From positions 1 through 43,214 of the IMG/VR virus record IMGVR_UViG_3300045019_000022: a stretch of DNA of 43,214 nucleotides, one strand, 5' to 3'. A program made the translations under genes and the position numbers. Positions 1 to 43,214 of this stretch are shown piece by piece. This DNA is from a virus. Each line of letters begins with the position of its first letter. Positions within the stretch are counted from its first letter, which is position 1. The notes under the pieces are model-generated. The model saw nothing but the letters and a program-made list of their open reading frames with translations, ran no database searches and was not told the origin of the DNA.

Positions 1-7
1 CCGCAAA

Positions 8-36
8 TTGATTCGCCGGAGCATTTGTGCCATAAT
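8..36 (+). promoter_or_regulatory. Predicted sigma70 promoter of tRNA-Val
   Basis: A -35 box TTGATT (8-13) and a -10 box CATAAT (31-36) are separated by exactly 17 bp, and the predicted start point lies just before the tRNA at 48. This is host DNA left of the prophage. Seen by eye only; it was not scored against background. Confidence 0.6.
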
Positions 37-47
37 AGCGAGCTCCC

Positions 48-122
48 GGACAGTTAGCTCAGGGGTAGAGCACCGCCTTCACACGGCGGGGGTCACTGGT
101 TCAATCCCAGTACTGTCCACCA
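48..122 (+). tRNA. tRNA-Val, anticodon CAC
   Basis: The acceptor stem pairs GGACAGT (48-54) with ACTGTCC (112-118). The anticodon stem CCGCC/GGCGG (73-77, 85-89) encloses the loop TTCACAC, with anticodon CAC at 80-82, which reads GUG (Val). The T-arm sequence GGTTCAATCC and an encoded CCA end (120-122) are present. The prophage is integrated at its 3' end: bases 96-122 lie inside the repeated att core, so the phage copy restores a complete tRNA. Confidence 0.95.
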
Positions 123-127
123 GAATT
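96..127. other. attL, prophage left attachment core
   Basis: A 32-bp stretch running from the tRNA-Val T-arm through CCA and five bases beyond is repeated exactly at 43109-43140. The bases just outside differ on both sides. This is the usual geometry for a tyrosine integrase that targets a tRNA 3' end. The integrase gene is at the opposite end of the element, next to attR. Confidence 0.93.
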
Positions 128-137
128 TTAGCTATAT

Positions 138-208
138 AAAACAAGGGCTTAAGAACTCTGTAGTGTCTAGAAGAAGGCGCGATACAGACGACTTAAGCCC
201 TTGTTTTT
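138..208. terminator. Long hairpin, probable bidirectional terminator
   Basis: A perfect 16-bp inverted repeat (138-153 and 192-207; key sequence CAAGGGCTTAAG / CTTAAGCCCTTG) encloses a 38-nt loop. On the plus strand it is followed by a T run (204-208) and can end tRNA-Val transcription. On the minus strand the stem runs into TTTTATATAG, so it can also stop phage transcription coming from the genes at 264-866. The loop is long for a simple terminator and contains a further short complementarity (CTGTA 158-162 / TACAG 183-187). Confidence 0.7.
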
Positions 209-263
209 ATTCAGTCTCCGCCGAACCAATTAGACAGATTCGGCGCGTGTCTCTTGCAGTTTT

Positions 264-866
264 CTACAGTTCTTCGTTGTAATTCTTCGGGGGTGTGCCG
301 CTTGGTGTCTTTATGTCCTGCGGTTCCAGTAGAAACTCTGCTTCGTCATCGTCGTCCCCGTTGCTTGCCTTCAGGTCAACCAAACTTACCAGCGCTTTCA
401 TCACCACTTCGACAGCTGCAAGATCCGCGGGCTTGGAAACACGTTTTGCCAGCATGTGCGAATAAATCTCTAGCTGTTTGGCTGCTTCTGTCCGCGTACA
501 TGTGAACGGCTTCGCTTCAAACATAAGGTAAGTATCTATGTCTGCCGCCTTCCAATTTTCTCTTGGGGCGTTCTGACACGAGAACTTACTGCTACTGTCC
601 ACGAAATAGCTGGGCCACTGCTCGTCTGTTGACTCATTGACGGAGCGGTACTTGGGTGTGAATGGGGCAGTGACCTTGTACACCGACCTATACTTGGCCG
701 GGCCGCCCATCGCGGGTCGGGCGGGCGGAAGCTCCGCTACAGCTTGAGAAAGCAGGTGCACAATTTCCGCATTCAAGCTGCGGCCTGATTTCTTGGCCGA
801 TTCCTCGAGCTGATTTTTTAGCTCCACCGGCATCCGAATGTTTACCTGGGGATCGCTTCTCGCCAT
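264..866 (-). CDS. Arc-type ribbon-helix-helix DNA-binding protein
   Basis: A 200-aa protein. Residues about 8-45 (VNIRMPVELKNQLEESAKKS followed by GRSLNAEIVHLL) match the beta-strand/helix/helix pattern of the Arc/MetJ ribbon-helix-helix family, which binds DNA as dimers on short operator repeats. The remaining 150 residues are not recognised and end in an acidic stretch with four consecutive Asp residues. The gene is last at the left end of the prophage, transcribed toward the terminator at 138-208, and divergent from 969-1298. Repeats in the divergent gap (894-944) are a plausible own operator. Codon choice is less GC-rich than in the virion genes, as is common for accessory (moron) genes. 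A regulator of lysogeny or of neighbouring accessory genes is inferred. Confidence 0.75.
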   Translation of the reverse strand: MARSDPQVNIRMPVELKNQLEESAKKSGRSLNAEIVHLLSQAVAELPPARPAMGGPAKYRSVYKVTAPFTPKYRSVNESTDEQWPSYFVDSSSKFSCQNAPRENWKAADIDTYLMFEAKPFTCTRTEAAKQLEIYSHMLAKRVSKPADLAAVEVVMKALVSLVDLKASNGDDDDEAEFLLEPQDIKTPSGTPPKNYNEEL

Positions 867-893
867 TGTCGTCTTTCAAAAATTGCTTGCGTT

Positions 894-944
894 CCGTGCT
901 ACTACGGTGCTACCTTATCGGCTCACTAGCACGGTACTACTACG
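894..944. promoter_or_regulatory. Repeat cluster, possible RHH-protein operator
   Basis: GTGCTAC occurs at 896-902 and 907-913, 11 bp apart (one helical turn). Its inverse TAGCAC is at 927-932, and a near copy GTACTAC at 934-940. The longer forms GTGCTACTACG (896-906) and GTACTACTACG (934-944) are direct repeats, and CCGTGCTA/TAGCACGG (894-901, 927-934) is an inverted repeat. The cluster lies between the divergent genes at 866 and 969. Binding by the product of 264-866 is inference. Confidence 0.5.
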
Positions 945-968
945 TGAATCATAACACGATAGCGCATT

Positions 969-1298
969 ATGCATATGAAAAACGATAACTCTGGCAACGG
1001 CATCGGATGCGGGCAAATACAGTACCGACGCGGGGTAGCTATCCGAGTGGATCCTGAAGAACTTGCTGACTATCTCGAGACACGCAAGGCACAGCTTCGG
1101 GCGTTGGTACGTATCACAAACGGGGAGGCGTTTGCCCTGTACAACCAGGAAATCCAATCCGATGTCCGCAGTTTGCTGACTGACCTGGTCGACGAGGTGA
1201 CTGCATTGATTCCGGTTGCTATCGAAGAAGCAAGAACGCAGTCGCTGACGGCCTCGTTCAGCGCGGATGGTAGGTTTTGCAACGCTCCCAAACATTAG
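969..1298 (+). CDS. Hypothetical protein (accessory region)
   Basis: A 109-aa, mostly helical protein of unknown family, with no signal peptide or membrane segment. The N-terminus has two nearby ATGs (969 and 975) and neither has a strong Shine-Dalgarno. It is divergent from the ribbon-helix-helix gene and converges on the gene at 1258-1608, overlapping its end by 41 bp. No function is proposed. Its existence rests on an uninterrupted frame with protein-like composition and on filling the only gap between two better-supported genes. Confidence 0.5.
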   Translation: MHMKNDNSGNGIGCGQIQYRRGVAIRVDPEELADYLETRKAQLRALVRITNGEAFALYNQEIQSDVRSLLTDLVDEVTALIPVAIEEARTQSLTASFSADGRFCNAPKH

Positions 1299-1608
1299 CT
1301 AGCGCGGCCCAGTCCTCGTCGGATGCGTATTCCACAGGGGGCCAGTGCGGCCAGTTCAAGATCGGCGGTCGCTTCGGATTTGCGAAGGGCCGTGGGGCGG
1401 TGTTGCGTTGAAACGCCGACGTGGAATTTTTGCGGTCTCGCTCGATCTTTTCCACATCAATTTGCAATTCCTCAGCAGATTCCCATACCGGCTCCCATAG
1501 CTCAACTATGTATTGGACGTCTGCATAATCAAGCGGCATCTTCCATTTGGAGAGATGCCATTTTCCGCTGATCTGGTAGCGGATTGTGTAACAGGTAACA
1601 GTTTTCAT
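1258..1608 (-). CDS. Hypothetical protein under a LexA-type promoter
   Basis: A 116-aa protein of unknown family, rich in Trp, Pro and charged residues, with no membrane segment. The ATG at 1608 lies only 9 bp from a near-consensus LexA box (1618-1637) that overlaps a good promoter (-35 TTGGCA, 17-bp spacer, -10 TATACT). No clear ribosome binding site precedes the ATG, so the leader should be short and translation weak. The gene follows the lysis genes on the same strand but has its own promoter. Direct control by host LexA is a reasonable inference, so the product may act during DNA damage or prophage induction. It may be a lysis helper or host-takeover factor, but the sequence does not say which. 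Confidence 0.65.
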   Translation of the reverse strand: MKTVTCYTIRYQISGKWHLSKWKMPLDYADVQYIVELWEPVWESAEELQIDVEKIERDRKNSTSAFQRNTAPRPFANPKRPPILNWPHWPPVEYASDEDWAALANVWERCKTYHPR

Positions 1609-1617
1609 GGCTGAATA

Positions 1618-1637
1618 TACTGTATAAAAACACAGTA
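1618..1637. promoter_or_regulatory. LexA (SOS) box
   Basis: TACTGTATAAAAACACAGTA fits the beta/gammaproteobacterial LexA consensus CTGT-N8-ACAG, with the AT-rich centre and flanking TA typical of strong boxes. It is the core of a perfect 14-bp inverted repeat with an 8-nt loop (1610-1623, 1632-1645). It sits between the -10 region and the start codon of the gene at 1258-1608. Confidence 0.8.
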
Positions 1638-1662
1638 TATTCAGCAGTCAGACGGATGCCAA
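1634..1662 (-). promoter_or_regulatory. Promoter of the SOS-boxed gene
   Basis: Read on the minus strand, the -35 TTGGCA (1657-1662) and -10 TATACT (1634-1639) are separated by 17 bp. The -10 overlaps the edge of the LexA box, so bound LexA would block RNA polymerase. Confidence 0.65.
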
Positions 1663-1667
1663 GATGT

Positions 1668-2057
1668 CTATCCGGCAACTGTAGTGTCCGCTGGCTTTTC
1701 GTAGTGGAGCCAGCCGAACAATCGCACACCCAGCCACATCGGGCCGCGGCGCCAGCCGGCTACACCTTCCGCTTTCATCGCCTCGCAGAACACATCATCA
1801 GCCTGCTTGCGCGTGACCTTGCCGCCGGAATAGAGAAAGTCATGGATGACCGCCGCCTCGTTCGAAACACCGCCGAAGAGCAGATAGGCAAGCGGCAAGC
1901 GCGGTACGCTGGCCAGATCCGTAATGAAGCCTTCCGGCACGGTGACACGTCGGCCCAGCACATCGGAGTCGTAGACGAAAGGGGCCAGCACCCGGCGCTC
2001 CGGCTTACCAGGCGCAACGGACTCCAAGCGCAACGGGGAAAGGTAGCGCGCTGTCAC
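1668..2057 (-). CDS. DUF1353 phage protein
   Basis: A 129-aa protein with the DUF1353 signature VPEGFITDLASVPR (residues about 40-53) and the later HDFLYSGG motif. DUF1353 proteins are common in phage lysis and tail regions, and their role is unknown. The start overlaps the end of the endolysin gene by 4 bp (ATGA type), so it is the last gene of the long minus-strand virion/lysis operon. Function in or around lysis is inferred from position only. Confidence 0.85.
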   Translation of the reverse strand: MTARYLSPLRLESVAPGKPERRVLAPFVYDSDVLGRRVTVPEGFITDLASVPRLPLAYLLFGGVSNEAAVIHDFLYSGGKVTRKQADDVFCEAMKAEGVAGWRRGPMWLGVRLFGWLHYEKPADTTVAG

Positions 2058-2476
2058 CCTTCCTCCATCATCTTGGCCAGTCGCTCGGATCGCGCGCCAA
2101 CCTGCTTCGCCCAGGCGGAGTCGCGCATGCCGCGCGCGGCGGCGCGGTAATCACCGCGCTGCATCGATGCCAATGTGTTTCGGAACGACAGCAGGCCTTT
2201 GGTCGAATTGCCGATGCCCATGTTGAAGCACATATTTGCAAGCACCCGCTGCCGGCGCTCGGACATAGTCCGCCACCAGGGCAGGGCCGCGTCGAGCTGG
2301 GCGCAGACCCGGTCGATGTCATTCTTTAGCAGGTAGCGCGCTTCGTCCGGGCTGATGCCGACGTCATCGAGGTTACGGCCAATCCCGATGGTCAGCTTGC
2401 CGGCGGTGCAGTGGTATGGCTTGAGCTTCAGTGCCTCATCGGTGATGAGCTCAGTAGTGAGGTTTTCAATGTTCAT
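2054..2476 (-). CDS. Phage lysozyme-type endolysin (GH24)
   Basis: A 140-aa endolysin that cleaves peptidoglycan glycan strands at the end of infection. The T4-lysozyme active-site spacing Glu-8-(Asp/Cys)-5-Thr is visible as E14, C23 and T29 (DEALKLKPYHCTAGKLTIGIG region), so the second catalytic position is Cys rather than Asp, a known variant. There is no signal-anchor segment, so it should be cytoplasmic and need a holin. AAGG precedes the ATG at 2476. It overlaps the holin-like gene by 4 bp and the DUF1353 gene by 4 bp, a compact lysis cassette. Confidence 0.92.
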   Translation of the reverse strand: MNIENLTTELITDEALKLKPYHCTAGKLTIGIGRNLDDVGISPDEARYLLKNDIDRVCAQLDAALPWWRTMSERRQRVLANMCFNMGIGNSTKGLLSFRNTLASMQRGDYRAAARGMRDSAWAKQVGARSERLAKMMEEG

Positions 2477-2754
2477 GGTTTCACCTTGCTGAGCATCTCG
2501 TTGTAAGCCTTGATCGAGGCTTGGTTTTTACTGATGTGCGAAATTTCCTTCTTGATCTCATCCATTCCGTCAAAGAGCTTGGTGAAGGTCTTTTCCAATT
2601 CAATTTTCTGCACATAGTTTTCAGCCAGCTTCAAGTTGAGTGCAGTGATCTGCTCCTGCTGGCTGCGAACCATTCCCCACATCGTCTTCACCCACCACGC
2701 TACGCCGGTGCCGGCAATGCCGATAAGAATGTTGATTATCTGTTGTTCGTTCAT
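2473..2754 (-). CDS. Holin-like small membrane protein
   Basis: A 93-aa protein with one N-terminal membrane segment (about residues 5-27, IINILIGIAGTGVAWW onward) followed by a charged helical, probably coiled-coil region. Its place directly upstream of the endolysin suggests a holin or another inner-membrane lysis protein. The topology (membrane segment then coiled coil) would also fit an inner-membrane spanin, and no separate Rz/Rz1 pair is visible. The ATG at 2754 was chosen over an upstream start at 2781 because that one would overlap the preceding gene, whereas 2754 follows AAGG at a usable distance. Confidence 0.7.
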   Translation of the reverse strand: MNEQQIINILIGIAGTGVAWWVKTMWGMVRSQQEQITALNLKLAENYVQKIELEKTFTKLFDGMDEIKKEISHISKNQASIKAYNEMLSKVKP

Positions 2755-2762
2755 GGCTAGCC

Positions 2763-3179
2763 TTATGTCGGAAGCGGCCACAACTCGGCTTGTTTCTGGC
2801 CAGCCAAGGCGAGGGCTTGGGTGAGTTCAGCGAGGGTCACTTCGGTGACGGTGTTGTCCGCGAGCGTCCAGGTAGCAGTGGCCAAGCCGGTGGCTTGAGC
2901 GATGAGGATTGCCCGCGCCATGCGAGTTTGAGAATCTTCGTCACCATCGAAAGTTTTGTCGCCCACAGCGACGACGATCGCGGCCACTGCGGCGGCGCGG
3001 ATTGCCTTCAGTTCTTCTCTGGTCGGAGGAGCAGGTGGCGGGTCGCTAAAAGACACCCCGTTCCACAGATCGCCGATCTTGCCGCCGCGTGATGCGTCAA
3101 CAAGGTTCGGCATGAAATCGAGTGATTCAACTTCAATCGTGTTGATGATCCGGCCGTTTTCAATGACGTGTGCTTTCAT
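2763..3179 (-). CDS. DUF4376 protein, probable tail fibre accessory
   Basis: A 138-aa protein. The C-terminal half has the DUF4376 pattern: FDGDEDSQTRMARAI, then a W-x-LADN segment, and an end of the type LAGQKQAELW. Such proteins are usually encoded next to tail fibres and are thought to assist or decorate them. The N-terminal 40 residues resemble short tail-fibre attachment segments. The start at 3179 (MKAHVIENG) was chosen because AGGAG lies 6 bp upstream, between the fibre stop and this ATG. It is translated immediately after the tail fibre gene. Confidence 0.8.
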   Translation of the reverse strand: MKAHVIENGRIINTIEVESLDFMPNLVDASRGGKIGDLWNGVSFSDPPPAPPTREELKAIRAAAVAAIVVAVGDKTFDGDEDSQTRMARAILIAQATGLATATWTLADNTVTEVTLAELTQALALAGQKQAELWPLPT

Positions 3180-3190
3180 CGCAACTCCTA

Positions 3191-5401
3191 TCAAATGATT
3201 CCCGTGATGGTGAGTTGACCGGAGCCACCGTTTCCGCCATTTCCGCCTTTGCCGCCGGCTTTCGCAGGAGGATTCCCTGTACCGGCGCCGGAACCGCCAG
3301 AGCCACCGCCGCCGCCTTGGCCAATGTCACCGGCTGTTCCATCATTTCCGTCAAGGCCGGCGGTACTTGCCGGGCCAAGTTTCGCCGCACCGCCGGCAGG
3401 GGCTGTAGGGGCTGCGCTAGAAGGGGCGCCGTTCCCGCCGGCTCCGCCAGTGCCGCCTGACCCACTGCCAAGCGCGCCGTTGGACCCATTAGCGCCCGCA
3501 GTGTTGGGGCACGTAATAGCCGTCTTGGAGTCAATAGACGAAGATGTCGTAGACCCGCTCGCAGTGTTGCCGCTGCCTGCTGTGGAGTTGTTCGTGCTGC
3601 CTGTTCCACCATTGCCATTTGCACTACCGCCCAGCGCTGTAAGATACGCCGCGCTTGTGGATAGACCGAACGTCGTCGCTCCTCCAGAGGTGCCGCTCCC
3701 ACCTGTTGCACCAGTTCCGTTACTGGCAGTGCCGTTACCGCCAGTGCCCCCAGTGCCCCCCGATCCAACGGTATAGGTCACGGTGGCAGGCATCAGATCT
3801 GCTTCGACAGTCTTCATCGAAGTTACGCCGCACATCCCCCCGGGGCCGCCGCCGCCGCCTGCGCTTGGGTTGAACTGGTCGGAATTGCCAGATGCGCCGC
3901 CGCCGCCGCTACCGCCTGCCCCGGCGCCGATCGCCTTGATAGTGAATGCAAGATACCCGGGAGGCTTGATGAAAGTCCCACTGATGGTTCCGGTAAGTTT
4001 GAACGCGTTGATAACGACGGAACGCAAGGCGGTACCATCGCATTGGATCAATCGCATCTCACCAGAGTACATGACGAATGACGTCATACCGTCGATCGTT
4101 TCACTACCGTTAGGATCGAGCGTAACGCTGCCTGAACCGCTATTACGCAGCCAGCAGTACCAACCGTCGCCCAGCGTCGCTGCGGAAGCGAACGTCTGCG
4201 TAAAAGTGCCGCTGGTGATGTCAATCAGATTAGTGCGGTTTGCCGCAACTATTTGCGTATTGGCCGTTCTCGCGACATGAACCACCGACGACTGGATATC
4301 ATCCAGAAGCGCGAGGGTGCCGCTCTTGTCGGGGGCGTTAAACGAGCGGGATTGCCCTGCTGAAATGCCAGATAACTGGAATGTCAGCTTCTTGGTGGAA
4401 TCGACTTCATCCGTGATTTCGAATTTGTTATCACGGAATGTCTGCATCCCGGTCCAAGTATTCGATTGTGCCAGCGATGTGCCGCCCCAACCGATAACCG
4501 TCCACTTGTCCGGGTTGGTATCTGTGTCAGGTACAAGGGTGACGCCGCTAACCGCGCCTAGTATTGAGGCCGTCGTCCCGTCGTCGAACAAATCTGCACC
4601 GCCACGATTCAGCGTGATCGTGTTCGCGTCCGATGTCGCCTTTTTAACGCCGACAGTATAGGGAAGGGAAAGCCCTGAGATTGTGGGCAAGTTCACCACC
4701 ACGTTTCCGGCAGACGTGTCGATATTAAGCAGACAGCCTGATGTTGCTTGGCTTATGGTGTACGGGCTATTGGCAGCTGACAGAAACAAGACATCCCGGA
4801 AGCCAATCGACGCGACTGCTGTAGCGGCGGCTGTAGCCTGAGCAATTGCGATATTCGCTTGCGCAGTGGCAGTGGATGCGCCTTCGGTTGCTACTTCCGC
4901 TCCAGCAGTAGCGGCGGATTCAGCGGATGTCGCGGTGGCCACGGCGGTGTTCAACGCAAGCAGCAGGTCTTGCAAGTTCGTGATCGAGTCTGCTACGGAC
5001 ACCTTCAATGCGCGGCCAGATTCTTCCGACAACTGCTGCACGAGCATCGTCAGCTTATCCAAGGCGGCTTCCACCACGCGGGGGTAGAAGCCGCCCTGAT
5101 TAGGAATCGAGGTTCCTTGTGTCGCTGTGACGTTGCGAAGGATGGTGATCTGCTGGCCGTTCGCCGGGGCAGACAGTATCGTTACGTTTCCGCCGGGGGA
5201 CGCGCTTTGGTCAGCGTTGACCGCGACTGTGTAGTCCGCGCCGGACGTCAGTGTTGTGTCGACAGCCGTGCCGTTGGTCGTGACGGTACGGACCACCTTG
5301 ATGTCGGCGGCCTGCTGCACCTTGAAGGCGAATGCAAAGACAGTGGTCACGCCGTTGCCGGCGTACGGTCCGCTTTTGCTGGTTGAACTTGCTACGGTCA
5401 T
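3191..5401 (-). CDS. Tail fibre with glycine-rich tip
   Basis: A 736-aa tail fibre. Residues about 1-120 match the N-terminal tail-attachment domain of T7-type fibres (SKSGPYAGNGVTTVFAFAFKV, followed by DYTV and ILRN segments). A helical Ala-rich shaft follows (about 150-215), then beta-rich repeats. The last roughly 245 residues are extremely rich in Gly, Ser, Asn and Thr, with runs such as GGTGGTGGNG, compatible with polyglycine-II bundles known from some phage adhesins. The start at 5401 follows GAGGGGT; an upstream in-frame ATG at 5458 has no such site and overlaps the gene-boundary repeat. The fibre determines host receptor recognition. Confidence 0.88.
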   Translation of the reverse strand: MTVASSTSKSGPYAGNGVTTVFAFAFKVQQAADIKVVRTVTTNGTAVDTTLTSGADYTVAVNADQSASPGGNVTILSAPANGQQITILRNVTATQGTSIPNQGGFYPRVVEAALDKLTMLVQQLSEESGRALKVSVADSITNLQDLLLALNTAVATATSAESAATAGAEVATEGASTATAQANIAIAQATAAATAVASIGFRDVLFLSAANSPYTISQATSGCLLNIDTSAGNVVVNLPTISGLSLPYTVGVKKATSDANTITLNRGGADLFDDGTTASILGAVSGVTLVPDTDTNPDKWTVIGWGGTSLAQSNTWTGMQTFRDNKFEITDEVDSTKKLTFQLSGISAGQSRSFNAPDKSGTLALLDDIQSSVVHVARTANTQIVAANRTNLIDITSGTFTQTFASAATLGDGWYCWLRNSGSGSVTLDPNGSETIDGMTSFVMYSGEMRLIQCDGTALRSVVINAFKLTGTISGTFIKPPGYLAFTIKAIGAGAGGSGGGGASGNSDQFNPSAGGGGGPGGMCGVTSMKTVEADLMPATVTYTVGSGGTGGTGGNGTASNGTGATGGSGTSGGATTFGLSTSAAYLTALGGSANGNGGTGSTNNSTAGSGNTASGSTTSSSIDSKTAITCPNTAGANGSNGALGSGSGGTGGAGGNGAPSSAAPTAPAGGAAKLGPASTAGLDGNDGTAGDIGQGGGGGSGGSGAGTGNPPAKAGGKGGNGGNGGSGQLTITGII

Positions 5402-5447
5402 GGTTGCGTACCCCTCGGTTGCCAGCAGTATCCAGCAGGCCGAGGGA

Positions 5448-5460
5448 TGTACCCGCACCG
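5448..5460 (-). repeat. Gene-boundary 13-mer, copy 1
   Basis: On the plus strand this reads TGTACCCGCACCG; it differs by one base from the AGGTACCCGCACC element found at three other late-gene boundaries. It lies directly after the stop codon of the 1968-aa gene and upstream of the tail fibre. Confidence 0.6.
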
Positions 5461-5461
5461 C

Positions 5462-8400
5462 TTAGCGGGGCTCCTGGTACCCGAAGACGATAGCCCCCGG
5501 ATTCTCTGTCTTGCCCTCAATCAGCGCCTTGGTGCCTGTGATGGTCCGGTTGGCCTGCGCCGCCGGTAGGCCGAACGCGCCGCCGATCACATTGACAACA
5601 GCCTTGCGGAAGGCGTCGTCGAACTCGCCCTGATGCACCTGCTTGGCCAACCCGCCGGCGTCCGACACGATCCGCAGGCCGGCGGGGCCGGTATAGTCAC
5701 GGCCCATGTCGTTGGCCCCGGCCACGGTCTTGGCGGCGTCGCCGAACTCACGCACCACCACCATGAGGCCCATCAGGTAATCAATTTGATTCGCAAGCAG
5801 TTTCTTCGCGATCTTTTCGAAGTCGTCGTCCCCGGAGTCGCCCGGAGTCAGCGCGTTCTTCAAGAAGTAGCCCAGCACGGCCGGCACCACGTAGAGCAGG
5901 GCGTAATCCGCAGCCAGCTTGGCCTTCTTGGCCGGCGTGTCGGCCGTCATGGTCTGCGCAGCGCCCAGATTCAAGGCGGTGTTCATGAAGGAATAGAACA
6001 CGGTGAAAAGTTTCTGGGCCGGGCCGCCACGCTCGATAGACGATAGGTCTTTCGTCTGCCCGCCGCCTTGCGCGTCGATGACAGCCTGGTCGGCCAGCGC
6101 AACCGAGCGGTCTTCGTCGTTGCCGGCGGCGATGGCTTTTTCGTAAGCCCCCCACCAGGTTGGCATGTCGACCATCTGTTGGCAGCGCATCATCAGGAAA
6201 TACGCGTAGCGGCCAGTCAGTTCCTTGAAGGCAGATTCATCCTGCACGCGATTGCGCAACTCGTTCAGTTCACGGAAGCGGGTGCGCGCACGGTTCGCCA
6301 TGAAATCCGACTTACCATTGATTTCCCGGGCAAGCTCTACCGGACTGGCAATGTATCGGGCGATGCCGCCGCCGATCCACGATGCGCCGACGCGCACGAT
6401 GGACTGCGTAATGCCTAGCGGCTGGATAACTGCGCTCATGACGTTGAAGCCCAAGCCGGCAGCGCTGACGCCCTGACGCAGGCGGGACAGGGCCAGATCG
6501 ACCGCGGCGTCCGAACCTTTGTCGCCCTCGGCGATATCCGCCACCCAGCTCTTGAATTGCTGCTTTGCCTCGGGGCCGTAGTGTTCACGGATCGCGCTGT
6601 CGATCGTCTTGGAGCGCAGCAACCGGTTCACGTCCACAAGCCACTCGTGCCAGGCGAGGTCATGGATTACATCGTTGACGCCGGAATACAGGCCGGCCAG
6701 CGAGTAGAGCAAGGGGCGGCCGTGCACTTCCTCGGCGCGCGACTTCGTAAAGCTGCGGCGCGTCGTCGCTGTGGTGTATGCACCCTGAAGCTGCCGCTTC
6801 GCGCTTTCGGCGTCCGCGTGCTCCTCGGCGCGTTGGCTTGCCGCCGGGTCGTACTTGACCGGGTAATAGCCTCCGCGCATATTGAGTGTCTGGCCATCTG
6901 CCGTCGTCACGGTGAAAGGCGTCGGCGCCACCCACTCAGGTTCCTTGCCGTAAACGCGGCGCTCCTTCGCTGCGATCTGTGGGCGGTAGCTTTCGAAGTG
7001 GTCCCAGACAGCTTGCACAGCCTGCCATTCTTGCGCGGTCAGGGATTGCAGCACCGGCATGACCTGCTGCACGTTCCAGTTCTCACCGCCCAACAGGCGC
7101 TGCAGGTTGCCCTCGTTGCCGACGTTCAGGGCGATGGCTAGGCGTGCCTCACGGTTCAGGCTGCGGCCAATGCCTGCAAAAAACTGCCCATTGCCGCCCA
7201 TCTTGCCCAAGGCGAAGACCGGCGCCAAAACCTCGGACAGGCGGGTGGTCGCCTCGGCTCGCATTGTGGTTTCCATGTCGCCGCGCTCGTTGGCGTTGCG
7301 CACGAAGTATTCCCAGACCGGGCCGCCGTCGTTGCCGCCGTCCATGACCCGCGCCCATGTGGCCACCTTGATGTGGGCAGACCAAAAGCGCTTGAGGCTC
7401 TGCGCGGCGCGTCCCATATTCGTGGTCGGCGTGCGGGTGTCAGCAGTCCGGCCCTGCGCATGCTGTTCGATGCTCGCGGCAATCTCATCGCGCACGGCTT
7501 CATAGGCGCGCTGGTCGGCCGCCGTCAGCAGGCGGTGCTTCAGCTTGCCCAGGTGCTCGATCTGCTTGACGGTATCGAGCAAGCCGCGGAACTCTTCCAC
7601 GGTCATGTCGCGGTAGGACTTGCGGAATGCTTCGTTCGCCAGTTCTGCCGGGATATCCGGCTCCAGCCCGGCGTCGCGTTGTGCGCTGATCCAGTCGGCC
7701 AGTGCGGTGCGCTTGTCAATCGCTTTCAGGCTCTGGCCCTTGCGCAAGTCGAAGCGCTCCAGTAGTGCGTGAATCTGGTCGAGGTAATCGACGTCCAAGG
7801 ACCGGCGCGCCGAGTCGCTGTCGAATTTCTTCAGATAGTCCACCCCGCGGCTGACCTCGTCCTGCGTGTCATAGGCGGCGCGAGTAGCGTACAAGTTGAT
7901 TAGCTGGTTGCGCTTTTCCGCCGCAGCTTGGACGAGGTCGCCGGCGGCGCTGGCTTTCTCGGCCGCTTTCGCAGCGCGGGCTTCCGCGTTGGCGTACTGG
8001 CCGGGCCGGATGTCACGGACCTTGAGGCGGGAAATCATCACGCGCGCGAATTCCTTAGCCGCTGCCGGCAGAATCGGGCGGGTGATCGGGCGTCCGTTCT
8101 TATCGGTCCGGCCGGTGGCTTCACGCTGGCCCACGGCCTTGGCCAAGGCATTGGCTTCGGTCGCCAGCATACGGGCGCGCACATCGTTGTGGATCGCGCT
8201 GTCGGCGGCGCGCTCGATCGCTTCGGGCGTGGACAGTTCGCCGAACTGCTCGAGCATGCGCACGTCGGTCAGGGCCTCTATTTCGGCGGCTGGGGTTTCG
8301 ACTTCCAGCAGTTTGCGCACCAGTTCATCGCCGGATGTGAAACCGAACATCTCGGCGACCATGTCGGGCGCCAGACCGTCCTCGGCTGTCATGCGCTGGT

Positions 8401-11368
8401 CGTTCAGTCGTTTCCAGTCGAGCAACGCATATTTGTCAAACTTGCCGTCGGCGTGGCCCCCGTATGTCTCGGCCAGTGCGGTGCGATTCAGCTTGCCGGC
8501 GACGGAGCTGTCTTCTTCCTTGCTCGTGAGGAATTGCCATGCTTGATAGATCGGCTGGCTCATCACCTCGCGACGGACTTCCATCTGGACTTGGGCGCGC
8601 TTCTCGGCGGCCTCATTCTGCAGTTGCTTGATGACTCGGCCGCGCGCGTTGTGCATCCACTGCATGTCACGCAGGCCGCGCGCCTGCAGATCCTGAACGG
8701 CTTCGTTGGTGGCGTCGGCGCCGAGTGCTTGGTAGGCGGCGAATTCTTGCGGGGTCATGCCAGCCTGATCGGGCGCGGTGAACAGCGGCATCATGCTGCG
8801 CGCTTTTTCCGAAAGCGCGATTTGGTCATTGGTCGCCAGCATGCGGTCGAACACGGCACGCACCTCGTCGTTCAGTTCGACCCGGAGGTTCTTCAGTTCG
8901 CGGTACACCGCCAGCATCCAGGCGCGGAAGCGCTGGAACAGCGTTTGCAACTCGATACTGGGGGCTTTGCCTTCGAACAGGTATGCCTCGAAGCCGCGGG
9001 CGAACTGCTCGTGATAGGCGCGCTTTTCCTCGAAATCGAGGGTGTGCCAGTCGGTCAGGTTCTTGACACCGAACCAGCCGAGCAGGGCGTCCATGTCGGA
9101 CAGCACCTGCCGTTCGCTTTCGTTCAGAGTCTCGATGCCGAAAATCTGCGCTTCCTTTTGGAGCTGCGCTGCGATGCCGGTCTGCACCTCCAGGAAGAAG
9201 TGGCCGGATTCGTGCAGGAAGGTAGACAGGTCGGCATTCTTCAGCAGGGTGATGAGCAGGTTCGACGGGTCGAAGCTGCCGCGCGCTGTCTGCTGCTTGG
9301 ACTGGAACAGGACCGCTTCTTCGGTTTCAATCTTGGTCTTCTTGCCGCCCTTGGTTGCCTTTTGCTTCGGTGCTTCGGGTTCAGGGAAGCTGACGCCAAG
9401 CGCAGAAAGGTATGCGCGGGCCTCGTCGGCACTGGCAAGTCGGTCAGTGATTCGGTCGACAAGCTGTTGGCCGGTAAAGCGTTCGTCCGCTCGGTCAGGG
9501 TCGCCGATGTATTCCGGGTTGTTCCAGGCCTCGGCGCGCAGGCGTTTGATTTCATTGCGTAGCGCACGGCGCACGTCATCCGGCTGCATCGAAAGAGCGC
9601 TGCGCATATCCAGCGTGACGTCACCCATCTGGGCAAACGTCATGCCGCCGGCGATACCCTCGGCGCTGATGCGCAGCGGATACTGCGCGTAGAGCTCTTG
9701 CGGACTGATGCCCAGCTTGGCCGACATGACGGAATAGAAATTGCCGACCATGGCGGCATAGGCGTCATTGACCTGCGGCGTGAAGCGCGCCGCGGTGTCC
9801 AGTTGGGTCTTGATATTGCCGCGCACCACTTCAGCCGATTCCTTGAAGGCGTCGTCGCCTTGCTTCTCGGCCAGTGCTCGTTCCACTTCCGCCTGCAGTT
9901 CCTGCGCGCCGGATTGCATGTACTGCTGCGCCTCGGCGCGGCTGAAGCCGTCCGGGTCGGTTTTCAGGTGATCCAGCAAGCCCTGTGCGTATTCAGTCGG
10001 CGCGATGCGCGCGGCATATTCTTCTACCGGAATGGCGATCTGCCCGCCGATTTCCGCTGCCTGTATCAACTGCTCCGCCACGGCGGGCGACAGCGCAGCC
10101 ACCTGGTCGGCGATGCCGGATTGCATCAGGGTCTGGGCGTCGATAAAGACGCGTTCGACCGGGCTGTCTTCGGCCGCTTTTGCCACAAACTGCTCGAAGG
10201 TGTCGGGGTCGCGCTGTAGCACCTTGCTGGTTGCGGCGAACTCAGTCAGGCGTGCCAGTGCCTCGGCGCCCAGCTCAGCCTGCTGTGCCTGCTGTTCGCG
10301 GCCGGCGGCGACATTCATGACCGTATCAATGCCCTTGAGCACGGACACCTGACCGCCCACGCCTACCAGCGTGGCGATCAAGGTCTGGGCGGCTGCGCTT
10401 GGGCGCTCGCTCAGGTAATCCGTAAATGGTTTCTCGGGGTTGATGACCGCCCATTCGTTCAGGTCCTGCAGCACGGTGGCGATCTGCTCACCCGGCACTT
10501 CGCTGGCCACCTGATGGCCGAGCATCTTCCAGAATGGCGCGCCGGCCTTCAGATCCTTGAGCAACCAAGCCATCGGCAGCTTTTCGGTCGCGTATTCGAT
10601 GGTGGCCTGCGAGGCGGCAAAGCTCAGCGATTCGGGTACGCTGCGGCCTTTGTCACGTGCTTGCCCATAAGCCTGACCGCCTGTTGATGCAACCATTGGC
10701 GCCAGCGCAATGCCCGGCTGGCCGGTGGCGATCGCGGCTGGAAGGGTCAGCAGGTTCTGGCCAAGAGACTGCAGGCCGGAATAGACGCCGGCTTCGACAA
10801 TACCTTCTGCCTGGGGCATCCACGCTCTTGCGACGGACTGGGCGATCTGGCGTTGCTTGCCGAAGGTGTCAGCCATCCGGGCGCCGATATCTTCTGGCAG
10901 CAGGGTTCCGGTCAGCGGGCCGGTAACGTACTTGGACAGGACTTCCGCGCCGCCTTGGGCGATGCCCCAGAGCCCTTGGTTAAATGCCGGGATGCTAGAG
11001 GCGAGCGCGCGGGCACCGCGTACTTCGTATTTGCCGAGAGTGTACAGGGCGGATTCCAGACCGCTCAGCCCCCCGACGTCGTCGTGCACGACCTTGGCCT
11101 TTTCCACGTCGGCGAGCAGCGCAGCGGTGGCCGGTGATGTCTTTGCAAGCGTATCGAAATCAATGGAGCCAACCGTATCCTGCCGTTTCATTTCCTTGGG
11201 CAGGTTGAGCACGGTGTCGACAGGCACGCCGGTGCGGCGCGCGACACGCTGCGCCTCGGCGTACGCGTCGGGGTTGGTGTCGATCGCGGTTGCAAAGCCG
11301 ACCCGTGCGGCTTGTGCGGTATCGGGCTGGAGGGTGGCGGCTACAGCGGCATCGAATTCATTGCTCAT
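5462..11368 (-). CDS. Giant internal virion (ejection) protein with HExxH motif
   Basis: A 1968-aa protein, by far the largest in the window. It sits where T7-like phages encode the last internal core/ejection protein, after the lytic transglycosylase protein and before the tail fibre. The N-terminal 350 residues contain small-residue-rich hydrophobic stretches (for example LPAAIATGQPGIALAPMVAS) that could insert in a membrane. Residues 719-723 are HESGH inside STFLHESGHFFLEVQ, a zincin-type HExxH sequence. The rest is long and helical, with a hydrophobic segment near residue 1830 (YALLYVVPAVLGYFL). Likely role: packaged in the capsid and ejected into the cell envelope with the DNA. The enzyme activity is inferred from the motif alone. 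It overlaps its upstream neighbour by ATGA. Confidence 0.8.
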   Translation of the reverse strand: MSNEFDAAVAATLQPDTAQAARVGFATAIDTNPDAYAEAQRVARRTGVPVDTVLNLPKEMKRQDTVGSIDFDTLAKTSPATAALLADVEKAKVVHDDVGGLSGLESALYTLGKYEVRGARALASSIPAFNQGLWGIAQGGAEVLSKYVTGPLTGTLLPEDIGARMADTFGKQRQIAQSVARAWMPQAEGIVEAGVYSGLQSLGQNLLTLPAAIATGQPGIALAPMVASTGGQAYGQARDKGRSVPESLSFAASQATIEYATEKLPMAWLLKDLKAGAPFWKMLGHQVASEVPGEQIATVLQDLNEWAVINPEKPFTDYLSERPSAAAQTLIATLVGVGGQVSVLKGIDTVMNVAAGREQQAQQAELGAEALARLTEFAATSKVLQRDPDTFEQFVAKAAEDSPVERVFIDAQTLMQSGIADQVAALSPAVAEQLIQAAEIGGQIAIPVEEYAARIAPTEYAQGLLDHLKTDPDGFSRAEAQQYMQSGAQELQAEVERALAEKQGDDAFKESAEVVRGNIKTQLDTAARFTPQVNDAYAAMVGNFYSVMSAKLGISPQELYAQYPLRISAEGIAGGMTFAQMGDVTLDMRSALSMQPDDVRRALRNEIKRLRAEAWNNPEYIGDPDRADERFTGQQLVDRITDRLASADEARAYLSALGVSFPEPEAPKQKATKGGKKTKIETEEAVLFQSKQQTARGSFDPSNLLITLLKNADLSTFLHESGHFFLEVQTGIAAQLQKEAQIFGIETLNESERQVLSDMDALLGWFGVKNLTDWHTLDFEEKRAYHEQFARGFEAYLFEGKAPSIELQTLFQRFRAWMLAVYRELKNLRVELNDEVRAVFDRMLATNDQIALSEKARSMMPLFTAPDQAGMTPQEFAAYQALGADATNEAVQDLQARGLRDMQWMHNARGRVIKQLQNEAAEKRAQVQMEVRREVMSQPIYQAWQFLTSKEEDSSVAGKLNRTALAETYGGHADGKFDKYALLDWKRLNDQRMTAEDGLAPDMVAEMFGFTSGDELVRKLLEVETPAAEIEALTDVRMLEQFGELSTPEAIERAADSAIHNDVRARMLATEANALAKAVGQREATGRTDKNGRPITRPILPAAAKEFARVMISRLKVRDIRPGQYANAEARAAKAAEKASAAGDLVQAAAEKRNQLINLYATRAAYDTQDEVSRGVDYLKKFDSDSARRSLDVDYLDQIHALLERFDLRKGQSLKAIDKRTALADWISAQRDAGLEPDIPAELANEAFRKSYRDMTVEEFRGLLDTVKQIEHLGKLKHRLLTAADQRAYEAVRDEIAASIEQHAQGRTADTRTPTTNMGRAAQSLKRFWSAHIKVATWARVMDGGNDGGPVWEYFVRNANERGDMETTMRAEATTRLSEVLAPVFALGKMGGNGQFFAGIGRSLNREARLAIALNVGNEGNLQRLLGGENWNVQQVMPVLQSLTAQEWQAVQAVWDHFESYRPQIAAKERRVYGKEPEWVAPTPFTVTTADGQTLNMRGGYYPVKYDPAASQRAEEHADAESAKRQLQGAYTTATTRRSFTKSRAEEVHGRPLLYSLAGLYSGVNDVIHDLAWHEWLVDVNRLLRSKTIDSAIREHYGPEAKQQFKSWVADIAEGDKGSDAAVDLALSRLRQGVSAAGLGFNVMSAVIQPLGITQSIVRVGASWIGGGIARYIASPVELAREINGKSDFMANRARTRFRELNELRNRVQDESAFKELTGRYAYFLMMRCQQMVDMPTWWGAYEKAIAAGNDEDRSVALADQAVIDAQGGGQTKDLSSIERGGPAQKLFTVFYSFMNTALNLGAAQTMTADTPAKKAKLAADYALLYVVPAVLGYFLKNALTPGDSGDDDFEKIAKKLLANQIDYLMGLMVVVREFGDAAKTVAGANDMGRDYTGPAGLRIVSDAGGLAKQVHQGEFDDAFRKAVVNVIGGAFGLPAAQANRTITGTKALIEGKTENPGAIVFGYQEPR

Positions 11369-13533
11369 TTACGGGTGGCCTTCATGTTCCAGTAAGCGTT
11401 GAGGATTTGCGCGTCGGTCGGGCTGTCGATCCCTTGGCGCTTGAATGCGGCTTTGATGTTGTCTTTGACGGAACTCTCGATGTCGCCAACTTTCATGGTC
11501 AGCATCGGACCAGAGGAGTTGGAGAACATGCCGCGGAATGTCACATTCTTGGCAAAGAGGGAATCGAGGTGCTGCGACACTTCCGTATCGCTGAATTTCT
11601 TGCCGGCGTCGCGCTGGGCGGCCATGAAATACTGGTCGACAAAGCGGCGGATCGCACCGATCCGGGCAGCGTCGGCGCCGCCGTCATCCTTCGGTGTCGG
11701 GTCGATTTGCAGCATGCGCAGGCGCTCATCCAGCGTCTGCTTGATGGCGGTGCTGTTGAGTTCGCCGGGGCCGTTGCTACCTGGTACTTTGCCGGTCAGC
11801 TTTGCCCGCTCGTTAGAGAAATGCTTGAAGTCGCCTTCGGAGAGTTCGCGGCGCAACGCAAAAAATTCATTGTCGCTCATGCGCGCCAGTGCGTCGGGGT
11901 TCGATGTCAGCTTGTTGTACAGCCATGGGCTTGTGCTGTCATCCCCCTTGCTGATCTTCTGGGCGAAATTGATCAGATTGTCTACTTCCTTCGGCGGGAT
12001 GGCCGAGCGCATAGCTTCCGGCAGATCGAAGAAACGGCCACCGTTCTGGATAATGCTTTTCATGGCGACAGCGACGGCCTCTTCGCCGCGCTGTTTCACT
12101 GATTTGGAAATCAGGTTGTACTGGTGTTCGGCGGCCTCGCGGGTCAGCTTGACCTGTTCCGGGCGCGGGTTGGAACCGAGCAGGCTAACAGCATTCTGGA
12201 CGAATTCCAGCTCTGTAGGCATGGGCGCGGGTCCGGCGCCGGCGGTGAACTTGTCCACACCTTTGCGCACGTAGTCGCGTGTTTCCGCCGGTATATAGGC
12301 CAGCCAGTCCATCACCTTGACGGATGGGTCGCCCTTGGCGAGCGCCTGCGACTTCTTGGCTTTCTCCAGCGCCTTGTCGACGGCGCCAGGGCCGGCGTTG
12401 TAGGCGGCCAGCGCCTGCGGGACGTTGCCGTATTTTTCGACCAGCTTGGCAAGATACTCACGGCCCACGCGGTTGAACTCCGCAGCGCTATCGTCCGCCG
12501 CGGGCTTGATGCCAAAACCAGGGGCCTTCGCCGTATCCGGCATGACCTGCATGCGGTACTTCGCGCCTTTCACAGATTTCAGCGGTGCACCGTCTTTGCC
12601 GAAGTCCTGCCCATTGGATTCGATGCTTTCGACAACGCTGACCAGTCTGTCCTGATCGGTCGGCTGGAATTTGCTTGCGAACTTGTCACCAGTGATCCTG
12701 ACCGCTTCCTGGGCAATACGGCTATCAAGGTGCCGGGTGAGCACGCCGTTGACCTTGAGAATGTCGTCGGCTGTCATGTCGTCCTTGTACTTTTGCAAAT
12801 ACTGACTTGCATAGGACGCGTTGCTGTTCTCGAGCGCGGCACTAATGACGCCGGTGTGCACGCGGCTCGTGGCGATCTTCATCTTCGACAGTGTCTCGTT
12901 GGCCGATTCGCCTTGGAGCTGGCCGGCGCGCACGACAGCAGCTTTCACATCGGATAGGGCGGTGTCGATCTTGACCGGGTCAGACCAGTTGCGCTGCGCC
13001 TCATCAGTGCTTAGCTTGATGGCTCCGTCCTGCACCGACAGGCTGAAAGATTTGTACTCGGACAGCGTGTGCTTTTGGATGTCAGCGCCGAACGAGGCAG
13101 ACAGGTCGGCGGCGCGCAGGGAGAAGGCCTGCCGCTGGGCGTCGTTGCCGAGGCCGTTGCTGATTTCGCTGATCGATTCCTGAAGCTTCTGCCCGTATTC
13201 ATCCGACAATGAAACACCGTTGGGCCGCTCCAGAGCGCTATCGCCCTTCAACGAAAGGAAGCCACCTTGCGGGTCATAGGTCAGATCGATCGCGCGCTGG
13301 CGTGCCTTGTTAAGCGCATCGCTGACACGCACTTGATTCACGTCCTGCTGCAGGCGGTTGACGACATCAAGAGCTTGGACGCCCAGGTTGGTCATGGCAC
13401 TGCCGGCTTGCTGCATCTGGCGCCCCGGCACTGCGGCCAGATCGGGCGAGATTGCGCCGACGTCAGCGCGAGCTGGGCTCAACACACCGGTGTCAGCTTG
13501 TACGGGACCAAGTTGTGGAACGCGTGGCGGCAC
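11365..13533 (-). CDS. Internal virion protein with lytic transglycosylase domain
   Basis: A 722-aa protein with a soluble lytic transglycosylase (SLT/Slt70-type) domain at about residues 295-400. The catalytic Glu is E305 in IESNGQ, followed by a YRMQVMPDTA segment and the AYNAGPG motif. In T7-like virions such a protein is ejected with the genome and locally opens the peptidoglycan. The flanks are helical and charged. The start is GTG at 13533 with GGGGT upstream. It is followed with a 4-bp overlap by the giant internal protein, so the two are probably co-translated and co-packaged. Confidence 0.88.
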   Translation of the reverse strand: MPPRVPQLGPVQADTGVLSPARADVGAISPDLAAVPGRQMQQAGSAMTNLGVQALDVVNRLQQDVNQVRVSDALNKARQRAIDLTYDPQGGFLSLKGDSALERPNGVSLSDEYGQKLQESISEISNGLGNDAQRQAFSLRAADLSASFGADIQKHTLSEYKSFSLSVQDGAIKLSTDEAQRNWSDPVKIDTALSDVKAAVVRAGQLQGESANETLSKMKIATSRVHTGVISAALENSNASYASQYLQKYKDDMTADDILKVNGVLTRHLDSRIAQEAVRITGDKFASKFQPTDQDRLVSVVESIESNGQDFGKDGAPLKSVKGAKYRMQVMPDTAKAPGFGIKPAADDSAAEFNRVGREYLAKLVEKYGNVPQALAAYNAGPGAVDKALEKAKKSQALAKGDPSVKVMDWLAYIPAETRDYVRKGVDKFTAGAGPAPMPTELEFVQNAVSLLGSNPRPEQVKLTREAAEHQYNLISKSVKQRGEEAVAVAMKSIIQNGGRFFDLPEAMRSAIPPKEVDNLINFAQKISKGDDSTSPWLYNKLTSNPDALARMSDNEFFALRRELSEGDFKHFSNERAKLTGKVPGSNGPGELNSTAIKQTLDERLRMLQIDPTPKDDGGADAARIGAIRRFVDQYFMAAQRDAGKKFSDTEVSQHLDSLFAKNVTFRGMFSNSSGPMLTMKVGDIESSVKDNIKAAFKRQGIDSPTDAQILNAYWNMKATRK

Positions 13534-13544
13534 TGGTAACCCCC

Positions 13545-14615
13545 TTACGATTTGCTGTTTTGAGTTGACTTGCCGTACTGATACCAGCTGCCGGCCACCT
13601 GCCCGGCGCTGGAGAGTAGGGACGAGGTGAATGCAGCCGTCGGATTGATGCCGTCAGCTTGCGCGCGGCGGACGGCGGCGCCGGCCGTTGAATTGATACG
13701 CAGGATTTCCGCGCTTGCTCGCTTCATATCGGCCGCCGCATTGGCGTTGGAAAGGTTCGCTTCTGCAAGCATCTTGGTCGCTGCTGTGTCGGCTTCTGTC
13801 ACCATCAGGTCCGCGTCGATCAACGCACGGCGTGCATCAGCTGCGGCGCGCGCATTGGCGACAAGGCTGTCCGCGCGCACGCCGGACAGATCGGTGTCCA
13901 AACGTGTACTGACTTCCAGCATGGCGGCCTGATAACGCTTGCCGGCAGCTTCTACCAGAGAACTGGTAGCCTGGGCACGGTGACCAAGGGCAGCGAGCAG
14001 GGCACGCTGCTGGATGCCGATCGCGGAGTTTTCCCCCATCAGGTCGGTAGTCGTGAGCACAGCCAACGGCGCGCCTTCACCTAGATCCAGGCCGCGTGCG
14101 GCCATCGAGGCAGTCTGCTTCCCCTTGACCTGTGCGGTCTGGAGGCGCGACTGTTGTTCCTCCTGCTGGCCGAGTAGCAGGGCGCTCTCAGCCCTGAGTT
14201 CCGACAGAAGGGCGGATTGTTCGGCCATCTCCGCAGCGGCTTGCATGCTGACCATCGCGGTCTGATTCCGCGAAGCGCTGATAGCAGCTTCAGTGCGGAG
14301 TGCGTCGGCGCTGCCTTCGGCAGAAAGCAAATCGAGTGATGTCTGGGCGCCAGCCGCTACTGCGCCGGCTTTCGCGCCGATTAAGCCGAGGTCCGCCTTT
14401 GCACTGGTGAATTCGAAGGTGGATTTCGCGTTGATAGAATCCAGCCCGGCCTGCGCATCCAGCGCACTGGCAGAGGCGCGGGCGTTGATCTGGTCTAGCT
14501 GCGCCTGTGCCTGAATAGCTTGTTTCTGTGCGGCGGCGGAGGCCTTTGCACCGATGGCGGATGTTACGCCACCGCCGATCTGCAGGACTGCGGACGCCCC
14601 GGCTGAGATTCCCAT
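13545..14615 (-). CDS. Ala-rich internal virion protein (T7 gp14-like position)
   Basis: A 356-aa protein. A short Gly/Ala hydrophobic N-terminus (MGISAGASAVLQIGGGVTSA) is followed by about 300 residues of almost continuous Ala/Ser/Gln-rich helix with repeating patterns (DAQAGLDSINAK, TEAAISASRNQ), and the C-terminus again resembles a membrane-active tail. Composition and position between the tail tubular B protein and the transglycosylase match the small internal core protein of T7-like phages, which helps form the periplasmic ejection channel. AGGAG precedes the ATG at 14615. Confidence 0.75.
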   Translation of the reverse strand: MGISAGASAVLQIGGGVTSAIGAKASAAAQKQAIQAQAQLDQINARASASALDAQAGLDSINAKSTFEFTSAKADLGLIGAKAGAVAAGAQTSLDLLSAEGSADALRTEAAISASRNQTAMVSMQAAAEMAEQSALLSELRAESALLLGQQEEQQSRLQTAQVKGKQTASMAARGLDLGEGAPLAVLTTTDLMGENSAIGIQQRALLAALGHRAQATSSLVEAAGKRYQAAMLEVSTRLDTDLSGVRADSLVANARAAADARRALIDADLMVTEADTAATKMLAEANLSNANAAADMKRASAEILRINSTAGAAVRRAQADGINPTAAFTSSLLSSAGQVAGSWYQYGKSTQNSKS

Positions 14616-14616
14616 A

Positions 14617-16671
14617 TCAGGCTCCTATGGTGACTTCCAGCGACATGCCGGTAATGGTTAGCGGCAGCGGGTCCGCCTGACGAACAAATACTTGTGCATT
14701 CGCTCCCCACGATGGAGCGATATCGATCTGGATTTCGTCAGTCTTGAGTTCCGGCGGCGCCCCCCAGACTTCAGTCGTACGCTGCTTCGCTTCGGTAAGG
14801 TGCTCAGCGTCCGGTCCGACGAAGATGCCGCCAGACTTGTACACGCGCAGCCACGCGCGATCGACATTCTTGTTCCTGCCTTGGCCATAGCCTTGTGCTT
14901 CGAAAGCCAAGGGCAGGGTTTGCAAGTCCGCGGTAATGGGGAGCCCGACCTGCGCGGTGGAAACCGGCTCCGATACGGTGACAGCGCCGCCGGTGACTAC
15001 GGCCTGCGGCATGACCGCGCCATCCCCGAGGATGCTCACGGTCTTGCCTTCCAGGTGATCGAGCCCGGATATGGTTGTCGCCGGTGCTCCGGCGTAGGTT
15101 AGGCCGCAGTCGACGAAGTAAGCATCCTTCTGCTCGGTGAAGCGGCGAGTATGAAGAAACTCGATATAGCGCTTCTGCTGCCCGTTGATGGTGCGCTTGA
15201 CTACCACGTATAAGACATCCTCTTGCCCCTCGGCCACGACAGCACAGGATTCAAACGCGCCGTCCGTGTCGTGCCGGTGCCATGCACCGACCTGCTGCTC
15301 AGGAATGTATGTCAGGCCCAGCAGCTTCCCGCTGGTCGAAATGGCCCACACGATCGGCACCGGGGCCTTTGCGTAGGCAAGATCCGCAATTTCGTAGCCG
15401 TCGAACAAGTGGGGAGCCCGCAGGGCCAGATCGCCCGTTACGTAGCCATTGGCGGTGGATTGATAAGCCATCTCGCGCACATGGCCGCCCCGCGCCGCCG
15501 CATAAATCAGCGTGTTCGCAATAATGACCGGGCTGACGTTGTTCGCCCCAACGTAGCTCTGCGGCTTCACCGAGATTGTTGACGGTGTGACAGCATCGCT
15601 GTTCACCGACGTGACCTGCCACTCCGCCGCGCTGGTGAGCAGCACCAGATTGGTCAGCGGGATGACGTGGCGGATTGTGTTCGCTTCGCGCGCAGCGACG
15701 CGGAACTGGATCGAATCGTCGTCGCGCAGCGGCAGCCCATAGCTCAGGTTCGACTCGGTGCCGCTCTTGGTCATCCAGATGTTCTGCGGCTTGTTCAGCG
15801 TGCCGGCAAAGCACCGGCGCTGTTCGAAGTAACTGACAGCGGCGGGGTAGTCGCCTGCAGCGTTGAAAGGGTTGTTTGCCTGAGGCGGCGTGCGCGAGAC
15901 ATCCGCACCAATATTGTCATCGGTGAATGAGGTCTGATCCGTCTGGCCGATGTAGCCGAAGACACCCCCGGAGAACTTGTAGACGTAGTATCTGACCGCG
16001 CCGGCCGAAGCCGACCAGGTGATTGTGTTATAGGCGCCAGAGGTGAACAGATTTCCGGTGCAAGTAGCAACTGCGGACGATGGCGACTCGTCGGTTCCCA
16101 GATCACCAACTGCGGTAATCACATATTTGTAGGTATAGGAGGCCCCCGTACCGCCGGTGCCCGCGGTGTGAGCCGCCCCGACGCCCGTCGGCGCCACCTG
16201 TTTAGACGCGAATGAGATATCTGTCAGTTGCCAGTTGGTGGCGCCCAGACGGCGCAGTTCCTTCGGCGGATAGTTCGGGTGCACCAGCGTCAGCACGTCA
16301 GCCGACTGGACATAGTGGATATCGAACAGGTCCGCTTCAGCGTAGGGATTGGCCACTTCATAGGGCGCGCCGCTGGAAAGAAGGGTGCCACCTTGCGTAT
16401 GGAAGCGGAAGTAACCGGCACCCAGTTCGATAACCATTGTCTGGTTCGTCGAGTAGGTGAAAGGAATGATCCGGGTCCGCTTCGATGAGTCCTTGACCTC
16501 GCGCACGAATTGCGTGCCGGCGCGGTTCTCTGCCGGACCTTGCGGCTTGCAGATGAAGTTCCGGCATGTTGCTAGGCCGGTCTGGTACTTCGCATCGTCG
16601 ATGCGGCTCCAGAATTCCGGCGTGACCTCGCCGCCGGCGAACGAGCGCTGCAGAGTGCGGATACTGGTCAT
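14617..16671 (-). CDS. Tail tubular protein B-like / tail hub
   Basis: A 684-aa protein whose opening (LQRSFAGGEVTPEFWSRIDD, then a CRNF segment and NRAGTQFV) is characteristic of podoviral tail nozzle/tubular B proteins. A fibronectin/Ig-like insertion lies at about residues 175-280 (SYTYKYVITAVGDLGTDESP to YYVYKFSGG), a type of domain common on virion surfaces. It overlaps the tail tubular A gene by ATGA and precedes the internal virion proteins, the same order as T7 gp11-gp12-gp14. Confidence 0.85.
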   Translation of the reverse strand: MTSIRTLQRSFAGGEVTPEFWSRIDDAKYQTGLATCRNFICKPQGPAENRAGTQFVREVKDSSKRTRIIPFTYSTNQTMVIELGAGYFRFHTQGGTLLSSGAPYEVANPYAEADLFDIHYVQSADVLTLVHPNYPPKELRRLGATNWQLTDISFASKQVAPTGVGAAHTAGTGGTGASYTYKYVITAVGDLGTDESPSSAVATCTGNLFTSGAYNTITWSASAGAVRYYVYKFSGGVFGYIGQTDQTSFTDDNIGADVSRTPPQANNPFNAAGDYPAAVSYFEQRRCFAGTLNKPQNIWMTKSGTESNLSYGLPLRDDDSIQFRVAAREANTIRHVIPLTNLVLLTSAAEWQVTSVNSDAVTPSTISVKPQSYVGANNVSPVIIANTLIYAAARGGHVREMAYQSTANGYVTGDLALRAPHLFDGYEIADLAYAKAPVPIVWAISTSGKLLGLTYIPEQQVGAWHRHDTDGAFESCAVVAEGQEDVLYVVVKRTINGQQKRYIEFLHTRRFTEQKDAYFVDCGLTYAGAPATTISGLDHLEGKTVSILGDGAVMPQAVVTGGAVTVSEPVSTAQVGLPITADLQTLPLAFEAQGYGQGRNKNVDRAWLRVYKSGGIFVGPDAEHLTEAKQRTTEVWGAPPELKTDEIQIDIAPSWGANAQVFVRQADPLPLTITGMSLEVTIGA

Positions 16672-17276
16672 CGTGCCGTCATCCAGGAAACATCGTGCTC
16701 AGGCTTGACTCTGCGCTGCGCAGCGTCCGCAGCTTTTGCAAGGCCGAGCTGCATTTCAAACATCTGATAGCACTTGGTCGTTGCGGCGGCGCCCTTGTCG
16801 CCCTTGAGCACAGGTCCAGCTAGGTGCGAGGCAAGCAACCAGCTCAGCGCTTCCACGAACAATGGGGGGAACTTGGATGGGTCTGTGACTTGGAACTTGT
16901 AGCGGCAGATGGCTGAATCTGTGTTGCTGTAGATGATTTCGGTGCCATCCGGCAGCGATTCGGTTTCATATTCCTGCGGCGCGAAATCGTTGGCCGCGCC
17001 GGCGTCGAAAAGGCTGACGATGCTGACGGCATTCGATGGGCGCGCGTACACGTAGAGCCAGCCCATGACGGGTGTGGCGGAGAGCTGTGCAAGCGCGGCC
17101 CGTGTGGTGGCGAAGCTCCAGGTATGGCGATCCAGAACGGTGTCGCGCGCGAGAGGGTAAAACTGTGCGCAATGGGTGGCCTGCGGGCTGCCTTCCGGCG
17201 GATCGATGCTCGCTACCGTGGCGGAGTCGCCGAGGCGGGAGAGGGCGAGATTGCAGATATCGATTTCAGTTGCCAT
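16668..17276 (-). CDS. Tail tubular protein A-like adaptor
   Basis: A 202-aa protein with the T7 gp11-type start (MATEIDICNLALSRLGDSAT) and the following SPQATHCAQFYPLARDTVLD segment that defines this adaptor family. It joins the portal to the tail nozzle. It is the first gene after the strong terminator at 17290-17312, and its ATG lies about 14 bp from the end of the terminator T run, so the terminator separates it from the capsid genes. It may receive read-through transcription only, unless a promoter was missed. Confidence 0.87.
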   Translation of the reverse strand: MATEIDICNLALSRLGDSATVASIDPPEGSPQATHCAQFYPLARDTVLDRHTWSFATTRAALAQLSATPVMGWLYVYARPSNAVSIVSLFDAGAANDFAPQEYETESLPDGTEIIYSNTDSAICRYKFQVTDPSKFPPLFVEALSWLLASHLAGPVLKGDKGAAATTKCYQMFEMQLGLAKAADAAQRRVKPEHDVSWMTAR

Positions 17277-17289
17277 TGCGGAGGCCTAG

Positions 17290-17312
17290 AAAAACGGGGG
17301 CCGAGGCCCCCG
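17290..17312 (-). terminator. Rho-independent terminator inside the late operon
   Basis: On the minus strand a perfect 8-bp stem CGGGGGCC/GGCCCCCG with a 2-nt gap (17295-17312) is followed by TTTTT (17290-17294). It lies between the capsid/cement/small-protein genes and the tail tubular A gene. Confidence 0.8.
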
Positions 17313-17339
17313 AAACCCATCAACCATGGGAGGAGACAC

Positions 17340-17570
17340 TTAAACCAGATCGGATCCTGCCGGCTTGCTGTCGGCAGCAGGCTTGCTGTCCTTTGCAGGT
17401 TTCTCTTCCTTGACGACTTCGAAGGACTCGCCGACCTTGAAGTCCACGAGCTTGCCTTCGTGGTTCTTCACCTGTGCGGGGAATTCGACCTCGTCGCCAG
17501 CCTTCAGGAAGCGGTTCTCTTTCGAGTACCAGACCTTGTCGGCAATGACTTTGCACTTGATAGTCTTCAT
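17340..17570 (-). CDS. Small charged protein after the cement gene
   Basis: A 76-aa protein of unknown family. Residues 1-50 look like a small beta-barrel (MKTIKCKVIADKVWYSKENR, GDEVEFPAQV), and the C-terminus is a Lys/Ala/Asp-rich low-complexity tail with a repeated KPAADSKPAG pattern. AGGAGCCTGA precedes the ATG; the same leader occurs before 14615 and, in a variant form, before 20417. Its place directly after capsid and cement genes and before the terminator suggests high expression and a virion or assembly role, but this is not shown. Confidence 0.65.
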   Translation of the reverse strand: MKTIKCKVIADKVWYSKENRFLKAGDEVEFPAQVKNHEGKLVDFKVGESFEVVKEEKPAKDSKPAADSKPAGSDLV

Positions 17571-17585
17571 GCTTCAGGCTCCTGA

Positions 17586-18038
17586 TTAAGCGACGGTAAA
17601 GCCGCTGGCGTAGTACTCCATGCCAGGCGGAAGCGCATCGGTGACGTAGGCGGTGAACTTGCCTGCGGTCAGCGGACCGGTGCCGACGGTGTACTGGCAG
17701 CCCAGATAGCGCTGGCCATTCGGCTGGGCGTTCAGGATCGCCGGGTCGATGCGCTGCGCAAACAGCTTGCGGCCGGCAGTCAGTTCGGCCTTGCCGATGG
17801 CGTCGGTCTGAGCAACGACCGTAGGCGAGCTCAGGTTGGCGGACGCCGAGGTCACGATCTGAAATGTGACTGTGGCAGCGCCAGCGGCGGCGGCCGACTC
17901 GTCCACGCCCCAGACCACGAACAGGGAACGGCCCGGGCCGAGGTCGCGAGCTACGCCCAGGTCGACGGTGTTGGTAGATACGGCAGAGGCGGTAACCGCC
18001 TGAGCCGCAGACAATTGCAGAAGTGCGTCGAGCATCAT
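17586..18038 (-). CDS. Bbp16-like capsid cement protein
   Basis: A 150-aa protein resembling Bbp16, the jellyroll cement protein that decorates the BPP-1 capsid. It has the family-like N-terminus (MMLDALLQLSAAQAVTASAV) then STNTVDLG, the RSLFVVW strand, and the C-terminal VGTGPLTAGKFTAYVTD segment. It follows the major capsid gene by 17 bp, as in BPP-1. It should stabilise the capsid shell externally. Confidence 0.82.
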   Translation of the reverse strand: MMLDALLQLSAAQAVTASAVSTNTVDLGVARDLGPGRSLFVVWGVDESAAAAGAATVTFQIVTSASANLSSPTVVAQTDAIGKAELTAGRKLFAQRIDPAILNAQPNGQRYLGCQYTVGTGPLTAGKFTAYVTDALPPGMEYYASGFTVA

Positions 18039-18055
18039 GGCTGCGGTTCCTTTCC

Positions 18056-19075
18056 TTAGGAGACGAGGGTTTCAGCGATGCCCAGACCGTCGCAGCGACG
18101 CACGGGGATGCCCATGAATGTCAGCTGGTTCATGGTCGTGCCGAACTGCGTGAGGGCTTCCTTGACGGCCAGCGCGTTCTGGGACTTCTCCAGCGCCTGG
18201 ATCATCAAGCCTTCCTGCACCGAGCGGTTCGTGTAGAACGCTGCGCGGCCCATGTTGAAGTTCGGGATGCGGGCAATCGCGCGCATCATCAGCTTGATGA
18301 GGTTGGTCGAAGCGGCTGACGCTTGGCTGCCCGTGACGCCAACCCAGTCAGACACGTCAATGTTCGCGATGCGAACGACATAGCGCCAGTCCTTCACCAC
18401 CAGACCGGTATCCCACTGGAACAGGGAACGGGCCGCTTGATACCAGTTACCGTTGGCGTCTTGCACAGACTCTTCGCCCAGATCGCGGTTCTGCAGGCCT
18501 GCTTTCGAGCCCTTCGGGAAGGTGCCGAAAACTGTCTGTTCGCCCCAGACCACCAGATACATCGAGGCATTGTCGGAGCCAGCACCGCCGGCAAGAATGA
18601 TGTTGCTGCCGTTGCCGGCTGTGGTGGAGCTGTAGCGGGTTGCCAGACCGGAGAAGGTCTTCATGTCAGTGCCGACGTTGCCGTTGAACAGCTTGCTGGA
18701 CATCTCCTGACCCATCGCTTCGATGAACGGAGATTCTTCCGACAGGCGGAAGGCAGCGCTATTGCCGTTCAGGGTCAGCAGCTTGGCATCGATGTGCGAG
18801 CGGGCTTCCAGCATTGCGCAAGGCTCGGTGACCTGTGCGGTGGTGGACTTGCTGCTCGGCACGCCCTGGTTGTACGCACGCCAGTAGACTTGCGGCAGGC
18901 CGGTGCGGATTGTGACCACATGGCTGGTCGGCTGGTTGGCTTCCTTAAAGACAACGTCTTCGAGGATGTCGTTCTGCTGCGAGAGCAGTTCGGCAATGGG
19001 GTCGACTTTACCGTCCGGGCTCAGTCGCTTGGAGTAATCGGCCAGGGTCAGTTGGCCAGTAGCTAAAGTTGCCAT
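18056..19075 (-). CDS. Major capsid protein, BPP-1 Bbp17-like
   Basis: A 339-aa major capsid protein. The start MATLATGQLTLADYSKRL, a segment around AELLSQQNDILEDVVFKEAN, and the C-terminal IPVRRCDGLGIAETLV are typical of the BPP-1/Bbp17 capsid group with an HK97-like fold. It sits between the scaffold and the cement protein. With the terminator at 17290-17312 downstream, it should be part of the most abundantly transcribed segment. Confidence 0.9.
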   Translation of the reverse strand: MATLATGQLTLADYSKRLSPDGKVDPIAELLSQQNDILEDVVFKEANQPTSHVVTIRTGLPQVYWRAYNQGVPSSKSTTAQVTEPCAMLEARSHIDAKLLTLNGNSAAFRLSEESPFIEAMGQEMSSKLFNGNVGTDMKTFSGLATRYSSTTAGNGSNIILAGGAGSDNASMYLVVWGEQTVFGTFPKGSKAGLQNRDLGEESVQDANGNWYQAARSLFQWDTGLVVKDWRYVVRIANIDVSDWVGVTGSQASAASTNLIKLMMRAIARIPNFNMGRAAFYTNRSVQEGLMIQALEKSQNALAVKEALTQFGTTMNQLTFMGIPVRRCDGLGIAETLVS

Positions 19076-19088
19076 TGTCTTTTCCCTT

Positions 19089-19742
19089 TCACGGGTTCAT
19101 GTTTGGATACATCCGTTGTGCCGTCGAGGGTTGGCCCGAACTCTTCGACCCGCCCACGAAACGGTCCTCACTGATTGCTTTACCGGCCCGGTAAAACGCC
19201 CGGATCATCTCCGGGTGGTTGCCAAGACCGGTCTGCTGCAGCAGATCCTTCAGCGCGTCTGTACCGAAGGCGTCAATCGCTTTCTTAGCGATTGCAACGT
19301 TCTCGGTCAGGGCGTCGCCGCCGAATTCCTTGTCGGTCTGCGCTGCGGCCAGCCATTCGGCTGTGGCTTTATGCACAGATGCGGCTTGGGCGTTGGCGCG
19401 CTTCACATCCAGGTCGACCAGCTTTTGCGCTTGTTCCTGGGTGAGCCCCAATTCCTTTGCCACAGACTTGAACTCGTCGCCGAGCTCGCCTTGCATCGCG
19501 TAGCCTTCCGGCATGTTGAAGTCAGCATATTGCTCAGGTGCCGCGGCGGGCGCCTTGTTGCTTGCGTCGTTCTGTGCCTGCGATGTGTCGGCAGCCGCGG
19601 CCTGCGCAGCCTGATTCGGCTGCGTCTGCTGTTGCTGCTGTTGGCTACCAGCCGCGGGCGCGGTGCCCGGTTCGGTAGCGGTTTGCTGCGTAGCGGGGGC
19701 AGTGTCAGTTTGTCCCGTTGTCGCCTGCGTTTCGATTTGCAT
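19089..19742 (-). CDS. Capsid scaffolding protein
   Basis: A 217-aa protein. The N-terminal 75 residues are Gln/Ala/Thr-rich low complexity. Then comes FNMPEGYAMQGELGDEFKSV, with helices containing LGLTQEQAQKLVDL and an EFGGDALTENVAIAKKAID pattern typical of podoviral scaffolds that are packed inside the procapsid and then leave. It lies directly upstream of the major capsid gene. AGGAG precedes the ATG at 19742, which overlaps the Bbp19-like gene by 38 bp in another frame. Confidence 0.85.
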   Translation of the reverse strand: MQIETQATTGQTDTAPATQQTATEPGTAPAAGSQQQQQQTQPNQAAQAAAADTSQAQNDASNKAPAAAPEQYADFNMPEGYAMQGELGDEFKSVAKELGLTQEQAQKLVDLDVKRANAQAASVHKATAEWLAAAQTDKEFGGDALTENVAIAKKAIDAFGTDALKDLLQQTGLGNHPEMIRAFYRAGKAISEDRFVGGSKSSGQPSTAQRMYPNMNP

Positions 19743-20049
19743 TCTCGCGTTGCTCCTGCACCATTTGGGTGTACTGCTCTGGGCATGCCTCGTTGATCTG
19801 TGCCATCAGCATCAGGCCTACGTTGCGCATTCCCTCGCGGAAGAAGGTTTCCGAGTTGCCCGTAAAGGACGACCGGAAGACGCCTGTCCGCTCAAGTAGC
19901 CGCCACACGATGCGACGGCCGCGTCGACTTCCCATCAACCACTTGATGTCATCCAACTCTGACTGCGTCTTGAGTCGCGTCTTGTCATCCTGCTGATGCT
20001 TGGCGCGCTCTTGGCCGACCAGATCGAATGGATCGTGATTCAGGCTCAT
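19705..20049 (-). CDS. Bbp19-like phage protein
   Basis: A 114-aa protein with the Bbp19-family core: IKWLMGSRRGRRIVWRLLER, an adjacent GVFRSSF, and ACPEQYTQM near the end. The family is known from BPP-1 and related podoviruses between portal and scaffold genes, and its role is unknown. AGGAG lies 10 bp upstream of the ATG at 20049, within the intergenic spacer that also holds a 13-bp boundary repeat. Confidence 0.82.
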   Translation of the reverse strand: MSLNHDPFDLVGQERAKHQQDDKTRLKTQSELDDIKWLMGSRRGRRIVWRLLERTGVFRSSFTGNSETFFREGMRNVGLMLMAQINEACPEQYTQMVQEQRENANRNAGDNGTN

Positions 20050-20069
20050 ACCTTAAAGCTCCTGTCGTG

Positions 20070-20082
20070 AGGTACCCGCACC
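20070..20082 (-). repeat. Gene-boundary 13-mer, copy 2
   Basis: AGGTACCCGCACC (plus-strand reading), two bases after the stop of the capsid-staple-like gene and 21 bp before the start of the Bbp19-like gene. It is identical to copies at 23185 and 25849. Confidence 0.75.
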
Positions 20083-20084
20083 GG

Positions 20085-20417
20085 CTAGACCTGATTGGGG
20101 TACATCTTCTTGGCGACCTGATTCCAGTCGGTGGAACCAGATGCCACTTCCATTTCGGTGATCTGCCAGCACGATGACATTTCCGCCTCGTTGCCCTGAC
20201 GCTGGTACTGGCTTGAGCTGACCACAGTTACCTTTGCGGTAATGACCAGTTCGGTGCCGACGTTGGGCGGTGCTGTCATGCCCAGCTTGGCGAGCGTGCC
20301 GTCTTCGAGACGAATCTCGAGGCCGTACGGATATTCCGGCGGATTGCTGCCCTCGGGGTAGCAGTCGTTGCGTTGTTTGGCTTCCTCAGCCGTGTACTTC
20401 ATGCTGACCATTGACAT
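20085..20417 (-). CDS. Capsid staple-like protein
   Basis: A 110-aa protein. A central YPYGLEIRLEDGTLAKLGM segment and a following VGTELVITAKVTV strand match small podoviral proteins annotated as capsid staple/stabilising proteins, encoded just after the portal. GGAG precedes the ATG at 20417. The next gene starts 36 bp downstream after the boundary repeat. The role in stabilising the capsid is inferred from that resemblance. Confidence 0.65.
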   Translation of the reverse strand: MSMVSMKYTAEEAKQRNDCYPEGSNPPEYPYGLEIRLEDGTLAKLGMTAPPNVGTELVITAKVTVVSSSQYQRQGNEAEMSSCWQITEMEVASGSTDWNQVAKKMYPNQV

Positions 20418-20420
20418 GGC

Positions 20421-22100
20421 TTAGGCTCCAGGCGGCGTGGTGTAGCCGCTAAACATGTTCATGACGTCCTGCAGACCGGCGGCATCAACCTGCGATGCGT
20501 TCTTGGCGGCCTGCGCTATCTGCGGGGCTGTTTCGGTTGCTTGGGCTTGCTGTTGCGCCTGGGCGCGCGCTTGCCGAATCCTCGCCACTTCCTGCGAAGG
20601 CACGACAAGTTCGGGATCCACGCCGAGCATGTCGGAATAGGCGTCCGCCCACTTGTCCGCGTCCAGCTTGTCGAGCACTTCAGGCTTGAGCTGTGCCACG
20701 CTGCCCAGAGTAGCGACGAATCGATCCACGGAATTAGTACCCACGGCCTGCTGCGCCTGTGCGAGCATCGAGACAAATTCGACATTGAGGTTCTGTCCTT
20801 GGATATCGGGCGGGGGCGGCGGCACGATGCCGGCGGCGAGCATGCGGTCGAAGGTCATTTCCACCATCGGGTCCAGCATCTCGTTGTGCAAGCGCTCCAG
20901 CACTGGGCCGAGCATCAACAGCTTTTCCTCGTGACGCTCCGCCACCTCGGTAGCGGTCATGCGCGTGTCGGTCTGGTTGGCCAGCATCAGGAACAGGTCC
21001 GCATAGAAGGCGCTGCGGATCCGCCCGCGGACGTCCTGGATGTCCATCAACAGGTGGTTCAGGTCCAAGCGGACCTCGAACTGGGTGCGGATGCCGTTCT
21101 GGCCTGCGGCGTCGATGAAGGTAATGCCGCCCGGCAGGCTGTCGACGTCATGATTCTTGATCGATGACGGCACCTGCAGCGGGGGCTTCGTCATGTAATC
21201 GATGCCTTGCGCCTTGCGCAATTGCTCCTGCTGCAACTGTTTGATGTCGCCCAGCGCTTCCATGCCGGGGGAGCCCCCGTAGATGTCGCCACCGGAAGTC
21301 GCCCAGCGCGGGCAGATGCCGGGGAAGTTCTCGAAGCCGGACTGCCGAAGGAACTTGTCGGGGTCGGCGCCGACCTCAAAATAGACCGATCGCCAAGGCA
21401 TGTTCTGGTTGTCACGCTTCGACATGTCGCGGTCTGTACGCGGCTCGATGGCGTGGATGATCGTCACCCATTGGTCAAGCGCATTGCGGTCGTACAGGTT
21501 CTTGACCGTCTGGCTGACATTGTCGATGCCGAACTCCGCCACCAGCTCGCCCACCGTCTTGTCGAATTCACGATAGATCGTGTTCACCTCGCCGCGGTAA
21601 TTCGTAGCGATGCAGTATTCGCCGGCGGTCAGCGGGTAGTGGTGGATGACATTATTGAAATCGCCAAGGACGATGGAACCCGCCGTGCCGAACGCGCCCA
21701 GTTCCTCGTACATCGAGTGGAGGGCGCGGTAAGTATTGCTGCGGGCAAAGACGTCACGCATCAGCACGGTCGTCTGATTCAGCCACTGCTTGACCGGGCC
21801 GAACTTGGCCAGATCCGGGTCGGCTGTCGACAGGCGGAACCACGGACGCGCCGGACTGGTCATGCCCGACATCATGCCGGCAGCGAGCACGCGCAGCGCC
21901 TGGGTGCCGGTGGAATCGTAGATGTTGTTGTGGCGTCGGTTACCGTTGTTTCGGTCCTGCGTGAAGAAGCGGCCGGAGCGCGGCAGCAGATAGTCGGAGA
22001 TTTCCTTCCAATGGCTCATCCAGGTGGAGCGCTCGTTCTTGAGCGCAGTCCACCTGGTCAGATACTGGTTCCGCTTGGGGGCATTGGCTTGTTCGGACAT
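20421..22100 (-). CDS. Portal (head-tail connector) protein
   Basis: A 559-aa portal of the podoviral head-tail connector type. The N-terminus has RWTALKNERSTWMSHWKEIS, LPRSGRF and then GMMSGMTSPARPWFRL, which are hallmark segments. The central GGDIYGGSPGMEALGDIKQL and TEVAERHEEKLLMLGPVLER also fit. The C-terminus is Gln/Ala-rich, as in related portals. It forms the dodecameric ring through which DNA is packaged and ejected. It overlaps its upstream neighbour by one base. Confidence 0.93.
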   Translation of the reverse strand: MSEQANAPKRNQYLTRWTALKNERSTWMSHWKEISDYLLPRSGRFFTQDRNNGNRRHNNIYDSTGTQALRVLAAGMMSGMTSPARPWFRLSTADPDLAKFGPVKQWLNQTTVLMRDVFARSNTYRALHSMYEELGAFGTAGSIVLGDFNNVIHHYPLTAGEYCIATNYRGEVNTIYREFDKTVGELVAEFGIDNVSQTVKNLYDRNALDQWVTIIHAIEPRTDRDMSKRDNQNMPWRSVYFEVGADPDKFLRQSGFENFPGICPRWATSGGDIYGGSPGMEALGDIKQLQQEQLRKAQGIDYMTKPPLQVPSSIKNHDVDSLPGGITFIDAAGQNGIRTQFEVRLDLNHLLMDIQDVRGRIRSAFYADLFLMLANQTDTRMTATEVAERHEEKLLMLGPVLERLHNEMLDPMVEMTFDRMLAAGIVPPPPPDIQGQNLNVEFVSMLAQAQQAVGTNSVDRFVATLGSVAQLKPEVLDKLDADKWADAYSDMLGVDPELVVPSQEVARIRQARAQAQQQAQATETAPQIAQAAKNASQVDAAGLQDVMNMFSGYTTPPGA

Positions 22101-22684
22101 CAGGAGCCCAATAAGGTGTTTTTGCCAAGCAGCAGGGCGTTAGGATCCACACCGGACGCGCCGGTCAGCATCGTGCTGGACTGGCCGCCCTTGGCGCGTT
22201 GCTTGTTGGCGTCGGTCATTGCCGCGCTGTCTGGGGTCTTCTGGTTTGCCTTGTTCGCGGCTTCCATCTGCTGTGCGTATGCCGCCTTGGAGGCTGCAAT
22301 CTGGGCCTCAAGCTGTGCGGCCTGGGTAGCGGCGGCGCTTTGCTGCGCTTTCAACGCTTCAGCGGACGAGGTCTTTTGCTGCTCGAGTGTTTGCTGCGCG
22401 ATCAGGAGTTGGCCGTCGTATGCAGCTTTCTGCTGTGCTGCAGCTTCCTGCGCTGCCTTGATCTGGGCTTCCGAGGCGGCTTTCTGCTGGGCCAGTTGCT
22501 CTTGAGCGATCCGTGTCTGTTCCGCCTGTTGCTGCAGCTGAAGTTCGTAGGAACGATCCGCCTGAACTTGCTGCTGTTCCATCGCTTGCTCGTTCTGAGC
22601 CTGTGCTTCTTTGGCGGACTTGCGGCTCGCAGAGGCGGAATACGCGGTTGCGGCGCCTGCCGCGACTACTGCGGATACGGCCAT
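22100..22684 (-). CDS. Coiled-coil virion-associated protein
   Basis: A 194-aa protein. A small hydrophobic N-terminus (MAVSAVVAAGAATAYSASAS) is followed by about 120 residues of Gln/Ala coiled coil, and a conserved ending of the form SSTMLTGASGVDPNALLLGK then TLLGS. Podoviral proteins with this ending occur next to portal genes, and their precise role is not known. AAGGAG precedes the ATG. It may be a minor virion or ejection-related protein. Confidence 0.7.
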   Translation of the reverse strand: MAVSAVVAAGAATAYSASASRKSAKEAQAQNEQAMEQQQVQADRSYELQLQQQAEQTRIAQEQLAQQKAASEAQIKAAQEAAAQQKAAYDGQLLIAQQTLEQQKTSSAEALKAQQSAAATQAAQLEAQIAASKAAYAQQMEAANKANQKTPDSAAMTDANKQRAKGGQSSTMLTGASGVDPNALLLGKNTLLGS

Positions 22685-22685
22685 T

Positions 22686-23135
22686 TCAGAGCTCCTTGCT
22701 GTAGATAATGTCTTGCACTTTGTAGCGACGGTGCTGCATCAACGTGGACAGGGCAGTGTTCTCCTTGGCGTGCCACAGCATGAGGGCGGCCCCGCGCTCT
22801 TTCGCTACCCGCTCGGTTTCGCGAATCAGCTGCAAGCCAAGCCGGCTGGTACGGTGCGCAGCGCTGACGAATAGCAGGTCGTTACTGGCGATGACGAGGT
22901 CCGCATAGTGCATGTGCGGCATGATGAAGTTGACGGAATATCCAACAATCTCGTCCCCTTGATACGCCGCCAATGCGAGCAACATTCCGTTCTGTTCCGT
23001 TGCCAGGTAGCGCTCCGCGTCGGGCTTGAGGACCATCACGCGCTTGTTCAGCGCAATCTCGTCCCAATGCTCGGCAAAAAGCTCACCGGCATGGGCGAGC
23101 ATTTCTTCAGCAGTTGCCGACCGGATTTCGTACAT
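22686..23135 (-). CDS. GNAT-family acetyltransferase
   Basis: A 149-aa protein with the GNAT layout: N-terminal MYEIRSATAEEML, a central LALAAYQGDEIVGYSVNFI strand pair, and an acetyl-CoA-binding loop region replaced by AAHRTSRLGLQLIRETERVA (R/Q-x-x-G/A type). Phages often carry such a gene between terminase and portal; the substrate is unknown. The ATG at 23135 was chosen because GAGGTGG lies just upstream; the longer TTG-started frame begins inside that site. It may modify a virion or host protein. Confidence 0.8.
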   Translation of the reverse strand: MYEIRSATAEEMLAHAGELFAEHWDEIALNKRVMVLKPDAERYLATEQNGMLLALAAYQGDEIVGYSVNFIMPHMHYADLVIASNDLLFVSAAHRTSRLGLQLIRETERVAKERGAALMLWHAKENTALSTLMQHRRYKVQDIIYSKEL

Positions 23136-23179
23136 AAACCACCTCAACGGAGCGATGCGTACGAATCCTAGTCGGGCAG

Positions 23180-23758
23180 CTAGGAGGTACCCGCACCTCG
23201 GGGCATCGGGAAGAGCGGCGTGACGGCGTCGATGATGATGTGGATGCGCGGCTGGTCGGAGGCGTTTGCAGCGGTGTGTTCCGCCTTGTGATCAAACCAC
23301 CACAGCTCGCCCGGTGCGAAGTGCTGTGTCTCGCCGCCTGCGGTCAGCGTGCTGCAGGCGTCGCCGGTCAGCGCAAGGTGGAAGCGGGAATAGTGGTCGG
23401 CATAGTCGCCTTCATCAACGTGCGGGTCGATATGGCCGCCGGGCTTGAGGCGAACAATCAGCACCCGGCCCAGTTCGTCGACACGCAGTGCGTCCTGGAG
23501 CAAGGGGCGAAGCACAGGTACAAGGACACTTGCCAGCTTGTCCATGGCGGGATAGTCGTACGCACCAAGGTCATAGAGGTAGTCTTCGACGGTGAAGGCA
23601 CGCGGGCCGCGCAGGAAGATGCAGTCGGTGTCGTGGTGGGCACTGCCTGGGTGATCTTGGCGGATGGTGATTTCGTCCCACAACTCGGGCATGGCGTCGA
23701 GTGCAGCAATGATGGGCGCCACGTCCACGCCAGTGGCAATCAGCTCAAAGTTTCGCAT
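23180..23758 (-). CDS. Aspartyl/asparaginyl beta-hydroxylase-like oxygenase
   Basis: A 192-aa protein of the 2-oxoglutarate/Fe(II) dioxygenase type. The iron and 2-oxoglutarate ligand pattern is complete: H113-x-D115 (in HIDPHVDEG), H161 (EHTAAN) and R171 (RIHI). It also has the WWFDHKAEH strand typical of the Asp/Asn beta-hydroxylase family. A single-domain enzyme of this kind would hydroxylate an Asp/Asn side chain of an unknown partner. It overlaps the terminase gene by 14 bp and is followed by the GNAT gene, so two potential protein-modifying enzymes sit in the head operon. Its last codons contain the boundary repeat (23185-23197). Confidence 0.82.
   Translation of the reverse strand: MRNFELIATGVDVAPIIAALDAMPELWDEITIRQDHPGSAHHDTDCIFLRGPRAFTVEDYLYDLGAYDYPAMDKLASVLVPVLRPLLQDALRVDELGRVLIVRLKPGGHIDPHVDEGDYADHYSRFHLALTGDACSTLTAGGETQHFAPGELWWFDHKAEHTAANASDQPRIHIIIDAVTPLFPMPRGAGTS
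23185..23197 (-). repeat. Gene-boundary 13-mer, copy 3
   Basis: AGGTACCCGCACC (plus-strand reading) forms the last codons of the oxygenase gene (encoding GAGT just before the final Ser and stop). Here the element is translated, unlike copies 1 and 2. Confidence 0.75.
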
Positions 23759-25328
23759 ATGGGTCGTACTCCCTTCGTTTTCCGCCGCCGATGCTCTCGA
23801 TGACCGAGCGTTTCGGGGTATCGATCAGGGCGAGGATGTAGGCGCTGGCCCAGTCGGGGGATCGTTTCAACCGGTCAATGATGTCCTCTCGGCTTTCCAC
23901 TTGGATGACGGAGCCGCGTAGCTGCCACTTCGGCGCGCACAAGTCTGCAAGCAATTGCTTCGAAGGGGGCAGAGCGATGCCGGTGTTGTTTGTCGGGTCG
24001 AGCGCCTCGCGCATCTTCCACCAGTATTCGGACCGCTGGTTGTAAAAGCCCAAGCGGCCGGACATATCCTTCGCGAACGACTTTTCCGCTACGTTGATGC
24101 CGAGGACTTGCTGCCGCGCCTCGTTGAGGAAGTCGTAAGGGCTTGCGCCTACGCCGATGACATCGATGTGGATCGGCGCCTGGTCGCGCCCAGCGGCGAG
24201 CACCAAGCCGGCAACAGTGGGGCCATTGGGCGTCTCGCTGCCGGGGTAGGTAAGCGGCTCATCGAACCACATTGCATGGCGTCGAGCAATGATCGTGTTG
24301 TCCTTGCCGCCGCGGGCAACGTCCACGCCCAGAGAGTCCATGGGTTCCAGCCTGTCCGGGCGCTTCCAGCGTGCCTGCGCGATCTCCACCCAACGCGTCG
24401 GGATGACCTGCCACGGGTCGTCCTCAATGCCAGCAGTAAAGTCCCCTTTGAGCATCTGGCTACGCAGCGGCTCAGGCAAGGATTGAAGTTGTGACATGTA
24501 GCCAGTTCCCAGCAGGTAAGGGTTGTCGGTAATCCGCGATGGTATGAATGTCCGGGACAGCGGTTTGATGATGTCGTCGGGCTTATAGTCCTTCGGGTTG
24601 AATTCGTAGCACGGTTCGCCATTGACCAGCACGAACGGACGGCCGTCTGCTACCCATAGGTCGCGCCCGTTTGGGTGAACGTCATCGGCCGGCAAGGAGG
24701 CCGCATAGCGCAGTTCGCCCGCCTGGGCAGGGTTCGGGAATTTCTTGTCCAGCCACGGAGCGAAAAAGTCGATGACCCAACGGCCCTCGGCGCTGGTCGG
24801 CGGGTTGAACGTGAACAGTGCCTGGCACCGCTGCCCGGGCGTTGTGGTGCGGAGCCAGCCGAGCAGGAAGCGGACCTGCTGCGCAAGAAAGTTGGTCGCC
24901 TCGTCGAACACCAGCAGGTCGTGGGGGCGGCCCTGAAATTTCTTCTCGTCGCCTGCGTTGGGCACAGCGCCCAGTTCGATCTGCAGCTTCGGCAGGCGCC
25001 AGATGTTGTCCTTGCCGTTGTAGCCGTCGCGGCTGCCCAGCAGTTCTTCCAGGCGATCGATGATGCCGGTCAGTTCGGTGCCGATACGGCGCAGCATCAT
25101 GATCTTCCGGTGCTGGGTCAGGGCCTTGCCGCATGCCAGATCCGTCTTGCCTCCGCCGGCCGCGCCGCCGTACCCGACAATGTCGGCTATCGAGTGGTAG
25201 GCAATGGACTGCGGGCCGGGAAGCGGGCGCCAGATGGTCGGGTCGCTGGTGATGAGGACGTCAAGCTCGGCCAGTTCCTCGGGCGTGAGGTAGGCCAGCA
25301 GCTCACGATCAAACGAGGTCGGAGACAT
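23745..25328 (-). CDS. terL: Terminase large subunit
   Basis: A 527-aa packaging motor. The ATPase Walker A is GGAAGGGKT (residues about 54-62) and Walker B is LLVFDEA (D142, E143). The C-terminal nuclease begins with SLGVDVARGGKDNT, whose Asp is expected to bind metal, followed by IDVIGVGASPYDFL. It cuts concatemeric DNA and pumps it into the procapsid. The ATG at 25328 (MSPTSFDRELL) was chosen over an upstream start at 25379 because the longer form adds only an Arg-rich stretch deep inside the small-subunit gene. It overlaps terS by 20 bp. Confidence 0.95.
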   Translation of the reverse strand: MSPTSFDRELLAYLTPEELAELDVLITSDPTIWRPLPGPQSIAYHSIADIVGYGGAAGGGKTDLACGKALTQHRKIMMLRRIGTELTGIIDRLEELLGSRDGYNGKDNIWRLPKLQIELGAVPNAGDEKKFQGRPHDLLVFDEATNFLAQQVRFLLGWLRTTTPGQRCQALFTFNPPTSAEGRWVIDFFAPWLDKKFPNPAQAGELRYAASLPADDVHPNGRDLWVADGRPFVLVNGEPCYEFNPKDYKPDDIIKPLSRTFIPSRITDNPYLLGTGYMSQLQSLPEPLRSQMLKGDFTAGIEDDPWQVIPTRWVEIAQARWKRPDRLEPMDSLGVDVARGGKDNTIIARRHAMWFDEPLTYPGSETPNGPTVAGLVLAAGRDQAPIHIDVIGVGASPYDFLNEARQQVLGINVAEKSFAKDMSGRLGFYNQRSEYWWKMREALDPTNNTGIALPPSKQLLADLCAPKWQLRGSVIQVESREDIIDRLKRSPDWASAYILALIDTPKRSVIESIGGGKRREYDPYAKL

Positions 25329-25821
25329 CGTTCTCTGCCGCTTCCTTGCGCGTTTTGGCCGCCGCAAGTATCGCTGCAATCTTCGCAGCGCGCTCGGTGT
25401 CGCTGATCTGCACCGGGCCGCCGTCGGCGCCGGTCAATTCCATGCTGGACTTGTCGCCGTACTTCTTCGGTGACCATTTGGCCAAGAGCTTCAGTCGCGT
25501 TTCAACTTGCAGCTTGCGATGCCCCAGCATGTCATCCGTGATTTCCTTAAACCCGTCCTCGCTCTTTTCCTTGCGCACACCTTCTTTCGGCGTGTCGGCG
25601 ATTTCCAGCGCTTCTTCAGCGATCGCATCAAAGCCGACCTCGCGCGCGTGCGCGATGCGTGCGGAAAATGCCGAGTCAACCTCCATCCAGCTGTAGACGG
25701 TGCGCCATGCTGGCATGTGGTCGTCGCGGCAGATCACGCGTAAAGGCTCGCCTTCTGCGAGGCGCATGCAGATTTCTGTGGCTATCTCAGGGGTAAAGGT
25801 GGAAGGGCGTCCGTGCTTCAT
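25309..25821 (-). CDS. terS: Terminase small subunit
   Basis: A 170-aa protein with an N-terminal helix-turn-helix (STFTPEIATEICMRLAEGEP, then PLRVICRDDHMPAWRTVYSW) and the later DKSSMELTGADGGPVQI segment common in this terminase family. It recognises the packaging site and recruits the large subunit. Its end overlaps terL. The phage pac/cos site should be in or near this gene, but I could not identify it. Confidence 0.87.
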   Translation of the reverse strand: MKHGRPSTFTPEIATEICMRLAEGEPLRVICRDDHMPAWRTVYSWMEVDSAFSARIAHAREVGFDAIAEEALEIADTPKEGVRKEKSEDGFKEITDDMLGHRKLQVETRLKLLAKWSPKKYGDKSSMELTGADGGPVQISDTERAAKIAAILAAAKTRKEAAENDVSDLV

Positions 25822-25836
25822 GCTGCAGATTTCAAC

Positions 25837-26079
25837 TCACGCTTCGACAGGTACCCGCACCACCCGCCACCCCGCCACGGTCTGGCAGCGGTAGCGCCCA
25901 ACGCAGATATCGCGAACCGTTGACTTCGGCATCTCGGTCAGTGCACCGATTTCCCGATAGCTCTTGCCCTCATCGCGCAACGTTAGAACCATCTCAATCT
26001 CGCCATTCGTGTATCGGGCATTCTGATGGTCTTCGCCAATGCGTAAATTGCGATCATTCACCGCCACGGTTTTTTGCAT
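25837..26079 (-). CDS. Small helix-turn-helix protein upstream of terS
   Basis: An 80-aa protein with a homeodomain/sigma-like HTH (GEIEMVLTLRDEGKSYREIG followed by LTEMPKSTVRDI). It is the first gene of the terminase segment, 15 bp before terS, and lies next to the 104-bp inverted repeat at 26111-26214. It could be a packaging co-factor or a transcription factor for the late genes. AAGGAG precedes the ATG at 26079. The final codons contain boundary repeat copy 4. Confidence 0.75.
   Translation of the reverse strand: MQKTVAVNDRNLRIGEDHQNARYTNGEIEMVLTLRDEGKSYREIGALTEMPKSTVRDICVGRYRCQTVAGWRVVRVPVEA
25849..25861 (-). repeat. Gene-boundary 13-mer, copy 4
   Basis: AGGTACCCGCACC (plus-strand reading) lies within the last codons of the HTH gene, just upstream of terS. 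It is identical to copies 2 and 3. Confidence 0.75.
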
Positions 26080-26110
26080 GTCGTGCTCCTTTGAACGTGC
26101 AAATTTTTAC

Positions 26111-26214
26111 TTGGGTCGTTTGGGTCGTTTCTCACCGCTTTTCCCATAACTTTTTCATGTACACGTATGAAAAACTTCCCTAAAAATGAGGAAGAAACGA
26201 CCCAAACGACCCAA
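26111..26214. repeat. 104-bp concentric inverted repeat (GGGTCGTTT pairs)
   Basis: Two perfect 22-bp arms (26111-26132 and 26193-26214) face each other across 60 bp. Each arm is itself a tandem of two GGGTCGTTT units. A second inverted repeat TTTTTCAT/ATGAAAAA (26151-26158, 26167-26174) shares exactly the same centre. It lies in the gap between the minus-strand HTH/terminase genes and the plus-strand secreted-protein gene. Candidate roles are a divergent operator, a late regulatory site or a replication/packaging site; none is shown. Confidence 0.7.
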
Positions 26215-26221
26215 AATCTCG

Positions 26222-26249
26222 TTGCCGGATGTTTCAAATGTGCAATAAT
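26222..26249 (+). promoter_or_regulatory. Candidate promoter of the secreted-protein gene
   Basis: TTGCCG (26222-26227), a 16-bp spacer and AATAAT (26244-26249) lie 43 bp upstream of the ATG at 26292 and just outside the inverted repeat. Weak-to-moderate match. Confidence 0.4.
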
Positions 26250-26291
26250 TTGCGCATTCTCGGCGTGTCTAAGTCTTGAAGGTGCAGAAAA

Positions 26292-26894
26292 ATGCGAACT
26301 TGTAGCAAATTGCTTGTAAGTCTCTCGATGTTCTCCTGTGCCGCCTTCGCGCAGCACGAGACCAACCTCTCCGCGAATGTAAACGCCTGTGTAAACGCCG
26401 AACTTGCGTTTGCCGACGCCAAGCTTCGGCCGCCTATCTCCGCTGACGAAGCAAGTCGACTTTGCGCTGATAAAGCCCAACAGCTTTCCAGAGATGCAGC
26501 GGCTATGCACGGACAGCAAGCGCCCCGAACGCAACAGATGCAGTCGATAGTCGACGCAGCGAGCGACTCCTGGTCCAATTGCCTTATCAAGCAAGTGCTG
26601 GCGCTTGACGATGGGGTTTCTCCTGCCTCTGAAATAGCAGCAGGAGTCCAAGGTTTTTGTGAGGCGGAATACGAGGCGTTGGCAACCGCCTTGCGTGCAC
26701 TGCATGGTGCGCCGCACGGCAGCGCGGACCCGAATCGGCATGCGGCGCGCGTTAAAGCCACTCGCGAGGCAGCGCTGCCCTTGGTGCTTAAAGTCCGGTC
26801 CATGTTGCCCAAGGTACGGCACAATCCTACAACTCCATCTGCCGAACCCGAACGCCAACGTAGCCCCGCCCCCGTAACCCGTATTCGTTCTTGA
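26292..26894 (+). CDS. Secreted hypothetical protein, moron-like
   Basis: A 200-aa protein with a signal peptide: basic MRTCSK, a hydrophobic stretch LLVSLSMFSCAAFA, and an AFA|Q signal-peptidase-like site at about residue 20. The mature part is helical with several Cys residues (NACVN, RLCADK, NCLIK, GFCEAE), which could form disulfides in the periplasm. It lies alone on the plus strand between minus-strand blocks, has its own candidate promoter, and its end overlaps the primase gene by 68 bp tail-to-tail. This layout is typical of a moron expressed in the lysogen. Function unknown. Confidence 0.72.
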   Translation: MRTCSKLLVSLSMFSCAAFAQHETNLSANVNACVNAELAFADAKLRPPISADEASRLCADKAQQLSRDAAAMHGQQAPRTQQMQSIVDAASDSWSNCLIKQVLALDDGVSPASEIAAGVQGFCEAEYEALATALRALHGAPHGSADPNRHAARVKATREAALPLVLKVRSMLPKVRHNPTTPSAEPERQRSPAPVTRIRS

Positions 26895-29472
26895 TTGCTT
26901 CCATGCCCTTAGATACCAGCCGCCGGCCCAGCGCCTTGGCGGTGGAGATGAACCGCAGCTCGCCGCGAGACTTCGCGAACGACTCCCAGCTGGCCCAGAG
27001 CCTAGCGTTGGATTCCACGTGCGCTGGCCCGACCTCGCAGCATTCATCCAGCCATTCGCCCAGCAGGTCCATGTCGCTCTTATAGTCTTCCCGCGCCTTG
27101 CGCACAGCCGCCGGCGGGTTCAGTCCCTGTTTCTGGTACGCCAGCGCGCCGCGGACGCACCATGCGAGGATTCCCTTGGCCTCGGCCGCCAGCTTGTCAG
27201 CGCGGTCCGGGTCTTTCTCCACTGTCAAATCCTGATCGAAATTGCGGGTGAACGGCACCGGCAGCAGGCGGCGCCAGATCGCGTGGTCATCGCCCTTGAC
27301 GATCGGGCGGTGGTTCGTCGGCATGAAAGCCACCCAGGTGGGCATGACTTCCACCGTTGTCTTCGAATACAGGCCGCGCGCCGGCAGCGCCTCGCCACCG
27401 GTCATGGACTTGATCAGTCCCTCGCGCAGTTCGCTGCCTTCGTCCGGCTCGGACACATAGACGAAGCGCGCGCCGCGCAGCCGCAGGACGTCTTCCCGGG
27501 CGCCGCCGGCATTGCCGCCAGCCGCGCCGCTGGACAGGAATGTGTCGGCGCTGGCCATCTTGGCGTGCTCGCCCAGGACATCGCGGATCGCGCCCAACAC
27601 CGTGCTCTTGCCGTTGGAGCCTGAGCCGTACGGGATAGCCAGCACGTCCTCGTTTGGCTGCGCAAGGATCGAGTACCCGATCAGACGCTGGAAGAAGCCG
27701 ATCATGGCAGCGTCCCCATGGAAGACATCGGCCACGGTCTGTTCGAACAGAGGGGCCTTTGCCTTTGCGTCGTAGTCGATCGGCGTGATGGTAGTGATGC
27801 GGTAGGCCTGATCCGGCGGCAGCAGGTCACCGTTGCGCAGATCCACCGCGCCATTGCCGACGCCCAGCAGGTAGGTCTGCTTGTCCAGATCCTCCATGCT
27901 GACCACCACGCGCGGGTCGGACTGGGCTAGGCTGACCATATTGCGGACCATGATCGCGCGCTGGCTGATTGCACAGAACTTGAAGAATTCCGAGCGCTCA
28001 CCGTCGCTCTCGATGGTCTTGGCCTCGTCCGGCAGGGCGAGCACCGTAGCCTTGGCCAGATGCTCGAGCTCCACGCCGGCGGCGCGGCGCCAGTAGATGC
28101 CGGTCCAGTTGTACCAGGCATTGATTTCCGGGACGTACATCAGGCCGTCACCGTAGTGATCCAGCATGCGCTCGGCGTTGCCGAATTCGGTCATCTGGCG
28201 GCGCTGCTTGTTGAACGGCGTGACCTTCCGGCCGCCAGCCATGGCAGCGCGCACGTCCGGCGCAGGCAGTGTCGTGCCGGTCAGCGCATTGAAGCGGGCG
28301 CGGATCAGGCCGGCCAGCTCAGCGCGCACAGCCAGGTCGGTGCCGGCGGCTTCACCAGCCTGCCGGGCGATGTCGCTGACCAGTTCGATCGAATCTTCAC
28401 AGGCGCGGATCAGGTCGCGTGCTTCCTCCAGCGCGGCGCGCTTTGCAACGCGCTCGGCTGCCTTCTCGCGCTTGCGACGCAGCCCGAAGCCCAGTGCTTC
28501 CTTGGGCGTATCCAAGCAGTCGCACAGCCAGAGCGCAGCATCGAACGGGGAAGTCGGGGCGTCCAGCGGGTCATCGTAGACGCGGCTGGCCCATTCCAGC
28601 ACTAGATCGATCGGCGTGCGCTTGCCTTCGCGCTCGTCGCCCATGTCGGCCACGCCGAAGTCGACGATACCGCTGGGGACGACGGACAGATCTTCCTCAA
28701 GGTCGCGCCCCAGATCGATGGACGCCACACGGAAGCCGCCTTGGTATTCGCGCGCGGTCGGGAACAGTTCCGGCACCCACGCATGCAGGCTGGCCATTGC
28801 CGCCTCGTTCACCCGTCCGAAGAAGTCGTCTTCCGCAGCCGGCGTGCGATCCTTCGGCGCCGCCGGTGCCTTGGCTATGCCGCTGGCTGCGCGCACCAGC
28901 CCGGCCTCGAGGGCCATCTGCTCGAATACCTGCAGCGCTTCTTCTACCTGCGCTTCGGTAATGATTGGCAAGTCACCGGCGCGCATCGCTTCCAGGCCGC
29001 CGAACAAGTCAACCCATTCATAGGGCAGGCCAGTGTCGGGGTGGATATGGTAGGCAACGAACTGCTGGCCCTTGCCGAGGATTTCCAGCCGGTGCTTGTC
29101 GCCGGCCAGATCCTCAAACCATGCGCCGGTAGCTTTGCCCCAGCCTTCGAACTCCGCACGGTAGGCCAGCAGGATCTTCGGCGCGTTGCCGACGCGCTCA
29201 CAGGTCACGCCCAGGTGCTTCTGGCACCATTCAACGAAGCGCTGAGCCAATGCTGCATCGGTCGTGTCGATATCGATGGCGACGATCGGCTGCGCGCCTT
29301 GGCCGCAAAGGACGCCGACCCCATGCTGCGGGTAGCGCTGCAGGTCACCGGCACCGAGGCGTGACGTCTGCCAGTTATCAAGGGCAGGGCGCTTGTGGCC
29401 AGGCTTGATCGGGATGATCAGATAGCCGTTGCCAAGCAGCGAGCGGCCGAAGGTTTGGAAATTGGATGTCAT
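26827..29472 (-). CDS. Primase-helicase (PrimPol + P4/D5-type SF3 helicase)
   Basis: An 881-aa replication protein. The N-terminal part is a bifunctional primase/polymerase-like domain: PIKPGHKRPALDNW, the acidic IVAIDIDTTDA (D67, D69), and a later HRLEILGKGQQFVAYH. The C-terminal part is a D5/P4-type helicase with Walker A GSGSNGKST (616-624) and a later MPTWVAFMPTNHRPIVKG segment. It should initiate and unwind phage DNA replication. The ATG at 29472 follows GGAG; an upstream GTG at 29481 lies inside that site. It overlaps the methyltransferase gene by 4 bp. Confidence 0.9.
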   Translation of the reverse strand: MTSNFQTFGRSLLGNGYLIIPIKPGHKRPALDNWQTSRLGAGDLQRYPQHGVGVLCGQGAQPIVAIDIDTTDAALAQRFVEWCQKHLGVTCERVGNAPKILLAYRAEFEGWGKATGAWFEDLAGDKHRLEILGKGQQFVAYHIHPDTGLPYEWVDLFGGLEAMRAGDLPIITEAQVEEALQVFEQMALEAGLVRAASGIAKAPAAPKDRTPAAEDDFFGRVNEAAMASLHAWVPELFPTAREYQGGFRVASIDLGRDLEEDLSVVPSGIVDFGVADMGDEREGKRTPIDLVLEWASRVYDDPLDAPTSPFDAALWLCDCLDTPKEALGFGLRRKREKAAERVAKRAALEEARDLIRACEDSIELVSDIARQAGEAAGTDLAVRAELAGLIRARFNALTGTTLPAPDVRAAMAGGRKVTPFNKQRRQMTEFGNAERMLDHYGDGLMYVPEINAWYNWTGIYWRRAAGVELEHLAKATVLALPDEAKTIESDGERSEFFKFCAISQRAIMVRNMVSLAQSDPRVVVSMEDLDKQTYLLGVGNGAVDLRNGDLLPPDQAYRITTITPIDYDAKAKAPLFEQTVADVFHGDAAMIGFFQRLIGYSILAQPNEDVLAIPYGSGSNGKSTVLGAIRDVLGEHAKMASADTFLSSGAAGGNAGGAREDVLRLRGARFVYVSEPDEGSELREGLIKSMTGGEALPARGLYSKTTVEVMPTWVAFMPTNHRPIVKGDDHAIWRRLLPVPFTRNFDQDLTVEKDPDRADKLAAEAKGILAWCVRGALAYQKQGLNPPAAVRKAREDYKSDMDLLGEWLDECCEVGPAHVESNARLWASWESFAKSRGELRFISTAKALGRRLVSKGMEAIKNEYGLRGRGYVGVRVRQMEL

Positions 29473-30491
29473 GGCTGGCACTCCATTACTGTTTCAATGA
29501 ACGCGCACGCGGCTTCCGCGTTGATGGCATTGCCATAGGCGCGCAGGCGTCCCACTCGGCTGGAAGCCCCATGAGCCAACGGGAATGTGCCGGGTTCAAC
29601 TGGCCGCCACTTTCCATCTCGGCAGAAGAGCCAGTCAGCATCTCGCCAGAAGCCATTCGACGCGCCGGCGTCGTTTGGCTCGCTACCCTGGGCAAGTCCC
29701 GAAGGTTCGATCCATCCCCTCCCGAGTTCCGCGGATCGCGTTGTAGCGGCGTTGGCCAGCCCGCCAGTGTGAATGCCTGCTCGGACAATGGCTTCCCTCG
29801 GCTCTGCTCTAGGCGCTGATCCAGAAATTCCTGAGAACCCGAAGCGCTGTGCCAATCCCGCGCTGCCGGCGTCGCCCACCCGGCGAGGCACGCCGCTGCG
29901 TTCAGTGTCTGGCACACCTTCGCGCCGCTCGGCCTCACTTTGGCGAGAGGATCGGCTGGTATCCGACCGCCGCTGCCGTCCGACGCCGCCGGCGTCGGCC
30001 ACCCAGTAGAGCCGATCTCGGATGTGCGGAGCACCGACGCCCGCAGACGGAAACGGAATCGCCCCGAAGGCGTAACCCAAGGCTTCCATGTCATCTTGTA
30101 CAAGGTCGATCCAAGGGTCTGCGTCCTTGCTCGCAACCTGCTCTCCAAGGACGATTGAAGGGCGGCGCTGTTCAATGAGGTAGTGCCAGAACGGCCAGAG
30201 GTGCCGCTCGTCGTCAAACCCAAGGCCCATGCCAGCCACGCTGAATGGCTGACATGGGCAGGATCCTGTCCAGACCGACCGGTCGTCAGGCCAGCCGGCG
30301 CGCCGCAGGGCGTAGGACCAGACGCCAATACCGGCAAAGAAGTGGCACTGAACATATCCGGCGAGGTCGTCGGGGCTAACATCAAGGATGCTCCTTTCGT
30401 CTACATCGCCAGGCGCGATGTGTCCGGCGGCGATGAGGTTGCGCAGCCACTGGGCGGCGTAGGGGTTGTTTTCGTTGTAATAGTTGGACAC
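29469..30491 (-). CDS. C5-cytosine DNA methyltransferase
   Basis: A 340-aa Dcm-type enzyme. Motif I is FFAGIGVWS (51-59), and the catalytic Cys C80 sits in GSCPCQPFS (motif IV). The Glu motif appears as LGEQVASKD instead of the usual ENV. Motif VIII is IRDRLYWVA, and the C-terminal RLRAYGNAINAEAA is motif X-like. It probably methylates phage DNA to evade restriction or to tune replication. The start is GTG at 30491, five bases after the stop of the 53-aa gene. A second open frame of 299 codons overlaps it on the same strand (see findings). Confidence 0.88.
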   Translation of the reverse strand: MSNYYNENNPYAAQWLRNLIAAGHIAPGDVDERSILDVSPDDLAGYVQCHFFAGIGVWSYALRRAGWPDDRSVWTGSCPCQPFSVAGMGLGFDDERHLWPFWHYLIEQRRPSIVLGEQVASKDADPWIDLVQDDMEALGYAFGAIPFPSAGVGAPHIRDRLYWVADAGGVGRQRRSDTSRSSRQSEAERREGVPDTERSGVPRRVGDAGSAGLAQRFGFSGISGSAPRAEPREAIVRAGIHTGGLANAATTRSAELGRGWIEPSGLAQGSEPNDAGASNGFWRDADWLFCRDGKWRPVEPGTFPLAHGASSRVGRLRAYGNAINAEAACAFIETVMECQP

Positions 30492-30493
30492 TG

Positions 30494-30655
30494 CTACACC
30501 AGCCCGATGATGTTGATCACCGGCTCGGCGACTTCAGCGCGTGGCTTTTCCATCAGCTTCACGAGGTCGCTATACAGCGGCAGGCCAGCCTCGGCCAGCC
30601 ATTCGTCGCATACGCGCACTGTCACCCGCTGCTCTTTTGTAAGTTCTGTGCTCAT
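30494..30655 (-). CDS. Small hypothetical protein before the methyltransferase
   Basis: A 53-aa protein beginning MSTELTKEQRVTVRVCDEWL and ending EVAEPVINIIGLV. A good site, GAGGCGA, lies 6 bp before the ATG at 30655, and the stop is two bases from the methyltransferase GTG, so the two are probably translationally coupled. No family recognised. It sits where lambda-like phages carry small early regulators, but no DNA-binding motif is visible. Confidence 0.6.
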   Translation of the reverse strand: MSTELTKEQRVTVRVCDEWLAEAGLPLYSDLVKLMEKPRAEVAEPVINIIGLV

Positions 30656-30670
30656 GAAGTCGCCTCAAAA

Positions 30671-30686
30671 GTTGATTATTGTCAAC
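30671..30686. promoter_or_regulatory. Palindrome upstream of the 53-aa gene
   Basis: GTTGATTATTGTCAAC is a 5-bp-arm inverted repeat just upstream of the ribosome binding site of the leftward gene at 30655. It differs from the AGG-N5-CCT operators near the repressor gene, so it may bind another regulator or have no role. Confidence 0.35.
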
Positions 30687-30752
30687 ATTCGTTTGCTCGA
30701 AAACGGATGTAATGGGAAAAGGGGAAAATCGTTTCAGGACTACACATGCGTC

Positions 30753-30780
30753 AGCGGCTCACGGGGCCGCTTTTTGTTTT
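30753..30780 (+). terminator. Plus-strand rho-independent terminator, orphan
   Basis: The stem AGCGGC/GCCGCT (30753-30758, 30766-30771; a longer stem is possible with one G-T pair) is followed by TTTTTGTTTT (30771-30780). It points rightward and sits between two leftward genes. No plus-strand gene ends here, which suggests a short antisense RNA (see findings). Confidence 0.65.
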
Positions 30781-30800
30781 TCCGGCCCTGCGTGCGGTGC

Positions 30801-31034
30801 TTAGCCTTCGGCGACGATAGGCGGGGGGATGCCGTCCGTCGGATTGGGGTAGATGATGGGGTCGAGCTGATGGGGTGTGATCTTCCAGTCTGTCAGTTCG
30901 GCAATCGGGATAACGCGCGCCGGAGGCAATTTGTCGCGCGAAATCCACTCGTAGACTGAAACGGGGTTTATCTCTAAACGTTCCGCGACGACTGCTGCGC
31001 CGCCCGCCGCGAGAATTGCGTCACTAATATTCAT
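30801..31034 (-). CDS. Cro/YdaS-like early repressor
   Basis: A 77-aa protein with an N-terminal helix-turn-helix (ISDAILAAGGAAVVAERLEI followed by NPVSVYEWISRDKLPPARVI) in the style of Cro/YdaS proteins, and a Pro-rich tail. It is divergent from the repressor gene at 31120 across the operator array 31058-31118, the standard cI/cro arrangement. The leftward promoter with -10 at 31075-31080 should drive it. GGA lies upstream of the ATG at 31034. Expected role: shut down repressor synthesis after induction and start the lytic programme. Confidence 0.8.
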   Translation of the reverse strand: MNISDAILAAGGAAVVAERLEINPVSVYEWISRDKLPPARVIPIAELTDWKITPHQLDPIIYPNPTDGIPPPIVAEG

Positions 31035-31057
31035 GGTCTTTCCTTAACAATAAAATG

Positions 31058-31118
31058 AGGCATTACCTTAATCCATGATAGCAGGCAACACCTTAGAAGT
31101 AAATGCTAGGCTCTGCCT
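31058..31118. promoter_or_regulatory. Left operator array (three AGG-N5-CCT sites)
   Basis: AGGCATTACCT (31058-31068), AGGCAACACCT (31083-31093) and AGGCTCTGCCT (31108-31118) have centres exactly 25 bp apart. The middle site lies inside the spacer of the leftward promoter. These are the likely binding sites of the repressor encoded at 31120 and of the Cro-like protein. Confidence 0.8.
31075..31103 (-). promoter_or_regulatory. Leftward early promoter (pR-like)
   Basis: On the minus strand the -35 TTTACT (31098-31103) and -10 TATCAT (31075-31080) are separated by 17 bp and overlap the operator array. It drives the Cro-like gene and presumably the leftward replication genes. Confidence 0.6.
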
Positions 31119-31119
31119 T

Positions 31120-31884
31120 ATGCATATAGGCGATCGAATAAGGGAGAAACGAAAGGAGCTGGGCCTCACTCAGGCGCAAGTCGGTGAGTACTTCAGCATC
31201 TCTAGTGTTTCAGTCTCTGAATGGGAAAGAGGGATCAGCAAGCCGGATCAAGGCAAGCTGGAAGCCTTAGCGCGTCTGCTCAAAACGAACGTGCATTACC
31301 TGGTGACCGGAAAGAAGGCTCTGGAAGCAGTTCATATCCAACCAGCCACATGGGATTCAGGCAGGGACAATGTAGTTTTTATCGATCCCGAGACGAATGC
31401 GGCTTATGACTCCGCTGGCAACCCTATCGACTATCCCAACGCCGAAAAAGAATTTCAGCTCCCAAGGGGGAAGTACGTGCCAGTAGTAGGAATCGGACGC
31501 GGCGGCCCTGACGGCTATTTGAGCATTGATGATCACCCAGCAGGGGACGGCGACTGCTTCATCTATACATACAGCAGTGATCCTAATGCTTACGGCATAA
31601 GGGTCCGCGGGGATAGCATGAGACCACGCATCAAGTCAGGTGAATACATCGTAGCTGAGCCAAACGTCGAGGCTCAACCAGGAGACGACGTTGTAGTCCG
31701 TTTGCACGATGGGCGATCAATGGTCAAAGAATTCCTCTGGCAGCGCGACGATGAATTGTCATTCGGCTCCGTCAATAATGGGTACCCACCTATAACACTA
31801 CTGCGATCTGAGGTCGAAAGCATCCACCGTGTCGCAGCCATCATCCCTCGCAGTTCAGCACTGGTTAAGCCAAAAGACTGCTAG
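31120..31884 (+). CDS. CI-like repressor, S24 peptidase
   Basis: A 254-aa prophage repressor. The N-terminal HTH is LGLTQAQVGEYFSISSVSVS plus EWERG (residues about 14-38). The C-terminal LexA/CI-type self-cleavage domain has catalytic Ser166 (GDSMRPR) and Lys203 (SMVKEF). The expected Ala-Gly or Cys-Gly cleavage site appears as R127-G128-G129 (VVGIGRGGPDG), so cleavage would be at Gly-Gly. The start at 31120 (MHIGDRIREKR) matches the family; an upstream ATG at 31075 would add 15 residues with no ribosome site. DNA damage should trigger self-cleavage and induction. A weak rightward promoter TTAACA-N17-CTTAAT (31044-31072) could serve it. Confidence 0.92.
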   Translation: MHIGDRIREKRKELGLTQAQVGEYFSISSVSVSEWERGISKPDQGKLEALARLLKTNVHYLVTGKKALEAVHIQPATWDSGRDNVVFIDPETNAAYDSAGNPIDYPNAEKEFQLPRGKYVPVVGIGRGGPDGYLSIDDHPAGDGDCFIYTYSSDPNAYGIRVRGDSMRPRIKSGEYIVAEPNVEAQPGDDVVVRLHDGRSMVKEFLWQRDDELSFGSVNNGYPPITLLRSEVESIHRVAAIIPRSSALVKPKDC

Positions 31885-31916
31885 ACAAAAAACCAACCCG
31901 CAATTTTTTGCAAACT

Positions 31917-31941
31917 AAACCCGCCATCCGGCGGGTTTTTT
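31917..31941 (+). terminator. Terminator of the repressor gene
   Basis: A 9-bp perfect stem AAACCCGCC/GGCGGGTTT (31917-31925, 31930-31938) with a 4-nt loop is followed by a T run. It is 33 bp after the repressor stop and ends its transcript before the right operator array. Confidence 0.88.
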
Positions 31942-31963
31942 ATTGCACGTCAAAAATAAATTA

Positions 31964-32022
31964 AGGTAATGCCTTGACAGGCGTATGAGGCAACACCTAG
32001 AATTTGAGTCAAGGCAATACCT
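31964..32022. promoter_or_regulatory. Right operator array (three AGG-N5-CCT sites)
   Basis: AGGTAATGCCT (31964-31974), AGGCAACACCT (31988-31998) and AGGCAATACCT (32012-32022) are centred exactly 24 bp apart. The middle site is identical to the middle site of the left array. A degenerate half site follows at 32043-32046. The sites cover the rightward promoter at 31974-32003. Confidence 0.82.
31974..32003 (+). promoter_or_regulatory. Rightward early promoter (pL-like)
   Basis: A consensus -35 TTGACA (31974-31979), an 18-bp spacer and -10 TAGAAT (31998-32003). Operators overlap both boxes, so the bound repressor should silence the whole early rightward operon (32140-43015). Confidence 0.8.
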
Positions 32023-32139
32023 TAATTCGTTGATGTGGATTAAGGCATGTTGTGCTCGTGACAACTGGCCGACGCGCGGGGCCTGTGGGGCAGTTCGCGC
32101 AGAAATTAACACGCTCAATCACCGTACAGGAGAAGCACT

Positions 32140-32613
32140 ATGTCAATCGAAGCAGCATTGCAAGCAAATACCAACGCCATCTATGAACTGATCGCCGCCA
32201 TCTCCAAGGGCGTTCCGGTCGCTGCATCCACCGTCGCCGCTGTCGTCGAACAGGGCAAGACCACCACCGAGAAGGCGGCCACCACAAAAAAGTCCGATGT
32301 GAAGACTGCTTCGTCCCAGCCTGGTGCCGAGCAAAAATCGGAGGCCCCGAAGGCCGATGTGCAAGAAGCAGCTGAGCAGGCTGCGGATAACACCGCTCCC
32401 GCCAACAGCGATGCTGGCACCGGCACAGCAGCCACGTATTCGGACGCTGCTGCAGCCGTCACTGCACTGGCTAAAGCAAAGGGCCGTGACGCTGCCGTCG
32501 CTGTGCTGAAGGACTTCGGCGCCGCCAAGCTGCCGGACATCAAGCCCGAAGACTTCGCCGCTGTCATCGCCGCCTGCGAGAAGGCAGCAACCGCAGAACA
32601 GGCCGAGGCATAA
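32140..32613 (+). CDS. Hypothetical early protein, Ala-rich
   Basis: A 157-aa protein. The N-terminus is a short helix (MSIEAALQANTNAIYELIAA); the middle (40-105) is Ala/Lys/Glu/Thr low complexity, probably disordered. The C-terminal 50 residues (YSDAAAAVTALAKAKGRDAA onward) look like a small folded helical domain. It is the first gene of the rightward operon, with AGGAG at 32129-32133, and lies 3 bp before the DUF2800 gene. Such proteins occur beside DUF2800/DUF2815 recombination genes in other phages, and a partner role there is inferred. Confidence 0.75.
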   Translation: MSIEAALQANTNAIYELIAAISKGVPVAASTVAAVVEQGKTTTEKAATTKKSDVKTASSQPGAEQKSEAPKADVQEAAEQAADNTAPANSDAGTGTAATYSDAAAAVTALAKAKGRDAAVAVLKDFGAAKLPDIKPEDFAAVIAACEKAATAEQAEA

Positions 32614-32616
32614 GAA

Positions 32617-33879
32617 ATGAGCGGCCACGCCAGACTTTCACCCAGCAGCGCGCATCGCTGGCTGTACTGCCCGGGCAGCGTCGCGCTTGAAGCCCAGTGC
32701 GAGGACAGTTCCAGCGACTTCGCCGATGAGGGCACCGCTGCGCACGAGCTCGCCGCCATGGCACTCGTTGCGGGATATGCCGCATCGGCCTACCTGGGCC
32801 GCGTGATCAAAGTCAACGGCAAGGAATTCACCGTTGACGAAGAGATGGCCACCCAGGTGCAGAAGTACATCGACTTCGTGCGCTCGATCGGCGGCGAATT
32901 GATGGTGGAGCAGCGCCTGTCCATCTCTGACATCACCGGCGAAGCCAATGCATTCGGCACGTCGGACTCGGTGATCCTCGCCGGCGAAGAACTGGTCATC
33001 GTGGATCTGAAGTATGGCCGCGGTGTAAAGGTCAGCGCCGATCGCAACGAGCAGCTGGCGATCTACGCGATGGCAGCGCTGGCCGAGTTTGAATTCCTCG
33101 GCGACTTCAAGCGCGTGCGCCTTGCCATCGTGCAGCCGCGCCTAGATCACATCAGCGAATGGGATATGCCGATTGCTCGGACCGGGGAGGGCGGTGTCAG
33201 TCTGGAAGCATTTGCTTCCAGCCTCAAGCCCAAGGCGGAAGCCGCAATCCAGTTTGTCGGCAAGCCGGCGCTGTCGGTGACGACCAACGATCTGGACCCG
33301 GGCGAGAAGCAATGCCGCTTCTGCAAGGCAAAGGCGACTTGCCCGGCCCTGACACAGCATGTCCTGTCCACCGTGGCGGATGACTTCGTCGATGTGTCGG
33401 AGCCGATCGCACCGCAAATCGCGCATGCAGCAACGCGCGAAGTCGACAACACCGTGCTGGGCAACCTGCTCGGATCGGTCGATCTGATCGAAGGCTGGTG
33501 CAAGGCGGTGCGCGCCAAGGTGGAGTCCGAGCTGCTGGCCGGCCATGCCGTCCCTGGTTACAAGCTGGTTGAAGGCCGCCGCGGTCCGCGCCGCTGGAAC
33601 AACGATGCGGAAGTCGAGGCAGCGCTGAAGGCAATGCGCCTGAAGGTGGAAGAGATGTACGACCTGTCGCTCATTTCGCCCACCACGGCCGAGAAGCTGC
33701 ACAAGGCCGGCACGATCGGGCCGCGCCAGTGGCCGAAGCTGCAGACGCTCATCACCCAGAGCGGTGGCAATCCTAGCGTGGCGCCCGAGTCCGACAAGCG
33801 CCCGGCGCTGGTCATCCAGGCCACTGAAGACGAGTTCGACGATGTCACCGAGTCCGAGACCGTGGAGGACTTGGTTTGA
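32617..33879 (+). CDS. DUF2800 protein, Cas4/RecB-like nuclease
   Basis: A 420-aa protein. The start [16 protein letters not shown] and the [11 protein letters not shown] segment are diagnostic of DUF2800. The PD-(D/E)xK nuclease core is visible around residues 110-135 ([10 protein letters not shown], then [10 protein letters not shown] with D-x-K). A Cys cluster C18 plus [10 protein letters not shown] (about residues 229-238) is like the Fe-S cluster of Cas4/AddB nucleases. It probably processes DNA ends for phage recombination together with the ssDNA-binding protein at 34029. Confidence 0.87.
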
Positions 33880-34025
33880 AGACCCTGCCGCCTGCCGCCG
33901 TACAGCTTCTCCAGCAGGCGGCACAAACACCGATCACGCGTCATGACCCGCTCGCGCGTGTGAAAGCAGTAGAGAAAGCCATCGAGCGGGTCAGACGTGA
34001 CCATCCGCAATTTTTTAGGAAATAA
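33876..34025 (+). CDS. Small 49-aa protein with TTG start
   Basis: The frame starts at TTG 33876, overlapping the DUF2800 stop, with GGAGG (33864-33868) seven bases upstream. It encodes a basic helical peptide (ending DHPQFFRK) and stops three bases before the DUF2815 ATG. The strong ribosome site, tight packing and basic composition support a real gene. Function unknown. The alternative is a 150-bp untranslated spacer. Confidence 0.55.
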
Positions 34026-34028
34026 ACC

Positions 34029-34577
34029 ATGAAACTGAAACTGACCAATGTACGCCTCGCATTCCCGGTGCTCTTCGACGCCAAGACCGTAAATGGCGAA
34101 GGCAAGCCTGCATTCTCCGCATCCCTGTTGCTGGATCCGGCCGACCCGCAGGTCAAGGCAATCCACGCTGCCATCGAGCAGGTTGCCAAGGACAAGTGGG
34201 GCACCAAGGCCGAGGCAGTACTGAAGCAAATGCGTGCCCAGGACAAGACCGCGCTGCACGACGGCGATCTGAAAGCCAACTATGACGGCTTCCCCGGCAA
34301 CCTGTACGTGTCCGCCCGCGCTTACACCCGCCCGCTGGTGATCGATAAGGACAAGACACCGCTGACAGAGCAGGACGGCAAGCCGTACGCTGGCTGTTAC
34401 GTGAACGCATCGGTCGAACTCTGGGCGCAGGACAACAACTACGGTAAGCGCGTGAACGCTTCGCTGCGCGGCATCCAGTTCTTCAAGGACGGTGACGCCT
34501 TCGCCGGCGGCGGTGCTGCGAGCGATGACGAATTCGACGACATCGCCGAAGGCGCAACCGCAGACGACCTGGTTTAA
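34029..34577 (+). CDS. DUF2815 single-stranded DNA-binding protein
   Basis: A 182-aa protein with the DUF2815 pattern: MKLKLTNVRLAFPVLFDAKT, the DGFPGNLYVSARAYTRPLVI strand set, and an acidic C-terminal tail (DDEFDDIAEG onward) as in T7 gp2.5-type ssDNA-binding proteins. The tail usually contacts partner replication proteins. AGGA precedes the ATG. It is probably paired with the DUF2800 nuclease in a recombination system. Confidence 0.85.
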   Translation: MKLKLTNVRLAFPVLFDAKTVNGEGKPAFSASLLLDPADPQVKAIHAAIEQVAKDKWGTKAEAVLKQMRAQDKTALHDGDLKANYDGFPGNLYVSARAYTRPLVIDKDKTPLTEQDGKPYAGCYVNASVELWAQDNNYGKRVNASLRGIQFFKDGDAFAGGGAASDDEFDDIAEGATADDLV

Positions 34578-34589
34578 GCATCACGATTC

Positions 34590-34611
34590 CCTGCCCTTCG
34601 GGGCAGGGCTC
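34590..34611 (+). repeat. Intergenic hairpin repeat, copy 1
   Basis: An 8-bp perfect stem CCCTGCCC/GGGCAGGG (34589-34608) with a TTCG tetraloop follows the DUF2815 gene. The 22-bp unit recurs with one mismatch at 35322-35343, on the other side of the Gp49-like gene. There is no T run, so it is more likely an RNA stability or processing element than a terminator. Confidence 0.7.
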
Positions 34612-34636
34612 CATCCGACTAAATGAAAACATAGAC

Positions 34637-35311
34637 ATGAGCACCATCATTAAACCCACGGTAGGACGCAAGGTCTGGTATTTCACCTCCGCACGTCACC
34701 ATGAAGGCTTTACGGCCGGTGAGCCTGACAACCAGCCGTATGACGCAACCATACTGTTCGCCGATAACGACCGTGACGTGAATCTCCTTGTAGTTGATCA
34801 CCTCGGCATCACTCAGACATGTGTCGGCGTGCAACTGTTCCAAGAAGGCGACGACACCCCTAGAGGCGCACACGCCCGGTGGATGCCGTACCAAACCGGT
34901 CAGGCGGCGAAAGCCGAGAAGGCTGCAGGAGCTGCGCCAGCGGCGACGGACACCGCGATCGAGCAGGAAATCCAAGCCAAGGGCCTAACAGCGCCACGCG
35001 TTACGCCGGCTGAAATCGAAGTAAATATTGCTACCGAACACTACTTCACTGCGTTGAATGCCTTCAACCGTGAGGGCTCGTGGGACGGAATCAGTGATGA
35101 ACAGACGATGAAATCCGCAAAGGCGCTCTCGCTGCTCACCTTTTGCGTGCTGGTCCTGCGCAACGGCTTCACTGTCACCGGCGAGTCGGCCTGCGCATCA
35201 CCTGAGAATTTCGACGCAGAGATCGGCCGCAAGATCGCCCGCCAGAACGCCGTGCAGAAGATCTGGCCGCTGATGGGTTACGAGTTGCGCAGCAAATTAA
35301 GCCAGCAGTAG
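34637..35311 (+). CDS. Gp49-like (N4 Gp49 / Sf6 gene 66 family) protein
   Basis: A 224-aa protein in two parts. The N-terminal 80 residues contain a small beta domain (VGRKVWYFTSARHHEG, DRDVNLLVVDHLG). The C-terminal 90 residues have the conserved family core HYFTALNAFNREG, LLTFCVLVLRNGFTVTGESA followed by CASPENFD, and KIWPLMGYELRSKL. The family is widespread in phages and its role is unknown. The gene is bracketed by two copies of a 22-bp hairpin repeat. Confidence 0.85.
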   Translation: MSTIIKPTVGRKVWYFTSARHHEGFTAGEPDNQPYDATILFADNDRDVNLLVVDHLGITQTCVGVQLFQEGDDTPRGAHARWMPYQTGQAAKAEKAAGAAPAATDTAIEQEIQAKGLTAPRVTPAEIEVNIATEHYFTALNAFNREGSWDGISDEQTMKSAKALSLLTFCVLVLRNGFTVTGESACASPENFDAEIGRKIARQNAVQKIWPLMGYELRSKLSQQ

Positions 35312-35321
35312 CACTGAGAGT

Positions 35322-35343
35322 CCTGCCCTTCAGGGCAGGGCTC
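35322..35343 (+). repeat. Intergenic hairpin repeat, copy 2
   Basis: CCTGCCC/GGGCAGG with a TTCA loop; one mismatch to the copy at 34590-34611. It lies 10 bp after the Gp49-like stop. Confidence 0.7.
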
Positions 35344-35385
35344 TTAGGTTGCCGAGTGCCCCGCGCATGGTCGGCAACCTAAGAG
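35341..35385. other. 15-bp perfect inverted repeat (RNA hairpin)
   Basis: CTCTTAGGTTGCCGA (35341-35355) and its exact complement (35371-35385) flank a 15-nt loop. It starts where the previous repeat ends. There is no T run after the stem. It could be an RNA stem or a protein-binding site in DNA. Confidence 0.65.
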
Positions 35386-35460
35386 AGCGGGAGCTTCCGC
35401 CGACCCCGACAGGTGTGCTGCACATCGGTCGGCCGCGCCAGCCAGCGTGGAATAAAACAG

Positions 35461-35555
35461 GCCCGGATCGCTACCCATCGTTGCCCGCTGAAAAACACCA
35501 CAACGATGCAGTGCGTAAACCGTGGGGAGCTGAATAGTGACACGGCAATCCGGGC
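35461..35555 (+). ncRNA. Candidate structured RNA, three-way junction
   Basis: A closing stem GCCCGGAT/ATCCGGGC (35461-35468, 35548-35555) encloses two hairpins: CATCGTTG/CAACGATG (35476-35483, 35501-35508) and CCGTG/CACGG (35520-35524, 35541-35545). A further hairpin GCCGACC/GGTCGGC lies upstream (35399-35433). It sits in the leader of the Cys-rich gene at 35581. The shape (outer stem, two inner hairpins, phage operon) resembles the phage c4 antisense RNA class, but I could not test this. A 62-codon open frame runs across the same region (35349-35537) and is the alternative explanation. Confidence 0.5.
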
Positions 35556-35580
35556 AAAAGGCACTTAATTAAAGAGAACC

Positions 35581-35910
35581 ATGACGACTTATTCGCTTCG
35601 CTGCCGGAATAGTAAGTGCCGCCATCGCCGGGTGGGAACGATTCACCCAGATGACTATGAGCGCGTGCCGAAGTGCCCGATCTGCGGCGAGACTAAAGGC
35701 TGGCGGGTCGAACAGCGTCAGTACAGCAAGCGGAATCGTTGTCATTGCATGGGATACCACCACCCACACCACAAGGGCACGTCGAAGTTCTGCGAGCACC
35801 ACCCGCAAGGCTTCTACAACCAGGCGAAACGCGCCGGTGTGGCTGATGAAGATATCCCGCTTGAATACCTTGGCCGAGACATTAAAGAAGACGAACCCTG
35901 CCCATTTTAA
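35581..35910 (+). CDS. Cys/His-rich, probable zinc-binding protein
   Basis: A 109-aa protein. It has a zinc-ribbon-like pair (CRNSKC at about 8-13, and CPICGETKGW around 32-41) followed by RCHCMGYHHPHHKG and CEHHPQG, which could hold a second metal. Such short ribbons often bind nucleic acid or act as adaptors. Its leader holds the structured element 35461-35555, so its translation may be RNA-controlled. AAAGAGA precedes the ATG. Confidence 0.72.
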   Translation: MTTYSLRCRNSKCRHRRVGTIHPDDYERVPKCPICGETKGWRVEQRQYSKRNRCHCMGYHHPHHKGTSKFCEHHPQGFYNQAKRAGVADEDIPLEYLGRDIKEDEPCPF

Positions 35911-35918
35911 GGACACAT

Positions 35919-36263
35919 ATGAAAAAGTTGATTTTCCTAATGCTGTGCTGGCGATTCCGTAATACTCCGTTGAACGTCTTGCTTGAAGAGCACACACTTT
36001 TGATTAAAGCTGCACGCCGCTGCGCACACGACCTAGCGCATGCAGCCGACTGTATTGACCGCAACGGCAACTGGGCCGAGTTCAACAAAATTTTCCGTAA
36101 GAACGCGGAAATGTGGCTGGGTATTTTCAACCCGACCGGACCTAAGGATTACCGCCACCGCTTGCACCATGAAATCCACTCGCTTGAATTCCGAGTTGAG
36201 CGCCTGCGGGAGTTCTGCGAGAAAAACGGGCTCGACCCGAATGTGGTCGATGACCCCTTCTAA
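35919..36263 (+). CDS. Hypothetical helical protein
   Basis: A 114-aa protein of unknown family. It is mostly helical, with a short hydrophobic start (MKKLIFLMLCWRF) that is too short and polar to be a clear membrane anchor. AAGGA precedes the ATG by 6 bp, and the gene is 8 bp from its upstream neighbour. It overlaps the HNH gene by 14 bp. Confidence 0.68.
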   Translation: MKKLIFLMLCWRFRNTPLNVLLEEHTLLIKAARRCAHDLAHAADCIDRNGNWAEFNKIFRKNAEMWLGIFNPTGPKDYRHRLHHEIHSLEFRVERLREFCEKNGLDPNVVDDPF

Positions 36264-36615
36264 ATCGTTGCCGTTGGATGGCGGCACGCATGCTGGTCCG
36301 CTGTTTGTCCCGCTGAAGAGAAGGCCAGCGCGCGTGCGCGGCTCCGGCGGCGCAGAGGTCTGGGCCAAGTACAAGAAGGCCACGCCGCCCTGGGCGGACC
36401 GTGCGGCGATCCGCGCGAAGTGGGAGGAATCGAAGCGGATGACCGCTGCGACAGAAGTGCAGCACAGCGTCGATCACATCGTGCCACTGGTGAACCCGAT
36501 CGTTTGCGGCCTGCACGTCGAATGGAATCTGCGAGTTGTACCGCTGGCGGAGAACGTCCGCAAGTCAAATTTTTACTGGCCTGACATGCCGTTCGAACAA
36601 TTAACTCTGCTTTAA
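36250..36615 (+). CDS. HNH endonuclease
   Basis: A 121-aa protein. The HNH motif is clear: VDHIVPLVNPIVCGLHVEWN (D-H first half), then LRVVPLAENVRKSN (Asn and final basic part). The Trp/Lys-rich segment before it (EVWAKYKKATPPWADRAAIR) is common in small phage HNH proteins. The start is ambiguous: ATG at 36250 or 36241 (three residues longer), both overlapping the previous gene. It may nick DNA for recombination, or be a homing-type enzyme; packaging is less likely because it is far from terL. Confidence 0.82.
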   Translation: MTPSKSLPLDGGTHAGPLFVPLKRRPARVRGSGGAEVWAKYKKATPPWADRAAIRAKWEESKRMTAATEVQHSVDHIVPLVNPIVCGLHVEWNLRVVPLAENVRKSNFYWPDMPFEQLTLL

Positions 36616-36618
36616 CCT

Positions 36619-38679
36619 ATGACCACTTTATACCTTGACCTCGAGACGTACAGCGAAGTGCCAATTACCAATGGCACGCACGCTTACGCTGAAGGTGCGG
36701 AGATTCTGCTGTTCGCCTACGCCTTCGACGACGGTCCCGTCAAGGTATGGGACCGCGCATCCGGTGAGTCGATGCCGTCGGAACTGGCCGATGCGCTGGA
36801 AAACGAAAGCGTAATCCTGTGCGCTCACAATTCGCACTTCGACCGCACGATGTTGAACCATTGGAACTGCCGCACATCGCTGCACCGGTGGCGCGACACC
36901 ATGGTCAAGGCATTGGCGCACTCGCTGCCCGGCGCCCTGGGCGATCTGTGCGACATCCTGAAAGTCCCGACCGACAAAGCCAAGGACAAGGAAGGACGCC
37001 AGCTGATCCAGCTGTTCTGCAAGCCGCGTCCGGTCAGCAGCAAGATCCGCCGCGCTACGCGTGAGACACACCCAGCGGAGTGGGCCAAGTTTGTAGATTA
37101 CGCCGCGCTCGATATCGAGGCCATGCGTGTGGTCGACGCCAAGCTGCCGTCATGGAACTATCACGGACCAGAACTTGGCCTTTGGCACCTCGACCAGCGT
37201 ATCAACGACCGCGGCGTTTTGATGGACGTGGCACTCGCCCGCGCTGCTATCCGCGGCGTCGAGCGCGCTCAGAGATTGCTAGCTGCGCGCACTAGCGAAT
37301 TGACCGAAGGAGCGGTGCAGGCTGCCACCCAGCGCGATGCGCTGTTGCGCCACCTCGTGTCCGCCTATGGCATCGATCTGCCGGACATGCAGCAGAGCAC
37401 TCTTGAGCGCAGGATCAACGATCCGGGACTGCCGGCGGAACTGCGCGAGCTATTGGCGATCAGGCTGCAAGCCAGCACCACCAGCACGAGCAAATACAAG
37501 ACGTTGATTAAGGCAGTAAGCAACGACGGTCGGCTCCGGGGGACACTCCAGTTCAATGGCGCCAATCGCACAGGCCGCTGGGCGGGTCGTCTTTTCCAGC
37601 CGCAGAACTTGCCGCGCCCGGTATTGAAGCAGGCCGCCATCGATAACGGCATTGCAGCGCTGAAAGCCGATTGCGAGGACCTGCTGTTCTCCAACGTCAT
37701 GGAACTGGCCAGTAGCGCGATCCGTGGCTGCATCATCGCACCGCCGGGGAAAAAGCTCGTAATTGCTGATCTCTCCAATATCGAGGGTCGGAAGCTCGCC
37801 TGGCTCGCAGGCGAACAGTGGAAGCTGCGTGCATTCCGCGAGTTTGACGCCGGTATCGGGCATGACCTTTACAAGCTGGCTTATGCGAAGGCCTTCGGCG
37901 TGCGGCCCGAGGACGTGGACAAGGACATGCGCCAGATCGGCAAGGTTATGGAGTTGGCGCTCGGCTATGAGGGCGGTGTCGGGGCATTCCTTACTTTCGC
38001 CGCCGCGTACGGTATTGACCTCGAAGCCATGGCTGATCGTGCAATCGGTGCGATTCCCAAGGCCATCTTGGACGAAGCCCAAAGCGCGCTCGAATGGACG
38101 AAGCAGAAGAAGCGCCCGACCTTTGGCTTGTCTGACCGCGCGTGGCTGGTCTGTGATTCCTTTAAGCGCTCATGGCGGTACGCCCACCCAGCGATCAGTT
38201 CCATGTGGAAGGAGCTGCAGGAAGCGGCAGTTCTGGCGGTGCAGCGCCCAGGCGTGACGACGACCTGCCGCATGCTGAAGCTGCGCCGCGACGGCGCTTG
38301 GCTGCGGATCCGGCTGCCATCCGGGCGATTCCTTTGCTACCCCAGCCCGCAGGTCGATGAGTCCGGCAAGCTGACCTATATGGGTGTCAACCAGTACACC
38401 CGCAAATGGTCCCGCCTGAGCACCTACGGCGGCAAGCTGGTGGAGAACGTGACGCAGGCCGCAAGCCGCGACGTGATCGCACACAACATGCCTGCCGTCG
38501 AGCAGGCCGGATACGAGATTCTGCTGACGGTTCACGATGAGGACATTACCGAGGCACCGGACACCGAAGAATTCAACGCCGACCATCTGGCCGGTTTGAT
38601 GGCAACAAACCCACCCTGGGCCAAGGACCTGCCGCTCGCCGCGGCTGGCTTCGAAGCCTATCGATATCGGAAAGACTAA
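36619..38679 (+). CDS. Family A DNA polymerase (phage type)
   Basis: A 686-aa polymerase. The 3'-5' exonuclease domain starts with LDLETYS (D7, E9) and continues with [10 protein letters not shown] and a YAALDIEAM segment. Polymerase motif A is [20 protein letters not shown] (D384), and motif C is TVHDED (H639, D640). The middle segment [20 protein letters not shown] is typical for phage PolA-type enzymes. It replicates the phage genome together with the primase-helicase at 26827-29472, which lies in the opposite operon. Confidence 0.94.
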
Positions 38680-38690
38680 AGGAGAACGAC

Positions 38691-38945
38691 ATGCTGCAAG
38701 CCATTCGCACCCACCTTCGCAACCGCAAGCGCGCCAAGATCAACAGGGCGCTGGACCACATCTATGCCGAAATGCGCGAAGCAACCGACCGCGCCACTAC
38801 GCTCAAGCGCTTGGCCGAGAGCCAGGAGGCGGAAGCCCTGACCGACCTGCGTAGGCAGGAACAGCGCCTGATCACACAGGCCAAGCAGATCGATGCGCAG
38901 GAAATGATGCGTTCGATTCCCACCCGGAGTGCAAGGGCGTGGTGA
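38691..38945 (+). CDS. Small coiled-coil protein
   Basis: An 84-aa protein, strongly charged and helical throughout (RAKINRALDHIYAEMREATD and similar), with no family recognised. AAAGGAG precedes the ATG by 6 bp. It overlaps the next gene by a few bases. A structural or adaptor role in the replication operon is only inferred from position. Confidence 0.68.
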   Translation: MLQAIRTHLRNRKRAKINRALDHIYAEMREATDRATTLKRLAESQEAEALTDLRRQEQRLITQAKQIDAQEMMRSIPTRSARAW

Positions 38946-39151
38946 CGCGAGACATCGCATTGCACTTCCTGCTGCGGCCGATCCTGCTGGACGACGGACA
39001 GCCGCTCAAGCGCCGGCGCGAGCTGGTGATGCAGCGCCAGATGCAGGTCGATGTCGCCTATCCGTTTCTGACACCGGACGAACAGGTCAAGGCGGATGCA
39101 TGGCGGGTCGAAGAAGCACACAAAGAATTGTGGAAAACACCTGATGCGTGA
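38942..39151 (+). CDS. Hypothetical protein before the VRR-NUC gene
   Basis: A small protein of 69 (or 70) aa of unknown family, with a central LKRRRELVMQRQMQVDVAYP segment. The start is one of two adjacent GTG codons (38939 or 38942) after GGAGT. It overlaps the previous gene and the VRR-NUC gene, consistent with translational coupling. Confidence 0.6.
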   Translation: MTRDIALHFLLRPILLDDGQPLKRRRELVMQRQMQVDVAYPFLTPDEQVKADAWRVEEAHKELWKTPDA

Positions 39152-39407
39152 GTCAACCATCGAGCAATACCTGGTCGAGCGCGTCAAGGCGCGCGGCGGT
39201 GAGGTGCGCAAGGTGAAGTGGATCGGCCGCCGCGGCGCGCCAGACCGCCTCGCCATGCTGCCGGACCAGACGGTCTGGGTAGAGCTCAAGGCGCCGGGCG
39301 AGAAACCCGAGCCGCACCAGGCTCGTGAGCATGAACGCATGCGCCGCATGGGGCAGCGGGTTGAGGTGGTGGATTCCCTTGAACGAGTCGACGAGGTATT
39401 GGCGTGA
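39144..39407 (+). CDS. VRR-NUC domain nuclease
   Basis: An 87-aa stand-alone VRR-NUC (PD-(D/E)xK) domain: EQYLVERVKARGGEVRKVKW, then APDRLAMLPDQTVWVELKAP with the D and E-x-K residues, and a closing HQAREHERMRRMGQ. Such single-domain phage nucleases cut branched DNA structures. The ATG at 39144 overlaps the stop of the previous gene; a longer frame upstream adds an unrelated basic stretch and was not used. Confidence 0.88.
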   Translation: MRESTIEQYLVERVKARGGEVRKVKWIGRRGAPDRLAMLPDQTVWVELKAPGEKPEPHQAREHERMRRMGQRVEVVDSLERVDEVLA

Positions 39408-39670
39408 ATAACCGTGTCTATCTGGAATCAGTTTCATCGCGGATCGGCGCATCGATCATGGAGTTTTGCTCATCCATGGTCGGGCGTGAGTTCCATGCGG
39501 ACGACCTGCGCAAGCACGTGTCCGCTGCGGTCGGCGCCTGCGCACCGGCGTCCGCCGACCGCGTGCTGCGCGATCTGCGCCGCAAGGGCGGCATCGATTA
39601 CGTGTGCATCGACAGGCATGCATCGCTCTACAAAGTACAAGACGTCAACCCTGCTTTCGACCTGATATGA
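39404..39670 (+). CDS. Winged-helix-like small protein
   Basis: An 88-aa protein. The region MVGREFHADDLRKHVSAAVG, then SADRVLRDLRRKGGIDYV followed by HASLYKV, resembles a winged helix (helix, recognition helix with LRDLRRKG, then a beta wing). The start is GTG at 39404, overlapping the VRR-NUC stop. It ends with an ATGA overlap into the helicase gene. Possibly a DNA-binding partner of the helicase or nuclease. Confidence 0.68.
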   Translation: MNNRVYLESVSSRIGASIMEFCSSMVGREFHADDLRKHVSAAVGACAPASADRVLRDLRRKGGIDYVCIDRHASLYKVQDVNPAFDLI

Positions 39671-41064
39671 CACGCAGACCATTTACACCCCGCGAATACC
39701 AGCACGCCATCATCGGGCATGAACTGGAACAGCCGCGCTGCGCCGCATGGGCTGGCATGGGAATGGGCAAGACAGTCGGCACGCTGACGACCTTGGACAT
39801 TCTGGAATTGACGGAGCCGGGGCCGGCGCTGGTACTGGCACCGCTGCGCGTGGCCGCCAGCACGTGGCCGGACGAAGCCCAGAAGTGGGCGCATCTGCGC
39901 AATATCGAAGTGTCCGCTGTGGTCGGCACGCCAGAAGAAAGGCGCGCCGCGCTGAAGCGGCCGGCGTCGGTCTTCACAACGAATTACGACAACCTGCCGT
40001 GGCTGGTCGAGCACTTCGGCGACAAGTGGCCTTTCCGCAAGGTGGTCGCTGACGAAAGCACGAAGCTGAAGTCCTTCCGCCTGCGGCAAGGCGGCAAGCG
40101 CGCCCACGCACTGGGCCGCGTCGCGCACTGCAAGGTGGACCGATTCATTGAGCTGACCGGCACGCCCAGCCCGAACGGGCTGCAGGATCTGTGGGGGCAG
40201 GCATGGTTCCTTGACCAGGGTGTCCGCCTCGGTCGCAGTTTCGAAGCCTTCAAGGCACGCTGGTTCCAGTCGCTGCAGATGGGCGACGACCCGCGCGCGG
40301 TGCAGCTTAAGCCGCTGCCTTTCGCCCAGGAGCAGATCGAGGACCGGCTGCGCGACCTGTGCTTGGCGCTCAACGCCAAGGACTATTTCGACATCGCCGA
40401 GCCGATCGTCAACGTGATCCGCGTCGACCTGCCGGCCAAGGCGCGCCGCCTGTATCGCGACATGGAACGGGAAATGTTTCTCGCGCTGGACAACGGGACG
40501 GAGATTGAAGCTTTCAACGCGGCCAGCAAAACGATCAAGTGCCTGCAGCTCGCCAACGGCGCCGTGTACACGGACGAGCAGTGCAGCCAGTGGACCGACA
40601 CCCACGACGCCAAGCTCCAGGCGCTGGAAGAGATTATCGAAGAGGCGGCAGGTATGCCGGTGCTGGTGGCTTACCACTTCAAGAGCGATCTGGCACGGCT
40701 GCAGCGCGCATTCCCGCGGGGTAGGGCGCTGGACAAAGACCCGCAGACCATCCGCGACTGGAACGCGGGAAAGATTCCGGTGCTGTTCGCCCACCCGGCC
40801 AGTGCCGGCCACGGCCTGAACCTGCAGGACGGCGGCAACATCCTGGCATTCTTCGGTCACTGGTGGGATCTGGAGCAGTACCAGCAAATCATCGAGCGCA
40901 TCGGCCCGACTCGCCAGGCGCAAGCCGGGCATGACAGGCCGGTGTTCATCTATCACATCGTCGCTGCCGACACCGTGGACGAGGTCGTCATGGCTCGTCG
41001 GGAATCGAAGCGCGAAGTGCAGGACTTACTTTTGGAAGCAATGAAACGGAAGGGAAGAACGTGA
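39667..41064 (+). CDS. SNF2/DEAD-type helicase
   Basis: A 465-aa superfamily 2 ATPase. It has RRPFTPREYQHAIIGHE (Q-motif-like), Walker A GMGMGKTVGT (about 30-39) and DEST in VVADESTKLKS (D129, E130). Motif III is LTGTPSPNG. The C-terminal helicase part is HPASAGHGLNLQ and ends with a QQIIERIGPTRQAQ motif VI. It may be a fork-remodelling or recombination helicase. The start at 39667 is coupled to the previous stop; a longer frame from 39604 was rejected. Confidence 0.9.
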   Translation: MTRRPFTPREYQHAIIGHELEQPRCAAWAGMGMGKTVGTLTTLDILELTEPGPALVLAPLRVAASTWPDEAQKWAHLRNIEVSAVVGTPEERRAALKRPASVFTTNYDNLPWLVEHFGDKWPFRKVVADESTKLKSFRLRQGGKRAHALGRVAHCKVDRFIELTGTPSPNGLQDLWGQAWFLDQGVRLGRSFEAFKARWFQSLQMGDDPRAVQLKPLPFAQEQIEDRLRDLCLALNAKDYFDIAEPIVNVIRVDLPAKARRLYRDMEREMFLALDNGTEIEAFNAASKTIKCLQLANGAVYTDEQCSQWTDTHDAKLQALEEIIEEAAGMPVLVAYHFKSDLARLQRAFPRGRALDKDPQTIRDWNAGKIPVLFAHPASAGHGLNLQDGGNILAFFGHWWDLEQYQQIIERIGPTRQAQAGHDRPVFIYHIVAADTVDEVVMARRESKREVQDLLLEAMKRKGRT

Positions 41065-41312
41065 ACGACGTGATCAACCTGACGGCCACGCCCAAGATAC
41101 CGGACGTGCCTGACTTTATCGAAATCAGCAATGTGCGCCACGCCTTCCTGGACGACGCCATTGCCACGAAGGGCAAGGCCTTGGTCGTTGATGTGGCGGC
41201 GCTGTCCGATGAAGCGATTGAAAGCATCGGACGGATGTGGACAGATATGCTGCTGCAGAAGGCCGCCGAACGTCGGGAAAAAGTGAAGGGTGCGAAGCAT
41301 GTTTCTGGATGA
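41061..41312 (+). CDS. Hypothetical protein in the helicase operon
   Basis: An 83-aa protein of unknown family with a mixed alpha/beta pattern: FIEISNVRHAFLDDAI, then KALVVDVAALSDEAIESIGR, then a basic C-terminus. The start is GTG at 41061 overlapping the helicase stop. It ends inside the DUF4224 gene. Confidence 0.68.
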   Translation: MNDVINLTATPKIPDVPDFIEISNVRHAFLDDAIATKGKALVVDVAALSDEAIESIGRMWTDMLLQKAAERREKVKGAKHVSG

Positions 41313-41511
41313 GGATGAAATTATCAGCCTGACCCAGAAGCGCCGCCATGATGCTCAGGCACGTGCGCTGCGCTTTCTGGGTATCGAACACCGTGCAAGG
41401 CCGGACGGTTCCTTGGCTGTGCTGCGCGCCCATGTTGAAAAGCAGCTCGGCGAAGGCGTAGTATCCAAGGCCAGAAAGAAAACCGAACCCCGTTTTGACC
41501 TGGTGACCTGA
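41299..41511 (+). CDS. DUF4224 protein, candidate excisionase/integrase partner
   Basis: A 70-aa protein of the DUF4224 type (MFLDEDEIISLTQKRRHDAQ, then LRFLGIEHRARPDGSLAVLR). DUF4224 proteins are usually encoded directly upstream of phage tyrosine integrases, as here (1-bp overlap with the integrase). The fold suggests a small winged helix, so a recombination-directionality role is a reasonable inference. The N-terminal part of the protein at 42566-43015 is a clear paralogue. Confidence 0.78.
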   Translation: MFLDEDEIISLTQKRRHDAQARALRFLGIEHRARPDGSLAVLRAHVEKQLGEGVVSKARKKTEPRFDLVT

Positions 41512-42566
41512 TGCCCCCGAAACGCAAATCCGAGAACCGTGGCCTGCCGGCGCGCTGGGTGTACAAGCACAATGCCTATTACTACCTGCCGCCGGAATCG
41601 CAGCGCGCCCAGTGGGACGGCAAGGCGTGGTTCCGCCTGGGCGGCACGCTGCCGGAAGCGTATAAGGTTTGGGCCGAACGCGTCGCCGCGCCTGAGAAAA
41701 TCAGAACTATCGGCGAGCTGTTTGACCGCTACGTGTTGGAGGTCGTCCCGGGTAAGGCGCCGAAGACGCAGACCGAAAACCACCGGCAGATCGCTGCCTT
41801 ACGGAAAGCATTCAGCGATACCGCGCTGACCGACCTCGAGCCGCAGCACGTCTATAAATACGTGGATAGGCGCTCCGCCAAGACGGCCGCGAAGCGGGAA
41901 GTAGAAGTCCTGAGCCACGCCTTCACGAAGGCAGTGCAGTGGGGGCTGCTCAAAGCGCACCCGTTCAAGGGCGAGGTGCGGCTGGAAGGCGAAGCACCTC
42001 GCGATCGCTACGTCGAAGACTGGGAACTGATCGAAGCCATGTCGATGTCGTCGAAGCGGCGCAAGGGCAGCGTCGGCATGATCCAGGCATACCTACGCCT
42101 GAAGATGTTGACCGGCCTGCGCAAGGGCGACATCCTGCGGCTGACCATGGCGGACTGCCGGGAAGACGGGATCCATGTGCAGCCGTCCAAGACCCGCAAG
42201 TCCACCGGCAAGCGGTTGATCTATGAATGGTCGCCCGAGCTGCGCGTTGCGGTCGACGAGGTGGTGGCAATGCGGCCCGCTCTGTCACCGTACCTGTTCA
42301 GTAATAAGTTCGGCCGCCCACTGTTTGAAGAAGAGAAGGGCACCACCAAGGGATTCGACACCATCTGGCATTCCTTCATGGAGCGCCTGTTGAAGGAATC
42401 CAAGGTGGAGCAGCGCTTTACCGAGCACGATCTGCGCGCGAAAGTGGGCAGCGATGCCGAGAGTCTGGAGCGTGCGCGCCAGCTGCTGGCGCACTCGGAT
42501 TCCCGCATGACAGAGCGGGTATATCGTCGGAAGCCTGAGCTGATCAAGCCGGCTGGAGGAAAGTAG
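41511..42566 (+). CDS. int: Tyrosine integrase
   Basis: A 351-aa tyrosine recombinase that should integrate into and excise from the tRNA-Val 3' end. Catalytic residues are in place: R204 (TGLRKGDIL), a Lys in the KTRKSTGK hairpin (about 227-230), H306 and R309 (HDLR), H328 (LAHSD) and Y338 (MTERVYRR). An N-terminal core-binding domain spans about residues 65-150. It ends 543 bp before attR. Its end overlaps the start of the GIY-YIG gene by one base, so they should be co-translated. Confidence 0.94.
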   Translation: MPPKRKSENRGLPARWVYKHNAYYYLPPESQRAQWDGKAWFRLGGTLPEAYKVWAERVAAPEKIRTIGELFDRYVLEVVPGKAPKTQTENHRQIAALRKAFSDTALTDLEPQHVYKYVDRRSAKTAAKREVEVLSHAFTKAVQWGLLKAHPFKGEVRLEGEAPRDRYVEDWELIEAMSMSSKRRKGSVGMIQAYLRLKMLTGLRKGDILRLTMADCREDGIHVQPSKTRKSTGKRLIYEWSPELRVAVDEVVAMRPALSPYLFSNKFGRPLFEEEKGTTKGFDTIWHSFMERLLKESKVEQRFTEHDLRAKVGSDAESLERARQLLAHSDSRMTERVYRRKPELIKPAGGK

Positions 42567-43015
42567 TGTTCCTGACCGAAACGGAAATTGCGGCGATCAC
42601 CGGCAAGACCCGGAAGGCGGCCCAGCGCAAGGCGCTGAGGGAACTGGGGTACAAGTTCCTTAGCCGGCCGGATGGATCGCCGGCGGTGATGCGTACCGCA
42701 AAGCCACGGCAGTTCGATGAGCAGGGCGCGGCGTTGCTCAGCGACGCCCAGGTTGCGAAGCGCGCCGCCTCGGTGGTGCGAACCAGGGCGGTCTATTTTC
42801 TGCTGCAGGGGTCGGCGGTGGTGTATGTCGGGCAGACGAATAACATCCACAAACGCATCGGCGAGCACCTGACGGATTCGTCCAAAACTTTCGATGCCTA
42901 CCACTTCATCAAGGTGGCAGAATCGGAAGCCCAGATGGTCGAAGCGGCCTATATTCGCAAGCTCAGACCGAAGTTTAATGTTCAGTTAAACGTGAACAGC
43001 GACGTTGAGAACTGA
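42566..43015 (+). CDS. DUF4224 / GIY-YIG nuclease fusion
   Basis: A 149-aa fusion. Residues 1-45 are DUF4224-like (FLTETEIAAITGKTRKAAQR, then YKFLSRPDGSPAV), paralogous to the gene at 41299. Residues 75-140 are a GIY-YIG nuclease: VYFLL (GIY strand), VYVGQT (YVG in place of YIG), R97 and H101 in HKRIGEHL, catalytic Glu E126 in MVEAAYI, and N138. GGAGGA precedes the GTG start, which overlaps the integrase stop. It is the last gene before attR. It may assist integration/excision or act as an independent nuclease. Confidence 0.85.
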   Translation: MFLTETEIAAITGKTRKAAQRKALRELGYKFLSRPDGSPAVMRTAKPRQFDEQGAALLSDAQVAKRAASVVRTRAVYFLLQGSAVVYVGQTNNIHKRIGEHLTDSSKTFDAYHFIKVAESEAQMVEAAYIRKLRPKFNVQLNVNSDVEN

Positions 43016-43045
43016 GGTTTTTCAAATCGCCATTTAGACGCGATG

Positions 43046-43077
43046 GGGTTTGCTAGACAACGACGGGCCGCAAACCC
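43046..43077. repeat. Inverted repeat beside attR
   Basis: GGGTTTGC (43046-43053) and GCAAACCC (43070-43077) lie 32 bp before the attR core. They could be integrase or directionality-factor arm sites. Apart from this, the 43016-43108 spacer shows nothing I recognise. Confidence 0.4.
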
Positions 43078-43108
43078 GCATGGAATAAGGCGTTGCGGCT
43101 TACCCTAT

Positions 43109-43140
43109 CTGGTTCAATCCCAGTACTGTCCACCAGAATT
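43109..43140. other. attR, prophage right attachment core
   Basis: An exact 32-bp copy of 96-127: only the 3' part of tRNA-Val, without the 5' half, so not a second tRNA gene. To its right is the original downstream host DNA. Confidence 0.93.
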
Positions 43141-43185
43141 CAAGACGACATCTCACCGGAAGTTCCTTGCGGAGATGACTCAAAC

Positions 43186-43211
43186 AAAGGCCTGCATTTG
43201 CAGGCCTTTTG
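43186..43211 (+). terminator. Host terminator, probably the original tRNA-Val terminator
   Basis: A 10-bp stem AAAGGCCTGC/GCAGGCCTTT (43186-43195, 43200-43209) with a 4-nt loop and a T run. Before integration it would have been about 60 bp after the tRNA-Val 3' end. The prophage has moved it 43 kb away. Confidence 0.85.
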
Positions 43212-43214
43212 CTT

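Follow-up and report, generated by a model that had tools for sequence, protein, structure and literature searches.

We describe a new family of phage RNAs, about 150-180 nt in length, whose compared sequences reveal a three-way junction with both hairpin loops paired to the strand just upstream. The member in the window (the whole 43,214-nt stretch of viral DNA analysed here) lies at 35387-35564 on the + strand, in the downstream part of an intergenic block at 35312-35580. Its fold, strand, conservation and operon position are established by comparative sequence analysis, and the RNA probably controls or protects the mRNA of phage DNA recombination and replication genes. We infer a more specific function, to which we give an even chance: within the early recombination/replication mRNA, the RNA would act in cis as an intercistronic element. 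The novelty lies in the RNA family and its fold; the function may be ordinary cis control.

The preliminary description of the block had listed a series of hairpins, all of which are present when the sequence is read base by base. H1 (35322-35328/35333-35339, + strand, CCTGCCC/GGGCAGG) has a 7-bp, terminator-like stem, lacks a U tract, and stands just 3´ of a Gp49-like gene; a near-identical copy at 34590-34608 lies 3´ of the ssDNA-binding gene, and H1 is an optional neighbour outside the RNA family. H2 is a perfect 15-bp stem (35341-35355/35371-35385, +), and a long hairpin of quite different sequence occupies its position in many relatives, including phages without the RNA unit. A 7-bp hairpin (35399-35405/35427-35433, +, GCCGACC/GGTCGGC) is a linker insertion common to the window and one relative, L004, only. 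The last unit has an outer stem, P2, of 8 bp (35461-35468/35548-35555, +, GCCCGGAT/ATCCGGGC) that encloses hairpins at 35476-35508 and 35520-35545. The minimum free energy of the 269-nt block is -115.6 kcal/mol, against -92.2 kcal/mol in dinucleotide shuffles (z=-4.8, 0/200), and this comes mainly from H1 and H2, for which the energy-only z is -5.0 (very significant), compared with -1.9 (modest) for the three-way unit and -0.8 (not significant) for the middle hairpin. It is the comparative evidence that settles the three-way unit as real. A scan for intrinsic terminators (a G+C-rich stem, then a U run) found 0 sites, and one for sigma-70 type promoters found none.

A search with the Cys-rich gene 3´ of the block led to L004, in which the block lies directly 3´ of a DUF2815 gene, and DUF2815 searches yielded about 200 phage loci and 38 bacterial loci. 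The stretch 3´ of the DUF2815 gene has the same architecture in relatives of unlike sequence. A covariance model (R1) that encodes the nested helices P2, P3 and P4 was built from three of these loci only (L078, L079 and L045), with the window left out. The window scores E=2.8e-9 against it, and ten other viral loci have E<0.05. R1 also matches five prophages at E of 7e-7 to 7e-18, two of them in Cupriavidus and one each in Paraburkholderia, a Ramlibacter MAG and a Gallionellaceae MAG; for unrelated prophages E is 1e-13 to 1e-18. The iterated model, R2, has 46 distinct members at E<1e-5, among them one in the sequenced Burkholderia phage BcepC6B (L279, 3639-3787). Together with four loci from whole-genome searches not based on DUF2815, in which 2/399, 5/401, 2/399 and 1/369 genomes had a match under strict filters that lose weak matches, the family comprises 50 phage and prophage loci, with one unit per locus. 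All members are on the operon sense strand and none on the opposite strand (about 1.2 Mb searched). Covariance models replaced a hand-written, short-helix structure descriptor that was insufficiently specific; DNA-pattern matches (most of 13; L103/L106; L293/L294/L296) lay in coding genes and were rejected as chance.

Nucleotide BLAST against phages and plasmids found no relatives of the element, because sequence identity is too low. At the gathering threshold, no family in Rfam 15, group I and II introns, ribozymes and riboswitches included, matches the window or 14 of the loci, and relaxed searches (E<=10) of the window, L078 and L279 gave chance-level matches only. The comparison with c4 and phage leader motifs that had been proposed for the block thus gave no match at either threshold. 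A search of the open-access literature found no paper describing the RNA family. We therefore regard family and fold as previously undescribed relative to Rfam 15, a comparison that covers motifs with an Rfam entry and not those published without one (e.g. Burkholderiales-1, PMC2864571).

Covariation carries the case for the fold. Across 46 distinct sequences, the nested helices P2, P3 and P4 are paired in 95.6% of alignment cells; in a slide control on the same alignment, which shifts partners by 1-3 columns, the figure is 34-46%. Because these helices served to fit the alignment, the absolute percentages are biased in their favour. All 21 of the 21 pairs have changed on both sides, and the covariation score is 0.939 versus 0.225 when shuffled. 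P2 is paired in 99.2% of cells (8/8 pairs changed on both sides), the P3 hairpin (35476-35483/35501-35508, +) in 91.5% (8/8) and the P4 hairpin (35520-35524/35541-35545, +) in 96.5% (5/5). From this alignment RNAalifold also predicts P2-P5. The preliminary description had staked a structured RNA on the presence of covarying pairs, and that test came out decisively in its favour: with compensatory changes beyond the controls, the aligned sequences mark the element as a conserved structured RNA.

The outer stem and two inner hairpins of the three-way-junction-like unit first proposed are thus real, but the picture was incomplete, since pseudoknots had been missed. Up to three interlocking loop pairings, none of them built into the alignment model, all covary. 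A contiguous 12-nt strand just 5´ of the unit pairs with both inner hairpin loops, forming two pseudoknots. Its first part, P0 (GCGGG, 35387-35391, +), pairs with CCCGC (P0´, 35484-35488) in the P3 loop, and the family holds the versions GCGGG/CCCGC, GAGGG/CCCTC, ACGGG/CCCGT, AAGGG/CCCTT, GCAGG/CCTGC and CAAGG/CCTTG. The second part, P1 (AGCTTCC, 35392-35398, +), pairs with GGGAGCT (P1´, 35525-35531) at the start of the P4 loop, and 7/7 of its pairs have changed on both sides. Farther along, a linker hairpin, P5 (CCGCGC[CAGCCA]GCGTGG, 35433-35450, +), covaries at 5/5 pairs and takes the form of at least 35 different stems. In the third pseudoknot, P6, the P5 loop pairs in the family with the G-rich part of a conserved 3´ tail with A-A (35556-35564, +), 2-5 nt after P2; in the window P6 is weak, at 3 bp only (GCC 35441-35443 with GGC 35560-35562). 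Against permuted partners, in a control that preserves each sequence's composition and does not fully remove relatedness, the own scores are 13.67 versus 12.28 (sd 0.29, 0/2000) for P0, 18.3 versus 6.1 (sd 1.0, 0/2000) for P1 and 11.55 versus 7.36 (sd 0.67, 0/5000) for P6. The distance from P0+P1 to the outer stem is nearly fixed across the family, at 39-46 nt (about 42); the P1-P2 linker of the window is longer (69 nt) because of the inserted hairpin at 35399-35433.

A compact fold with several pseudoknots and a few invariant unpaired bases (an A in the P4-P2 joint, A-A in the P4 loop and tail, C-C in the P5 loop) could be that of a riboswitch, built around a small-molecule core, or of a self-cleaving ribozyme, built around a catalytic one. 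We consider this very unlikely, given that the 46 members have hardly any invariant unpaired core, that no metabolite is common to the neighbouring genes, and that Rfam offers no match.

The pairing statistics further show that the element acts as a + strand RNA, and not as DNA or opposite-strand RNA, since G-U pairs in the nested helices far exceed A-C (61 cells versus 9), an excess of which part is built in because the model tolerates G-U, although the helices are few and fixed. Its position among replication and recombination genes would suit a DNA element, such as a replication origin or a recombination site that folds as single-stranded DNA; however, the G-U excess on the + strand and an orientation that is always that of transcription make this highly improbable, and we rejected it. 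The preliminary description had also pointed to an open frame across the block. The frame, 35349-35537, does exist in the window but is not conserved, and the short protein it would encode is refuted by the comparative data and deserves practically no credence: the frame is open in 30/47 members, where shuffles predict 26.4, element lengths modulo 3 fall into all classes (19/17/11), and indels relative to L004 shift the frame.

The window is an integrated prophage with Bordetella phage BPP-1 among its relatives. Its attL and attR are marked by a 32-bp direct repeat (96-127/43109-43140) that overlaps the 3´ part of a tRNA gene (48-119). An integrase gene is found at 41511-42566. The replication module runs in the order DUF2800 nuclease, DUF2815, Gp49-like, block, Cys-rich and family-A DNA polymerase. 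DUF2815 is a Gp2.5/Enc34-like ssDNA-binding and annealing protein (34029-34577, +; Pfam PF10991, E=1.5e-43; phrog_112). Between its gene and the RNA sits the Gp49-like gene (34637-35311, +; PF13876), and a copy of H1 flanks it on either side. The hairpin and its flanks form a near-identical direct repeat (34588-34610 and 35320-35342), and L004 and similar relatives have a single H1 with H2 directly after, an arrangement that looks as if recombination at the H1 hairpin had placed the gene. Directly 3´ of the RNA is the gene for a small Cys-rich protein (35581-35910, +), and the polymerase gene (36619-38679, +) is the next replication gene. L004 and L072 likewise have a Cys-rich homologue 3´ of the RNA, and in L143 and L045 the association is looser. 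Since the Cys-rich proteins of the window and L004 are 82% identical and the DUF2815 proteins 52-54%, the RNA and the Cys-rich gene may move together as a cassette.

Across the family, the chief gene partner of the RNA is the DUF2815 annealing gene, which lies upstream in 46/46 R2 loci, with a polymerase downstream in most of the 46 where the contig reaches. In about 20 loci 4-12 nt separate the upstream stop codon from P0, and in >20 loci a plausible start codon is found 24-42 nt 3´ of the outer stem. The placement of the window's unit directly before the ribosome site of the gene at 35581, noted earlier, is thus borne out for a conserved structured phage RNA. The gene that follows varies, being a polymerase, the Cys-rich gene, an HNH gene or another; a polymerase-type gene starts directly 3´ of the RNA in L078, L079, L068, L075, L094 and L221. 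In some loci H1/H2 or whole genes stand between the annealing gene and the RNA, and in L100/L101-type loci H1/H2 are absent or 3´ of the RNA. One of the four extra whole-genome loci has DUF2815; in the others the RNA lies 3´ of ERF (L290), of RecT and a YqaJ exonuclease (L291), or of an SSB-containing module (L289). The RNA is present in some phages and absent from their close relatives, among them L107, the nearest relative of the window, and on a quick DUF2815 tree it needs 19 gains or losses, compared with 38.2 when labels are shuffled. As judged from this distribution, the RNA is a dispensable, exchangeable module.

Several other features were seen around these loci. A Tad2-like (Thoeris anti-defence) gene lies directly 5´ of the RNA in L289 (5779-6345), a prophage without DUF2815, and a similar-looking gene lies about 1.5 kb 3´ of the RNA in L291 (8428-8952). 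A second conserved hairpin, GGGG-GAAAGCGGATGCTG ... CAGCGAGTA-CCCC, follows the DUF2815 gene in the BPP-1-like loci L063, L066, L067, L069 and L074 and is also found just 5´ of the RNA in L289; this could be another RNA motif that is yet to be described. Free-standing homing endonucleases of the NUMOD4/HNH-like type (EIWKDIPGYEGRYQVS...) often occupy the gap between the annealing and polymerase genes, as insertions after the DUF2815 gene in L022, L032, L034, L046, L204, L211 and L215.

How might the RNA act? In the cis-acting reading, it would form behind the stop codon of an annealing or exonuclease gene and end about 20-40 nt 5´ of the next start codon. There it would set how far the next gene is expressed, hindering or gating the entry of ribosomes and tying it to translation of the gene upstream, and/or would shield the mRNA segment from nucleases. 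Where P0+P1 starts 4-12 nt past the stop, a ribosome terminating on the upstream gene would cover this strand, and the pseudoknots would stay open; such an arrangement suggests that the annealing gene and the next gene are translationally coupled. Our guess is that a protein such as the annealing protein could bind the RNA, by analogy with T4 gp32 and its own pseudoknot. The preliminary proposal of a cis-acting leader or a small RNA holds insofar as the structured RNA is real and a cis fold is favoured; a leader specific to one gene is unlikely, because the downstream gene varies. Counting against cis control are a Shine-Dalgarno sequence that lies in no helix, the genes or H1/H2 that intervene in some loci, and the close relatives without the RNA.

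The same position could also mark an mRNA boundary. In the window and several relatives, a long perfect H2 immediately precedes P0, and the 5´ end of the RNA is buried in two pseudoknots, as might be expected if H2 were a putative RNase III-type stem and the RNA capped the new 5´ end or guarded the 3´ end of the annealing-gene mRNA. The L100/L101-type loci, in which H1/H2 are absent or 3´ of the RNA, argue against this, and we regard it as unlikely. Less probable still is that the RNA is a trans-acting, noncoding part of phage recombination, which would be made alongside annealing proteins and exonucleases of unrelated families (DUF2815, RecT, ERF) and might, for instance, bind the annealing protein or inhibit a host nuclease or defence; it would then play, at the RNA level, the part that Gam-type proteins have in other phages.

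Whichever function applies, the architecture is unusual, with one upstream strand clamping two hairpin loops and a third pairing between loop and tail, and the family is tied to the recombination/replication operon of temperate phages, BcepC6B included. Covariation is strong enough for the fold to guide mutational design, probing and cryo-EM directly, and it opens to experiment the control of phage annealing and polymerase genes at the RNA level.

Known RNAs offer several points of comparison. The T4 gene 32 mRNA pseudoknot mediates autogenous control by the ssDNA-binding protein gp32. Like the new RNA, it belongs to the mRNA of a phage ssDNA-binding/replication module, but it is much smaller and lies 5´ of gene 32, whereas the new RNA lies 3´ of the ssDNA-binding gene. 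The DUF2800 and DUF2815 RNA motifs, candidate RNAs of Firmicutes phages, are associated with the same gene families; they differ in that no Rfam family matches the 14 loci (gathering) or the element (relaxed). STAXI (RF01728) is likewise a pseudoknotted RNA often near single-stranded-DNA-binding protein genes, but consists of a short pseudoknot repeated two or three times (PMC2864571). The new RNA is single, larger and non-repeated, its loci showing one unit each and no tandem pseudoknot, and it has no Rfam match.

A close likeness is to the c4 antisense RNA of phages P1 and P7 (RF01695; upstream target c4-a1b1, RF03163), recognised in the preliminary description. In P1, c4 consists of two hairpins within an outer stem, and a UUCG loop caps one of these hairpins; of its two complementary stretches, a´ is part of the junction strand and b´ of the second hairpin loop, and they match a1/b1 upstream and a2/b2 at the start of icd (PMC5320573; P1 annotation). 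The likeness is apt in outline, as both are phage RNAs with an outer stem enclosing two hairpins and with two stretches complementary to a short upstream sequence of the same transcript. The new RNA could accordingly be thought of as a trans-acting small RNA whose three-way unit is cut from the mRNA and whose loops pair with P0+P1-like sites elsewhere, for instance in a superinfecting phage. P1 c4 with its upstream a1/b1 target has the same outline, and the P1 helix of the new family, which varies between phages and stays self-complementary, resembles an immunity specificity. We think this rather unlikely. P0+P1 keeps its nearly fixed distance from the outer stem, the third pseudoknot ties linker to tail as one cis fold would, and no second target copy stands out (42 matches versus 55 expected, in the whole window prophage and, for the others, in the fetched loci). 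No antirepressor gene was recognised adjoining the RNA. The Rfam C4 model, which scores phage P1 at 68.8 bits as a positive control, matches neither the window nor 14 relatives at the gathering threshold, nor the window, L078 or L279 at E<=10. Membership in c4 was rejected on these grounds together with the different contacts, the c4 layout, with its UUCG-capped first hairpin and with a´ and b´ placed in the junction strand and the second loop respectively, being absent from the new RNA. Contacts in c4 are made through one hairpin loop and the junction strand, and there is a second target at icd, whereas the new RNA uses both loops against one contiguous strand, adds a third pseudoknot and keeps a fixed spacing of about 42 nt, which favours a cis fold over a trans antisense RNA.
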